DNA of 64,000 nucleotides from a bacterium (GTDB lineage Bacteria > Patescibacteriota > Gracilibacteria > BD1-5 > UBA6164). A program made the position numbers and the translations under genes. Of the stretch, positions 1-64,000 are shown piece after piece (position 1 is the first letter of the stretch; every line of letters starts with the position of its first letter). Where the stretch lies: the NCBI GenBank assembly GCA_024635485.1, contig JAGXIV010000004.1:1-64000 (forward strand), given 5' to 3'. Below the pieces are notes generated by a model that was not told the origin of the DNA, searched no databases, and saw nothing but the letters and a program-made list of their open reading frames with translations.

Positions 1-89
1 ATCTCTATCTGAGTAATCATACAAGCTTAAGCAAACTGAATTTATAACAATACAGAGCATTATGAAACGATCAAACCATCTATTTATAG

Positions 90-860
90 ATTAAGATTGA
101 TATTATCTTACTCTCACTTTTAGAAAGTCCTGAAAAAGGGGATATTTCAATTGCGCTCTATGGGCTTCCTATGAAAATTATTGAAGTTTTGATGGTACTG
201 TGATGATTCTATCTCAATTCTATGCTTCCTTCACTCAGTGAAAATTATGCACAAAAAAATTATGCTCAACTTTGAAATATGTTGTGAATTTCTCTTAAAA
301 TATTATTAAGTTTTGCTCTGTTAATTTTTGCTCTTGGAAATCTCTTTTGAACTGAGGTAATTTCAATCATTGCAACCCCTGAATATTTACATCCAATTTG
401 AAGTCTCTATTCTTCACTAGATGCTTTTAGAATAGTACTGTGAGTTCTTGTATTCTATTTTTTATCACTGAGTTTTATTTATATGCTCATTGCTTCTGAA
501 AGACAATGAATACTTCTTTGGGTAAACATTATTGTAACCGCTATCAATATCATTTGAAATATTATATTGATTCCATATTTTTCATTTTATGGAGCAGCGA
601 TGGTAACTTTATGAAGTCAAATTCTACTGATGATTATAACTGGAAGCATTGTCTTGAAAGATTTGAGATTTCCACGTAAATATCTTATAAGTATGTGACT
701 GAGTATGCTATGAATATCACTTATTTATTTTATTTTCGTAGAATTAAAAACTTTTGTACTTTTAGATAATATTGCAAGTATTCTCTTTTTTACTCCACTA
801 TTTCTTGTGACATATTTCTGACTTGAATTTTTATGCTCTAAAAAACTATTTATAAAATAA
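90..860 (+). CDS. Polysaccharide flippase-like membrane protein, C-terminal half (possibly decayed gene)
   Basis: About 256 residues, almost entirely hydrophobic, with repeated membrane segments and a start resembling the middle of Wzx/MATE-fold flippases (DIILLSLLE followed by a glycine-rich amphipathic stretch and MLPSLSE). Such proteins move lipid-linked sugars across the membrane and are normally 400-500 residues, so only the second half is open here. Directly upstream the same frame has TAG at 87-89 and TAA at 45-47, with weakly similar sequence before them, so the gene may be a pseudogene interrupted by nonsense codons; alternatively translation starts at an internal ATG near 171. In-frame TGA is read as Gly many times. 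It ends one base before the convergent pilin-like gene. Confidence 0.55.
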
Positions 861-1412
861 TTAATTTATTTCAATAACAGAACTCAGAGAATAAATTTTA
901 ATATTTTTTTCATTATTAATACTTTTGATTTTTATCAAGAGGTTTTTATCTGTTTGAGCTATACATCAGGGAGCTGTTAATTTCATATTGGCTCCATTTA
1001 AAATAATTCTCGCAGTACCAGTAATATTTTTTACGGCTCCTGTTAATGGTGCACATTGTAAATCAGAAATATATATATTGGACATACTCTTCCATGAGAC
1101 ATCATGAGAAATCCAACTTACTTGATTATCTATGCTATAAAAGGTTTGGATAGTTCCTGAGGCTGTTTTAGAAATATCAATTCTCCATGCATCAGGAACT
1201 ATAGCATTGATTCATAGTCACCTCCCAATAAGAGAGTCATTTTTTATTTCTTGTAAAATATTAGTAATTTTTACGGTTTCTACGTTTAATCTCTCATTTT
1301 GGGTAAGACGTGAAAAATTTAATGAACTCGTTGATAAGGCAATAATTCACATAATAGCAACTCATACAAGAATTTCAATAAGAGTAAAGGCTTTAATAGG
1401 CTTGTTTTTCAT
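861..1412 (-). CDS. Type IV pilin-like prepilin (N-terminal methylation motif)
   Basis: A 183-residue protein opening with a short basic leader and the class III signal KAFTLIEILVGVAIMG, the hallmark of type IV pilins and type II pseudopilins: cleavage before Phe, Glu at +5, then a hydrophobic helix. The rest is a Ser/Asn-rich globular head with two cysteines that could pair. It would be processed by a prepilin peptidase and assembled into a surface fibre or competence pseudopilus. No assembly ATPase or peptidase is in the window, so whether it is a major or minor subunit is unknown. Two TGA codons fall in the leader helix at conserved Gly positions. Convergent with, and immediately abutting, the flippase-like gene. 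Confidence 0.85.
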
Positions 1413-1511
1413 AAGAAAGAGTTGTCAAAAAATCTTTTTTTTCTAATATATTATCATATTATGATAAAAAATAGTGAATACAAGATAAATTTATCCTTTA
1501 GCGTAAATTCT

Positions 1512-2498
1512 ATGAAAAGATTTTGAATACTCCTCTTAGCCTCTACTCTCCTATTTTCTCCTGCGGTTTTTGCACTCTGAGCTCCAAGCAATCTTGAACC
1601 TACCGCAGTTTCAGGAACATCCATTTCTCTTGACTGGCAGGATGTAGCAAATGCTACTTGATATTATCTTTATTATGGAACAACTTCTGGTTCATGAGCT
1701 ACCTATGAATCTGAATGAATAGATCTCATTGAAAACAGCGAAACAGTTCTTACTAAACTCAATCCAGAAACTAATTATTTTTTCGCAGTAACATCGCTCG
1801 ATAGTGCTTGAGTAGAATCTGATTACTCGAAAGAGCTCACATATAAGACTTTAAAATCTGGAGAACAAATGAATTTATCAGAATTTAAAATCATTTCTGT
1901 AAGTGTAATAGATGAAGAAACACTTGAGTTCCAATTTTCATCTGAACTCGATGCCTCACCGAATGCTGTAAACGAATTTGCTATTCAAAATAGAACTACT
2001 TTGAAAGAAATTCCCATCGATATAAGTTCTGTAAATGAGAATACTCCCAATAAAGTTCTCGTTATTCTTGGTGAAAAATTGAGTCCAAATAGCTCGTTTA
2101 AGGTAACTGTGCTTGATATGACTGATGCAGAGTGAAATAGTATTGAATCTTGAATTAATGCATTTATTAATTTTGAAACGACAGACTTTCAGTCCTCAAC
2201 TACTACCTTAAAAGATGATACAGCATCAGATTCAAATTCTGTACAAAATCCACTTCCTGAACCTCAGGCATCAACCGTAGATGATGCGTCTCAATCTAGT
2301 GGTATGAGTTGAAGTGTAAATGCTTGAAATGCTGGACAAAATATATCTCAGGATGAAATAGCTAATAATACGCTTGAAGCCGCAGCAACAAATGATGCAC
2401 TTCCAGAAACTGGTCCTGAGCATTGGATACTTATTTTCCTTGCATCACTCTTTATCGGATGAATATATTTTTTCAATACTCAAAAACATAAGATTTAA
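1512..2498 (+). CDS. Secreted FN3-domain surface protein with LPXTG-type wall-sorting signal
   Basis: 328 residues. An N-terminal signal peptide (MKRFGILLLASTLLFSPAVFA) is followed by a fibronectin type III domain at about residues 25-115 (SISLDWQDVANATGYYLYYG, then the LNPETNYFFAV strand), a second beta-rich domain to about 220, a low-complexity Ser/Asn/Gln linker, and a C-terminus of LPETG, a hydrophobic helix and a basic tail (QKHKI). That tripartite end is the sortase sorting signal of Gram-positive wall proteins. The protein is therefore predicted to be displayed on the surface, perhaps as an adhesin. The final LPETG glycine is coded by GGT, others by TGA. A strong hairpin terminator follows at once. 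Confidence 0.85.
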
Positions 2499-2511
2499 GG
2501 TACTAAAAAAT

Positions 2512-2544
2512 AAAAAAACAGTTCTTAGAGAACTGTTTTTTTTG
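2512..2544. terminator. Bidirectional intrinsic terminator
   Basis: Inverted repeat ACAGTTCT-TAG-AGAACTGT preceded by an A-run and followed by eight T. It lies between the convergent FN3 gene and the membrane coiled-coil gene and works on either strand; the latter's stop codon is inside the stem. Confidence 0.85.
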
Positions 2545-3037
2545 AATATGGAATTATGAGTCCTATGAGACTCAGATTTTTATATCGTATAAAAGAATTA
2601 TAGATTTCTATTATTTTCTTATATTTATTAAATTCTTTTTCTATCCTACTACTTTGATCAATGATACAGTCACGAAGATAGAGAAAATTTGCATCACGAT
2701 TTACTTTGGGATTTTTATTGCACACTTGAAAAATAAAATTTATTTCATGATGAATTTTTTCTTGTACTTGAATAAATGCTTGAAGATCTTTTGAAATCGT
2801 CAGGAGAGAAAATTCCTGCTTCCGTAGTTCAAGTGCTTCTCTAAAAATTTCATTATGCCGAGTTATAAACTTTTTAGATATTTCATACATTCATGGTATC
2901 ATATCAGTTCTTTTTTGAAAAAGAGAAATCATATTACTCTCAAACATTTGTATCTTGTAGTCCAAAAAATAAAGTATTCCATATATGGATACCAAAATAA
3001 TGAGAACAACTACAATTATGAAGATTCAAATGAGCAT
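2525..3037 (-). CDS. Membrane-anchored helical protein, unknown function
   Basis: 170 residues under table 25. Residues 2-25 form one transmembrane helix (LIGIFIIVVVLIILVSIYGI), followed by a mainly helical, charged soluble part rich in Lys, Glu and Ile with a likely coiled coil. I do not recognise a family. The chosen ATG at 3035-3037 is the first after an in-frame TAA; a standard-code reading would start much later (about 2890) because a TGA lies between. The LemA-like layout (one N-terminal helix then long helices) is a possible comparison but no signature is seen. Confidence 0.65.
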
Positions 3038-3133
3038 ACATATGGGTCAACGAGTATAACACTCTTATTGTAACACAAAGCACTCATAAGGTCAAAAAAT
3101 CTTTGACTTACTGAGAAAAAACATATACTTGAG

Positions 3134-3163
3134 TTGACAAGTGTTACAAGCATATTTTGTAAT
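3134..3163 (+). promoter_or_regulatory. Sigma70-like promoter for secE-nusG
   Basis: Perfect -35 TTGACA, 18-bp spacer, -10 TGTAAT, 27 bases before the secE start. It is the first gene of a same-strand run (secE, nusG, orphan, greA, DUF212). Confidence 0.6.
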
Positions 3164-3189
3164 GCTTTTTATTATTATGAAATATCTTT

Positions 3190-3369
3190 ATGATACAGTT
3201 TTTTAAGGACTCTATAAGAGAGCTCAAACACGTAGTATGGCCAACACCAAAGGAAACAAGAGATTATTTTTTCTGGGTGCTTCTGATTCTTATAGTTTTT
3301 ACTCTCTATTTATTCCTATTTAGTAATATATTTTCTGAGTTTATTTTATGGCTCAGTAACACAATTTAA
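3190..3369 (+). CDS. secE: Preprotein translocase subunit SecE
   Basis: 59 residues, the usual size of the single-helix bacterial SecE. It has the amphipathic N-terminal helix (FFKDSIRELKHVVWPTPKET, carrying the conserved WPT-x-x-E/K motif) and one C-terminal transmembrane helix. SecE clamps SecY in the export channel. Its place 25 bases ahead of nusG is the classic bacterial order. No TGA codons. An ATG at 3177 upstream is out of frame and gives only a nine-codon peptide. Confidence 0.95.
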   Translation: MIQFFKDSIRELKHVVWPTPKETRDYFFWVLLILIVFTLYLFLFSNIFSEFILWLSNTI

Positions 3370-3394
3370 TTTTTTATACGTAGCAACAAATATT

Positions 3395-3931
3395 ATGGCA
3401 GAAATCACTCCAAATTGGTATGTTATTCAAGTAATTTCAGGTACAGAAGAAAATGTAAAACAATCGCTCTTTCAAAGAAGGGAAAGTTTTGGTTTAGAAG
3501 ACTATATTCTAGATGTCTTTGTTCCAACTCACGATGTCGTAACTGTGAGAGCTGGTGGTACGAAAGTAAAAAAGAAAAAAAATATTCTTCCTGGGTATAT
3601 TCTTGTTGAAATGCGAGTTTCAAACGAAAGTTGGTATATCGTTCGAAATACTCCAAATGTAACTGGTTTTCTTGGAGCGGGGAATATACCGGTTCCAGTA
3701 TCTGGAGAAGAGTTAGCGCAACTCAGAGGAAAAGTAGAAAGCAAGGAAGAAAGTTATTCAACGAAATTTAAAACAGGTGATCTTGCACTTATTACGAAAG
3801 GACCTTTTGAAGGCAATGAGTGAATGATAACTGAAATTAACGAAGGGAAATGACTTGTAAAAGTGAATATTAACCTTTTAGGGAGAGATACTCCAATCGA
3901 ACTTGATTTTTCTCAAGTGGTAGTACGATAA
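3395..3931 (+). CDS. nusG: Transcription termination/antitermination factor NusG
   Basis: 178 residues, normal for NusG. The NGN domain (WYVIQVISGTEENVKQSL through the hydrophobic VFVPTH and PGYILVEM strands) covers about 1-120, and the C-terminal KOW domain (TGDLALITKGPFEGNEG onward) about 125-178. NusG binds RNA polymerase to suppress pausing and couples it to the ribosome or Rho. Two glycines in the KOW domain are TGA, so a standard-code reading would truncate the protein in exactly the KOW motif. The usual rplK-rplA genes do not follow; an orphan exported protein does. Confidence 0.97.
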
Positions 3932-3945
3932 TTTAAAATATCTTC

Positions 3946-4626
3946 ATGAGAAATACCATCATTTTTTTACTCTGACTTATGTTCTTGCTGTTTTGCAATA
4001 TTTTTGCATATATTGTCAGCGAGGACTATAGATTCTTTCTGAAAAAAATTAAATATCAAGAAGAAATTGTCTATGATGCTGGTCTCGAGGTAAATGACAA
4101 CAATAAAGTTAAAATCATAGATTCAAGTAAAGAACAAGTTCTGAACAATAACGAGATTCAATCAACTGGAACAGGTTTTAATTTCCTAAGTGAGTTGAGT
4201 GGAGTATGAAAAATACTAGAACCTGAGCTTCCTGCATTAACTGATACACAAACAAGTTTTTTGCAAAGTTTTCAGAGTTTTGATCTTAAAGAACTCGATA
4301 CTAACGCTGCACTTTTTGATGTAACTACTGAATATCCAGATCCATATTATACATTCTATGCTCCAGAGCTTACCTTGTATATTTTTCCCACTAAAAACTA
4401 TAATCAAATCAAAAAAATATTTGAAGTTCAAACCTTTGAGCTTCCATATACACTCAATGAGGCAAATGCTCTTGTAAGTCCTTCTTTCTTCATTAATTTA
4501 GACACATCAGTTGATGATGGTGATGTTCGGATAGTCGGAGAATACGAAAATATTGCTTTTTGATTGAAAATTAGAAAAGATAGCTATAATACAGTCAAAG
4601 AAATATTTTCTCAATGAGGGAATTAG
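3946..4626 (+). CDS. Exported protein of unknown function
   Basis: 226 residues with an N-terminal signal anchor (IIFLLGLMFLLFCNIFAYIV) and an otherwise soluble, acidic, aromatic-rich domain containing two similar stretches (FDVTTEYPDPYYTFYAPELT and the following IFPTKNYNQIKKIFE). No family recognised. It starts 14 bases after nusG and is followed 29 bases later by greA, so it is probably cotranscribed with both. The TGA codons at 4207 and 4561 read as Gly; the frame ends at TAG 4624-4626. Confidence 0.75.
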
Positions 4627-4655
4627 TTGAATTTATATATTAAAAATAATTAACC

Positions 4656-5147
4656 ATGCCAGATTCATTTATATATCTCACACAAGAGGGACTAGAAAAA
4701 CTTCAAGAAGAATATAGATATCTTAAAGAAGATAAAAGAGTAGAGATTGCAGAAAAACTTAAAGAAGCTATCAGTTACGGTGATCTCTCAGAAAATTCTG
4801 AATATGAAGATGCGAGAAATGAACAATCTCAAGTAGAACTTCGAATTACAGAAGTAGAGGATCAACTCAAAAATGTAAAACTTATTGAAGAGGATACAAA
4901 AACAAAATCATGAGAAAAAAAGGTAAATATGGGGATGACCGTTACTGTTCAAGAAGAAGGGAACAAAGATAAAGATACGTATAAAATTGTTGGTACTACA
5001 GAAGCAGATATTTTGGCTGACGTTCCAAAAGTATCTAATGAATCTCAATTTGGAAAATCACTTCTTGGTAAGAAAAAAGGTGATACTTTTAGTCTCAAAA
5101 ATGGTGCTGGGGAATCTATTTCTTACAAGATTTTAGAAGTTGCATAA
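4656..5147 (+). CDS. greA: Transcription elongation factor GreA
   Basis: 163 residues, typical GreA/GreB length. The N-terminal antiparallel coiled coil (about 1-80) carries the acidic tip with the signature SYGDLSENSEYEDARNEQ, which enters the RNA polymerase secondary channel and stimulates cleavage of backtracked RNA. The C-terminal FKBP-like domain ends with LLGKKKGDTFSL and an ILEVA strand. One TGA (Gly) lies in the linker near 4911. It sits close behind secE-nusG, giving a small transcription/export operon. Confidence 0.97.
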
Positions 5148-5169
5148 TTTTTAATACACACTATAGACA

Positions 5170-5607
5170 ATGCTTGAGGAATATAATGTATTTTACAATA
5201 CTCTGATTCTCGTTCCTGCAGTCACATTTTTATTGTCTGTTATTATAAAGTGAATTGTTGTAAAGGCTTCCACTGGAATATGGGATTTAGAACGAGCTGT
5301 GTGAAGTGGTTGAATGCCATCTGTACATTCTTCAGTTGTTGTCTCGCTTGCAACAGCTTTTGCATTAAAATACGGAATTCATTCAGATTTTTTTGCAATA
5401 GTTATGTGATTTACTGTTATAATAATTTATGATGCTATCAATGTTCGTTTTGAAGCAGGCCTCCACGCAAAATTTATAAATGAAAGCTTAGGTGAAAAAC
5501 TCATTCCAGAAAAGAAACTCAAAGAGTCTCTGGGACATTTACCAAGTGAAGCTTTTGCAGGGAGTATGCTCTGAGTTATAGTTGCTATAATTCTATTCTA
5601 CGTATAA
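5170..5607 (+). CDS. Divergent PAP2 family membrane protein (DUF212, YuiD-like)
   Basis: 145 residues with an early membrane helix and the conserved motif GSGGMPSVHSS, plus DAINVRFEAGLHA and a late HLPSEAFAGS motif followed by a C-terminal helix. These match the DUF212 group related to acid phosphatase/vanadium haloperoxidase membrane enzymes; the substrate is unknown. Several key glycines, including the first two of the motif, are TGA. A perfect terminator hairpin follows, closing the secE-nusG-greA run. Confidence 0.85.
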
Positions 5608-5619
5608 AAAATACTCAAT

Positions 5620-5651
5620 AAAAAAGACTGTAATAATTACAGTCTTTTTTA
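5620..5651. terminator. Bidirectional intrinsic terminator
   Basis: AAAAAAGACTGTAA-TAA-TTACAGTCTTTTTT between the DUF212 gene and convergent htrA. Confidence 0.9.
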
Positions 5652-5652
5652 T

Positions 5653-6807
5653 TTAAAAAGCTCAGAGCTCTAAGCTGAGTGTTTCTTCATTTCAAGATTT
5701 TTTCAGTACTTTGAGTGAGAGCATATCTCATGGAATAGAGTTTTGTATAATACTTTGAAGTGAGTTTCAATTCGTAACCTTTTTCCCATCAATTTCTAGT
5801 ATAATATCTCCAGGCTCGAGTCCAGCTTTTTCAGCGCTACTTCCAGGAACTATACTTTGTGCTTCATCAATAATGTAGGCTCAAATATTTGTTTGAAGTC
5901 AGAGTTCTTGTGAGACTCAATCTGAGTTTGGAATATAATTTATTCAAATAAAGGGTCTTTTTATAGTTCCACTTTCTGCAATACTCTGCATAATATAATC
6001 AACTTTTTCTTGCGTCAAAGCTATAGAAAAACCAATTCCATTACTATTTGAAGCAATAGCTGTATTGATTCCTATAACTTTTCCCGAAAGGTCAATAAGT
6101 GGTCATCCACTGTTTCAAGGATTAATAGCAGCATCTGTTTGTATGAGTCCGGTGAGTGCTTCACCAGAAGCTTCTATATTTCTATCTTTTCCACTTATGA
6201 TTCCAAGAGAAACTGAGTTTTGAAATTCAGCAAGCGCATTTCAAACAGCGATAGTGAATTCTCAAATATGTATCTTTTCGGCTGACGTGATAAATGAGAG
6301 TGGTAAAAATTTTGTCCCTGCATCTGATCACACTATTTGTAGTACTGCTAGGTCATTAATAGGATCAGTTGCCAGCACTTCAGCATCATACTCAACTCCA
6401 TCACTTGTTATGATAGTATAGTCAGCACTAGCATCAGCTACTACATGTTTATTGGTAAGAATGGTTCCATTTTCGCTAATAAAAAAACCACTTCCTCCTC
6501 ACACTTGCCGACTGACCGTTCCAGTAGGTTGTTGAAAAAATCCCCAGGGGTCACTTCTATAGACCACTAAATCTTTTTTAATCACTACACTCACTACAGA
6601 AGGTGAAACCGTTTCAGCTAACTGAGTAATATTATTTTGTAAATCAGTCAGTTCAGTCGTAATTACTTGAGTTTGAGCTTGTTGTTGAGCTGGAGTATTT
6701 GAAATATTTCCATAATTTCAAAGTATATAGCTGTATCAGCTAGCTCATATAACTCCTCAAATAAGAGAAAAAAATACTAAGAGCAGAGTCAGAAAATTAT
6801 GTTTCAT
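5653..6807 (-). CDS. htrA: HtrA/DegP-like serine protease with PDZ domain
   Basis: 384 residues: an N-terminal membrane helix (anchored rather than fully secreted), a Gln-rich linker, a trypsin-like protease domain with the triad His121 (NKHVVAD), Asp152 (NDLAVL) and Ser233 (GNSGGP), and a C-terminal PDZ domain at about 285-380 (PGSSAEKAGLEPGDIILEI). HtrA proteases degrade or refold damaged envelope proteins. In the catalytic GNSGGP motif two glycines are encoded by TGA, direct evidence for the recoding. The start lies one base after the radA stop, so the two are cotranscribed. No degradation of active residues is seen. Confidence 0.95.
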
Positions 6808-6808
6808 A

Positions 6809-8143
6809 CTAAGTAAAAAGTTTAGAAAATTCAGATATATTTGTTACAGGAATGAGCTTAATTGTGCTATTTTTTGGTAAGAGAGATGTAAGAGATTTTC
6901 AAATCTCAGGGACGTAAATGACGTCAAATCACATCTTTGCAGCTTCTTTTATTCTTCGCTCTAAAAACATAACATTTTTAATTTTTCATGTCAGAGATAT
7001 TTCTCCTATATAGAGAGATTTTTTTGAAAGCGCTTTACTATTTTTACTTGAGATAATACTTGCAGCAATAGCGAGATCAAGCCCTGGTTCTCCTATAGAA
7101 AGTCACCTTGAAATATTACAATATACATCATGACTCTCGAGTTTTACGTTTGAGTATTTTCCTAGTACCGCAATAATGAGATCCAGTTTTGAGCCTACAA
7201 TACCTCGTGCAGAACGTTTTGGATATCCAAACTTCGTGTACATGGTGAGAGCCTCCGTTTCTATGACGAGAGGACGAGTTCATTCCATTGTGACAGAGAG
7301 AGCAGAACCAATGGAATCCGTACCATCACTAATAAACTCAAGGCCCGGATTTTCGATGTCAATCAGTCATTTTTCTTCCATTTTATAGAGACCAATTTCA
7401 GAGCTTGAACCAAATCTATTTTTCAGACAACGTAAAATTCTCAGATTATCAAACTTATCACCCTCAAAAAAGAGAACCGTATCAACCATATGTTCAAGCG
7501 TCTTTGGTCCAGCGAGAGAACCATCTTTCGTAACGTGACCGATAATAATAAATGTTGTATTGGTAGTTTTTCCATATTCTACGACCATTTCAGTAATGGC
7601 TCTAACTTGCGAGATACTTCCAGCAGTTCCGCTGATTTCATTTGAATACATCACAGAAATAGAATCCAAAATAACGAGTTTCGTTTCATTTTTTTTCAGC
7701 GTAGAAAGGACATTTTCTATATTACTTTCAGCAAGTATTTTTATATTTTTTCCTTCTATTTCAAGTCTCTCTGCTCGACTTGATATTTGTCCTTGAGTTT
7801 CTTCTCCAGAAATATAGATAATATCTTCCTCTATCCAATTCCCAAGCTGTAATGAGAGAGTAGATTTCCCTATTCCAGGTTCTCAAGAAAGTAAAATAAT
7901 ACTTCCTTGGACGATTCCTCCACCAAGTACAGCATTAAGTTCTGGAGATTTCGTCACGATTCTTTCGTCTATATTTTCTCATGCAGCCGTAATACTCAGG
8001 AGTTCTCTGCTTTCTCAGGTCTTTCAAGATTTGTTGCTCGCTTTTGATTCTTTGAATTCTTTGAGCGTATTCCACTCCTTACAAAACTCACATTGTCCCT
8101 TCCATTTCAGCGATTCATTTCCACAATCAGTACAGATAAACAT
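6809..8143 (-). CDS. radA: DNA repair protein RadA (Sms)
   Basis: 444 residues. An N-terminal C4 zinc finger (CTDCGN and CEFCKEW), a RecA-like ATPase core with Walker A GEPGIGKST and the RadA-specific KNRFG motif (LKNRFGSSSE), and a C-terminal Lon-protease-like domain. RadA is a hexameric helicase that drives branch migration during recombination. TGA codes the first glycine of the Walker A loop. It is the promoter-proximal gene of the radA-htrA pair. Confidence 0.97.
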
Positions 8144-8257
8144 AGATTTTTATTTGGATATATTTTGTATGTATTTTAAGAATTAAATTTGTTTTGTAAA
8201 AATCTAATTCTTCATTATAGTTGTTTGACGAAATTAAATTAATAAGTATAGAAATAT

Positions 8258-9256
8258 ATGAGCTGTAATAATTGAGAATCTCATTTTGGTACAAATAGAA
8301 GAGACAAAATAGAAGATATGAAGAGAACGAGAATAATTATGAAAATACTCTGAGATGAAATACCAAAAGATGATTTTGATGTATCAGAGAATTTAGATGA
8401 GAAAGTCAGAGAAAAAATAACTGACGATAAAAGATTTGATACTCATAGGATTCAAGTTGCTAATTCTGTGAGAAAAAAACTCCTCAATGTTGAACACAGA
8501 AACTTTGATGAAAAAACTCAATGAGAATTACTCGCTTTTCTCTGAGTTACTGTCCTCAGAAATAAAGATTGAGTTATAGAATGAAAAATACCAGCTCAAA
8601 GTGCGCAATTATTTTGACTCAGAAATTCAGAATCATATATAAACATACACTGAACCGAAGTCATAATTATCCCACTGGATAGAATGAACGCTTATATTTG
8701 AGAATGAACACGAATCAATCCTGAGTATCCTATTCTTCCACAAATTCATAAATCTGCTTCGAGTTATAGAATGTTTAAAAAATCAAATGGAGTAACCATA
8801 AAAGATTTTTATGGAAAATTATATGATATAAAGAAAGAAAAAAATCAAGAAACTCCAGATACATGAATAGTCGGAGAAGAAATGAATCTTTCTCCTGAGG
8901 ATGAATATAAAAAACAACTCAGTAGTTTTCTCATATCAAAGTGAATTTGATTTGTTGAAAGTTTTGATGGAAATGATACCTATTTTGTTTCAAGTTATAC
9001 AGCAAACAAACTTTGATTATCATCAGAGGATTATTATATGACCATATTTTTTGATGAACCCCATGAGATTTTCTCTTGAGTTTTTACAAAAGTTTCTGAT
9101 GATAAAAAACGTAGTGATTTTGAATCAAGCACGTGATGAGATGAGAGTCTTGGAGCTAAATTAAATAAAATTTTCGAATTAGACGAAACACTTCAAACAG
9201 CTAAAACAATCACTATCCCAAATATTCTCCAATTTTTAACTTCTACTTTAAAATAA
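8258..9256 (+). CDS. Orphan soluble protein, unknown function
   Basis: 332 residues, strongly charged and without a signal peptide or membrane helix. It opens with MSCNNGESHFGTNRRDKIED, contains a mid-region beta-rich segment (SYINIHGTEVIIIPLDRM) and a helical C-terminus. More than fifteen glycines are TGA. No family recognised. Divergent from radA with a 114-base gap and directly upstream of tRNA-Leu. Confidence 0.75.
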
Positions 9257-9308
9257 ATACTAATTCTTGAAATTAAATCTTTTTCACTATAATATCCAAG
9301 CGATATTT

Positions 9309-9393
9309 GCCTGGGTGGTGGAATTGGTATACACAGGGGACTCAAAATCCCCCGGCTTCGGCCTTGAGGGTTCGAGTCCCTTCCCAGGTACCA
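9309..9393 (+). tRNA. tRNA-Leu (anticodon CAA)
   Basis: 85 bases including an encoded CCA. The 7-bp acceptor stem GCCTGGG pairs with CCCAGGT, the anticodon stem ACAGGGGA/TCCCC frames loop CTCAAAA (anticodon CAA, reading UUG), there is a variable arm (CGGCTTCGGCCTTG) as expected for a class II tRNA, and the T arm contains GGTTCGAGTCC. No TGA-reading tRNA-Gly is present in the window. The last 21 bases plus six more recur downstream (see repeat). Confidence 0.97.
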
Positions 9394-9558
9394 TAAATAT
9401 GACGAGAAAATGAAGCCCTGATTCTCAGTCTACGCGAAGCGTAAAGATGAGAATTGATTGCGATGAATAAGAGCAATCACTGAATGTCCTACTGGAGTTA
9501 CCAGCGAAGTATGAGCTTGTAACAGAAGAGACGAGTCCCTTCCCAGGTACCATAAATA
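9373..9558 (+). repeat. 27-bp direct repeat of the tRNA-Leu 3' end flanking a 132-bp structured insert
   Basis: Bases 9373-9399 (T-arm 3' half, acceptor 3' strand, CCA and ATAAATA flank) recur identically at 9532-9558. The spacer has several hairpins: ATTCTCA/TGAGAAT enclosing TACGC-GAA-GCGTA, GATTGC/GCAATC, and CTGG/CCAG. No reading frame is apparent. The arrangement resembles att sites left by integration at a tRNA 3' end, or a tiny element that carries its own tRNA tail. Confidence 0.7.
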
Positions 9559-9565
9559 ATTTCTA

Positions 9566-9686
9566 AAACTCATATTCCTTATCTGAATCTTTTCCTTTGA
9601 GCTCAAAGGAAAAGGGCTACATGTTCTGTAGCTTCTTTCCTTTTTTATAAAAGGAGAGAATTCAAGAGAGGAATATGAGTTTTTTT
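9566..9686 (+). ncRNA. Candidate structured RNA: closed multi-helix junction ending in a T-run
   Basis: A perfect 13-bp outer stem (AAACTCATATTCC 9566-9578 with GGAATATGAGTTT 9670-9682) encloses three further hairpins: TTTCCTTTGA/TCAAAGGAAA (9591-9612), GCTAC/GTAGC (9616-9632) and TCCTTTT/AAAAGGA (9638-9655). The outer stem runs straight into seven T, so it also acts as a terminator. No coding potential. It does not match tmRNA, RNase P, SRP or 6S RNA as I know them. It could be a stand-alone small RNA or the elaborate end of the tRNA transcript. Confidence 0.55.
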
Positions 9687-9699
9687 ATACAATACCATT

Positions 9700-10413
9700 A
9701 TGAAAATACATCCAATTATAACCAACAACAATCTTCAAAATATTTTTTATATTTTGGAGTTTTGAAACAAACAAGCACTGGTCATAGATCCCTGTGATGC
9801 TGAACTGTGTAATAATTTTCTGAGGGAACATAATCTCAATTTAGAAAAAATTCTCATCACCCACGAGCATGCTGATCACTATAGTGCAGTTTCCGAACTG
9901 AACTGTCATGAAATCTATGCCAGTAAAATTGCAGCAGCGAGTCTGCCATTTCATGTGACCTACGAATTCAAAGAAGATGATGAGGTATTTTTCGAATCCT
10001 GAGACGTGAGTCTGCGGGTAGTAGATGTTCCAGGGCATACTTTATGACACGTGATGTTTGAATATATTGTTCACGAGAAAGTAGAAGCACTCTTTGTGGG
10101 AGATACACTTTTTGCTGGATGAGTTGGAAATGTGTATTCTGGAGACGTGAATCTCTTATTTGAAAGTATTCAAAAATTCAAAAAATACAGAGATGAAGTT
10201 GTGATATATTCGGGTCATGATTATCTCGAAAATAATTTCAAATTCTTGAAACAGTATTTTCCAGAACTAACACAGAACATAGATGAGATTTTACGCAAAA
10301 AGGGAGAAAAGGTATATTTTACAAATCTCTTACAAGAACGCAGTATAAATAGGTTCATACAAGCTGATAAAAGTCAGTTTATTGAACTCAGACAGCTTAG
10401 AAATACTTGGTAA
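9700..10413 (+). CDS. gloB: Metallo-beta-lactamase fold hydrolase, glyoxalase II-like
   Basis: 237 residues. The metal-binding motif is THEHADH at about residues 53-59, with further ligands in VPGHT, VGDTLF and YSGHDY, and the C-terminal helical domain typical of hydroxyacylglutathione hydrolases. It would hydrolyse S-lactoyl-thiol esters to D-lactate. It is followed after 12 bases by a glyoxalase I homologue, which supports a two-step methylglyoxal detoxification pair. Catalytic residues are intact; the glycine before VGNVYSG is TGA. Confidence 0.9.
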
Positions 10414-10425
10414 AAAAATAAAAAA

Positions 10426-10845
10426 ATGAAATATTTACATACAATGGTCCGAGTCAGAGACCTCGATGAATCACTGACATTTTACTGTGATATACTTGGA
10501 CTGAAGGAAATAAGTCGAAAAGAAAATGAAGCAGGGAAGTTTACATTGGTTTTTCTTGCAACTGAAAATGGTGCTCCTGAAGTAGAACTGACCTATAACT
10601 GGGGAAGTGAAGAAGTCTATGAAACAGGACGAAGTTGGGGACATCTAGCCTATGAAGTCGATGATATTTATGACTACTGTGAAATGCTACAAATTAAGTG
10701 AGTCCTAATCAATAGACCTCCACGAGATGGCTATATGGCATTTATCAAGTCTCCAGATGATGTTTCTATTGAGATTTTACAAAAATGAAATGCTCTCCCA
10801 ATCCAATCTCCATGGAAAGATATGGAAAATATTTGAAAGTGGTAA
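10426..10845 (+). CDS. gloA: Lactoylglutathione lyase (glyoxalase I), VOC family
   Basis: 139 residues, normal length. Two beta-alpha-beta-beta-beta modules with metal-ligand contexts HTMVRV (His near residue 5), VELTYNW (Glu), GHLAYEV (His) and VSIEIL (Glu) as in nickel-type GlxI. It converts the hemithioacetal of methylglyoxal to a thioester that the preceding gene product can hydrolyse. Glycine codons 10699 and 10786 are TGA, so the standard code would cut it in the middle. Confidence 0.95.
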
Positions 10846-10866
10846 GCTTATTTGTATACTAAAATT

Positions 10867-11160
10867 ATGATAGAATCTCTCATACAAACATTCATGGTTC
10901 ACAGCAAGAAATTTCCTGCTGTCAAAAAAGTAATCACGAAGCATCCAACGATTAATTATGGATACAAGGCTTTCCAACTCTATTTAACCTACTTAACCCT
11001 TCAAACTATGTTTCAATCTGTCAAAGATAAAATACGTCTTGCGAAAATCTACGCTGCAATTGCGGGAGTTATTATCGCTCTTCTCATCGTAAACGCAGTC
11101 ATTCAAACAGTAAAAATCTATCAACTTGAAAATTTGATTGAACAAATGCAAACAAATTAG
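10867..11160 (+). CDS. Small single-helix membrane protein, unknown function
   Basis: 97 residues starting at ATG 10867. A basic, amphipathic first half is followed by one transmembrane helix (IYAAIAGVIIALLIVNAVIQ) and a short helical tail. No TGA codon. An upstream in-frame TTG (10852) is possible but lacks support. It ends the gloB-gloA run; a bulged hairpin and T-run follow. Confidence 0.65.
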   Translation: MIESLIQTFMVHSKKFPAVKKVITKHPTINYGYKAFQLYLTYLTLQTMFQSVKDKIRLAKIYAAIAGVIIALLIVNAVIQTVKIYQLENLIEQMQTN

Positions 11161-11178
11161 TACATATACGTTCCCAAT

Positions 11179-11213
11179 TAAAGGCTTTTTCTTGATGAAA
11201 AGGTCTTTTTTTG
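11179..11213 (+). terminator. Intrinsic terminator
   Basis: Imperfect hairpin AAAGGCTTTT/AAAAGGTCTTT with a one-base bulge, followed by seven T, after the small membrane protein gene. Confidence 0.6.
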
Positions 11214-11263
11214 TATAGTAGAATTAGATACAAAGAATTACAAAATTATAACTCATTGAAATT

Positions 11264-11494
11264 ATGAACATCCAAATTACCAACACACAACCACGTCTTA
11301 TAGCCTCATTTTATAGTGGATCAAAAGACCTGCAAAAAGAAGTCTCTGATGCTCTGGCATGATGTGATACTGAAATAGTGGAACAAGTAGCTTTTGCAGT
11401 AAAAGAAAACACAATCGCACTTTTACCAGATTGATTTCAATGAGCTAGAGTGCAAGATAATAAAAATATTTTTGTACTGTATACAACGAAATAA
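11264..11494 (+). CDS. Small orphan protein
   Basis: 76 residues, soluble, mixed alpha/beta pattern (MNIQITNTQPRLIASFYSG, ending IFVLYTTK). Three TGA codons in the body keep this frame open, which favours it being a real gene. No family recognised. Starts 50 bases past the terminator and is followed by a promoter. Confidence 0.6.
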
Positions 11495-11506
11495 TAAAAT
11501 TGGATT

Positions 11507-11534
11507 TTGACATGAAAGCAGATTATGCTATACT
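11507..11534 (+). promoter_or_regulatory. Sigma70-like promoter
   Basis: TTGACA, 16-bp spacer, TATACT; the ATG of the next gene is 26 bases downstream of the -10. Confidence 0.65.
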
Positions 11535-11560
11535 CATAGAATACATGTAAAAGTTATTCT

Positions 11561-12079
11561 ATGCCATTTGATATTTGAAACTTAGTACTCCCAGAATTTG
11601 ATTGATTTACTCGAAAGCCAAGAGCCGCAGAATGCAAAGTAGTTGATACTCAAAGAATTATAGCTGAAATACTCTGAGGTAAAACTGATGCGAGAGAAGA
11701 ATCTCAGAAATCAGATTTTTCGCATGAAAATATTATTGCTGGTCAATATGCAGTAGTTTTAAAATATCGAAGAGAAAAAGATAATAAAACATATCCTGCT
11801 ATAAGTATGAGTTATGATTTAGATGATGAATGAAATGTTATAATTCGCCAAATTCAACGCGCTCAAAATAAAAAAGTTTCTTTTCGTTTTCATTCAAGTT
11901 TTGATAGCAATAAATATTTTATGAAACTCATTCAAGAAAACTTTACAGATAAATGAATAAAAGTGTTTATGCCGATAGCAGAATGAATGGATTGAGTATG
12001 ATTTCGTTCTACTGCAATACAAGAAATGGAAGATATTCAAAAAAAACTTAATAATCTGAATGCTTCAATACCAAATTAA
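11561..12079 (+). CDS. Orphan soluble protein, unknown function
   Basis: 172 residues, charged, no membrane helix. Notable segments are MPFDIGNLVLPEFDGFTRKP at the start, a beta-rich middle (IIAGQYAVVLKYRREKDN), and a helical C-terminus. Its own promoter and terminator make it a single-gene transcript. Seven TGA glycines. No family recognised. Confidence 0.7.
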
Positions 12080-12110
12080 AAAAAACTCCTCAATTTTGAG
12101 GAGTTTTTTA
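12077..12110. terminator. Bidirectional intrinsic terminator
   Basis: AAAAAACTCCTCA-ATT-TTGAGGAGTTTTTT; separates two convergent orphan genes. Confidence 0.9.
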
Positions 12111-12112
12111 AT

Positions 12113-12307
12113 TTATATATTTCGATGAAATGCAATGTGTGATAAATTTTTTCTATAAGAATCAAGAGCGAGTTCTAATTCGTCTTTCTCCAGTAAAGTC
12201 ATTATTTCTCAAATAGTTCATTGAGTCTCTTCAATATTTCTGTGTACCCAAGAACTAAATCAAACGGGAACATAGTTATCACGAAATGGAATTTCTATAT
12301 AACTCAT
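12113..12307 (-). CDS. Small orphan protein
   Basis: 64 residues with a Trp/Arg-rich start (MSYIEIPFRDNYVPVGFSSW) and helical, acidic end. Three glycines are TGA. It ends two bases from the terminator stem, consistent with a genuine 3' end. No family recognised. The 190 bases upstream of it hold no gene. Confidence 0.55.
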
Positions 12308-12497
12308 GAATTGCAATAAAGTATAATTAAATATTATTATAACTAAAATACTTAATGAATCAATAATTAATTAAGTTTGTAATCCTTACTCTTCCATCAA
12401 TTCATTTTTCTACTCTGACGCATAGTTTTAATTCATAAAATCAAATAATATGATACTAATATTATGCATTTATATTACAAGAAAATTGAATTTTGAA

Positions 12498-13175
12498 TTA
12501 TACGTTAATTCTGATTAATAGATTATTTATGCTTCATTTTGATATTTCTAAATCGTGTATTTCTATATTTTGATTTCTTAAATGCTGTGTAATTTCTTTT
12601 AATCTTGTATTAATGGCAGTCATAAGTGCTTGTCATTTGAGTGTAGACATATTACTAATTGCTATAATATCCTCTTTTTGTATTTGTAAGAGATATACTA
12701 CTTTATCAATTTTATTTTTGAGAGATGTATAGGAATCAATATCGAAAGATGTATCTATTGATGGTAATTCTTCTCAAAGAATTCAAATTAGGGCAGTATT
12801 GAACTTACCAAGATTTTCATCCATTGTTTGTCTATTTCCCTTATTTTCTTTTAAGGATTCAGTTCATTCTTCTGTTTGTTCTGTATGAGGTCTAAATATT
12901 ACTCAAAGACTTGAAAGCATTTTATGTAATCCATCATACGTTGCGTAGTTTATACCTTTATCTTTGACTAATTCCCATATTTGAGGAACACTTTTAGCAT
13001 TTATTCATAATTCAGAATTTCAGATGTATTGAGTTTTTAAAAATTCTATGGGGTCAGTTGTAAATGAATCTGAACTCTTCAGATATTCTTGTAATACATC
13101 TAGTTTTCTTTGACGGCTTGGAGTAATCGTTGGACTACCAATAGTCAAATTTCAGAATTCGTCGGGTTGCACCAT
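12498..13175 (-). CDS. Orphan helical protein, unknown function
   Basis: 225 residues, soluble, helix-rich. The N-terminal half has a possible helix-turn-helix-like stretch (SVPQIWELVKDKGINYATYD) and the C-terminal half a coiled-coil region (KNKIDKVVYLLQIQKEDIIA). Seven TGA glycines. No family recognised; a DNA-binding role is only a guess. Confidence 0.65.
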
Positions 13176-13298
13176 TTTTGTAGAAATTTATTATATATTA
13201 ACTATATTATCATAAGTCCAAGAATTCCCAAAAAATAATTCTCTCGCAATATTTGTGTTTTTGCTTATAATCTCTGTAATTATTTACAGAGATTATTT

Positions 13299-15296
13299 AT
13301 GCCAGAACCAAAGAAAAAACCATTTATCAAAAAAAACAAAGAGCGTGTCTTTTATTCATCGACTCCAAAAAAGCAACTGAAACAAAAAAGAAATCCAGAG
13401 AAGGAAATTACTGGAGTATATAAACAGGGAAATGGGAATTTTGGATTTGTAGATACGGTGAATGAAACAACAGGAGAAAAAAAAGGATACTATGTCCATG
13501 AATCAAAAAAACTTGATGCCTTTGAAGGGGATGAAGTCGCTTTTGAAACGAAGAGTTTTAGGGGAAAAGATGAAGCAGTGATTACAAAAGTACTCAAAAG
13601 ATCAGAAAACCTTGTAATTGGAACTCTCAAAATTATGCAAAACTTTGCTTTTGTTATGACCAAAGACCCTATCATCAAACAAGATATTTTTATTCCTGGA
13701 AAATTTATAGGAGGCTATACTGACGGCGCAAGAGTTGCCGTACAGATTATTAAATGGGATAAAAAAAATCCTGAAGGGAGAATTATGGAATCACTCGAAT
13801 CTCTGCCTACTGGAAGAGAAAGTATCTATGAAATTGCCTTTGAAATGTGAGCTCGGAAGAATTTTTCTGATATAGTGAAAAAACAAGTGAGTGAATTTTC
13901 ACAAAATCTCACGCAATCTGACCTCGCAAATAGAACTGATTTGAGAAAAATTTTGACCTATACCATCGATGGAGCAGAGAGTAAAGATTTGGATGATGCT
14001 ATCAGTCTCGAAAAAATGGAAAAGTGATACAAACTCTATGTTCATATTGCGGATGTCTCTCATTATGTGACAGAAGATAGTCCACTGGATAGAGAAGCTC
14101 GTAAAAGAGGGACAAGTATATATCTGGTTGACCAAGTGATTCCTATGCTCCCAGCAGAAATATCTAATGGTCTTTGCAGTCTGCATCCTGGAGAAGATAA
14201 ACTTACTCTTACTTGTGAAATGGATATTTCAGCTTCTTGATTTGTAGTAAAAAGTCAGGTTTATCCAAGTGTGATACTTTCAGATTTCAGACTGACCTAT
14301 AGAGAGATTGATGAAATGATTTCTGAAGATATAAAAATAGATGATGACCTTCAGTTTTGAGGAAAATATACTTCGCAGTTAGATGAAAACATAGGCTTAC
14401 TTAAAAAACTGACGGACGTTTTGAGTGTCAATACCAAAGGCAGAGGCTCTCTCGACTTTGATTTTCCTGAAACAAAAATAGTGCTTGATGATGCGTGAAA
14501 CCCTATAGAATATAAGCGATATGATCGTTATGACTCTTATAAAATCATCGAAGAATGCATGGTATTAGCCAATGAATCTGTCTCTAAACTGTATGGTAAA
14601 TATCCATTTCTCTATCGAATTCATGAAATGCCTGATCCTGAAGATGTGGAAAAGTTTATGAAGCTTCTGGAGTGAGTGATTCCAAACGCAGAAATTCCAG
14701 CAGAATTTTCAGAACTTTTGGAATTATTAAAAGATAATCCAAAACTTTTTCATTTACAAAAACTCCTCCTTCGAAGTTTACAAAAAGCGAGATACAGTGA
14801 AAAAAATATGGGTCATTTTGGTCTCGCTCTTAAGTTTTATAGCCATTTCACGTCTCCAATCAGAAGATATCCTGACTTACAAATTCATAGAATTATAAAA
14901 GAAATCATATCAAAAAAATGGTCTCCAGAGCGCAAAGAACAATATAATGAAATACTTCCAAAAGTAGCAAGAAGAAGTAGCGATACTGCAGACAGAGCTG
15001 AAAAAATGGAGTATAGAGTGAGGGATATGCTTGCTTGTAAATATATGAAAGACAAAATTGGGGAAGAGTTTGCATGAACTATTTCAGGGATGATAGAAAA
15101 ATGATTTTTCGTGGAACTTCAAAACACGATTGAGTGATTTATTCCATTTACTCTCACTGGTCTTGAATTTCATCCTGAGACTATGACAATTCATAGTTTT
15201 GATCAAAAAAAAGAACTCCATTTTTGAGATGAAATTATAGTTTGACTGACAAATGTAGACTTTACTAAAAATAGACTTGAGTTTGAAATAGTGTAA
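13299..15296 (+). CDS. rnr: Ribonuclease R (RNase II/RNB family 3'-5' exoribonuclease)
   Basis: 665 residues. A Lys-rich N-terminal tail, cold-shock-like domains at about 35-190, the RNB catalytic domain ([19 protein letters not shown] with the Asp cluster that binds magnesium, then HIADVSHYV and the [13 protein letters not shown] motif), and a C-terminal S1 domain. It degrades structured RNA processively. The ORF is split many times under the standard code by TGA. Fourteen bases separate it from the downstream reductase gene, so they may share a transcript. Confidence 0.96.
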
Positions 15297-15310
15297 TTTA
15301 ACATCAACAC

Positions 15311-17359
15311 ATGAAATACGATTTTGATATAGCAGTGATAGGAGCAGGTTCTGGTTGACTTACTGTTGCGTTTTGACTCGCAGCTGCTGGGAAAACAGTG
15401 GCATTAATAGAAAAATGAAGAATGTGAGGTGATTGTACCAATTTTTGATGTGTACCGTCAAAAGCACTCATAGATATTGCAAAGTCTTGAAAATATTCTT
15501 CTTTAAAAGAGGCTCTCATAGAGGTGAGAAAAAGAAGAAAAATAATTCGTGATGAAGAAACAGTTGAAAAACTAGAACAACATTGAATCACTGTATTTCA
15601 GTCACTAGCTCAATTTCATAGTGATCATTGTTTTATTCTTCCAGATTTAGACGGAAAACAAATCTCAGCAAAAAATATTGTTATTTCAACTGGAAGTCAC
15701 GCTCAAAAACTCAAAATTGAAGGACTTGATAAAGAAGACATACTGACCAATGAGTCTATCTTTGAACAAAAAGAAGATATTAAAAATATGATAATCATCG
15801 GAGGATGATATATTGGTTCTGAACTTTCTGAATCTATTGCTGAGCTATGAACTAAGGTCAGTATTATCCAAAGAAATACAAGACTTATTCCAGCAGAAGA
15901 AAAAAAATCATCAGATTTGATAGAAAAAATTTTTACAGATAAATGAATACAGATTTATACAGCTTTTACAGGGAAGAGTGCCAAAAATAAAAAGCTCAAG
16001 ATAGTTTCTGAGGATAATTCAACATCAAAACAAATCTCCTATGATAAGATACTTTTTGCACTCGGAAGAATTCCTAATGTTGAAGATCTTCATTTAGAAA
16101 ATGCTGGAGTACAATATGATTCAAAAGGTATTTTTGTAGACTCTTATAATAGAACCAATAAAAAACATATTTTTGCAATTGGCGATTGTGTGAACGGAAA
16201 CCCACAATTCACTCATTGGGTCAATAATGAATGACGAGGTGTTGTGAGAAATATATTATTTCCCTATTATAAATCAGGAGTAAGAAATAAAACACTTCCA
16301 AGTGTCTTGTATACTCATCAAGAAATTGCAAGGGTATGAAAAACAAGAAAAGAGCTCTTAGAGTTTAATGCAACAGAAGATATCATATCAAAAACACATC
16401 TCTTTGAAAATAATGATAGAAGCAAGCTCACACAAAGTACTCAATGATTTGTAATGATTCACTTTAAGAGGCTCTCAGGACGAATATTATGAGCGACTAT
16501 TTACTGAGAAAATGCTGGTGAAATGATTGGTCAAATCACACTTGCTATGGATAATAATATCTCTGCCTATAAACTCTCAAATACTATTCAAGCATATCCT
16601 ACAAAATCAGATTTACTTAAGAGGGTATGTACAGATTTTACCATCTCTACATTGAGTAATTATAAAGAAGAAATAAAATATTTTTTCAAAAGTAATATTC
16701 TTCAAATACTGACCTGAATTATTTGGATTTCTATTATAGTTTGATTTTTTTACTACAAAATTTCAACGAACCAAAGCTTTGAGGAAATTGCTCTGGGTTT
16801 TTATAATTTTATTGCAGGAAATCCAATTTGAATTCTGATTTTTATCATAGCATATACCTTTCGTCCAATTATTTTGTTTCCTGCAAGTTTCATGACGCTT
16901 ATGGCATGAGCACTTTTTGGTTTTAGTATTGGTTTGACCGTAACACTTATTTGAGCATCACTCAGTGCTACAACTGCCTACATTATTTGATCAATATTTT
17001 GAAAAAAAATACTCAGTCCAGATGACTCTGGTATACTTGGAAAACTCCGTAATGAAACTTCTAAAAATCCATTTAGTTCTGTTCTCATGACTCGAATATT
17101 ATTTCTTCCTTATGATGTTACAAATTACATCTGTGGATTCCTGAAAGTCCCGTATATTAAATATATTCTTGCAACTTTAGTCTGAATTATTCCAGGATCA
17201 AGTGTGTTTGTTCTAGCGGGATCAGCCTTTTATAATAAAGAACTTAGCTCATTTTCCCAAGCTTTTGAAAATGTGAACGCAGTATATATCTATATTGCAG
17301 CAGCTATATTTTTACTCACACTGATTATTGCAAAAGTGATAAAAAAGTATTCAAAATAA
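15311..17359 (+). CDS. Flavoprotein disulfide reductase fused to a TVP38/TMEM64-type membrane domain
   Basis: 682 residues. Residues 1-455 are a class I pyridine nucleotide-disulfide oxidoreductase (mercuric reductase/lipoamide dehydrogenase type): FAD motif GAGSGGL, redox pair Cys42/Cys47 in GDCTNFGCVPSK, NAD(P) motif IIGGGYIGSE, the FAIGDC motif and a dimerisation domain. Residues about 465-682 form five or six membrane helices with the SNARE-associated/TVP38 signature (PASFMTLMAGALFG, LPYDVTNYICGFLKVP). The reductase is therefore tethered to the membrane. The substrate is unknown; a His-Glu or Cys tail motif for mercury is not seen. A free-standing paralogue of the membrane domain lies at 18146-18841. 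Confidence 0.92.
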
Positions 17360-17427
17360 ATAGAGCTTTTCTAGTAATTTAGTGATTTTTCTATACACTA
17401 GAATTATATTATTTTTAATTATACATC

Positions 17428-18144
17428 ATGCCACCAAGCAACGCTGTGTATCAAGAAAAATTTGATGAGACAGTAGAATATCTTAAAAATAAAAAACGTG
17501 TTCTTTTTATTACGACTTCAAATAGATGGGATTGAGATGATGAACTTCCTAAAAGTACACAGCTTGCCTATGAATTACAAGATGCAATTGGAAAAGAAAT
17601 TGTTGAAGTAATTGATGTCACAAAACTCAAAATATACCCCTGTGAAGGAAATGTATCAGTGAGTGGGGGAAATAATTGTGGTGAAAAATGAGCAAAAATA
17701 AAGGATTCTGAAAAAAACCCGAACGGTGAACTGAGATGTTGGGCGAGTATGAATCATGAGGATGATGAACTTTGGAAAATATCTAAAGAGCTTTTTGAAG
17801 CAGATAGTGTCGTTTTTTTTACTTCTATTCGATGGTGACAAACCAATAGTTATTATCAAAAAATTATAGAAAGACTGACCTGGTTAGAAAATAGACACTC
17901 AACATTATGAGAAGAAAATATCCTCATATGAAAAGAAGCCGGCATTATCATCATTAATCAAAACTGGAGGGGAGCCGAAGTTCTAGAAGTTCAAAAAAAT
18001 GTACTCAAATTTTTTGGATTTGAAATCCCAAGAGTACTCTCTTGGGATTGGCAATATTCAAATGACGCAGACGAAGAATCAGTTCAATCATACAAAGATG
18101 CATTTCAATCATTTAAAGATACATTTGTACACAGAAAATCATAA
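17428..18144 (+). CDS. Flavodoxin-like/NADPH-dependent FMN reductase family protein
   Basis: 238 residues. It opens with a Rossmann-like strand and phosphate loop (VLFITTSNRWDGDDELPKST), has a VVFFTSIRWGQTNS strand-loop that would contact the flavin ring, and an IIINQNWRG strand, as in NAD(P)H-FMN reductases. A Cys-containing insertion (PCEGNVSVSGGNNCGEKG and RCW) is unusual and might bind a metal. It sits between the reductase-TVP38 fusion and the TVP38 paralogue with one base to the next gene, suggesting a shared redox role. Confidence 0.8.
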
Positions 18145-18145
18145 T

Positions 18146-18841
18146 ATGAAATATCATAAGACAACAACAACGCTCTCTATTTGTCTCTGGACTCTCATAA
18201 TTGTCATAGGGGTAGGACTCTTTTTTTTATATGATTTGAGTTTTGAAACTGCAATTTTTTGAGCGAAAAATTATGCTGAAGAAAATATGTTTCAGTGAAT
18301 TCTTATTTTTTCTATAGCATATATTGTCAGACCTTTATTTTTTATACCAGCGACTCCATTTGATCTTTTTTCTGGTATGGTATTTGGTCCTTGGTATTGA
18401 TTTCTCATTTCAAGTATTTCTACATTTTTTACAAGTATGTTTGGATACCTCGTAGGCGTTCTTACCGGTTGAATATTTATTCATCATGATAAAAAACAAA
18501 AGAAGTTTAAAAAACTTAAAGTACAACTCTACGAGCATACATTTTTTACGACGATGTTGCTGCGGCTTATGATGTTTCCTTATGATTTAACGAATTATAT
18601 ATGTTGAATGCTCAAGGTACCATTTTTTAGATTCGTGTGAGGTACTATCGCGTGAATTCTTCCAGCGTGTTTTATTTTTGTTTCCGCTTGAGCTGCATTT
18701 TATGGAAAAGAAGTAAACAGTTATGAAACCTTAGTAAATAATATTAATTATGGTCTTCTCGTTTTTTCCTCGATTTTTATTATTATTGTCACCATATTTG
18801 CAAAAGTACTAAAAAATAAATATAGGGATATTAGATTGTAA
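18146..18841 (+). CDS. TVP38/TMEM64 family (DedA-superfamily) membrane protein
   Basis: 231 residues with about six membrane segments. It shares with the C-terminus of the upstream fusion the signatures PATPFDLFSGMVFGPWYG and FPYDLTNYICGMLKVP, so the two are paralogues. Family members are thought to act in lipid scrambling or small-molecule transport; no substrate can be read from sequence. Its ATG follows the flavodoxin-like gene by one base, so translation is probably coupled. Confidence 0.9.
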
Positions 18842-18919
18842 AAAAAATCAGAGATGATATAATTTTTTTATATTTTGTAAGTGTACTGTAGCAAAATGAA
18901 GAATCATTTTTATATAGAT

Positions 18920-18948
18920 TTGTAAGTTTCCTTTACACAGGATATACT
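18920..18948 (+). promoter_or_regulatory. Sigma70-like promoter for gdhA
   Basis: TTGTAA, 17-bp spacer, TATACT, 29 bases upstream of the gdhA start. Confidence 0.55.
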
Positions 18949-18976
18949 ATTTTTATTACTCAATTAAATATCCATA

Positions 18977-20239
18977 ATGTCAGAAAAAAAACAAGATGCA
19001 TTTGAAAATGCGAGAAGCCAAATTAAAAAAGCGTACGATATCATGAATACTGATAATTTTCAGGAATGATTTTTAGAATTGATTAGTGTTCCTAAGAGAA
19101 TAATAGAACTTCAAATTCCACTTCAAATGGATGATGGAAGCTTTAAAATTTTTCCAGCTTTTAGGGCTCAACATAATGATGCTCGTGGTCCATTTAAGGG
19201 AGGTATCCGTTTTCATCCTGACGTTTCACGAAACGAAGTAAAAGCTCTTTCTACTTGGATGACGATGAAATGTGCGGTAATCGATATCCCACTTGGAGGA
19301 GGAAAATGAGGTATAATCGTCAATCCAAAAGAGTTATCAATCCGTGAGTTAGAGAGGCTCTCACGAGCGTATGTACAAGCATTATATAAATACCTATGAC
19401 CTAAGACAGATGTTCCAGCTCCAGACGTCAATACAACACCTCAAATTATGGCTTGGATGATGGATGAATATTCAAAACTTGTGTGAGAATACACTCCAGG
19501 AAGTTTCACTGGAAAACCACTCAGTAGTGGTGGTTCTGCTGGTCGAGGACAAGCAACAGCTCAATGAGGAGTCTATGTTCTTGATAAAATACTTGAACTC
19601 AGAAATGATTCTATAAAAGGAAAAACTTTGTGTCTCCAAGGAGCAGGGAATGCTGGACTTACGATGGCAAAACTCATGGTAGAAAAATGAATTAAAGTTA
19701 TTTGAATATCAGATTCAGGTGGTGGAATCTATAACAAGGAATGACTTGATATAGAAGAAATTTCTAAACTAAAACAAAATAAAAAATCTGTAACAGATTA
19801 TACGTGAGATGCTGAAAAACTTGATGCCAAAGAAGTACTCTATAAAGAGTGTGATGTCTTAATTCCAGCTGCACTCGAAAATCAAATAACTGGAGATAAT
19901 GCCTCAAAAGTTCAAGCAAAACTCATTATGGAACTTGCAAATGGGCCTATTACTCCAGAAGCAGATGAAATATTAGCTCAAAAAGGAATAGATATCATTC
20001 CTGATATTCTTGCAAATGCCGGTTGAGTCATGGTGAGTTACTTTGAATGAGTTCAAAACGATCAAAATTTTTATTGGACTGCAGAAGATATCCAAGAAAA
20101 ACTCAAAAATAGAATACTGCAATCTGCTGAAAACGTATTTGATAGAGCTCAAGAAAACAAAACTACATACCGAGTATGAGCTTTTATTGTAGCGCTAGAA
20201 AGAATACATGCAGCCATGAAAGATAGAGGAGAACTCTAG
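18977..20239 (+). CDS. gdhA: Glutamate dehydrogenase (Glu/Leu/Phe/Val dehydrogenase family)
   Basis: 420 residues, typical of the hexameric enzymes. The substrate-binding region has [13 protein letters not shown] and the catalytic-lysine loop IPLGGGKGG, then PAPDVNT; the Rossmann domain carries LQGAGNAG. It interconverts glutamate and 2-oxoglutarate with NAD(P), linking nitrogen and carbon metabolism. About a third of its glycines are TGA, one within GGGKGG. Monocistronic: own promoter, strong hairpin after the TAG stop. Confidence 0.96.
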
Positions 20240-20261
20240 CATATTGAACCATATTATGCAC

Positions 20262-20305
20262 AAAAGTAAGTAGGATATTTGTTTAAAATCCTACTTACTT
20301 TTGTC
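20262..20305 (+). terminator. Terminator-like long hairpin after gdhA
   Basis: 15-bp perfect stem AAAAGTAAGTAGGAT/ATCCTACTTACTTTT with an 11-base loop. The trailing T-run is short and overlaps the next promoter's -35. Confidence 0.6.
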
Positions 20306-20330
20306 TTAACTTTTAGTTCTATGCTATAAT
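20301..20330 (+). promoter_or_regulatory. Sigma70-like promoter for the CcdA-thioredoxin gene
   Basis: TTGTCT, 18-bp spacer, perfect TATAAT with an extended TGC element; the ATG follows 25 bases after. Confidence 0.6.
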
Positions 20331-20355
20331 ATATAAGACTTATAAACTATATTCT

Positions 20356-21645
20356 ATGTTTTTATTATTTGTAGCATTTCTCTCGGGGGTACTCACGGTC
20401 CTGAGTCCTTGCGTCCTTCCACTCCTTCCTATAATTCTAGGGGGAGGTATGTATGAATCCGATTCAAAAAAATGAGCTTTTATACTTATATCTTCTCTCG
20501 GTATATCTCTCCTTATTTTTACGCTTCTTCTCAAAGTTTCAAGTTCTCTTATTTCTATTCCAGAATACTTTTGGCAATATTTTTCTGGAATTATTATTAT
20601 AGCACTGTGAATTATAATGCTTTTTCCAAATCTCTGGAAATACCTAAGTGAAAAATGATGACTGAATAAAGCGAGTAATAGAGCTCTACAAAATACTCAA
20701 AAGTTCAGTGGAAATAAAAAATATATTTTTATGTGAATCGCATTGGGACCAGTTTTTAGTAGTTGCAGTCCGATGTATGCAGTGATTCTAGCACTCGTAC
20801 TTCCAGCTTGATATCTCTTTTGAATACTTGCTCTCATATTTTATATTGTATGACTTGCCAGTATTTTACTCTTGATTTCTATACTCTGACAAAGCTGAGT
20901 GAAAAAATTAAAATGGGCAAGCAAACCTAGTGGAATATTCAAAAAAATAGTGGCATTTGTTTTTATAGTTCTTTGAATCCTGATTATAAGTTGATATGAT
21001 AAAAAAATTCAATTACTGGCATCTTCTCACACTCTATTTCCATCTTTTGGAATTGAAGAAAAATTTATAGACGATATTTCATTAAACTCTTTAAAAAACC
21101 CAGAGAATATTTCACAATGAGGAAGCTGTACGTGATGATCATGTACAAAAAAAGTAGAGGGAAGTCTCTCATTTTTGAGTCCCAAAAAAATCTTAGACCA
21201 AAATGGAAAATATATTGCTCCAGAATTAGAGTGACTCACGAACTGGATAAACTCAAACTGATACACATCTTTGGATGAGCTAAAAGGACAAGTAATTATG
21301 ATAGATTTTTGGACTTCTGGATGTATAAACTGTATTGCATCTCATCCTGTAACCCAATGACTCTATGAAGAATTTAAAGACCAATGATTTGTAGTTCTTG
21401 GAATTCATGCTCCTGAATTTGCCTACGAGCAAAAAAAAGAAGTCGTAGCAGAAGCAGTCAAAAAATATAATCTTACTTTTCCAGTTGCTCTTGATAATGA
21501 TTTTGAAACTTGGAAAAATTTTCACAATCTCTATTGGCCATCATTTTATATTATAGATAAAGAAGGATTCGTACGATATTTATATTATGGACAATGAGGT
21601 GATAGCGAAAAGAGAGAAAAGATTCAAGAGCTTTTAGCAGAGTAA
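20356..21645 (+). CDS. CcdA/DsbD-like transmembrane electron carrier fused to a thioredoxin-like domain (DipZ type)
   Basis: 429 residues. Residues 1-230 form six to eight helices with the paired cysteines of CcdA (TVLSPCVLPLLP and FSSCSPMY). A linker contains a GGSCTGGSCTKK motif, and residues about 290-425 are a TlpA/ResA-like thioredoxin domain with the active site WTSGCINCIASHP. CcdA takes electrons from cytoplasmic thioredoxin and passes them across the membrane; the fused domain would deliver them outside. The next gene is a membrane-anchored MsrB, a plausible acceptor. Many membrane glycines are TGA. Confidence 0.93.
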
Positions 21646-21741
21646 TATAATATTATAAAGGAGAGTTCTTATGATTCTCTTACATGAGAGCTCTAGTATG
21701 AGGAAAGGTATTGAAAGTATTATGTAGCAAGAGCAAAAATT

Positions 21742-22671
21742 ATGAAAACCTATTTGAGCATATTTGTGCCTATGATTTTTATTTTTATTGCGTGAATTTT
21801 TTTACATAATCCATTGATACATGATGATACATTAGCAAGTAATACAAAAATTATGAAAGATGAAACAATTTACAGTGAAGCAGTTCTCAGAGAAAAACTT
21901 ACTCCTATTCAGTACAAAGTAACCCAAGAAAATGGGACGGAGCGAGCTTTTGAAAACGAATACCATGATAATGAAGAAGATGGAATTTATGTAGATATTA
22001 TAGATGGAACTCCTCTTTTTAGTTCACGTGATAAATTTGATTCTGGAACTGGATGGCCAAGTTTCACAAAACCAATCAGTGAAGAAAATATTGCGGAGTA
22101 CGAAGACAATTGATTATTTTCACGAAGAACTGAGGTTAGAAGTGAATCAAGTGATGCTCATCTCGGTCACGTCTTTCCTGATGGACCAAAAGCTGCAGGA
22201 GGACTGCGATATTGTATGAACTCAGCTGCTCTCAGATTCATACCTGCTTCAGAACTGAAGGAAGAATGATATGAAAAATATGCTAAAAACTTTGAATTAA
22301 AAAATAATCGAGTAATTCTCGATTATTTTTTAAATTTTCATTTCCATTTTTACAATAAGTCTAAAACTCATGTATTTATATCTTTTGTTACTTTTTCTAT
22401 TCCATCATCTTCCACTTCATCATATATTATTTTTTCATTTCAATTTCAAAGTATAAATCACTTTGCTCAGCTTGGTCTTTTTTGAAATTCTCTTAGGTAC
22501 CCTAAATATCCAGTTCAATTTTGTCAATCTATAGTTACCCATATTGATGCTCTATTAGCTCTTAATCCTCTTAAATCTTCTTCACTAGATTTTTTATCAA
22601 ATCAAAAGACATCATCACTGATTCAATCTATCTTGATTCTGTGAGTTTCATATCTTCATTTTGCCTCATAA
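21742..22671 (+). CDS. msrB: Membrane-anchored peptide-methionine (R)-S-oxide reductase MsrB, apparently without its normal stop codon
   Basis: A signal anchor (residues 1-24, ending FIFIAGIFLHN) precedes a complete MsrB domain at about 45-175: [20 protein letters not shown] and catalytic Cys in [15 protein letters not shown]. The enzyme reduces methionine-R-sulfoxide, here outside the membrane. After the conserved GYEKY the frame does not stop: it reads through a perfect terminator hairpin (22302-22331) and 340 more bases antisense to the next gene, to TAA 22669-22671. In a nearby msrB remnant the equivalent codon is TAA rather than TAT, so the real protein probably ended near 22287. Confidence 0.85.
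22302..22331. terminator. Bidirectional intrinsic terminator inside the msrB read-through frame
   Basis: AAATAATCGAG-TAATT-CTCGATTATTT plus T-run, between msrB and the convergent orphan gene. It lies before any in-frame stop of msrB. Confidence 0.9.
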
Positions 22672-22811
22672 GTTTTTCAAATTTCTACTCATTTTTCTCA
22701 TAAGATTTGAGCTGCCTTTTCTCATGTAAGCATCCAATATCTATCTCAGCTTCTCGCTGTCATAAGTTCAGCTCACTCTATTTTTGGAGATTCTTGCGTT
22801 ATTTCATTCAT
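22350..22811 (-). CDS. Orphan soluble protein, unknown function
   Basis: 153 residues, charged, no signal or helix. Features a [19 protein letters not shown] stretch and an acidic C-terminus. Sixteen or so glycines are TGA and no TAA/TAG interrupts, supporting it as the real gene on this strand over the msrB extension opposite it. No family recognised. Confidence 0.65.
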
Positions 22812-22876
22812 AATTTAAAATTTACAAAATACATTATTATTACTATATTACTTTAAAATTAACATTAAATCAAATT

Positions 22877-23091
22877 ATGAAAGCCATTTATGGAGTTCCT
22901 GGAGAAGAAAATCTCGATTTATTTTAGGGTATTTCTCACTCAAGAATCGAAGTAAATCAAGTAATGCTCATCTCGGTCATGTCTTTCCTGATTGACCAAA
23001 AGCTGCAGGAGGACTGCGATATTGTATAAACTCAGTAGATCTGAGATTCATACCAGTATCAGAACTTAAGGAAGAATGATATGAAAAATAA
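22877..23091 (+). pseudogene. Mosaic remnant: acetolactate synthase 5' scrap joined to an msrB 3' scrap
   Basis: Bases 22877-22927 read MKA-IYGVPGEENLDLF then TAG, matching the start of the acetolactate synthase at 23594 after an internal deletion. Bases from about 22935 to 23091 match the last third of msrB ([35 protein letters not shown]), ending with TAA at 23089-23091. The msrB similarity continues for about 20 bases past the stop. No full protein can be made. The remnant shows both genes were duplicated or rearranged here. Confidence 0.8.
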
Positions 23092-23106
23092 TCCAAAAAC
23101 TTTGGA

Positions 23107-23514
23107 TTAGGTATCTTTTGGAAATAATTGAATCACTTGAGCTTTGAATCATTCTACGCAGTCCAAAACTTCTTGTGAAACTCAGTTTTCTTTAGCTTGT
23201 TCTTTTACTCGTTCTATCAACTCTACAGCATTTTGAAAAGAAGTCTGAAGAGAAATTTTTCTATCCTTTTCAATTCCTTCTACTATACATTCGAGTTGTT
23301 TTTTTAATTTCACTCTTTGAGTTTCTACATCAAACTCTGTAATTCAAGGATATCGAGCATATTCTCTGAGAACTTTTTCATTACTTTGTGATAATAATTC
23401 CACTAATAGGTCATAATTTTGATTTACATCAATGACTTCTCTTTTATAAAAATCTTTTATAGACTCAACTACCGTCTTGAGATTTGTAAGATCTTGTATA
23501 TTTTTTGAATTCAT
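23107..23514 (-). CDS. Orphan helical protein
   Basis: 135 residues, almost all alpha-helical and charged, probable coiled coil (KTVVESIKDFYKREVIDVNQ and VKLKKQLECIVEGIEKDRK). Four TGA glycines near the C-terminus. The ATG at 23512-23514 is preferred; an in-frame upstream ATG at 23556 would add a Lys/Ile-rich leader. No family recognised. It is embedded between the remnant and the broken acetolactate synthase. Confidence 0.6.
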
Positions 23515-23593
23515 TTTTTTAAAAAGAATAATTAATTTATACATTTTATATATCACCCTTATAATATATCATATTGATAATTAATACAATTTT

Positions 23594-25218
23594 ATGAAAG
23601 CATCAGACCTCTTTGTAAAAATTCTTGAAAATAAATGAGTTACGGCAATCTATGGTGTTCCTGGGGAAGAGAATCTTGATCTACTAGAAAGTCTTGCTCA
23701 TTCACAAATTAAGTTTATTACTGTACATAATGAACAAACGGCAGTATTTATGGCAGCAACTTTTGGGAGATTTACCTGAAAACCAGGTATCGCCCTTGCT
23801 ACTCTCTGACCTGGATCTACCAATATGATGACCGGAGTGGCATACGCTCAGCTTGGATGAATGCCAGTAATGGTCATTACGGGACAAAAACCTCAAAATA
23901 AATCAAAACAAGGAGACTTTCAAATTATAGATGTCGTTAGAATGATGACTCCGATTACGAAATATGCAACGAGTATTGTGTCTGGAAAAAGAATCCCATA
24001 TATTTTAGAAAATGCATTTCAAATTGCAGAAGAAGAAAAACCAGGAGCAGTACATCTAGAACTTCCAGAAGATATTGCTGGCGAAGAAGTAGAAGCAGAG
24101 TACTCAATCACAGATTTAGGGATACAAAATATGAGAAGACCAGTGATTGATGCAAAGTCACTTCATATTCTTATTACAAAATTAGAAAAAGCGAAGGCTC
24201 CAATTATACTGGTCTGAGCGTGAGCAAATAGAAAAAGAATTACAAAGTACCTCACAAAATTTATAGAAAAATATAACATTCCTCATTTTACTTCACAAAT
24301 GTGAAAAGGAGTAGTATATGGAAGTCATGAAACCTATCTTGGGACGGCAGCACTTACAACTGGGGACTATATTCATGACGCGATTGCAAAGTCTGATCTC
24401 ATACTCTCTGTTGGATATGATAATGCTGAAAAACCAACAGATATTCTGGGGATTCATGGTATTCCCGTAATTAATATTAATTTTGTGAGTTCGAAATTTG
24501 ATTATGTTTATAGTCCATATCTTGATATATTTGAGATATTGGGAATGTATTTTGGCAGTTATGTGAAGCAAAGATTGAGAGTTCTGGATGGGACTTTTCA
24601 AAAATTATGGAAATAAATAAACACAATCAAAAAAAGATTCGTGAAAATATTTCTTTAGAAGATGATGTTGCTTATATGCAACCTCGCAGACTTGCGAAAG
24701 AGCTCAGAGAAGTACTGGCTGATGATGATATACTTGCTCTTGATAATGGACTCTACAAAGTCTGGCTTGCTCGTAACTATACAGCTCGTAAACCAAATAC
24801 TATCTTGTTAGATAACGCTCTTGCCAGTATGTGAGCTGGATACGCTTCAGCCATGGAAGCGAAGAGACTCAACCCAAATAATAAAGTGGTGTGTGTCACA
24901 GGAGATGGATGAATCCTCATGAATCTCTGAGATATTTCAACCGCTGTGAGATTAGGACTTGACCTCGTAATTATCATTTTGAACAATAATAATTATGGAA
25001 TGATCAAGTGGAAACAAAAAAATGAACATTTTATTGATTATGGTCTTGATTTCTCTAATCCTAATTATAAAATGATGGCTGAGAGTTTTTGAGCTACTGG
25101 ATATAGAATTGAAAAAAAAGAAGATTTTAAAGCAACTTTAGAAACGGCAATAGCAGGGAAGTGAGTACATATTATAGATCTCACTTTTGATTATCCTGCA
25201 GATGGAAAAATTATTTAA
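23594..25218 (+). pseudogene. ilvB: Acetolactate synthase large subunit-like ThDP enzyme, frameshifted
   Basis: Two overlapping frames make one 540-residue enzyme. The first (23594-24616) has the PYR domain with the start MKASDLFVKILENKGV, IPGEENLD-like VPGEENLD, the catalytic Glu context HNEQTAVFMA and the central domain. The second (open from 24514, stop 25216-25218) resumes with GDIGNVFWQL and contains the ThDP-binding GDG...NN motif (TGDGGILMNL to ILNNNNYG). The change from frame 2 to frame 1 near 24532 equals loss of one base. It would condense pyruvate to acetolactate. Either a recent pseudogene, or a sequencing error in an intact gene. Lumazine synthase follows after 16 bases. Confidence 0.85.
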
Positions 25219-25234
25219 CCTAGTATTCAAATAA

Positions 25235-25678
25235 ATGAAAAAAATAGCAATTATAACAACCAAGTGGAATACTGATTTTGTCACTCCTTGTGTGGAGGGA
25301 TGTGTCGCTCGACTCAAAGAAAAAACTATTTCAGATGATGAAATAGAAATTATCACAGTTCCTGGAGCTGTAGAAATTCCACTGACAGCAAAGATGCTCG
25401 CTAAAACAGGGAACTACAAAGCCATAATTGGAATTGCTCTTGTATATGGTGGAGGGATTTATCGACATGAGTTTGTTGCTGCTTCGGTGGTTGATCAGAT
25501 TATTAAACTGAGCTCTGAGCTTGAGCTTCCCATTCTATCATCTGTACTGACTCCAGTAAGTATAGATATGAAGAAACAAAATGAAGTAGATTTTTATACT
25601 GCTCATATGAGAGGAAAAGGAGAAGAAGTGGCTGATGCCTGTATGGAAACACTTGCAGTTCTTGCAAATATAAAATAA
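25235..25678 (+). CDS. ribH: 6,7-dimethyl-8-ribityllumazine synthase-like protein
   Basis: 147 residues, typical length. It has the first strand IAIITTKWNTDF, the VPGAVEIPL substrate loop, the RHEFVAASVVDQI helix (catalytic His context) and ILSSVLTP strand of lumazine synthase. The enzyme joins two riboflavin precursors. No other rib gene is in the window, and all of its roughly nine glycines use GGN, none TGA, unlike its neighbours. That may reflect strong expression or later acquisition. Confidence 0.85.
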   Translation: MKKIAIITTKWNTDFVTPCVEGCVARLKEKTISDDEIEIITVPGAVEIPLTAKMLAKTGNYKAIIGIALVYGGGIYRHEFVAASVVDQIIKLSSELELPILSSVLTPVSIDMKKQNEVDFYTAHMRGKGEEVADACMETLAVLANIK

Positions 25679-25679
25679 T

Positions 25680-25711
25680 TAAAGACTCTCAAATGATTTG
25701 AGAGTCTTTTT
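25680..25711. terminator. Bidirectional intrinsic terminator
   Basis: AAAGACTCTCAAA-TGA-TTTGAGAGTCTTT between convergent ribH and the PfpI gene. Confidence 0.9.
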
Positions 25712-25715
25712 ATTA

Positions 25716-26234
25716 TTATGAATCTTGGTTTTCGAGATATTCTTCGATTGTTTTATTAAAAGCAGGAATATCATCAGGATTACGACTCGTAATAATATTT
25801 CCATCAAGAACTACTTCAGAATCTTCCCAGTTTGCCCCTGCATTTATGAGGTCAGTTTTGAGTGATGGCCAAGAAGTGAGATTTTTCCCTTTGGCAATTC
25901 CTGTTTCAATCAGTAACCATGGAGCATGACAGATAGCTGCAATAAGCTTTCTATGGCTATCAAAATCTTTGATAAAACTAAGTGCTTCTTTGTTAGTTCT
26001 CAGTGTATCAGGATTTGCCTGACCACCTGGAAGTACCAGAGCGTCGTAATCATGAGGATTGGTATCGGAGAGTTTTTTATCAACTGTCACACTTCCATCA
26101 TTATGTGCTGCTTCTATTTCTCCAAGTTCTGGTGAGATGAGATGTACTTCGTGACCTAAATCTTTTAAATATTGTTGAGGTTTTGTGAGTTCTGTATACT
26201 CAAAACCGTTCGTTGCGAGGATTGCAATTTTCAT
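25716..26234 (-). CDS. DJ-1/PfpI family protein (YhbO-like)
   Basis: 172 residues. Class I glutamine amidotransferase-like fold: ILATNGFEYTEL at the first strand, YDALVLPGGQANPDTL, and the nucleophile elbow AAICHAPWLLIE with the reactive Cys followed by His. ITSRNPDDIPAF closes the active site. Members act as stress-related hydrolases, glyoxalases or deglycases. ATG at 26234 is preferred; an in-frame ATG at 26252 adds six residues. All glycines are GGN, with no TGA. A glyoxalase pair elsewhere in the window gives a possible shared carbonyl-stress theme. Confidence 0.93.
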   Translation of the reverse strand: MKIAILATNGFEYTELTKPQQYLKDLGHEVHLISPELGEIEAAHNDGSVTVDKKLSDTNPHDYDALVLPGGQANPDTLRTNKEALSFIKDFDSHRKLIAAICHAPWLLIETGIAKGKNLTSWPSLKTDLINAGANWEDSEVVLDGNIITSRNPDDIPAFNKTIEEYLENQDS

Positions 26235-26305
26235 AGTATTTAAGTTATTCATATAAAGTGAAATTGTACTTGAGAGAGGTATGAGAAGTGTAAATATTAA
26301 TCCAC

Positions 26306-26335
26306 GAATAAAGGGCCCGTAGGCCCTCTTTATTC
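26306..26335 (-). terminator. GC-rich hairpin, likely terminator
   Basis: GGGCC-CGTA-GGCCC within a longer AT stem (GAATAAA/TTTATTC) overlapping the stop of the 100-residue gene on the minus strand. The T-run is weak. Confidence 0.6.
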
Positions 26336-26632
26336 ATTTATAAAATCAAAAGAGCACTCGTGCCTTCCAATCTCACCGACATGTTTTGCAGGAATAAGGA
26401 AAAATATTATTGGATAATATTCTCCTTCCAAAGTAACTGATGCTACTTTTGGGTCACCTGTATAACTGTTGTTTAATTCTGTAGAAAATGCCTCAAGGAG
26501 TGCAATCTCACTTAGATCACTATCTGGCATTTGAAATGAGCAGACAGCCCATCTCCCGTTAGATATGTAGCCATTAGCTCGACGCATCAGCAGTAAACTT
26601 CCTGCGATTTGTTTCTTAGAATATTCTTCCAT
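26330..26632 (-). CDS. Orphan protein with standard-code glycine usage
   Basis: 100 residues, mixed alpha/beta (RRANGYISNGRWAVCSFQM, then SVTLEGEYYPIIFFLIPA). All seven glycines use GGN and its base composition is less AT-rich than the neighbours, hinting at recent transfer from a standard-code genome. No family recognised. Its stop lies within the hairpin described at 26306-26335. Confidence 0.65.
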   Translation of the reverse strand: MEEYSKKQIAGSLLLMRRANGYISNGRWAVCSFQMPDSDLSEIALLEAFSTELNNSYTGDPKVASVTLEGEYYPIIFFLIPAKHVGEIGRHECSFDFINE

Positions 26633-26819
26633 ACCTCAATTTCTCCATTTTTATTTTTGTTTGTTAAAGTATACTATTCATTATATAAGTGGAAGTCAAT
26701 AATTAATTACACATTGTTACAAACTTTACATTTGATCTTTTAATAAAAATGATTAGAATATTTGCATATATTTTATTTATAAGTATATATTCTGTATATA
26801 TAAATTAAAATAATCAAAT

Positions 26820-28055
26820 ATGATTAAAGTTGTTGAATTATTTGCTGGAGTATGAGGATTTCATGTTTGATTATCTAAAGCAAGTAAAAAATATGATATC
26901 GTATGGAGTAACCAATGGGAACCATCAACAAAAGTGCAACATGCCTCTATGGTATATAAAAATAAATTTCCTGAAACAAATCATAGTAATGAAGATATAA
27001 TGGAGGTTAATGTTGACGCAATACCAGATCATGATTTATTAGTGGGAGGTTTTCCATGTCAAGATTATTCTGTAGCGACTACGTTAAAAAATTCAAAATG
27101 ACTTTTATGAAAAAAGGGAGTTTTATGGTGGGCAATACATAAGATAATAAATGAAAAAAAAAATAAACCGAAGTATTTATTTTTTGAAAATGTAGATAGA
27201 TTGCTAAAGTCTCCTGTAAAGCAAAGATGAAGAGATTTTGCAATTATGTTGAAGACCTTAGATGATTTAGGTTATGCTGTTGAATGGAGAGTTATAAATG
27301 CTGCTGAATATGGAATGCCGCAAAGAAGAAGAAGGATTTTTTTCTTAGGATATCATAAAAGTACAGAAATTTATAAAGAAATTAAAGAGTCTAAAAAGCG
27401 AAAATGGTTAAATAAAGAATCTATAATAACATCTGCTTTCCCTATTTCAAAAATAGAAAAAGGTTCTGTAAAAAAAATAGAAATAAAGTGAAATTTGGTT
27501 ACTATATCTGAAGAATTTAATAAATTAGGAAAAGACGCGTTTGAAAATACAGGAGTATTTATTGATGGAAAAGTTTATACAGCAAAATCGATACCAAATT
27601 ATTCCTGAGAAAAAATAACTCTATGACAAATATTACAAACTTGAAAAGTAGATGAATCTTTTTATTTAGACAAAGAGACTATAGGAAAGTGGAACTATTT
27701 GAAATGAGCTAAAAAAGAAGTCCGAACAACCACAGACTGATATGAGTATAACTATTCAGAATGATGAATGATATTTCCAGATTCATTAGATAATGCATCA
27801 AGAACAATCATTACTTGAGAGTGATGAAAGTCTGCTTCAAGATTTAAGCATGTTGTAGAGACTGAAAACTGACTTAGAAGACTTACTCCGATAGAGTTGG
27901 AAAGGTTAAATATGTTTGACGATAATCATACAATGTTAGATTGAATTACAGATACTAAAAGAGCATTTTTTATGTGAAATGCTTTGGTTACTTGAGTAGT
28001 ATCAAAAATATGAGAATCTTTATATGAAAATATACAAAAAAAAGAGTTAGATTAA
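26820..28055 (+). CDS. DNA (cytosine-5) methyltransferase of a Sau3AI-like system
   Basis: 411 residues. C5-methyltransferase motifs in order: I (VELFAGVGGFHVG), IV with catalytic Cys80 (GGFPCQDYS), VI (FFENVDRLL, Glu123), VIII (PQRRRRIFFLGY), a target-recognition region and the C-terminal motif X (GNALVTGVVSKIG). Partnered tail to tail with a Sau3AI/MutH-type endonuclease, so the modified site is probably GATC at C5. It contains over twenty TGA glycines, one in motif I, so it is fully adapted to the recoded genome. Confidence 0.93.
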
Positions 28056-28073
28056 ATTCCTAACTCTTTTTTT
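28036..28073. terminator. Bidirectional terminator shared by the methyltransferase and endonuclease
   Basis: AAAAGAGTTAG-nine-base loop-CTAACTCTTTT with T-runs both sides. The two stop codons overlap inside its loop. Confidence 0.9.
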
Positions 28074-29473
28074 ATATAATTTTTATTGAACCAAAATCAT
28101 TGTTTTGTCAGCTCTCTTCAGTCAGGTAATATATCTGTATCATCCTTATTTAATGCATGTGGTCTTACGTGTATCATTTCAGTTTCTGAACTTACAGGTA
28201 AATTGTTAAGTGTAATTATTCCTTTTTTAGTTAATTTTGGGGTTAAAATTACTCAATCTAAAAGAGTTTTAATTGTTTTTTTCCAAGTAAGTTTTGCTTT
28301 TGAATCAATATCGATTGCTGGAGTATTCCATAAAATAACTTTATCTAAAATTAAATATTTGTTTCTTTCGGAGGCATTTAATTTATCAAATTCAGAAGCT
28401 GTTTTTGATGTTATTTTATAAATTACAAAGAAGAATTTTCTAGTCTCTAACATATTAAACAATTCTGACTCTTCCCAAGTTTCATTTATTAATTCACTAA
28501 AATTAAATGCTGGAAAAGGTATATTTTCTTTTATACTTCAACTAGGTGTCTGTCTTATAGTCTTTAAAGTAATATTAGCTTTTTCGAATTCCTCTATTTT
28601 TTTTCTATTGCTTATTCACATTATTTTACCTGATAGCATAGCATAATAAGCTTTTTGACCTGTATATTTTAAATCAAATTGCTCTCATATTTCAAATGCT
28701 GTCTTTCAAATATATGGTTTGAATAAATTTTTTAATTCTATTTCAAAATCAAATCGCCCTTTTTTATTTTTTGTAAAAATTTTTTCATAATTAGGTTCTT
28801 CTCATGCAAACCTTTTTAAAATAAAGTTCATGTATCATTGCTTGAACGCAAAAGCCCGTCACTTAGCTTTTATATTTGAATTAGGCTGTTTTTTTAATGA
28901 TTTTATTGCAGTTGCTCAACTTGGAGAAGCTCATAGGAATATAGTATCTCACTCAGATAGTTCATGTGCTCTTCAATCTATTATTTTCTTCTGTATTATA
29001 TGCCAATCATTCTTTATAATATCAAAATCTTCATTGCTTTCTTGAAAGGAAAATAATTCAACGATTTTAATTACATAATCAATATTTATGCTCTCTTTTT
29101 CATATAAATGAAATATTAATAGTAGTAAAGAGATTTTTTTAATTAGTCATGACGTTTCCCATTTCTCTGAAATTAATTCATTAAAGTTTATGTTATTTAG
29201 TTTTAATCTTTCTTTAGCTACTAATTCTCATTTTTTTAGTTGTTTTAAAGAAGTCGTTTTTAACTCTACTCAAGCTTTAGGAAAATCAGGTTCATTTTTA
29301 TTATCTAACTCTTTTCAAAAATAATGAACTTCTAAAAGTTGTCATAATTGTCATTTATTTCAATCCTTTTTTATTTTTATTTCAAAAGGTAGAAAATCTC
29401 AATATTTTTTTCAGATTAATTGTTTTGCAAACTTTTCTATAGATTTTGGAGATGTTTCATCATATTTTGTCAT
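28052..29473 (-). CDS. Type II restriction endonuclease, Sau3AI/MutH family (predicted GATC)
   Basis: 473 residues, close to Sau3AI (about 490). The N-terminal MutH-like domain has the catalytic PD...ExK signature (PDFPKAGVELKTT) with KERLKLNNINF after it, and HELSEGDTIFLGA as well as KGRAFAFKQGYM typical of the family. The C-terminal half repeats the fold as a DNA-binding regulatory domain: PFPAFNFSELINETWEESEL, ETRKFFFVIYK, HVRPHA and QGFWFNKNYIKKEL. Sau3AI cuts before GATC. Numerous TGA glycines. The stop shares bases with the convergent methyltransferase stop. Confidence 0.93.
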
Positions 29474-29555
29474 TAATTTTTCTATTATTGATAGTTTATA
29501 TAAATTATACTAGTTCGACATTATGTTGCAAGAAAACATAATCACTTAAAAAACT

Positions 29556-29587
29556 AAAATAAAACTCCCTAAGGAGTTTTATTTTTT
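29556..29587. terminator. Intrinsic terminator
   Basis: AAATAAAACTCC-CTAA-GGAGTTTTATTT; contains the TAG stop of the minus-strand orphan gene. Confidence 0.85.
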
Positions 29588-29991
29588 ATTTCATCTTTGA
29601 TATCACTATATCTCCTAAAAACAATATTTCTCATATCTCTAAAATATTCTTTTTCAGATGATTCTATGACACAAGGGTCTGTAATATATGTATCTATCTT
29701 CTTGAGAAGTCTTTTGCATTCAAAGATTGAACATGACTGGACTTGATATTGAGCACGGAGAATAAAATCAATATTCACTCATAATCAGTTTTTTTGTTGT
29801 ATATTATTATACATTCAATCAATGAGTTTATCAAGAAATTCGTATCCTAATGCATGCATATTCAAGAGACAATAGTCAGCAGACGCTACTATGGAATCTA
29901 TTGTAAGTTGTTTTTGAGAAACATCTATTTGCTTCTGAGTCTCTTGTGTTTCTTCTATAATAATAGGGAAGTGGAGAATATTTCAATCCAT
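29569..29991 (-). CDS. Orphan helical protein
   Basis: 140 residues, mostly helical, with MDGNILHFPIIIEETQETQK at the start and a Cys-containing middle (SCSIFECKRLLKK, DPCVIE). Four TGA glycines keep the frame open across 70 residues that the standard code would lose. No family recognised. It lies directly upstream (by strand) of nothing else; terminators bound both ends. Confidence 0.65.
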
Positions 29992-30066
29992 GTTTTGTAC
30001 AATATTTTTATTAAATGTCTGTATTGTATAATAATAATAAATGACGATGAGTCAAAAAACTTCTCA

Positions 30067-30100
30067 ATAAATAAACCCCTCTTACGAGGGGCTTATTATT
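30067..30100. terminator. Intrinsic terminator of the SLH/fasciclin gene
   Basis: AATAAACCCCTC-TTAC-GAGGGGCTTATT with flanking A/T runs. Confidence 0.85.
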
Positions 30101-30122
30101 CAACTTAGTAATTCTCTATGAA

Positions 30123-31571
30123 TTATTCAGCTGGCATAAGTACTGTATCAATTACGTGAGTTACTCCGTTAGAAGAGATAACATCAGCAGTTTCAACCAT
30201 AGCTTCACCATTGATTTCTAACATTCCGTTAGCATTGATAGTGAACATAAGAGTTTCACCTTGTACTGTTGTAAGTTCAAGTCCGTCTACTAAATCAGCA
30301 GAAGTATATGAACCAGCAACTACGTGATATGTGAGGATATCAGCAAGTTGAGCTTTATTTTCAGCCATAAGAAGAGTCGTAACTGTTCCGTCTGGAAGTT
30401 TTTCAAATGCAGCGTTTGTAGGAGCAAATACTGTAAATGGTCCTTCTGATTTAAGAGTTTCTACGAGGTCAGCAGCTTGAACTGCAGCTACCAATGTAGT
30501 AACGTTATTAGCGTTCATAGCATTTTCAACGATATCCATTGAAGGAAGCATCATAGCTCCACCAACTTCTACACCTGCTTCAGTGTTAACCATTACACTA
30601 GTTACAATAACATTTCCGTTATCAAATTTGAGTGGTGCATCTAAACCATTTTTTCCATCAAATTCGTACTCACCGATAGTTCCGTCATCAGTATGAAGCA
30701 TAATCCATACTTTAGAGTTAGCATCAAGTGTTTCACCATCTTTAAGCATTATCTCAACATTTTCAGTCGTACCAGCTTTTACCATTTTTGGTATTGAAAT
30801 GATTCCAGGAACAACTGGACCGTTATCACCGTTATCAGCATGTACTACAACCCAACCATCATTTTCCATAGTTATAGAGTTTATAGTAAGTTTGTTATCA
30901 GCAGATACTTGAGCGCTTATTGTGATACTAGAGTCATCCATAGCTTCATCATCCATTGCTTCATCATCCATTAATTCTGAATCATCAAAATTATCAAATG
31001 ATTTAGCAGCAGCTTCAAAAATCCAACCTCTTCTCGCATTTGAGTTTAATTTTATTTGAGCGTTAATAAGTCCTTCATTTTCTGCTTTTGCAGAGTATGC
31101 GAGCATCCAACTATCAAAATTACCTTCTGCTTTTGCAATACCTCTTGCTTGCATAATCATTTTTAATGATTCAGCTTCAGTAATCAGATCATCTGGTCGA
31201 AATTGAGCGTTTGCAGCGATGTATCCGTTTTCAAGTGCTGCTTCAGCATACTTACAACCAAAATCATCACTGTCTAAATCTGAAAAATCTCCATTACATG
31301 TATCTGGAACATTTTTTCCAGAAATATTCATAGCGACTTTAATCATTTCTCTTCGGGTAATTTCAGATTCTAAATTATACATTTCTGTATTATTTGATTG
31401 GTCTACAATTACACCTTGTTTAGCTAAGAAATTAGCACTAACTTTTGCAGCTGAAGAAGCTGTAAGAGCTGTAGTATTCATTATTTCTGTGTTCATATGA
31501 CTATCGGCAAATGTAGCTGTTCCCATAAGTGGGACAAGTACAAGTCCTGCCATTGCTTTTTTATAATTCAT
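30123..31571 (-). CDS. SLH-domain surface protein with DUF7282-like and fasciclin (FAS1) domains
   Basis: 482 residues from MNYKKAMAGLVLVPLMGTAT, a signal peptide cleaved after TFA. Residues about 30-195 contain S-layer-homology-like repeats (ITRREMIKVAMNISGK, FRPDDLITEAESLKMIMQA). An acidic MDDEAMDDEAMDD linker follows, then a beta-rich DUF7282-like domain (SITMENDGWVVVHADNGDNG), and a FAS1 domain at about 355-482 (PFTVFAPTNAAFEKLPDGT, YHVVAGSY, ITHVID-like VTHVIDTVLMP). It is probably an abundant adhesive envelope protein. About 33 glycines, none TGA, which stands out sharply. The reading frame extends upstream but without a signal peptide. Confidence 0.92.
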   Translation of the reverse strand: MNYKKAMAGLVLVPLMGTATFADSHMNTEIMNTTALTASSAAKVSANFLAKQGVIVDQSNNTEMYNLESEITRREMIKVAMNISGKNVPDTCNGDFSDLDSDDFGCKYAEAALENGYIAANAQFRPDDLITEAESLKMIMQARGIAKAEGNFDSWMLAYSAKAENEGLINAQIKLNSNARRGWIFEAAAKSFDNFDDSELMDDEAMDDEAMDDSSITISAQVSADNKLTINSITMENDGWVVVHADNGDNGPVVPGIISIPKMVKAGTTENVEIMLKDGETLDANSKVWIMLHTDDGTIGEYEFDGKNGLDAPLKFDNGNVIVTSVMVNTEAGVEVGGAMMLPSMDIVENAMNANNVTTLVAAVQAADLVETLKSEGPFTVFAPTNAAFEKLPDGTVTTLLMAENKAQLADILTYHVVAGSYTSADLVDGLELTTVQGETLMFTINANGMLEINGEAMVETADVISSNGVTHVIDTVLMPAE

Positions 31572-31721
31572 AGAGTTTGTTTTAGTAAATAAAAGCACGC
31601 ACACTCTACAGTATATCTGTAAGAACCTTGTAAGTTTTGAGAGAATTATAGACCAAGTTATTTTGAAGTTTCTGTATTTATAGCTATTATAGAGGGGTGA
31701 AATAATTGATAAAAAATATAT

Positions 31722-33086
31722 ATGACGACACTTAAATCTATAAATCCTCATTCTGGGGAAACCATGAAAACATACGAAACATTTTCTGATGAAGTAATAG
31801 AGTCAAAAATACAAATTGCTCACGACACTCAGAAAACATGGAAAAATGTGAGTTTTAAAGAGAAACAAAAGCTCTACCATAATTTAGCTGGTGAAATAGA
31901 AAATAATCTTGAAGAACTTGCAGCACTTCAAACTCTTGAAATGGGGATGATTCATAGTGCTTCAAAAGCAGGACTCAAAAGTACAGCACATCTTGCAAGA
32001 TGGTTTGCTGATAGTGCAGCATCACTTTTACAAGATGAAGCCTTTGAAAGAGACGGGGAAGAGGGCAAGTTTGTATATGACCCACTTGGAGTTATTTTTG
32101 GTATTGCTCCATGGAATTTTCCTTTTAATCAGGTTCTGAGAGCTGCAATTCCAAATACTATCGCTGGAAATACTACCGTCTATAAACATGCATCAAATGT
32201 TCCTCAATGTGCTGCAAGAATAGAGCAACTCTTTTTAGATGCTTGATTTCCAGAAGGAGTCTATACAAATATGTTTGTTGATTCAGATAAAAGTGAGATG
32301 ATAATTTCTCATACATATGTTGCTTGAGTAAATCTTACCTGAAGTGAGTGAGCAGGGAAATCAGTTGGGAGTCTTGCAGGGAAATACTTAAAGCCATCCG
32401 TACTAGAACTTGGGTGAAATGACGCATTTATAGTTGCAAGTAATACGAGAATTAAAGAAATTGCAGAAGCAGCTATGAAAGCACGAATAGCAAACAATGG
32501 TGAAAAATGTAATTCTTCAAAAAGATTTGTTGTTCCAGAAGCGTATTATGATGACTTTGTGAAATATGCTAAAGAAGCTATGGAAAACTTCAAAGTGTGA
32601 GATCCAATGCTCGCTGAAACTGATCTCTGACCTTTGGCTCGTCCTGATCTCAGAGACGAAGTGCATACTCAAGTTGAAAAGACTCTGAAACAATGAGCTC
32701 GACTCATAACCTGAGGAAATAAAATACAGGGAGATGGAAACTACTACGAAGCAACCATATTAGCTGATGTGACTCCTGAAATGACTTCCTATAAGGAAGA
32801 AGTCTTTGGACCAGTTGCGACGATAATTAAAGTAAAAGATATCGAAGAAGCCATCCAGGTTGCTAATAACTCTGATTATGGACTGTGTGGATGTGTGTAT
32901 GGTGATAATCAAGAAGAGCTCAGAGATATCGCAACAAGGGTCCATACTGGAATGATGTTTATCAATAAACCAGCAGGTTCACGAGCGAGTCTTCCATTTG
33001 GAGGAGTCAAACATTCTGGTTATGGAAAAGAGAACGGTCCAGATGGACTTCGAGCCTTTGTAAATAAAAAAGTAGTCTTATACTAA
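31722..33086 (+). CDS. gabD: Aldehyde dehydrogenase, succinate-semialdehyde dehydrogenase type
   Basis: 454 residues. Cofactor loop GVIFGIAPWNFPFNQ, catalytic Glu in VLELGGNDAFI, catalytic Cys in NNGEKCNSSKRF, and the C-terminal LPFGGVKHSGYGKE motif of NAD(P)-dependent aldehyde dehydrogenases of the GabD/YneI type. It oxidises an aldehyde, likely succinate semialdehyde, to the acid; the neighbouring gene order does not fix the substrate. About nine glycines are TGA. Divergent from the SLH gene. A GC-rich hairpin follows it. Confidence 0.94.
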
Positions 33087-33092
33087 AAAAAT

Positions 33093-33201
33093 GCGCCTCC
33101 CCCTCGTGAGGGGAAGAGCGCTGTTGCATAGGTGACAATACTAAATAAGTGAGTCTGAAGTTCTCAGTCACTCTTAAGAGTGGACTTATGAACTCAGACT
33201 A
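33093..33201. other. Structured intergenic region with two nested hairpins
   Basis: A GC-rich hairpin (GCGC-CT-CCCC with GGGG-AAGA-GCGC, 33094-33122) lies behind the aldehyde dehydrogenase gene. At about 33152-33200 a second, nested structure pairs AGTCTGA-AGTTC with GAACT-CAGACT and encloses CACTCTTAAGAGTG. It immediately follows the stop of the Lys-rich mini-gene on the minus strand. It could terminate or stabilise either transcript. The 283-base gap before 33370 otherwise holds only that mini-gene. Confidence 0.5.
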
Positions 33202-33273
33202 CTTTTTCTTCTTGTCTTTCTTCTTCTTGTCTTTCTTTTTCTTGTCGGCTTTGGACTTACTTTTTTTTGACAT
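33199..33273 (-). CDS. Lysine-rich 24-residue miniprotein
   Basis: MSKKSKSKADKKKKDKKKKD plus a KKKK end: 24 residues, 16 of them Lys. It starts at a clear ATG and ends at TAG. The regular K4D spacing and the lack of non-polar residues suggest a nucleic-acid- or polyanion-binding peptide if translated. An alternative is chance AG-rich sequence; the codon mix of AAA and AAG argues slightly against pure low-complexity slippage. It is flanked on its 3' side by a strong nested hairpin. Confidence 0.45.
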   Translation of the reverse strand: MSKKSKSKADKKKKDKKKKDKKKK

Positions 33274-33369
33274 TTTCTACCTATTTTTGCTTAGACATAG
33301 GATAGTCCCAGTCTTTCGCTATATGTATAATAAATAATAAAAATAATAAGTCAATAATAATTAAATAAA

Positions 33370-34143
33370 ATGTTAGAAAATCTATACTTGTTTAACCTGT
33401 GAGCCTTCGTAATCGGAGCAATAGTATTTTGACTTTCAGAATACTTTTTTCAGTATCGAAAAAATACGGACTCTAAAAAACTTAGATGGGGAGAAAACTT
33501 TTCGATGACATTTGTAAATACCGTGATTATTCGCTTTCTCTTTTTTGTGACTCCGATTTCAGCAGCTTTGTATGCTCAAAATAATAGTATTTGAATATTT
33601 CATTTTTTATGATTTAATGAAATAGTAGCAGGAATTATAATGTTTTTATTGCTCGATATGATTATTTTTCTTGAACATATTTTGTTTCACAAGATTCCAT
33701 TTCTTTGGAAGTTTCATAGTATTCATCATTCTGATTTAGATATGGATTTTACCACAGCTCTGAGATTTCACTTTTGAGAATCAATATTTTCTTCTATCAC
33801 CAAGATATTTTTTATAATTATCTTTGGACCCCCTGTATGGTCTGTTGTTGCCTTTGAAGTCGTACTCAATGTCTCTGCGATGTGGAATCATAGTAATATT
33901 AATCTTCCTAAAAAAATTGACTCAGTGGTATCAAAGCTCATTGTGACTCCCAAATTTCATGAAGTACACCACTCTCAAAACCTTGGGGAGAGTCTTTCAA
34001 ATTACTGATTTTTTCTCTCTATTTGGGATCATTTTTATAAAACATACCTTCCACATCAAAGAAAAATACACAAGCTTGGAATGAAAAATCAAACAAAGCG
34101 ATACAATCTCAAAAAACTTTTACTTTTGCGCACAGATAAGTAA
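33370..34143 (+). CDS. Fatty acid hydroxylase/sterol desaturase superfamily membrane protein
   Basis: 257 residues with about four helices and the histidine clusters of the family's di-iron site: LEHILFHKIP, FHSIHHSDLDMD, LRFHFGES, WNHSNINL and HEVHHSQNLG. Such enzymes hydroxylate or desaturate lipids at the membrane face. The substrate is unknown. TGA codes several membrane glycines. It is followed after 38 bases by an ABC ATPase gene on the same strand. Confidence 0.9.
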
Positions 34144-34181
34144 AATTTCGCGTATAAATATTTGTTAAACAATCTTGTTCT

Positions 34182-34907
34182 ATGGCAATTCTCGAAGTAA
34201 AAAACGTGAGTAAGAAACTCGCAAAAAAAGAAGTACTCCATAATATCAGTTTTGAAGTAAAAGCTTGAGAAATATATGGTTTTCTTGGTCCAAATGGAGC
34301 AGGGAAGACAACCACTATGAAGGCTATTTTAGGACTTATAAATCCTGAATCTGGAAGTATAAGTATTCTAGGTTCACAGGGACTCTCGCAAGAATCAAAA
34401 AAAAGAATTGGGTTTATGCCTGAAAATACCTATCTCTATAAACATCTCACAGGAAGAGAGTTTTTGAAATTCAATGGAGCTTTTTTTTATTCAAATGGAG
34501 CTGACTTAAATGCAAAAGTAGAAAAACTTCTCCAAAGAGTTGGACTTGGTGATGCGTGAGATAAATATCTTAAGAGTTACTCTAAGGGAATGCTTCAACG
34601 AGTGTGACTCGCTCAATCAATCATTAATGAACCAGAAATACTTTTTTTAGATGAACCTATGAGTGGTCTTGACCCAATTGGAAGAAAAATGGTAAAAGAT
34701 TTACTGGTTGAGCTTTGAAAATCAGGAACTACTATTTTCTTTAATACTCATATACTTGCAGATGTAGAGAGTATTTGTGATAGAGTCAGTATTATAAATC
34801 AATGAAGTATTATTATTAATGGACAAGAAGTAAAAAAACTCAGTGGGAAACTTGAAGATTTCTTTATTGAAAAAGTCACAGAACATAATGCGTCACTTCA
34901 AAAATAA
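34182..34907 (+). CDS. ABC transporter ATP-binding protein
   Basis: 241 residues. Walker [11 protein letters not shown]-loop region [10 protein letters not shown], signature [13 protein letters not shown] (the SGGQ position is YSKGM, as in many CcmA/YxlF-like exporters), Walker [14 protein letters not shown] and the H-loop NTHIL. It would power an ABC-2-type exporter, but no permease gene is adjacent, so its partner must be elsewhere. Monocistronic end: a hairpin and T-run follow immediately. Confidence 0.93.
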
Positions 34908-34936
34908 AAAAAAGGCTTTTGGCCTTTTTTTTTTAT
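34907..34936. terminator. Bidirectional intrinsic terminator
   Basis: AAAAAAAGGC-TTTT-GGCCTTTTTTTT between the ABC ATPase and the convergent FtsA-like gene. Confidence 0.85.
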
Positions 34937-34937
34937 T

Positions 34938-36161
34938 TTATGATTGTATATATCCGAGATTCTTTATAGCTGCTTTGAGTGAACTACTAAGTGTATCATG
35001 TTCTCGAGAAACAAGGTGATTTGTTTCTCTGAGTAAAACATACATATCAAGAGGTATTTTTTGAATATCTTCTAAACTAATAGATTTCATAGATTCAAGA
35101 ACATTAGTCATATCTTCTTGTATAAATTCTATAGAATTAAGGATTTTAATATCATATTTTGAATATGAAAAATTATGAAGATATTCTTTAAAAAAATCGT
35201 TATTTCCTCACCCACCTCAAATATAAAAATATTTAGGACAAATGAGATCTCCGAGCATTTCTTTGAGTGTAATTCATATACTACTTCCCCAAATTTCTAA
35301 AAAGTTAGCTTTTTCAAGTTCAAAATATGATTCATCATGGAGCTTAGATATTATTCCAGCTCGTGTATACGAATGATGTTTTGCTATCTTGCTGACAAGA
35401 TCATTAATTCAAATTGATATTTTTGAAATCGCAATTACTTCATCATCCATTTTGAGTGAGAGGCTCGTTTGAGTTGCTCAAATATTAATGATAACGATAT
35501 GTTCTTGTGTGAATATTTTAGTAATACAAAACTCTGTTGGTAGAATTTTATATATTTTTTTTCAAACCACGTTCCCTATTTGAGAGAGGAGATTATGTTT
35601 TGAGAGAGGAATAAATGCGTTTAAGAGTGAAAAACGAATCTGTTCCCCTGTTTTGCCAATTACTTTTTTTTGTTTGATTCCATCAATTGTAACACTATTA
35701 ACTCGACTGAGAATAATTTGTATATCTTGAGGAGAAAGTCCATAGAGTCTGTCTATTTCACTACTCAGGTGTTTTAAACATAGTCTCTCAACAGATTGCA
35801 TAATAGTTTCAAGTTCATCTTTTGAAATGGTATCATGTGGGAGTTTCCTTTTAAAATTTATTTTTTTACTGGAAAGAAATAGTTCCCCAAATGGATAATT
35901 TATAACAATTTGATCAAGTTTAATACTATGAATAGTTTCCAGTTTTTTGATACTTTCTGAAATATTATCACACAAAGAAGGAAGATTTCGACATTCCCCA
36001 TTTGAAAAAAAAGAAACGTCTTGTCTTTTTTCTGTATATCCAATAATTTGAATTTCTTTGTTTTTAAAAGAGGCAGCACAAACTCTGAGTTTGTAGCTGC
36101 CAATATCTATAATGCAGAGAATTTTTGATGGAATATTTTTTTTTGTAAATGCCACAAGCAA
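34938..36161 (-). CDS. FtsA/PilM-like actin-fold ATPase
   Basis: 407 residues. Phosphate-1 motif IIDIGSYKLRVC, an SHS2-like 1C insertion at about 85-165 (DQIVINYPFGELFLSS), phosphate-2 IVIINIGATQTSLSL and the adenosine motif YIGGGGGNNDFF define the FtsA/PilM branch. FtsA tethers FtsZ to the membrane; PilM organises type IV pili. No clear C-terminal amphipathic anchor is seen, so the choice between them is open. There is no ATG; translation starts at TTG 36161 or GTG 36155, 11 bases after the TPR gene stop, indicating an operon. Confidence 0.75.
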
Positions 36162-36172
36162 AGAAGATGAGT

Positions 36173-36697
36173 TTATATATGTGCAGAGGGAGCTTTTCAG
36201 ATTTTTTTCAAAAGTTTATTTCACGCAGCGACATCTCAAAATCAAATGAGAGCCATTGCAAGATCTTCAGTGATGAGATCATCTTCTGGAGAAATATTGA
36301 GAGCTCGTTTTAAAATAATAATTCCGCGCTCATGTTGTTTCGTCATCGTGTAAGCCCAACCGAGATTTCTCAAAACTTCAGCATTGTTTCAAAACAGTTT
36401 ATTTGATTTTTCCAATGATTCAATAGCCTGTGTCACCTTGTCTTCAGAAAGTAGAATAAATCATTTCAGATAATTTCATGTAGCAGATTCACTATTAAGA
36501 CTTAACGCAAAATCAAGTGCTGCAAGTGCTTTGTCGCTTTCTCACGAAAAAAGATAAATATCAGCAAGCTCTTCATAGAGTCTATAATCGCTTGAATATT
36601 TTGAAATATTTTTTTGTAAAAGCGCTATTGCTTCAGCAAATTTTTTGTCTGCTTTGAGTGCTTCTATTTGTATAATAATCATGCGAACTTCGTCCAT
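36173..36697 (-). CDS. Tetratricopeptide-repeat protein
   Basis: 174 residues, all helical, with about four TPR units (FAEAIALLQKNISKYSSDYR, LYEELADIYLFSGESDKALA, NYLKGFILLSEDKVTQAIES, VLRNLGWAYTMTKQHERGII). TPR arrays mediate protein-protein contacts. It precedes the FtsA/PilM-like gene by 11 bases, so it may be an assembly partner. Six glycines, including TPR packing positions, are TGA. Confidence 0.88.
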
Positions 36698-36858
36698 ATT
36701 TTTCAGTATTTAATAATCATAATGTGCACACTCTATTTTAAATATTTATTGTAAGAAATCAAACAGAATTTATACTCTCTTTTTGTGATATTTTACTTGT
36801 ATATTTTGAGGGCTGCTTATACTAGGCATAGAATATTTACAAAAGGAAGTTTCAATGT

Positions 36859-38193
36859 ATGAAAACGAAAATTAAAATTTGAATTGATGAGGCATGAAGA
36901 GGCCCATGGTCTGGTCCAGTTGTAGCATGTGCTCTTGCATGGAACTCAAATAATCCACCTAATAAGGACTTTATTTCCTTGATGAATGATTCAAAACAAC
37001 TCAGTCCAAAAAAGAGGGAAGAATTCTACACACAAATTATACATCTCTCAACTCAGTGAAATCTCTATTTTTGAGTTGGAGTCGTTGATAACTATATTAT
37101 TGATGAAATCAATATTAGACAAGCAAATAAAGAGGCAATGCGTCGAGCTATCATAGAAATCAAACAAAAAATCCCAAAAGATCTCTCAGAAATATCTGTC
37201 GTCATAGATGGAAAAGATAATTATCAATTTGATGAACTAGAGCAAAAACCTCTCTATATTATCGCTTGAGATGCAAAAGTTTCTGAAATTGGATGAGCTA
37301 GTATAATAGCAAAAGTCTTTCGAGACAAACTTATGGCCCAATATGCTACACTGTATCCAGAATTTTGATTTGAAAATAATGCAGGATATGGAACTAAAAA
37401 ACACAGAGAAGCCCTGACTCATAGCAGTAAAATAACAGGAATCCATAGAACAAGTTATAAACCTATCAAAAAAATATTAGAGCATAAAGAAAAAGTACTC
37501 GTGCATATTTGTTGTGGACCAGATGCTACGGTTCCACTGATGGATCTGAAAGATGAGTTTGAAGTTATTGCCTATTGGTATGATCCAAATATTCAACCAG
37601 TTGCCGAATATGAGAAAAGATTCGATGCTTTTGTACAAGTCTGTGAAATAGAAGGAGTTGCTTATATCAAGTGAGACTATGATGTGAAAAACTTTTTCAA
37701 AAAAATAAAAGGTTTAGAGGATACTCCAGAACGTGGAGAAAAATGTACAGAGTGTTATGATATGCGACTTGAGAGAACCGCACGACTCGCTCGTGAAATG
37801 TGAATCTCAAAATGGACGAGCTCACTCAATAATTCTCCACACAAAGATATGGAGAAAATGTTTGATTTAGGTGAAAAATGGGATAGTAAATCAACAGCAA
37901 AACAACAACTCTCAGAAGATGAACGAAAGCAAGCTTCAGCGATACTTGGAATTTCAGAAATGGAACTCAAAGAAAATGGAGACTCGCGAGAACTCGAACT
38001 TCAAAAAAATACCCTTTGAAAAAACTTAGAATTCTTAAAACTTGCCTTTCGGAAAAATGGAGGATTCCAAAGAAGTGTAGATTACACCAACGAACACAAT
38101 ATTTTTAGACAAAATTATTGTGGTTGTGTCTACTCAGATACTTTCCCTGGAAGCCCAAGAAATAAAAATGCAAAGTGATGATTTAGTGGATAA
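36859..38193 (+). CDS. Ribonuclease HII fused to epoxyqueuosine reductase QueH
   Basis: 444 residues in one uninterrupted frame. Residues 1-205 are RNase HII: the DE dyad in IGIDEAGRGPWSGPV, DSKQLSPKKRE, VVIDGKDN, the GASIIAKVFRD loop and the KKHREAL end. Residues about 210-444 are QueH (DUF208): VLVHICCGPDAT with Cys218/Cys219 and Asp222, RGEKCTECYDMRLERTA (Cys296/Cys299), SSLNNSPHKD and a late CGCVYSD. The first removes ribonucleotides/RNA from DNA; the second makes queuosine in the tRNA wobble position. All key residues are present in both halves. No start or stop occurs at the junction (37441-37560). Confidence 0.93.
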
Positions 38194-38227
38194 TAAAAAA
38201 ACCTGAAATTTTTCAGGTTTTTTTATT
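38194..38227. terminator. Bidirectional intrinsic terminator
   Basis: AAAAAAACCTGAAA-TT-TTTCAGGTTTTTTT; overlaps the stop of the convergent minus-strand gene. Confidence 0.9.
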
Positions 38228-38681
38228 GAGCAAATAATTTTTTGACTCATGGGAGATGATGAATATTAAATTCATTATCAATGACATAGGTACTGCCAGA
38301 TTGACCAGTATGAAACATAACTCATAGGGGACAATTTTGAAACTCTCGTATTATATCACAAAATTGTCATTCAAGAGGAGCAGGAAGTACTCAATGAGTT
38401 TCTAACTCTTTCAGCTCTTTTACTATTGGCATAAGCAGGAGTCAAACTCACTGTATTCTAAGTTGATTTTTTATAAGAGAGAAATTATGAAGCTTTTCTC
38501 TCGCAAGTAAAACTCTATTTTTCAGAGATGATGTATGTAAATCTCCATGAATTTTTTCTAGAGCTGTATTAGATTGAGAAAGAATTCATTCTATATTTTC
38601 TTGCGTAGTTACCATTGCATCATCTCAAGCTTGTTTTGCGTACCTCATTCAATCTGAATATGAAAGAATTTCTATAGACAT
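38223..38681 (-). CDS. Orphan protein downstream of hrcA
   Basis: 152 residues: a helical N-terminal part (MSIEILSYSDGMRYAKQAGD and a QNIEGIL-type coil) and a C-terminal part with two cysteines (EGQFCDIIREFQNCPLG) and HTGQSGSTYVIDNEFN. The hrcA neighbour is usually grpE; this protein has no GrpE signature. It lies 16 bases after hrcA and is probably cotranscribed. Family unknown. Confidence 0.7.
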
Positions 38682-38697
38682 AAAAAAATATTTAAAA

Positions 38698-39396
38698 TTA
38701 AATTATGCCTTTTACAGCACTGATATTGAAACTATAGTTCATTTTGAGACCTCAAATAATTCATATATACCCAGTAATACCGTCTATTTCAATAGGTTTA
38801 AGTATGATGGTGTAGTCTTTGAGATAGGGAAGAATATTTTCTTCTCAAATATATATATTTACTCAGGCATGAGTCGAAAAACTCTCTATAAAATCTGAAA
38901 AATTTGGCTTATCTTCAAGCATTCGTAGTAAATGGAATATGTCATCTCAGAGTCTTTTATGATTTCGCTCTAAAAATTGGGCAACCCCTGAATACTCTAT
39001 TACTTTTTTTTCTGGGAGTACAAAAAAAGCAATTTCTTTGGTATTTTTTGCTAAATTGAATACGACAGAATGTATGAATTCAGAAAATTCTCTCAGATTA
39101 GAAAGGGGAACTGTATTATTTTTTGCTTCTAAAAAGTATTCTGGCGTATCTTGCATGAGGTAGCTCACAAAAGCACGTATTCATTTTGCAGTTGGGAGTC
39201 TCCCTGCAGAATTGTATGGTTGATAAATGAGCTTGAGGGTTTCAAGGTGAGCCATATCACCACGAACAGTGGCACTACTGACTCAAAGATCATATTTTTT
39301 AAGCAGAAGTTTACTTCATAATACTTCTCATGTCTTTATGTATTCTTCAATTATTATTTTGAGTATTTCTATATTACGCTCAGTAAGTCGGCTCAT
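38698..39396 (-). CDS. hrcA: Heat-inducible transcription repressor HrcA (short form)
   Basis: 232 residues. The N-terminal winged helix is clear: LTERNIEILKIIIEEYIKTG, GSKLLLKKYDLGVSSATVRG, DMAHLETLKLIYQPYNSAGR and LPTAKGIRAFV. The C-terminal GAF-like part is shorter than in typical HrcA (about 340 residues) but keeps the ending GGLKMNYSFNISAVKG. HrcA represses chaperone operons by binding CIRCE inverted repeats. I saw no CIRCE element in the flanking sequence, so its targets lie elsewhere. Confidence 0.9.
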
Positions 39397-39451
39397 AAAG
39401 TCTCAATTTTAAAGTAAATTTTGTGTATTATAGCTAAAAAATAAAAAAATA

Positions 39452-40486
39452 CTAGTTTTTCATTTCTATGAGCTTCATGAGTTCTAGAGCTGATTTTTCT
39501 GAAGAAAATTTTTCATAAACATCAGAATAGTCTGGTTTTTTAGGATGCATAATTGCATCAATAATTGTATCTGTCATACTATAGAGTGAAAGTGGATCGA
39601 GGTAATAAATACTGCCCCCCATTACTTCCTTTATACTAGAAATATCATTTGCAAAAATTGGCACATTATAGGAAAGTGCCTTAGAAAGAGAAAATGGAAA
39701 TGATTCATAAATACTTGAAAATATGACTCATGATGATTGGAGATAATATAATTTTTCGAGTTCTGTAGGAGCCTTTCATAAGAATATTATTTTTTCACTA
39801 ATTCCATATTCGAGTGCTTTATTCCTAATTTCGAGGTCTTGGCTCGTTGCTTCACATAAAATAATTATGTAGAGAATATGTCACGCTTCTTCAATTTTTT
39901 TTAATGCTCTGAGAATCCTTTCGAAATTATTGTGTAATTCATTTCCAGAATCATAGATGAGGTAATTTCATTTTAGATTATGTTTTGTTTTGATATCAGT
40001 TTGAAGTGTTTGAGGAGTAAGTGGAAAAGTTTTTGGAAAAAAACCATGTATTTTCCGAATTTTTTCTTCTGAAATATTGAGCTGTTCATTGAGTTCTAGA
40101 GTACTTCAAGTATCCATTACTGTCACTATTTGAGATTTTGCAATTGCCTTTTGAAGCTGGTGTTGGAAGAGCTTTCGTGAGAAATATTTTTTTTTGGGAA
40201 AAAATACTTCTTTAAGACTTTCAATTATCAAAATATAATCTCACGCATAGCCATGTGGTACAGGAACATCAAAAAATAACATAAGTCCAAATTTTTCTCT
40301 TTCATATATTTTTTTTATTTTTTGATCTCTTACGAATGGGATAGGATGTTTTGGAAGAGCCTCTTTTCGAAAGACGGTAATATTATGTTCAGAATTGAGT
40401 TCTCAGAGTTTTGTAATTATTTCTTCAACAAAATTTTTGTAGAATCATCAGTCCTCACCTATACGTACATCTATTCAGATTTTCAT
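39452..40486 (-). CDS. Glycosyltransferase family 4-like protein
   Basis: 344 residues, GT-B fold. N-terminal MKIGIDVRIGEDGGFYKNFV with the Gly-rich acceptor loop, central VTVMDTGSTLELNEQL, and in the C-terminal nucleotide-sugar domain LIYDSGNELHNNFERILRAL, IIFLGKAPTELEKLYYLQSS and SSIYESFPFSLSKALSYNVP (the EX7E-type motif) followed by PIFANDISSIKEV. It would add a sugar to an envelope polysaccharide or glycolipid. Lone gene; no sugar operon surrounds it. Confidence 0.92.
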
Positions 40487-40631
40487 ATGTTTGTGTATTT
40501 ACGAATTGTGATACTATTTTATGAAAAATGAGTGCAGAAGCAAGTATGAGCCAAAGTAAAATTCTCTACTATTATTTGACAAATAAATTATATTAAACAT
40601 AATAATTTTATTAATTTTTTAACTTACTAAT

Positions 40632-40886
40632 ATGAGTATAGAAATAAAACAATTTCCACCTGAGTGAAGAGTTATTCCTGATAAACAACTAGTGTGACAA
40701 ACAGGTGAGTATAATAAGTCTCTACTCACTTCTATGTGATGAAATGATAGTGAAATATCAGACGTAGATAGGATTGTTTCAGAAGTAATGAAAGGTGTGA
40801 GAACTGATTTCACGAAAGCAATATTAGATATAGAAAAAATAGTTGATTCCAAGCATTGAAATGGTGGACATGGATTAGAATGATAA
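40632..40886 (+). CDS. Small orphan protein
   Basis: 84 residues, soluble; Gly-rich ends (SIEIKQFPPEGRVIPDKQLV and KHGNGGHGLEG). Six TGA glycines and a TGA-TAA end make it a clear code-25 frame. It precedes another orphan by 13 bases; the two probably form an operon closed by the terminator at 41351. Confidence 0.6.
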
Positions 40887-40899
40887 TAATAAAAAAAAT

Positions 40900-41346
40900 A
40901 TGAAACAAGTGAGCGAAAATCCAAATGCACATGTCTTAGATGAGGCATCAAGCATTGCTCAAAAAATTCTTTGAACTCCAGAATCATTAGAATTACTTGG
41001 GTGACATTTTATATCTTATTTATATGAAAGACTGAGTCTTGCCTGAGCAGATGAAATAAAATTAGCTCTCATTTTTCGAGATCTTATTTCAATGCATTTT
41101 GCACTCATAAATATTGACTGAGTTGATTGTGATAAAAGAATACATATAGAAAATGATAAAGAAGATAGACTTGGGTTTCTTGCGTATCAAAATTATCAAA
41201 AAGTGAGCTGAAAATCAGATCCAGTAATAGACGCTCTCACTTTATATATTCAGCAAAGCTTACGCTCATGAAGTGATATTTCTGAAACGACTTCAAAAGT
41301 ATGAGAAGATACTGGAAAAATATTGCACTTTACATGAAACACATAA
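40900..41346 (+). CDS. Orphan helical protein
   Basis: 148 residues, helical N-terminal two thirds (VLDEASSIAQKILGTPESLE, GADEIKLALIFRDLISMHFA) and an acidic Ser/Thr-rich tail. Ten TGA glycines. No family recognised. Second gene of a two-gene unit. Confidence 0.65.
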
Positions 41347-41350
41347 AAAA

Positions 41351-41386
41351 ATAAAAATATCCCACTTGGGATATTTTTATTTTTTG
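41351..41386 (+). terminator. Intrinsic terminator
   Basis: AATAAAAATATCCCA-CT-TGGGATATTTTTATT, T-rich tail. Confidence 0.85.
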
Positions 41387-41437
41387 GTAAAATAGATGGA
41401 TACAATACAAGTATTTTAGTTTTTATTACAAATAAAC

Positions 41438-42586
41438 ATGGTTGGGAATACACTCAGACTCATGCTGACAAGAGGACTCTCTATAATTCGTTGGAATAAT
41501 TTTCCAAGAGTGGTTGATATCAAACAAATGGATAATGTCTGAGCAACACTACATACAGCACTTTTTTTAGCATATGAAGAAGAAAAAATTTCATGAATAG
41601 AAGTTGATAGCCTGTATTTAATGAAAAAAATTATTTTTACATCTTTGGCTGATCTTATTTTGTCTGATATAAACTCGTGAACAAAGGGATACATTAAAAA
41701 ACTCAGTCCAAAAATATTTGAAGAACTCTACGAAAAAGCATATGATTTTTTCCTCAGTAGCGACGCTCCAGATATCCTCAAACAGGACTTTAAAAATACT
41801 TTATCAAGAACAGATAGAGAAAAAGAAGATTTGTTATTTCTCGCAGCAAAAAAATATGTTGGCTATTATGAATGATCCACGAACGCAAGAGTATTTCCAG
41901 ATATGTATGAAGTACCTATGGGAGAAATGAAATCTGAAATTGAAAGACTTTCAAGAGAACTTCCAAGTTTAAAAAAGCTTCTGAGCTCACCAGACTCTGA
42001 GAAATATCTTTCTCATATTTATAGACTAAGTTTTTCTATGAGATGGAATCAATACGGGAGAAATACTCCAATATCTGTCATGAGCCATAAAGTAGTGGTA
42101 GCATATATTTCTTATATAATTGGTATGATAGGAAATGACAAAGGTGAAGAAAATGACATTAAAGATATGATGTTTCGTGCAATCTATCATGATGTACCTG
42201 AAGTCATAACAGGGGATATAATCACTCCTACGAAAAAAGCTGTACCTGGTTTTGTGGAACTTTTAGAGGAGGTTGAAAAAACTATGATGGATGACTATCT
42301 TTTTGGATATATCTCTCCAGAATATAAAAAATATATAGAAAATTTTATTCTAAATCCATTTCAAGGAAATACGTGAAAACTGGTAAAATACGCTGATGTA
42401 TTTTCTGCACTTATCGAGGCAAAAGTCGAGGATAGAATATGAAATCATTTTTTTCATGAAAAATATCAAAATATTTTAGCACATGTATCTCATATAAATC
42501 ATCCTGGAGTTGAATTTTTACTGAAAGAAATACTATTTTATTTTGACTCAACAAGTGATGATAGTATTAGACCAAGTTATCAATAA
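41438..42586 (+). CDS. Tandem HD-domain protein, YfbR-like nucleotidase/hydrolase
   Basis: 382 residues with two YfbR-like HD modules. The first (about 1-150) has the RGLSIIRWNNFPRV helix and DNVGATLHTALFLAYEEE but Ala-Asp in place of the HD pair, so its metal site is lost. The second (about 190-375) is intact: RWNQYGRNTPISVMSHKVVV (His), FRAIYHDVPEVITGDI (His-Asp, Glu) and KYADVFSALIEAK (Asp). YfbR-type enzymes hydrolyse deoxynucleoside 5'-monophosphates. The first copy may serve dimer-like contacts. Confidence 0.88.
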
Positions 42587-42654
42587 CAATTCTTATTGTA
42601 TTCTTATATCATATCAATAAAATAACATTTCAAATTTTCTTTTAACAAAAAACT

Positions 42655-43002
42655 ATGCTCTATATTGCTCTCACTTTTCTCTCTTGAATCGTATCAGGCT
42701 TTCTCTCGATTTGGTTTCGAAGAAAAGAATTACAAAAAAAAATAATCTTGTTGCATAAGCAGTTTTTATCTCAAATAGTTTTTTTTCTTATCTTTTTATA
42801 TATATTTGGACTCTTTTTTAAAAATGTCTCTCTCAATTTACAATTCATAGAACTCAGTTGGATATTTATTTACGTTCTTTTTTCTACGGTAGGATACTAC
42901 GCCGTTCAAGTTTTTTACGAGTATCTAACAGGAAAAAGTCTTTTTGCTACACAAGAAGAAGTGGAAATATATATTAAAAAAATCGAAGAAGAAAATCAAT
43001 AA
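42655..43002 (+). CDS. Small membrane protein with three or four helices
   Basis: 115 residues: an N-terminal helix (LYIALTFLSGIVSGFLSIWF), two central helices (IVFFLIFLYIFGLFF and LSWIFIYVLFSTVGYYAV) and an acidic helical tail (ATQEEVEIYIKKIEEENQ). No family recognised. A terminator begins ten bases after the stop. Confidence 0.7.
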
Positions 43003-43011
43003 AATGAAACA

Positions 43012-43053
43012 TAAAAAAAGCTTCTTTTGCCGTAATGAAAAGATGCTTTTTTT
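43012..43053 (+). terminator. Intrinsic terminator
   Basis: AAAAGC-TT-CTTTT with GAAAAG-AT-GCTTTTTTT, an interrupted stem after the small membrane protein gene. Confidence 0.7.
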
Positions 43054-43193
43054 AAATGAATGTAAGTACCAATTATATATTTGCTGGATGGAAAGATACA
43101 ATTTGCATTTCTATTCCCCAATAGTCCTATATATGACTCGTAACATACTTCATGTACTAGTATTATACCAAGAATTCGTAAGAAATAGGTAAG

Positions 43194-43226
43194 AAAAAGC
43201 TCTGAATTACAGAGCTTTTTTACTTA
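43194..43226. terminator. Second intrinsic terminator
   Basis: AAAAAGCTCTG-AATTA-CAGAGCTTTTTT; ends a 140-base interval without a convincing gene, facing the convergent permease gene. Confidence 0.85.
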
Positions 43227-43251
43227 TTTTTTACATACTATATAGGAAACA

Positions 43252-44478
43252 CTATATACCAGATACTTTAAGAATCAATCAAATTCCAAGCCATAGATAA
43301 GATATGTATGCAAAGTATTTTAAGATATTTTCGAGTGTTTTTCATTTCTCAGCCATTTCTTTCATATATTTCATTTTACTATATTTTATAAGTGCAAGCC
43401 AGAGGATATAAGCAGAAGCTATGAGGAAAAGAATATTTAGGAAAAAAGTATAATTGAGAGTAAAAAACTCATTATCTTGAATGTTGACCTTTGATGGATC
43501 AGGGAGCATTCCTAAAATATTAAAGCCATAATGGAGCAAGAGAGAAGCTATGACAAGAGAAGTAAATAATAAAAAACTTATGAAAAAAGCCATCTTCCAA
43601 CCATAATATTTTGCATTGATCCTTAATACTGGAAAAACAATAAGGTCACTGAATATAAATGCCATAACTCAAGCAAAACTTACTCAATTATTAAATAATA
43701 CTGCAGCAAGCGGAATATTTCCCATCGAACCAATAAATGTTATAAAAGCCATAAATGGACCTATCACTACATGTTCTAAAATTTGAAAGAAACTAAAGTC
43801 AGTATTTCAATTTCATACTCAAATAAAGAGTGTTTCAAAAAAACTTGTTGGAATGAACACAGATACCATTCATGCTACTGTAAAACCAATAGTAACGTCT
43901 TTCCAGACCATTTTCCATTCCATAAGATATTGTTTTCATACTTTTGCCCAATTTTTTTCATCTCGTATTTTTTTTGTGAAACTCATATTTTCTTCTGAGT
44001 CTTGTGTATGTTCATTTTTTCAAAGATTTTTTCGAGCATTTTTGATAAGCTTCTTAGGTCGAATAATACGAATAAGTCACCATGTTATAAGTATAAGCAT
44101 GATTCATCATAGATACTCTCACACAATAAATTGCCAACCTAGGAATATTCCAATTATGATTCCAAGCTCAATAACGAGATTTGTTGAAGCAAGTAAGTAT
44201 GCCATAGAAGAAACAAAACTTGCTCATTTTTGAAAAAGTGATTTTGTCGTAGCGAGTGCAGCAAAACTGCAGGAACTAGAAATAAATCAAAAGAGCGTTC
44301 ATATAAGGACTCATTTTCCTTCTCACTCACCCATTGTTTCTTGCATCTTTTTTTCGGTCACAAAAATCTGAATGAGACTACTTACGAGATATCCAAAAGA
44401 AAAAGCCCAGAGAGCCATCCAAAAAAATCAGAGACTTGTATAAGCTGCTTCTCACCAGAGATAGAAGAAATTATTCAT
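43252..44478 (-). CDS. YraQ/UPF0718 (DUF318) family permease
   Basis: 408 residues with about ten helices. Conserved features are FGFISSSCSFAALATTKSLF (paired Cys in a helix end), the ASTNLVIELGIIIG segment and, in the second half, GPFMAFITFIGSMGNIPLAA and NNGVSFAGVMAFIFSDL. The two halves resemble each other, as is usual for this permease family. Its transported substrate is not established. A basic cytoplasmic loop (about 175-215) separates the halves. Confidence 0.88.
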
Positions 44479-44496
44479 GCTTTAAAGGTTATATAA

Positions 44497-44522
44497 AAAA
44501 AATCTCTGTTTTGAGATTTTAA
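44497..44522 (-). terminator. Intrinsic terminator
   Basis: On the minus strand AAAATCTC-AAAACA-GAGATTTT followed by a T-run; it ends the YdeI-CDGSH transcript before the permease gene. Confidence 0.75.
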
Positions 44523-44529
44523 TTTTTGT

Positions 44530-44628
44530 TTATATAAGAATGAAAATGAGAACAAGACAGATATTTGTCGAAATTTTAGAATTATTTTTCTCTCGATATG
44601 TCCCATAAAAGCGAGTAACTCATTTCAT
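44530..44628 (-). CDS. Possible 32-residue membrane peptide
   Basis: MKGVTRFYGTYREKNNSKIS then a hydrophobic C-terminus (TNICLVLIFILI), stop TAA just before the terminator. Basic N-terminus plus a short hydrophobic tail is the pattern of tail-anchored small proteins. One TGA glycine. Supported only by position and composition. Confidence 0.3.
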
Positions 44629-44673
44629 GTACGAGTATAATAAGGCTCAAATGTAAAAAATCAGTAAGAAATA

Positions 44674-45327
44674 TTAGATTTGTCTTGAATCTGGAAAGTT
44701 TTTATGAGAACCGTCACAACTTGGCATTTTTTGTGAATGACCACAGACACAATCATGCATTCACTTTCACGCGAGTATTCTGGGAAGATATTTTTTAATT
44801 CTATCAGTTCTTGTACTACTTTGTTTTGCAGCTCCAATAAACATGAGATACGCTTTTTGTCTTCATAGAGTAAGTGATTCAAAAGCTATTTTGAATTCTG
44901 GGTCATTATCAAAGAATTCCTTTAATTCATCTGGAACCTCAAGTTCTGAAAGTTTCGTAAACTCTATTTCTTTTCCAGATTTTTCTATTTCAATAGATTC
45001 TTGTATATATTTTTTAATGAATTGAACATTATCTTGAATTTCCTGAATGTCTGTAAACCTCATTTGTCTTCCACCTTGGGTATGTTCTCAAGGTTTTGTG
45101 AGCAAATTTTCAGTATCTTGAATCAGTGATCATTTTATGAAATTAAGAGCACAATGTGGCTTAAAACTACTCACTATGAGTACATTTTTACCATTCAAGG
45201 TATAACAAGCTTGATTCCACTTGAGTTCTTCCTCCAGTCAAGACTCCAAAACAATCTCCCGAAGCAATTTCATCTCCTGTTTCCATCGTGTTTCAGATTC
45301 ATATTTTTTTGTAACTTCTGGATTCAT
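44674..45327 (-). CDS. YdeI/OmpD-associated family protein with C-terminal CDGSH iron-sulfur motif
   Basis: 217 residues. Residues 1-180 match the YdeI (DUF1801-related) family: MNPEVTKKYESETRWKQEMK, LEEELKWNQACYTLNGKNV, the GGRQMRFT motif and the closing LTLGRQKAYLMFI with KQSSTRTDRI. After it comes DCVCGHSQKMPSCDGSH, a complete CDGSH-type C-x-C...C-x3-H motif that binds a [2Fe-2S] cluster in other proteins. YdeI proteins have been linked to antimicrobial-peptide resistance. Divergent from mnmA by 96 bases. Confidence 0.88.
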
Positions 45328-45423
45328 AGTTTCAGAATTTATACAAATAAAATTTATATGTCTTTTTATTGCCTTCATTATAACTTTGTTTACAATAAAG
45401 AAAATGATTTTTAAGATTAAACA

Positions 45424-46474
<1,051 letters not shown>

Positions 46475-46485
<11 letters not shown>

Positions 46486-47338
46486 AATCTCACGTTGAAG
46501 CTAACATATTAAGAGCAAAGAGATGCCTTGATATTTGTCATTTTAATAATATTCTATCATCTTCATCTATTTCGATATCATCCATGAAGCTACTATCAAA
46601 AAATATTTGAAATATTTGAAAAATAATTTGAGCTTTAATTGAGATATTTGTATCAAGCATGTCTATAAAATTTTGAGCCTGATCAGGATTAAGTACATCA
46701 TATTCTGTAGCCATATAAATAAGTTCATCAACTTCATAATCCATGAGTTCTCATCATTGAGTTCCTAAATTTTCTAATATCTGTACTCATTTTATTAAAT
46801 GAATAAAAAATGGATTATCCATTTCTTCGATATATTCATCATATTCTCAATCATTTTCTCGTTCTAGTATTTTTTGTACTGTATTTTTCGTGTCTAATTT
46901 TTTATTTTCTAGTAATAGAATTACTTTTGATCAATAAGGGTTTACTTTTGTTTTTTTTCACAAATCTTCTGCAAGTCTTGTATAGGTATTCCAAGCATAT
47001 TCATAAATAAGTGAATTACATGATACATCAGCAGAATCTTCGTGAATTTCGGTAAAATATCATCAAAAAATGAGTTTTTCGAGGAGTAAAAATATACATT
47101 CAGGTATATCTAAACTTCCATCATAAATACTATTTCTTTCATTCACATTTATTAACTTATATAAATATAAGTATTCAGTAATTTCAATAATATGATTTTC
47201 TCAAAATAATTTATAAATTCATATATTACGAAGTTCAATACTCACGTTTTCAGATAATTTCAAAAATTTATCAAGTATTTTTTCTATTCGTTCAGTTTGT
47301 ATATCTAACTCTAAAAAATTTAATTCCTCTCGACTCAT
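46475..47338 (-). CDS. Orphan protein, third gene of an unknown operon
   Basis: 287 residues, acidic, helical, rich in Ile, Leu, Asn, Asp and Glu. Repeated short segments such as [20 protein letters not shown] and the [20 protein letters not shown] region suggest helical repeats. No signal peptide. Ends inside mnmA on the other strand. Cotranscribed with the next two entries. Family unknown. Confidence 0.68.
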
Positions 47339-47375
47339 TGTATAAAAAATTTAAAATATATCTTTATTCTCTTCC

Positions 47376-49397
47376 TTATTTATTTCTCATCATAAAATCA
47401 AGTACTAGTTTTTCTGTATCACAGTTTGAATCTTGAAAGTACATGACACATTTTTGACCTATTTCTGATATAAAATTTTTATCTTTTATAATTCAAGCTA
47501 GAAGCACATAAGCAAGAATTTTATGTAAGAGTTCTTGAGCTTCTTCTACTCCAAGAATTTCATCAGGAATAAGAGTTCAATGAGTTTCAAGGAAAATTAA
47601 GAAAATATCTATATGTGAAGCAATAACTTCAAAATCATCTTTATCTTGAGAATCATCAGTTAAATCAAGTAAATTATATATATGTCCGTTGAGATCTCAC
47701 TGGAACTCATCTGATTCATCTCAAAATACATAGTTTGAAATCACATCTTTATATCAAGCTGAGCTTCTATATGATATCTGTAAAAGCAATGCTTGTACTT
47801 CTTTTCCATGACTATATGATTCAAACTCTCATGATACAAGTAAATGTGATCAAATAAGACATACTTTTTCAATAATATTTTCTTCATTTAAAATAGTATC
47901 ATTCATATCTTCTAGGTATCAACTTATGAGGTCAAAATAAGGATAGTTTCCTATTATATGTTTTTGTTCTAAACTTTTTTGTGTTAGAGAATGTATAGCA
48001 GTTGCAAGTCTATCAATATCGCTACTATATCATTCGTATTTAGGATTGAGAATAAGATTTCCTTCAATAAATATGTATAAATCTTGAGTATTTTTATAGA
48101 TAATTTTTAGAAACTCATAATAACTATCGAAATATCATAGTAGTGTATCAGCAGATTCTTGTAAGGTATGCAGGATTCAGTCATTTTGATTTGCACGTCA
48201 AAACTCTAAAAGAATAGATTCTTCTACTTGATTATGTATTTTAAAATACTCTAAACACAAGACGAGTAATCAATCTTTAAGAGATATTTCTTGAATTAAT
48301 TCTGACCTCAGAAGATAAGAAAATAGCATAAAAGTTTTTTCTTTTTCATCTGGATTTCAAATTATATCTTCTGGAACACGTATTCATTCTAGCTCTAGAA
48401 ATTCTAAAGCTATTTCTAAATTATCTGAGTGAGTACCTAAGTGTCCATCACGAACTCAATCTATTAATTCCCAGAGGTTCATAGAAAGATTTTCTTGAAA
48501 CCAAGAAAAGTTCTCAGAGCTATCAAGCTCTTGTACATAATCTGAAACTTCTGCAACATAATGTGAATCAAAATTTGCAGCAAAAATTCAAAGAGAAGTA
48601 TATATTTCAAATTGGTCGTCTATTCCATCAAATTCTCAATTCTTCATGGTATGAATTCAAAATTGAAGTAGCTGTTCTCAAATTGGAAGTTGAAGAAGGT
48701 TTCGGTAAAATGCCTTAATTCATTCTTTTGTTTTCCCGCTATTTCATCTGGAATGTATTTTTTTATTTTCTCATAACTTTTGGAGTTCCCAACTTTTATA
48801 CTGTTCTACTAACTTGTTGTATGTTAATATTCTTCTTTTGAAGAGAGGATTGAGTTGAGAACTTTTTCATTCGTATAATATTCAAGGATCAGGAGAAACT
48901 TTTCTCAGTATATCAATAAAAACAGAAAATCATTTCAAAGATTCATGCAACTTATGCTTTATTTCTATTTGAATTTGTTCTGACTTTGGTGGCTCAAGGA
49001 GCTTAATACTTTCTTGTACATCAAATCATTTTTTGAGACTTTCTTGAAATTGTGAACCAAAATCTGTTTCTGAAAATTTACAAAGTTTTTTACAAAGAGA
49101 ATAGACATATCAAAACATATATGGCGTATCATCAAAAAATCACTTCTCTAAGAGATTAAAAAGTATATCTATATTGCTATCTAAATTAATTATATTATTT
49201 TGAGAGCTATAAGTCATTGGAAGAGCTTGCAAAATAATAGCAGCATATCAAGCTCCTCTATATCATTCTTGTTGAAAAGTCATTCATCATTCTAGCTCTT
49301 CTGAAAGATTAGTACAATATCGAACAAACTTATAAATACTGGTTTGTAATTCTAAACTGCTTTCAATAAATCAAGGAGATGTAAGAGAGTCTTTCAT
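47376..49397 (-). CDS. Large orphan helical protein, second gene of an unknown operon
   Basis: 673 residues without a stop, using about forty TGA glycines. It is acidic and helical throughout, with no signal peptide or membrane helix and no motif I recognise. Segment styles (SSELQTSIYKFVRYCTNLS-like helices near the start and many E-x-L-L-x-E repeats) resemble the gene that follows it, so both may be built from divergent helical repeats. Its 5' neighbour encodes a gamma-glutamylcyclotransferase-like protein. Confidence 0.7.
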
Positions 49398-49473
49398 AAT
49401 ACATTGAGATAATCAATTTTTATATTTATTAATATAAAGATATATGAAGTCAAGTAAAGAAAAAAATGATTTT

Positions 49474-50076
49474 TTACTTTTTATCTACTTGATAGGTTGT
49501 TTCATCAAACATTTCTCAAAAATAATCTCAAAATTCATAAGCTCCATTTCTTGAGAAATTATGATAGGGAAGAAATGCGTGTCCATCATTAATTATATAT
49601 TCTTCTTGTGCTGATAATATATATCCTCTCTGAGACTCTTGTAATATTTCTCCACACTTTGCATTTATAGTACTATATTGTGTCTCATAAAGATCATAAA
49701 TAGCTTCTCTTTTTTGATAGGTTTCAAAATCTTTTCTTGTAATACGAATAAGCACTCCATTGACAATATTTTCTGGCTTTCCAGTATACATACAGTTTAA
49801 AACACATACTTTTTCCTTTTGGAGCTCTTTAACCTGTTCAAATGAATATATTCCATATTTTTCCCAATATTTTTTTCTAAATGCTTCAAGGGTTGAATCA
49901 TTGATACTATCTGGTACCATTTTAAGATTATATACTCTTTGAAATCAAGATACTATGACTGTATTGGTTTGTGAAATTTCACCCTCATGAGAAGTAATAT
50001 TCATTATACTTCCATATCATATAAGGTCTATATAGTCTGAGTCACTTGCTATTATTTCTTCCCAAGATGATTTCAT
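49474..50076 (-). CDS. Gamma-glutamylcyclotransferase-like protein
   Basis: 200 residues. The N-terminal GYGSIMNITSHEGEISQTNT resembles the substrate-binding YGSL-x-N-x2-S loop of the GGCT/BtrG/AIG2-like fold, followed by VIVSGFQRVYNLKM (the usual core strand) and ENIVNGVLIRITRKDFETYQ, which matches the V-x-G-x-L-x2-I...D-x2-E...Y pattern including the likely catalytic Glu. Members cyclise gamma-glutamyl peptides or amines. It leads an operon with two large orphans. Confidence 0.7.
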
Positions 50077-50222
50077 TATTGTGTATTAGGTATTTATTAT
50101 AACGAGTATATTAATATTTTAGAATATTTAAAAATTTTATTAAAACATATTTTTATATTTTGACAATTTTTATAAAAAAAGTATTTTAAACATATAGTGG
50201 TATTAAATTTATTGAAAAGATT

Positions 50223-51164
50223 ATGAATATACATACTTTGGATCAAAATAAATATTTAGAGGTATGAAATATTTTAAAAAGTAGATATTTTTTAAGGTTT
50301 CTTCAAAATTATCAACAAGCGAGAAATAATGGTCATAAAAAAAGTTATAAAAATTTTCCTAAAGTTTGAAGAAGTACATTTACAGATGAGTTTTATTCGG
50401 ATATTGAAAATATATTTTGAGACACAACAGAATTAAAAAATTTTTTAAGAGAATTTAGGGAAGAAATGCTTTCTTTTCCAGAAATTTGGAATGAAATGAA
50501 TGCTTGAATATCAAATGAAGAATTTATAAATGCAGTGATGAATTTTTTGTGAATATATTTAGAATTATGACAGGGAGAGTTTTCAATTAAGGAAATATGT
50601 AGATGAAAAATTGACCAACTCATTTCAGCAGGGAAAGAAACTACAAATGATATAAATGGATTAAATATTCCACAGTCACTACAATTATGAAGAGAACATT
50701 GATTATTTCCTATTGACTCTGAGTGAGAAATAATTTTTTTCTTATCAAAAGAATTTGCATGATTTAATGTTACTCGACAGTTCTCCGATCAAATTGCCAC
50801 TGTGGCAAGAAATTGAGAATTACTTGAAATTCATAATCCAAAATTTATACTCATTTGAGAAAATGACAGCAGAGAAATTTCTCTACAAAAAATGGAACTT
50901 CTTGATTTATTTCTCAATATATATAGAGCTTTACATGGAAAATTAGATGAGGATTATACAATTAGCAGTGAATCAATGGATAAATATGCTGATTTTGTAT
51001 ACAACTGGATTTACTCTCAAGATGATAGATCATATGAGCCGTGAAAAGATATATTTATCCAACAAGAATGAAAATGGTGAGATATGTTTGAGCACTTTTT
51101 ATTAGAAAATATTGAAATTCTCAGTGAAAAAACGAGAAGAGCCACACTTACTATTATAAAATAA
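50223..51164 (+). CDS. Orphan soluble protein
   Basis: 313 residues, acidic and helical. Landmarks: NYQQARNNGHKKSYKNFPKV near the start, a Gly-rich QSLQLGREHGLFPIDSEGEI, and ARNGELLEIHNPKFILIGEN. About twenty TGA glycines. No family recognised. Divergent from the GGCT-like operon with a 146-base AT-rich gap, ended by a terminator. Confidence 0.7.
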
Positions 51165-51197
51165 AAGAACTTCACATTGAAGTTCTTTTATTTTATT
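51158..51197. terminator. Bidirectional intrinsic terminator
   Basis: AAATAAAAGAACTTCA-CAT-TGAAGTTCTTTTATTT between the orphan gene and convergent trxB. Confidence 0.9.
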
Positions 51198-51206
51198 TTA
51201 AATGTT

Positions 51207-52109
51207 TTAGCCTCGAAGAATATCTTCATGGATACTGTCAGCTGCGAGACATCCCTCTGCTGCAGACATAATCGTTTGTTTAAATTTATTTGAATTCGTT
51301 GTTACATCTCAAGCAGCGTAGAGTCCAGGAATAGAAGTTGCTTGTCTTTTATCAACTACGAGACAATTCTCATCATCCACTTTTGGATTCATATGAGAAA
51401 CGAGATTAATAGATGGATCTGACCCGATGGCAACAAAAAAACCATCTATTTTAAGCTCTCTTCCACTCTTGAGTACCGCTTTTTCTAAAAACATACTTCA
51501 TTCAATATGATCAACTTCTTCCTTGAGTACGAGTTCAATATTTTCTTTTTTCTTTACCTGATCAAGCCAGATATCCTCAGCTCTAAATGTATCTTTTCGG
51601 TGAACAATATATACTCTATTACAAAGTTCTGAGAGATACAATGCTTCTGTAAGCGCAGTATTCCCTCAACCTACAATGGCAATATCTCGCCCTTTAAAAA
51701 ACATCCCATCACAAGTTGCACAGTAGCTCACTCATTTTCCAAGAAACTCTTGTTCCCCAGGGATTCAAAGTTTTCTATAGGTATTTCATGTTGCAAGTAT
51801 TACAAATCGAGTGGTGAATTCTTTATTGGTTGTTTTAATGCAAAAACCACCGTCAATTTGATTGATGCTATCTACGGTATCTTGCAGTATATCACTACCA
51901 GAGAGCTCAGCTTGTTCTTTGAAACTGTCCATTATTTCTTTCCCACTTGCAGAAATAACTCAAGGCCAGTTCTCAACTTTGTGACTGGTAGCAAGTGCTC
52001 CACCTGGTTGAGCTCCTATAACTACATTATGTATCTTGTATCTACTTGCATACATCCCTGCTGGGAGTCAAGCACTTCCTGCTCCTACTACTATTAGTTC
52101 GTAATCCAT
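51207..52109 (-). CDS. trxB: Thioredoxin-disulfide reductase
   Basis: 300 residues, the size of low-molecular-weight TrxB. FAD motif VVGAGSAGLPAGMYASR, redox pair in SYCATCDGMFF, NAD(P) motif IVGGGNTALTEA, HRKDTFRAEDIW, and the end IPGLYAAGDVTT. It reduces thioredoxin with NAD(P)H. In this window it is the natural source of electrons for the CcdA-thioredoxin fusion and MsrB, although unlinked. The redox motif CATC replaces the commoner CAT(V/I)C spacing and is intact. Several FAD-site glycines are TGA. Confidence 0.95.
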
Positions 52110-52180
52110 TTTCGTGTGTAATCAATTATAATGGATGTAATTATAATAATAATACCTTGTAAAGAAAGAGTAATATCTCA

Positions 52181-52390
52181 CTATTTTTTTTCTAATGCTC
52201 TTTGAAGCATATCTAATCTTGATATTTTAAATGCTACAGTTTCATCATCCATGTAAATTCCACTATTGAGAGCATCTTCTTGCCCACGTACAAGATCAAG
52301 AATTATATCTTTTGTTGCATTTCTTACACTCTCAGGAGCTCTCATAACAGTTGGAGCTATAAGTACATCATTTGGGGTATCTAAACTCAT
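52181..52390 (-). CDS. Small orphan protein
   Basis: 69 residues: MSLDTPNDVLIAPTVMRAPE then a helical amphipathic stretch (VRNATKDIILDLVRGQEDAL) and a basic end. No TGA. Soluble. A possible partner of the aromatic-rich leader and terminator just upstream (52409-52547). No family recognised. Confidence 0.65.
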   Translation of the reverse strand: MSLDTPNDVLIAPTVMRAPESVRNATKDIILDLVRGQEDALNSGIYMDDETVAFKISRLDMLQRALEKK

Positions 52391-52408
52391 TATTTCAATA
52401 ATTATTAA

Positions 52409-52441
52409 TAAAAAAAAAGTTCTTCTGGATTAGAAGAACTT
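52409..52441 (-). terminator. Strong intrinsic terminator upstream of the 69-residue gene
   Basis: On the minus strand AAGTTCTTCT-AATCC-AGAAGAACTT followed by eight T, 20 bases before the ATG at 52390. It sits in leader position, so it could be an attenuator or the end of a small upstream transcript. Confidence 0.75.
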
Positions 52442-52463
52442 GTGTTTGCTTTTAAATTGTGTT

Positions 52464-52547
52464 TTAAAGACTAAAAGAAATCCTTCCATTTTTTTGGTTG
52501 AAAAAATAAAAGAAGAAGTTCCAAGAAATGTTCACAACGCTTTGCAT
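52464..52547 (-). CDS. Possible aromatic-rich leader peptide
   Basis: 27 codons: MQSVVNISWNFFFYFFNQ followed by KNGRISFSL and TAA. The cluster WNFFFYFF recalls Phe leader peptides, and a strong terminator follows 23 bases after its stop. The expected anti-terminator pairing was not identified, and the downstream gene has no known link to aromatic amino acids. Low confidence. Confidence 0.3.
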   Translation of the reverse strand: MQSVVNISWNFFFYFFNQKNGRISFSL

Positions 52548-52673
52548 GAATCTTTGTGTTTAAAAATACAAGTATAGGATATTTGAAAGACCGAAATTGT
52601 CAAAAATTTCTTCTCTTCTTACAATTTCTGTGTAAAATACTCTTTTAGAACTACAAAAATAATAAAAATATTT

Positions 52674-53855
52674 ATGGGAATAATTGATTACAGTGAAGTA
52701 TCAGAACGAGATTTAGAAGCTCTACAGGCAAAAATAGGGAACGGTGAACAAGAACTCAAAGTATTTGTGGCAGATATTTTACCACATGATGAAGCGCAAA
52801 TTGAGAATCTTGAGGATAGAATGCAGGAACTTGAGAGTTTAATTAACACTTTTGGTGGTGTTGTGATACTTGAGCATATTCAAAAACGATCACTCCCAGA
52901 TTACAATACCTATATTTGATGAGGAAAACTTGATGAAATTATTCATGAAATGCACCAGCAATGAGCAAATCTATTGGTGATTTGAAATATTTTGAAACCT
53001 CATCAAATGTATAATTTAAATGAGCAACTCAAAAAAATATGAGCTGTTGCGTGGGACAGAGTTGATTTAATTTTAAAAATATTTGAAAAAAATGCAAAAA
53101 CTGAAGAAACGAAACTTCAAATAGAACTTGCGGCAATAAAACATATGGGTCCAAGAATATTTAATATGTGAATGGAACTAGGTCGTCAAGGTTGAAAGTG
53201 ATCTGGGGAAACAAATACAGAAACAATGAAACGTCATTTAGCACGTCGAGAACTGGAAATTAAAAAAGATTTAGATAAATACAAAAGAGTACGAGAAACT
53301 CATAGACAAGGAAGAAAGCAAAAAGGATTTCTTACTGTTGGAATTGTATGATATACCAATGCAGGAAAATCTAGTCTCCTCAACGCACTTACAAATAAAT
53401 GAGTACTTGCAGAAGATAAACTCTTTGCCACACTCACAACCAGTGTCTGAAAACTGTGGATAGCCCCAGAAATAAGCTCTGATGAGACGTATACAAAAGG
53501 AACAGAAGTTTTACTTTCTGATACGATTGGATTTATTCGAAATCTTCCACCTCAGTTAGTGGATGCATTTGCGTCGACTTTGGAAGATTCAATTGAATCA
53601 GATCTTATTTTGCATGTTGTTGATGCAAGTGACCCAAAAATTGATGAAAAAATAAAAGTTGTGGATGATATTCTTCATACAATTGGAGCAAGCCAAGAAA
53701 AGAAATATGTTCTCAATAAGATAGACAATCTGAGTGCTCTAGAACTCACTCTCATTCAAGAAAAATTTAAATATTTAGATCCTCTCTATATTTCTACTAA
53801 AAATAAAACAGGATTTGACCAAGTTATACAATGTATGCTAGCATATAATGCTTAA
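52674..53855 (+). CDS. hflX: GTPase HflX
   Basis: 393 residues. N-terminal HflX domain with the linker motif [12 protein letters not shown], Arg/Gly-rich [20 protein letters not shown] and the coiled coil; G domain with G1 [11 protein letters not shown]2/G3 region [12 protein letters not shown] and [12 protein letters not shown], and NKID. HflX splits stalled 70S ribosomes under stress. TGA codes the first G1 glycine. The gap before it carries the divergent leader/terminator region. An MscS gene follows after 36 bases. Confidence 0.96.
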
Positions 53856-53891
53856 AATTCTTTTGTGGTACAATTTCTCGACATTTTCTAC

Positions 53892-54968
53892 ATGTATTTA
53901 TGGGATATTCTCGTATTTTTTACACTCATAGTAATATTTGTTTTCTCTAGATACTTTTTGAGAACAGATATAGAAAAAAAAGAACATAGCAAAAATCATA
54001 GCAATCCTTTGAAGGCTGGAAAACAAGAATTTTTCATGATAGTTGCCGTTGTTATAGTAACTACTATATACTTTGCCTCTCTCTTATTTAATATTCAAAT
54101 GTTACAAAATATTGTAACATTTACTTTTTCTATTTTTGCACTCTATATTATTTCTCTTTTTTGTCAGAGAAAAATACTTCTCATTTATGGAGAGGAAGTT
54201 GAAGTTTCAGGACAAAAATATTTCAAAAAATGATATAAAGTCAGTCTTTTTGGTCTTTTTGTGAATGTATTTGTATTTTTTATAGGAGTTTTTCTCTGTA
54301 TTCAAATATTTGAACTTGAAACTTTTATTCAAATTGGTGGTTTATGGGCTTGAATCCTTGCCTTTATGTGATTTACTGCACCAGTTTGGGCTTTGGACAT
54401 GATAGCAGGAATTATATTACTGCAGTCTAAAAACTACGAAACAGGAAATGTTTATTATATATATGATCAAGATGTATATGTTTGGATAAAAAGTATTTCG
54501 TTGACTGAGGTAAAGTGTATCGATCTGAGATATTCAAATCCTATAATGTTTCGACCAAGTCAGTTTCGTAATATGATAATAAAAAATTTATCTCACGGAA
54601 TAGCAGGGAAGTCTTGAAAAATACTCAGAGAAAAAGAAATATTTGTAGATTACGCAATTAAGCAAGAAACAGTAAAAAAAATATGCCAAGATGCTTTCAC
54701 TGAAATGATGCAAAATCTTCTCAGTGCTGATTCAACGAATTATTTTGGGGATGATGATTTTTTATCTCTAGAAATAGATGACTTTTGAAACTACGCAGTG
54801 AAATACAAAATATTTTATACAATTACCAGTCCATTTTTTATTTTTAAAGCAGAGAGACTCTTTAATGAATATCTCTTTAAGTACCAACAACAAGCAGGAA
54901 TATACTTTTCTACTCCAGATGTGATACATATTGATAATAATCAAACTAAAAAAGAACTGCTTATATAA
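53892..54968 (+). CDS. MscS family mechanosensitive channel
   Basis: 358 residues from ATG 53892 (GTG 53865 is an alternative that adds nine residues). Four helices are followed by the Gly/Ala-rich pore-lining helix (IGGLWAGILAFMGFTAPVWA), the beta domain start AGIILLQSKNYETGNVYYIY, and RPSQFRNMIIKNLSHGI, all typical of MscS. Such channels open under membrane tension to release solutes. Most pore glycines are TGA. A hairpin terminator ends the hflX-mscS unit. Confidence 0.85.
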
Positions 54969-54986
54969 GCAGTTCTTTTTATTTGT
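54952..54986. terminator. Bidirectional intrinsic terminator
   Basis: AAAGAACTGCTTA-TA-TAAGCAGTTCTTTTT. Confidence 0.9.
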
Positions 54987-54992
54987 ATATAA

Positions 54993-55904
54993 TTATTCAG
55001 CAATAAGGTCGTTTACAATACTGATAATTTCATCCTCGATTTCAACAGTGTTCATTCTTTCATCGATAATTTCTTGAAGTGCAAGAAGCGCAGCAAGAAG
55101 TTTTGTATTATCTGGATTGTTAGAAATCATAACTTCTATTCGAGTAGAAATTTCTGGGAGTCTTTCAGCAGGAATTTTATCTAATGTGTTTTCAAGTCTT
55201 TTTAGAAATGCTTGTCTATATTTTTCTATAAGACTTTTTCTTACTTCTTTAAAGTCTTTTCTGAGTTCTTTACTTTCTTTTCTGAGTTCTGCGTTTGCTT
55301 CAAAAACTCTTTCTCTTTTTTCTAAAATATCAATTCCATTTGATGAACTATCACCAATAATTGCTTTCATAGCTGTATAAGAATCAGAAACAACTTGTTT
55401 CATTTCTTCTTTAATAGCCATTTTTTCTTCATCTGTTGTAGCTGCTTGAAGTTCTATTTCAAGGGCATCAAGTTGTGCTTGAGTATTTACTTTAAGTGAA
55501 GCAAGTTCAGTTTTTTGAACAGTTGTAAGTTCAGCTCTCACAGAGTGAATCTCATCTTTATGTTCTTTTCTGAAATCTTCTCTATTTTTTCGAGCTTCTT
55601 CTCTATTAGCTTCAATAGAATTTTTCATTTCTACTTTTCTCATTTCCATTTTTTTTCTGTCATCCATACTCTTCATCTTATTTTCATGCATATCATCGTC
55701 TTCCATTTCATTTTCATCCATGTCATCTTCTTCCATTTCATTTTCATCCATGTCATCTTCTTCCATTTCGTTTTCATCCATATCCTCTGAATCTTGCATT
55801 TCAACAGAGCTATCTTCATTTTCTTCATGGTCAGCAAATGTAGCAGGTGCTAAGGGAAGAGATAGAAGTGCGAGAAGCATGAGTAATGATACTGACTTTT
55901 TCAT
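54993..55904 (-). CDS. Exported acidic-repeat and coiled-coil protein
   Basis: 303 residues. Signal peptide (KKSVSLLMLLALLSLPLAPA, cleaved after TFA), then an acidic block with three and a half copies of a ten-residue repeat DMDENEMEED, and a long charged helical domain (about 90-300) rich in Lys, Glu and Arg, likely coiled coil. The acidic linker resembles the MDDEAMDD linker of the SLH/fasciclin protein. The repeat may bind divalent cations. Only two glycines, neither TGA. Function unknown. Confidence 0.78.
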   Translation of the reverse strand: MKKSVSLLMLLALLSLPLAPATFADHEENEDSSVEMQDSEDMDENEMEEDDMDENEMEEDDMDENEMEDDDMHENKMKSMDDRKKMEMRKVEMKNSIEANREEARKNREDFRKEHKDEIHSVRAELTTVQKTELASLKVNTQAQLDALEIELQAATTDEEKMAIKEEMKQVVSDSYTAMKAIIGDSSSNGIDILEKRERVFEANAELRKESKELRKDFKEVRKSLIEKYRQAFLKRLENTLDKIPAERLPEISTRIEVMISNNPDNTKLLAALLALQEIIDERMNTVEIEDEIISIVNDLIAE

Positions 55905-56030
55905 AGGTAAATATTTATTATTAAAAACAATGAGCTTACAAAGTATATAAATAGTTTGTAAGAGAATTATATAAAAAATATGATTTTATGCTACTACTTT
56001 CAATTGACCTGTATGGAATAGTTCTCTTAA

Positions 56031-57107
56031 TTAATCTCATTGTGGTCTGTCTATCGATTCTATACTAGGCTTAGATTTATCAGCCTCTGGATTAATTTTA
56101 AGTATATCTTTATCAATAATTTCAAGCCTTTTTTTTCAAGCATTAAAATGATTTACTGTAGTAGAGAGTGAATTTCAAAGTTTACTATAAATTTCTTCGT
56201 AATTTCAAATATCTTTTTGGAGTTTTAGGACATATTTTTGTATTTCTTTTGCCTGTTCCTCTATTTGAAGGGATTTCATTCCTTGTAGTACCGTTTGTAA
56301 ATATGCATAAAATCAACTGGGAGAACAAATAATTACTTTTTTAGAAAAACCATATTCTATAAGTTTTGTTGGAGAAATATCTCAGAGTTTATTAATAAAA
56401 ATATCATAATACATTCACTCAGCTGGAATGAGCATAAAGGCAAAATCGGTCGTATTTTCTTCAGGAAGTATATATTTACTGACTTCATCTATTCTATTTT
56501 TAATATCTCTTTTTAAATCAGTAGAATATTTTTTTATGCTAAACTCATCTTCACTGGCAACCAGTCGTTCATAATTTTCATGAGGAAACTTTGCGTCAAT
56601 AGGAATCACTTTTCCACCAAGAAAAAGTCAGGCATCAACAATTCAAGATGAAAGAGTATACTGCAACTTGTATTGATCACTTGAAAATACATTTTCAAGG
56701 AGTTCTTTAAGAAAATATTCTCAGAGATTACCTCGTTGTTTTGGATTCTTGAGTACATTTTCAAGTCCTCGTAGCTGTGCTCCAATATCCTGAATTTGTT
56801 TATTCGTCTGAGTGAGCTCAGAGAGTTTTTTTGTAATTTCTTCTATTTGTTTATTGGAGTTTTCTGAGATTTTACTGCTCGTTGCAAAAGTACGACTCAT
56901 ATTTTCACTCATACTTCGATTACTTTCCGAGAGCTTTATATCAAGTGTTTTTCGAATATTGAGAAGCTGATCTTGAATCATGCTCGAACTCTCAGAGTTT
57001 GAACTACTTTTAGTCTTTCAAATAAGAATAAGAAGTGCTATCAGTACTCAGCACAGTAAAAATCAAGAAACAGAGAGCAGAATTATAAAAATATCGATTT
57101 GTTCCAT
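56031..57107 (-). CDS. rmuC: DNA recombination protein RmuC family
   Basis: 358 residues. N-terminal membrane helix (IFIILLSVSGFLLCGVLIAL), a coiled coil (about 35-130), and the RmuC nuclease-like domain: RGNLGEYFLKELLENVF, VDAGLFLGGKVIPIDAKFPH, NTTDFAFMLIPAEGMYYDIF and VIICSPSGFYAYLQTVLQGM. RmuC limits recombination at inverted repeats. The conserved Asp and Lys of IDAKFP are present. Upstream gap of 154 bases separates it from the lytic cluster on the other strand. Confidence 0.93.
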
Positions 57108-57261
57108 ATAAATATTAAATAAGTATATAATTTGAGTATATATATTTTTATAAAATGACGAAATTTGAATTGAAGTAAAATTATTATTTACTTGAGAGGA
57201 TTTTTGCAAGCATAGAATTAGTATGGTAGAATATAGGTATTATCATTTTTATTTTTAAAAT

Positions 57262-58527
57262 ATGTATTTTATAGATCAAATCAAAGGACAATATATGTCT
57301 TCAATTATTTCTCCTTTAGAAAAGCAAAGTGCTCAAAATCTAGATTCACAAAATAAAACCCCAGAAAAAAAAGAAAAAAAAGTTGAGAATCCAAAAACGC
57401 TCAGAGATGAAGCACTCAGTTTTGGAAAAGCTGTAGAAGATGATGCAGAAAGTGCAGTGAATCAACTTGGGAGAATTAAATGAGAAAAACAAAATGAAGA
57501 AACATTAACATATTGAGAGAAAATTCCTGAATTAGATACAAATTGAGATGTTATTACATGAGAATGAAATGAAAAAAATAATGAAAAAAATGATTGAGTT
57601 TCAAAAAATCCATCAGAAAAAACAAGCGAAAATTCAGAAGAAGTTGTTGAACTGTGAAAATTGGAAGCAATTACAAGTGCTAAACTCGTAAAAGAACTAC
57701 AAGCAAAGTATTGAAAAGAAAAAACTGCAACTTTTACAGAAATGATTCAAGAAATGAAAGATTCTTGAAAAATAATTCCTGATTCAATGGAGGCTATTGA
57801 AGCAATGCTTGAAGATTATATAGCAAAAAAAGAAGCTTTAGAGCTAAGAAATGAAGACCCAACGAAACCTTTAGAAGAGTGAGTTGTAAGAGAAGCTGCA
57901 TCAAATGTATTACAAAATGGATCTCCTGATCAAATGAAATCTTATAATACTCCATCTGAATCTTGAAAAAATGTTGATTTTGCTCCAGGAAATGCATCTC
58001 AAGATATATGACAATTAACGGACGCTATTTCTAATGCACCAAATGAAAAGGCAAGAGTATTTTTGGAAGCTGCAAAAAGAATGATTTGAAAAGATGAAAC
58101 TCAAGATAGAGCAGAACTCAAAAGTTTTCTTTGATTTGATCCTAAATCAACACCTTGGTGTAAATGATTTACGAACGCTTGTGCGAAAGAAGCTGGTATT
58201 TCATTAGCAAGTGCAGGTTCATTATATTCACGAGCTTGAGCAAATGATTGAGAAAAAAGAAGAATTCCATGAGAAAAACCACTTCCAGGAGATATTGTAA
58301 TTGTTGAAAGAGCAGGTTCTGCAGGTTGAGCTCCAGCTGGTCATATTTGAATTTTTGTTTGAATGAGTCCAAATTGAAAACCAATTATAGTTTGATGAAA
58401 CCAAGGATGATCGAGAGAATGAGGAGGATGAGTAACTATTTCTGAGGAAAGAAGACCAATTGTTTCAATTAACAATGTTTCTTGAGCAAGGACTTCCTCT
58501 GAATCTTTAAACAGAGCTATGTCATAA
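57262..58527 (+). CDS. Putative peptidoglycan hydrolase, CHAP/NlpC-P60-like domain (TIGR02594-like)
   Basis: 421 residues. The first 20 (MYFIDQIKGQYMSSIISPLE) match those of the next gene; there is no classical signal peptide. A long acidic Asn/Glu-rich region with TGA glycines follows. The C-terminal domain (about 270-415) has DPKSTPWCKGFTNACAKEAG (Cys near 300), PLPGDIVIVERAG, GHIGIFVGM (His near 361) and IIVGGNQGG, the Cys-His-Asn pattern of phage-type amidases/endopeptidases. It would cut peptidoglycan peptides, either self or of another cell. An alternative start is ATG 57295. Confidence 0.82.
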
Positions 58528-58545
58528 TATTTGCACCAAAAACTA

Positions 58546-58579
58546 AAAAATGATATCCTTAGAGGGATATTATTTTTTT
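58546..58579 (+). terminator. Intrinsic terminator between the two lytic genes
   Basis: TGATATCC-TTAGA-GGGATATTA with A- and T-runs, 62 bases between genes. Confidence 0.7.
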
Positions 58580-58589
58580 ATACATTTTT

Positions 58590-61277
58590 ATGTATTTTAT
58601 TACACAAATAAAGTCTCAGTTTTTAAGAAATCTAGTTAATTATCAAGATACTCTTTCTGAATCTACTGCATGAAATGGTCCTACCCAACCAGCTGAATCA
58701 ACTCCTTCACCAACTGATATTCAAAATCCTGCTCTTTCTCCAGAAATGCAAGAAAGAATTAACTCACTTCAAGCTGAATTAGATGGACTGAAACTTGAAA
58801 GAAGATTTCTCGTTCCTCAAATTACGAAGATTTGAAATTTTCTAGAGCAAGTTGAAGCGGGAAAATTCCCTGACCTTAGTCCAGATGATATAGAATTTAA
58901 AGAGATGCTCGGAAAACATGAAAAGAAAATTGAAAGTTTAAAAATTTTAGCGACTGAGTGAAAAGATATCGAGATGCTTATAAATCAAGCACTGTCAGAA
59001 CTATCTAAAGATATTCAAAAAGAAACTGTCGGAATGAACTGAAACAGTGAATGAGTCAATACATTTGTTACTGCAAATGAAAATGCTGAAGTAAAATCTT
59101 TTTCAAGTGAGAATACACTTTGAGACGTAACAGAAAGAGTTTTCACTACAGAAGATATTCCTGTACTTGAAGAAAAATTGAATACAGAAAAAATGCAATT
59201 TAGAAAAGTGTTTTTTGAAGATATTCTTAAAGAACCTGACACGGGAAAACCTTTATCTGAATATAAGAATAATGAAGTGGTTACAGCCTTTGAATGAGTT
59301 TTAGAGGATGGAAATCAGTTTAGTTATAGTTTATCTGCTATTATTGATGCTTATGAAAATATTAGTATAGAGGAGTGAGTTGAAATTCAAACTCAATGAG
59401 AAGATTTGACTTCTGCTATAGCTTGATATGAAAGACTCAACAGAAATATTGATATTGTTTCAAGGGATATTGCGAAACTTGATTCTTGAAAAACTTTGTG
59501 AGAAGCAAGACTAGAAATTACGCATGAAGGCTTTAGAAATTTGATGTTAGATGCAGAGGGCAAGCTTACAAAAGAGTGAGAACTCATCGCTTCGTGAGAT
59601 GAAAGTCTTACTCCAGCAGAAAGAATTCCTAAATTTGAGGATCTTAAAATGGATCAAATAAAGGTACTGAGAGATAATTGAGTAAATCTCAAAAAACTAT
59701 TCTTGGTTCAAGAAAATGGAAGTGATGTAAATTCTTCAATTTTAGAACAAGGAGAATCATACATTGTAAATTTTTCAGCAAACCAAGAACTTCCAAATTC
59801 AATGGATTTCTCATTTATTGATACTTCTGCAAAAGATATTTCTATAGACGGTATTCCTGTAACATTTCAACAAGATGGTCCTCTTTGAGCTTGATATTAT
59901 GATATAAATAATGAACAAATTTTTATTCAAGATGGTTCAAAAGTTACTATTTGAGAAAAAAGGACAGATTCAAGTGCTCAAGTAGATGAAGCTATTGAAT
60001 GAGCTGTGAGAGAAAGACTTGATAACTTTGCAATGACGAGTACACAAGAACGAATGGTTACTCAAGCTATTATGTCTTGAAATCCAAGTGGTACATTTGA
60101 TACTTCAACTTTTCCTAAATGAATTCTTTGAACTATATTAGCAGTTTTAAGTAATTGGTTTAATGGAACGAATTATACTATGAATGAAGATGGAACTTGG
60201 TCAGAAAATAAGGAGTGAAATTCTGGATGAATGGTATGAGAAAATGGAGAAGCTTTAACAAATCAAGGAGTTATAGAATCTTATAGATGAAATATGGAGC
60301 TTGGAAGTTTGAGTGCTCGTTTTGAAAGTAGTTCACAATGATCAAAAGCATATAATCCTAATGATAACGGTCATGGACCTTCGTATGGAACTTATCAAAT
60401 GAATTCTACAGTATGAGTATATAAAACTTTTATTAGAAAACATGGTATTGCTGAGTGAAAACAGGCCTGGATGGCAGCAATTCAAAAGTTTGGTCCAGAA
60501 GAATTTAAAAAAATGGAACATGATCATATTAAACAAAATAATTATGATCCAATGATTTGAAGAATTACAGTCCCAAATAAAGAAAAATTTTCAATGGCAA
60601 TGCAAAATGTTATTTGGAGTATAGGGGTTCAACATGGTCCATGACATAAAGGTCTCCTTGGTATCATTAATAAATCTTGAGTTATTGCTGGTGATAAAAA
60701 TTCAGAAGCTCAACTTATTAATGCACTCTATAATAAAAGAGAAAAAATATGGCCAGCTTGAATTGCATCAAGATATAGACCTGAAAGAACGGATGCCCTT
60801 GCAATGTTAAATACACTTTCAGCTTCTGAACATCCAAATGTATATGAACAAGGCTTACAAGATGTAGCTCTTGGGACTAAGTCAGTAGATGTACCAGATT
60901 GATATACTACTCCTCAATGTTCTATGGTTGCGAGACAAAATCTCCAAAAATTTTGAGTAGATTCAGTTAATAGATGAGCATCTGCAAGAGCTTCTTTTGA
61001 AATGTATCCGACTGATAAAATAACTGCCTTTCCTCCTGCGGCTTGAAGTACAGCAAAAGTAGCTGATTTCTTTCTTGAAGCAAGTGAAAAAAATGCGCAA
61101 TACGGTCATAGAGTTGCTGCTTATCAAACTTGAGGACAATGGTTTGTATGTGATCCCTATTATGGAGATAACATTAATTCAGTTGCGAGAAGAACAGAAG
61201 CGATTCCAGCTGAAAAATATATTCAATACATGGAGTCCAAAGGTAGAAAATTCTGGTGAGCTGCATATTTCAGTTAA
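58590..61277 (+). CDS. Large putative dual-domain cell-wall lytic protein
   Basis: 895 residues, the longest in the window. N-terminus MYFITQIKSQFLRNLVNYQD, matching the preceding gene. Residues about 65-540 are helical and beta-rich without a known family. Residues about 565-750 resemble the lysozyme-like domain of phage/VgrG spike lysins: MELGSLSARFESS (catalytic Glu candidate), SYGTYQMNS and VIWSIGVQHGPGHKGLLGII. Residues about 770-895 look like a papain-like Cys-His-Asp domain: YTTPQCSMVARQNLQKFG, YGHRVAAYQTGGQWFVCDPY. No signal peptide. More than fifty TGA glycines. Confidence 0.75.
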
Positions 61278-61291
61278 AAAAATTATAATAA

Positions 61292-61319
61292 TAAAAAATC
61301 TCCATATGGAGATTTTTTA
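61292..61319 (+). terminator. Intrinsic terminator
   Basis: AAAAAATCTCCATATGGAGATTTTTT palindromic stem after the 895-residue gene; one base before the next promoter. Confidence 0.85.
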
Positions 61320-61348
61320 TTGACAAACTATTTATTTATGTATTATAG
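61320..61348 (+). promoter_or_regulatory. Sigma70-like promoter for the third cluster gene
   Basis: TTGACA, 17-bp spacer, TTATAG (or TATAGA at 18 bp), 26 bases before the ATG at 61375. Confidence 0.5.
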
Positions 61349-61374
61349 ATATAATTAATCCATAAAAATATTAT

Positions 61375-62013
61375 ATGGTTTTTTCCGATAAGTTTTCTCA
61401 TAGTTTTATAGATGATAATTTAACTACTCCATTTGCTAAAAAAATGGGAGAAATAAATGCAAATGAGATGAAAAGAGATAAGGAAGCAGAAAAAACTTGA
61501 CTCTCTCAAGAATTCAGAAGATTACTAGTTGCTACTTGATTAGCGGTGAGTACTATTATTTATGCTTCAAATTACGTAAGAGCAGAGGAGATACAGGAAG
61601 AATATTTTTTATTTGACGATTTAGCTGATAGATATGAAGCTCCAACTTATAGTTGAAGGCTCTGGGATCTGGATATAGAACAGCTAAAAAATCAATTACT
61701 AAAAGAATGATTTGACGAAGATTGAAATCCTGTTAATAATATTAGTGATATATTTGCAGAACATGATGTGTTAAAAAATCCAAATTTTCAAAAAACTCTA
61801 GAAAAATGGCTCATTTCAATTTATGAAGACACATGATTTGAGTTTAAGTGAGTCAATCTCATATTATTTGTAAAGCTCTATCAATCTATTGAGCATCATG
61901 ATTATTTAGAAGCAGCAAACTATATTAAAATCCTTAAGGAAATATATTCTTCTTGGGTTCCTAATTTTGAATATGCTATTGAAAATATACATGCTATCCC
62001 CACTGAAGCCTAA
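61375..62013 (+). CDS. Single-helix membrane protein of the lytic cluster
   Basis: 212 residues: a charged start (MVFSDKFSHSFIDDNLTTPF), one transmembrane helix near 50-70 (RRLLVATGLAVSTIIYASNY), and an acidic helical outer part. No family recognised. It has its own promoter but lies directly behind the two putative hydrolases and could be an anchor, holin-like helper or immunity factor; this is inference. Its stop overlaps the stop of the convergent Sua5-like gene. Confidence 0.68.
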
Positions 62014-62573
62014 TTTTTTCTCACATATTCAAGTTCTAAACTTTCTCCAATAAATCAAAATACATCTGATGCTGGAATATCTTCATCTAAAATGGTATTT
62101 CCCCCAAGTATTTCAACTGCATTTTTTTCGATATAGTATTCAAAGTCTTCTTCGATTTCTTCTATATTATAATTTTCTCCAGTTGCTGATATATTTGCTG
62201 AGGTGAGCCAAATAGGTCATACTCTTTTGATAAGTTTATCTTCTATTTTATTATTTGCTACTCGAAACGCAATTTCAGAGTATACATCCTTATTAATGAA
62301 ATGTTCTTCGTTATCATCTGCATATTGTAAGAAGAGCTCAACAGTATCAGAATTCGTGAGAACGGTAAAAGGCTTTTCATAATTTTTGAGAAATTCTATT
62401 TGCTCAGCATTGAGGCTTGTATTTTTTTTGAGCCAATCATAACTTTCAACCATAATAGCCAGAGGTTTATCGAAACTTCTTTTTTTTATTTTATAGATTT
62501 TTTCGTAACTTTTTTTGTCATCTATTGCGCATGCAATACCAAAACAGGTATCAGTTGGGAGAATATATATCAT
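62010..62573 (-). CDS. tsaC: Sua5/YciO/YrdC family protein (threonylcarbamoyl-AMP synthase)
   Basis: 187 residues. Starts MIYILPTDTCFGIACAIDD (the PTDT-x-G-L motif, here F-G-I), contains YKIKKRSFDKPLAIMVES (KxR...KPL-like), and GPIWLTSANISATGE (the SAN-x-S motif). It makes threonylcarbamoyl-AMP for t6A in tRNA. At 187 residues it is the short TsaC-type form without the C-terminal Sua5 domain. One TGA glycine occurs before PIWLTSAN. Confidence 0.9.
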
Positions 62574-62599
62574 TTTTTTAGCTTATAATTAAGGATAAT

Positions 62600-63286
62600 T
62601 TATACGATGGGATCTTTGAGTGGAATTCATACTTTCCGTGGATATTTTTTATGAGTAGGAGCTATTTTTTCAATAAAAACTATATTTCTATCTTGACCCG
62701 CGAGTTCATAATTTTTTACTTTCATTATTTTTCATCCAAGTCTTTTCAGTGCTTTTTTAGTGCTCGTGAGTTCTTCTTTGTCAGTAAGCTTATAAGCAGC
62801 AAAAACTCATCCTACTTTAAGAAGAGGTAAGACATATTCCAGTAAAGTTGGGAAGTATGCAGTAGCTCTCGAAACAACCAAATCATAACTCTCTCGGTGG
62901 TCAGCATCTTGTCAAATATCCTCAGCTCGTCCAATGACTGTTTCAACATTGAGTAAACCAAGTTCATCAATAAATGAATCAACACATTTGAGTTTTTTTG
63001 CAACAGAATCAATCAAAGTAAATTCTACCTCAGGATTTACTATAGCCAGAGGAATCCCAGGAAATCATCCACCTGTACCGAGATCAGCGACTTTTCCTTC
63101 TACATCATAGAGTGCTGAGAGCATCAAACTATCCACAAAATGTTTTTCTATGATAGCGTCTCTTTCACGAATGGCAGAGAGATTAATCTGCGCATTGGTT
63201 TCCATGAAAATTGTGAGAAATTTTTCAAATTTTTCTATTTCTTTGGGAGAAAGTTCAATGTGATATTGCTCAAATATTTTTTGCAT
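62600..63286 (-). CDS. rsmG: 16S rRNA (guanine-N7) methyltransferase RsmG
   Basis: 228 residues. N-terminal helix MQKIFEQYHIELSPKEIEKF, NAQINLSAIRERDAIIEKHF with VDSLM, SAM motif VADLGTGGGFPGIPLAI, IDSVAKKLK, VIGRAED and VVSRATAYFP. It methylates G527 of 16S rRNA (E. coli numbering), and is also known as GidB. Three SAM-site glycines around DLGTGGG continue through a TGA. It ends 26 bases upstream (by strand) of the Sua5-like gene, so an rsmG-tsaC operon is likely. Confidence 0.95.
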
Positions 63287-63392
63287 GATTTGTAACTTAG
63301 GGGTATGTAGCGGATAGTATAAAAAAACTTCAAAAAAGCAAGCTTGAATTTTGACAATTCAGGGCTATACTAAAGAAAAATAAAAAAGAATT

Positions 63393-64000
63393 ATGCTCAA
63401 AACTCCACTTACAAAAACATTACTTCGTACGACGGATAACTATATTAAAGCACTGGATAAAGCAGGGATTACGACGGTGTGGGATATGCTGAAGTTTTTT
63501 CCTCGTGAATATGAAGACCGAACCCAAGTTTTGGATAGTTTTTCACTGATTAATCTCAAAGAAAAAAATACTATTTTGGTGACGCTTGTGTCTCTTGATA
63601 CGACACGAACAAGTGGAAATAAAATACTCACGAAAGCTATAATAGAGGATAAAAATGGCTTTCTTGCTGAAGCGGTATGGTTTAATCGAAAATATCTCGC
63701 AGGACAACTCAAAGTATTTACTGGAAAAAAAATACTTCTCTCAGGAAAGGTAAAATATAATTACTGAAAAGTTAGTTTCACGTCACCAGATCCAGAAACA
63801 GACCTCTCAAAAATCTCAGGATGAATTGTCCCTATTTATTCTGACGCTCAGTATATTCCAGGAACATGGATAGAATCGAAAATGTGAAATCTGGAGTCGT
63901 ATTTTTCAGATATCAAAGAAAATCTTCCAGAAGATATTTTGAAGAAATATAGATTTATCAGTCGAAAAGAAGCCTTTTATAAGATTCATTTTCCAAAAAA
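63393..64000 (+). CDS. recG: ATP-dependent DNA helicase RecG, N-terminal part (runs off the window)
   Basis: 202 residues of the wedge (OB) domain region are visible: LTKTLLRTTDNYIKALDKAG, GITTVWDMLKFFPREYEDRT (the RecG N-terminal signature), ILVTLVSLDTTR and the KYLAGQLKVFTGKKILLSGK strand pair, and GIVPIYSDAQYIPGT. RecG (about 680 residues) reverses stalled forks and unwinds branched DNA. Helicase motifs lie beyond the end. Five TGA glycines. Divergent from rsmG. Confidence 0.92.

Follow-up and report, generated by a model that had tools for sequence, protein, structure and literature searches.

Wall hydrolases that are predicted to be secreted have been described in the predatory CPR relative Vampirococcus lugosii, although the accessible text of that report mentions no common N-terminal signature among them (PMC8080830), and the available portion of a study on groundwater Gracilibacteria describes transglycosylases with type II and IV secretion genes (PMC11452946). 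In monoderm T4SS, VirB1-type hydrolases carry SLT and CHAP domains (PMC12102498). The locus described here also brings transglycosylase/lysozyme and CHAP activities together, but these are predicted for separate, adjacent proteins and there is no virB4 linkage. Its organisation further resembles that of polymorphic toxins, with a constant N-terminus and exchangeable wall-cutting domains at one locus, and differs from it in that the constant part is just about 17 residues long and that no consistent adjacent immunity gene was found. In the accessible open-licence literature on such hydrolases, no mention of a shared N-terminal signature was found. We propose, at a probability of roughly 0.6, that the locus is part of a set of peptidoglycan hydrolases specific to one code-25 family of Gracilibacteria and diversified by domain swapping, and that the signature with which these proteins begin is a portable targeting peptide.

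Setting and gene layout

The genome holding the window (the whole stretch of 64,000 nt that was analysed) amounts to 1.14 Mb in 39 contigs. Among relatives with a name, 'Candidatus Gracilibacteria' MAGs (JAHDCR010000003, JAHDGX010000017) come closest, and the source bacterium is tiny and probably host-dependent. A code 11 reading of the region was discarded because it leaves every gene broken; code 25 (TGA=Gly) was used, under which P0001, P0002 and P0003 contain 28, 39 and 7 in-frame TGA codons, respectively. The features of the three genes are listed in Table 1. The flanks look like housekeeping genes: upstream of the cluster lie what we take, from the look of the sequences, to be RmuC-like and HflX-like genes, and downstream, presumably, YrdC-, RsmG- and RecG-like genes. 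None of the neighbouring genes could be recognised as belonging to a secretion or pilus system, so that the linkage to such systems raised by a first-pass annotation of this DNA was not borne out.

Table 1. Features of the hydrolase locus, in window positions and read in code 25.
Feature	Residues	Position	Strand	Remarks
P0001, hydrolase gene a	421 aa	57262..58527	+	Signature, long hydrophilic linker, predicted C-terminal CHAP/TIGR02594-type amidase or peptidase
Signature of P0001, MYFIDQIKGQYMSSIIS	1-17	57262..57312	+	Profile-profile match to gene b; conserved in sister genomes
CHAP domain of P0001	294-380	58141..58401	+	Pfam PF05257, 1.2e-5
P0002, hydrolase gene b	895 aa	58590..61277	+	Signature, helical linker, shared middle domain, predicted VgrG3-type lysozyme and papain-like domains
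Signature of P0002, MYFITQIKSQFLRNLVN	1-17	58590..58640	+	Profile-profile match to gene a line
Shared middle domain of P0002	~353-460	59646..59969	+	LKMDQ...LFLV...VNFSAN...GAGYY...DGSKVTI
VgrG3/GH46-type lysozyme domain of P0002	571-719	60300..60746	+	PF21277, 5.5e-16; probable catalytic E579
Papain-like domain of P0002	~770-895	60897..61274	+	C777, H840, D855; Cys-His-Asp
P0003, third gene	212 aa	61375..62013	+	Hydrophobic segment ~50-68, then AxA-like site

Predicted activities of the two hydrolases

P0001 and P0002 are predicted, from domain matches and active-site residues, to be peptidoglycan hydrolases. The Pfam CHAP match of P0001 lies just above the cut-off (26.1 bits; cut-off 26), while the match to TIGR02594 (E = 4e-14 over residues 267-384) scores 53, below its cut-off of 70.55. 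Residues C300, H361 and N380 fit the CHAP triad and occur in the expected motifs. P0001 is thus like the CHAP/TIGR02594 hydrolases in its pattern of Cys, His and Asn and in motif order, but differs from them in the TIGR02594 score, and the domain found at the same locus in sister species appears to be circularly permuted.

The lysozyme domain of P0002 is more strongly matched (PF21277, 59.5 bits, cut-off 27) and is also hit by sequence with 4nso and 4noo, the VgrG3 C-terminal lysozyme domain (1e-8). For residues 551-895, AF2 modelling from 17 rows gave a pLDDT of 82 (whole P0002, modelled with three rows, gave 44). The best PDB match of the partial model was the VgrG3 effector domain (Z 14.8, 170 residues, 3.8 Å), and GH46 chitosanases were matched at Z 12.9. 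The glutamate at E579 is kept in all six relatives compared (6/6), and according to the alignment ranges it corresponds to two known positions: E19 of GH46 chitosanase, which carries the mutation in entry 7c6d, and the catalytic Glu of VgrG3, residue 827. Sequence, fold and the position of the catalytic Glu therefore all agree with the VgrG3 and GH46 enzymes. P0002 differs from VgrG3 in that it has no VgrG spike and carries the domain behind the signature instead, and a search with the sheath model PF04984, with positive controls, detected no contractile sheath gene in 48 family genomes.

An origin of the hydrolases as contractile injection effectors or phage-tail remnants was considered, since a VgrG3-type domain is present, P0001 also matches a PHROG baseplate hub/tail lysozyme, and the lysozyme domain is common to viral predicted structures. 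Such an origin is nevertheless very improbable. Contractile injection was rejected because the PF04984 sheath gene was not found in the 48 family genomes, and phage origin because the viral contigs held no relatives of P0002; the missing spike domain and the conserved chromosomal synteny with housekeeping-type genes likewise speak against it.

In the papain-like domain, the His and Asp are invariant in 17 relatives, and the Cys is present in all rows covering that position. This region of the AF2 model has pLDDT values mostly between 75 and 93, and its weak fold matches include CHAP, LapG and deubiquitinases, which are all papain-like. The domain sits after hydrophobic N-terminal signals in the f2 and g4 relatives, an arrangement that speaks for an extracytoplasmic site of action. 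The middle domain of P0002 (phmmer matches of 4e-9 to 1e-18) recurs in other hydrolases of the family that have different catalytic domains, including several that bear the signature. It was not detected in P0001, so that the signature is the only part visibly common to P0001 and P0002. Both proteins carry the expected catalytic residues, in keeping with the lytic active sites foreseen for them at first pass.

The N-terminal signature

The two lytic proteins, otherwise unrelated, had been noted for their near-identical starts, MYFIDQIKGQYM and MYFITQIKSQFL, and this observation held up. Identity extends to seven of the 11 positions after the Met, with a chance of about 1.2e-6 for one pair; the number of such pairs expected by chance is about 0.6 among all protein pairs of a 1000-protein genome and about 0.001 among adjacent pairs. 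As four of the seven identical residues are encoded by different codons, the likeness does not reflect a recent DNA copy. When profiles of the gene a and gene b lines, each made from four sister sequences, were compared, the alignment was confined to residues 1-17 (P = 2.1e-6), and the same comparison minus the first 20 residues gave no match (P = 0.54). Within genomes that have at least two signature genes, residues 2-12 are 27-100% identical, compared with 0-14% for residues 25-60. The signature is real at the protein level, N-terminal and independent of the rest of the protein; judged by its sequence, it looks like what a portable, selected signal would be. A helix is predicted at residues 2-23 with very low confidence, and the hydrophobic moment shows a modest excess (0.31 vs 0.23 for shuffled sequences).

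The common start could also be residual homology after a duplication, the rest of one gene having been replaced, and be functionless in itself. In favour of this reading, the two genes lie in tandem, and domain replacement often breaks proteins at the N-terminus. The reading is, however, hard to reconcile with the retention of the start across seven genera while the adjacent linkers lost all similarity, or with the codon changes at conserved residues, and we consider it highly unlikely.

Distribution and domain exchange

Sister genomes hold the same cluster at the same place, and in sister species the syntenic locus again shows the motif MYF[IL]xQIKxQF[LI], either in tandem pairs or in four weaker copies. 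The 48 family genomes were searched with a profile made from 18 starts. Below E 0.4, it matches only P0001 and P0002 in the own genome. Four starts outside the build set were found (E 2.4e-6 to 1.4e-3), all of which open ORFs, and three of which have at least weak wall-related domains: one in G023 (2.4e-6, weak LysM), one in G036 (3.8e-4, muramidase) and, in G027, two tandem genes (2.6e-4 and 1.4e-3), one of them weakly CHAP-like. With these and two marginal starts added, the signature occurs at 24 strong places in 15 genomes of seven genera, all in one family, and takes the family-wide form M-[YHF]-[FLIT]-[ILF]-x-Q-[ILY]-[KR]-x-x-F-[LIV].

Outside this family, the remaining genomes of the 353-genome class set gave no match below 3e-3, and 380 genomes across the phylum gave none below 1.6e-3 except the window. 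As the class-wide scan with A3 inevitably returns the rows from which A3 was made, the tests proper are the A2 scan and the weak extra matches. There are also weaker copies that the profile barely detects: G002 has four of them, in tandem genes at its syntenic locus, and others lie in large proteins of G018, G028 and G041. A degenerate DNA pattern for the start returned 53 matches, many of them by chance (11 for the control), and among those whose loci were examined, only hydrolase genes opened ORFs of more than 60 aa. The profile search beyond the own genome, suggested at first pass, thus recovered the start in seven genera, but only within one family.

The domains that follow the signature are CHAP/TIGR02594, VgrG3-type lysozyme, SLT, PF11860 muramidase and PG_binding_1, and one more type that is lysozyme-like by eye and carries no Pfam name. 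In other genera of the family, the signature stands before SLT, PF11860 muramidase, CHAP-like and peptidoglycan-binding domains, and it also starts a few large proteins of unknown type. Within one genus, species differ in the catalytic domains that they carry at one locus. The related hydrolases of G010, G044 and G014 start with neither the signature nor an evident signal, so enzymes of this class do not strictly depend on it. Some related hydrolases in g4 and g8 are devoid of the signature.

Candidate export routes

No Sec-like hydrophobic core was seen at the N-terminus of P0001 or P0002, and no transmembrane-like segment in either protein. The 15-residue hydropathy is about 0.3 in both, against 2.46 in the clear Sec signal of the window (54993-55904), which agrees with the first-pass statement that both hydrolases lack a Sec-like signal. 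Across the window's own genus, the maximum 15-residue hydropathy at the signature is 0.28-1.19. The residues that follow the motif in g5 and g10 show some hydrophobicity, and a weak Sec signal is conceivable for that reason. Export by the Tat system had been suspected from RR-F motifs in relatives, but was dropped because TatC was not found (0/60 genomes; controls positive in 11/14); the signature itself contains no twin-arginine (RR).

The signature may, then, be a Sec signal peptide or signal anchor of an atypical kind, in which hydrophobicity is weak and the n-region conserved, of a logic like that of YSIRK-type or extended signal regions. A short apolar stretch (FLxxL) behind residues whose net charge is positive or neutral would suit such a role, as would the 15-residue hydropathy of g5, which reaches 1.5 where the signals of some relatives have just 1.4-1.7. 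Moreover, the lineage has unusual signals with long n-regions, and Sec is a default route, no TatC having been found. Against this stand the low hydropathy in the own genus, the absence of a visible cleavage-site pattern, and conservation that lies in a polar-aromatic motif and not in a hydrophobic core. On balance, a Sec signal of this kind is possible but doubtful.

VirB4-like ATPases were found in 45/48 and pilus-type ATPases in 47/47 family genomes, whether the signature is present or not; with both in nearly all genomes, co-occurrence is uninformative and singles out neither system. The genome's own VirB4-like gene is on a contig (C5) other than that of the cluster, beside ftsA/ftsZ-like genes, and no hydrolase was recognised near it.

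These ATPases also bear on a further explanation, in which the signature would be a docking or membrane-surface helix that brings autolysins to a single site on the cell's own envelope, such as the place of division or of pilus passage. The enzymes would in that case remodel the cell's own wall. A cell requires wall hydrolases to grow and to let pili through, and the SLT and CHAP hydrolases of monoderm T4SS offer a precedent. Such a role predicts a stable enzyme set, whereas the catalytic domains change at a single syntenic locus within a genus. Genes for pili or a T4SS showed no linkage to the hydrolases, and the position of the VirB4-like gene was described above. Own-wall remodelling is rather unlikely to be the explanation.

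The third gene

P0003 has no family match, and among the loci read, an orthologue occurs in G005 only. The same slot in G004 and G007, which have P0002 orthologues (56% identical), is occupied by unrelated small proteins with no detectable homology to P0003. Most of the small proteins in this slot have a hydrophobic segment with an AxA-like end after an n-region of 20-50 residues. The helix and AxA-like site of P0003 resemble a Sec signal that follows a long n-region no less than they resemble a membrane helix. Of its earlier description as a one-helix membrane protein, the hydrophobic helix is retained, but the AxA-like site after it fits a Sec signal as well; a role as conserved partner of the hydrolases is not upheld, given the unrelated occupants of the slot in two sister species with the same P0002. 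P0003 is more likely a variable neighbour, an exported small protein, than a conserved partner. The idea that it is an immunity gene was abandoned for the same reason, unrelated small proteins lying beside orthologous enzymes. Because the small proteins of the slot look exported and do not track the enzyme, neither a membrane-anchor role nor an immunity role is supported.

Proposed role of the signature

The signature is likely a targeting signal, and it is plausible that targeting here means export. Each signature-bearing member would consist of a targeting peptide of about 17 residues, a long hydrophilic linker and at least one interchangeable wall-cutting or wall-binding domain. The peptide would take the enzymes across or onto the cytoplasmic membrane, since peptidoglycan lies outside it and the papain-like domain follows hydrophobic signals in relatives; candidate exporters would be Sec, a VirB4-containing system or the type IV pilus machinery. 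More speculatively, the substrate may be a host's or prey's cell wall instead of the own wall. The earlier interpretation of the locus, a shared start acting as an export or docking signal in a route that delivers hydrolases to a host or prey cell, is thus partly supported. Neither outcome named at first pass as speaking against it, a start confined to this genome or a lack of lytic active sites, was observed; contact-dependent action, a further element of it, is hypothetical. In its full form, with the 17-residue peptide as the signal of an unrecognised export route, or as one of a so far unrecognised class of signals in export linked to pili or VirB4, which delivers rapidly diversifying hydrolases to neighbouring bacterial cells, it is put forward as a tentative possibility.

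The delivery of enzymes by CPR episymbionts and predators into their partners is largely unknown, and the signature offers a direct handle on it. It could be used in reporter fusions, as bait for a receptor, and for listing candidate secreted hydrolases from sequence alone.

Hydrolase domains and associated proteins

The CHAP/TIGR02594 domain looks circularly permuted, judging by motif order, in proteins from three stretches of related genomes (L028, L029 and L041; L handles denote such stretches throughout): the PxGAIIVF strand, normally ahead of the GHV motif, is C-terminal, and TIGR02594 was matched as two separate stretches in three of four permuted-looking proteins. P0001, of the same locus, has instead the normal order. 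The stand-alone amidase-like domains carry the motif CGANVGEALxDFGIDGLP and are without any evident signal. A variant of the N-terminal signature (Q-Y-[KR]-x-x-F) begins three large proteins (977–1393 aa), two of which are mutually related. The syntenic locus of a same-genus species (L140:1453-7568) has four hydrolase-type genes in tandem, with weaker signatures.

Features in stretches of related genomes
Feature	Location	Strand	Remark
Permuted-looking CHAP/TIGR02594 protein	L028:10088-11290	-	motif order
Permuted-looking CHAP/TIGR02594 protein	L029:7538-8698		motif order
Permuted-looking CHAP/TIGR02594 protein	L041:6900-8534		motif order
Stand-alone amidase-like domain	L041:10317-10823		adjoins signature hydrolases
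Stand-alone amidase-like domain	L039:4784-5266		adjoins signature hydrolases
Stand-alone amidase-like domain	L113:8752-9213		adjoins signature hydrolases
Large protein, function unassigned	L141:3402-6332		signature variant at start
Large protein, function unassigned	L143:1464-5642		signature variant at start
Large protein, function unassigned	L114:1203-4157		signature variant at start

Possible transcription and export signals

A hairpin, absent from the terminator scan's list, and a T-run directly precede the P0002 start (window 58530-58590), followed by TATACAT a few bases 5' of the ATG; P0002 may be transcribed separately and leaderlessly.

Small proteins adjoining hydrolases (window 61375-62013; L035, L036, L037, L140) carry Sec-like signals preceded by hydrophilic, unusually long n-regions (20–50 residues). 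The protein at window 54993-55904 (- strand) has a Sec signal and acidic, Met-rich tandem repeats (DDMDENEMEE), and is possibly metal-binding. Papain-like-domain relatives (L020, L021, L023, L043, L044) bear twin-arginine-like signals (SRREFLKG, GRRNFILGG), yet TatC went undetected across 60 genomes; these signals are perhaps Tat relics, with Sec now used.
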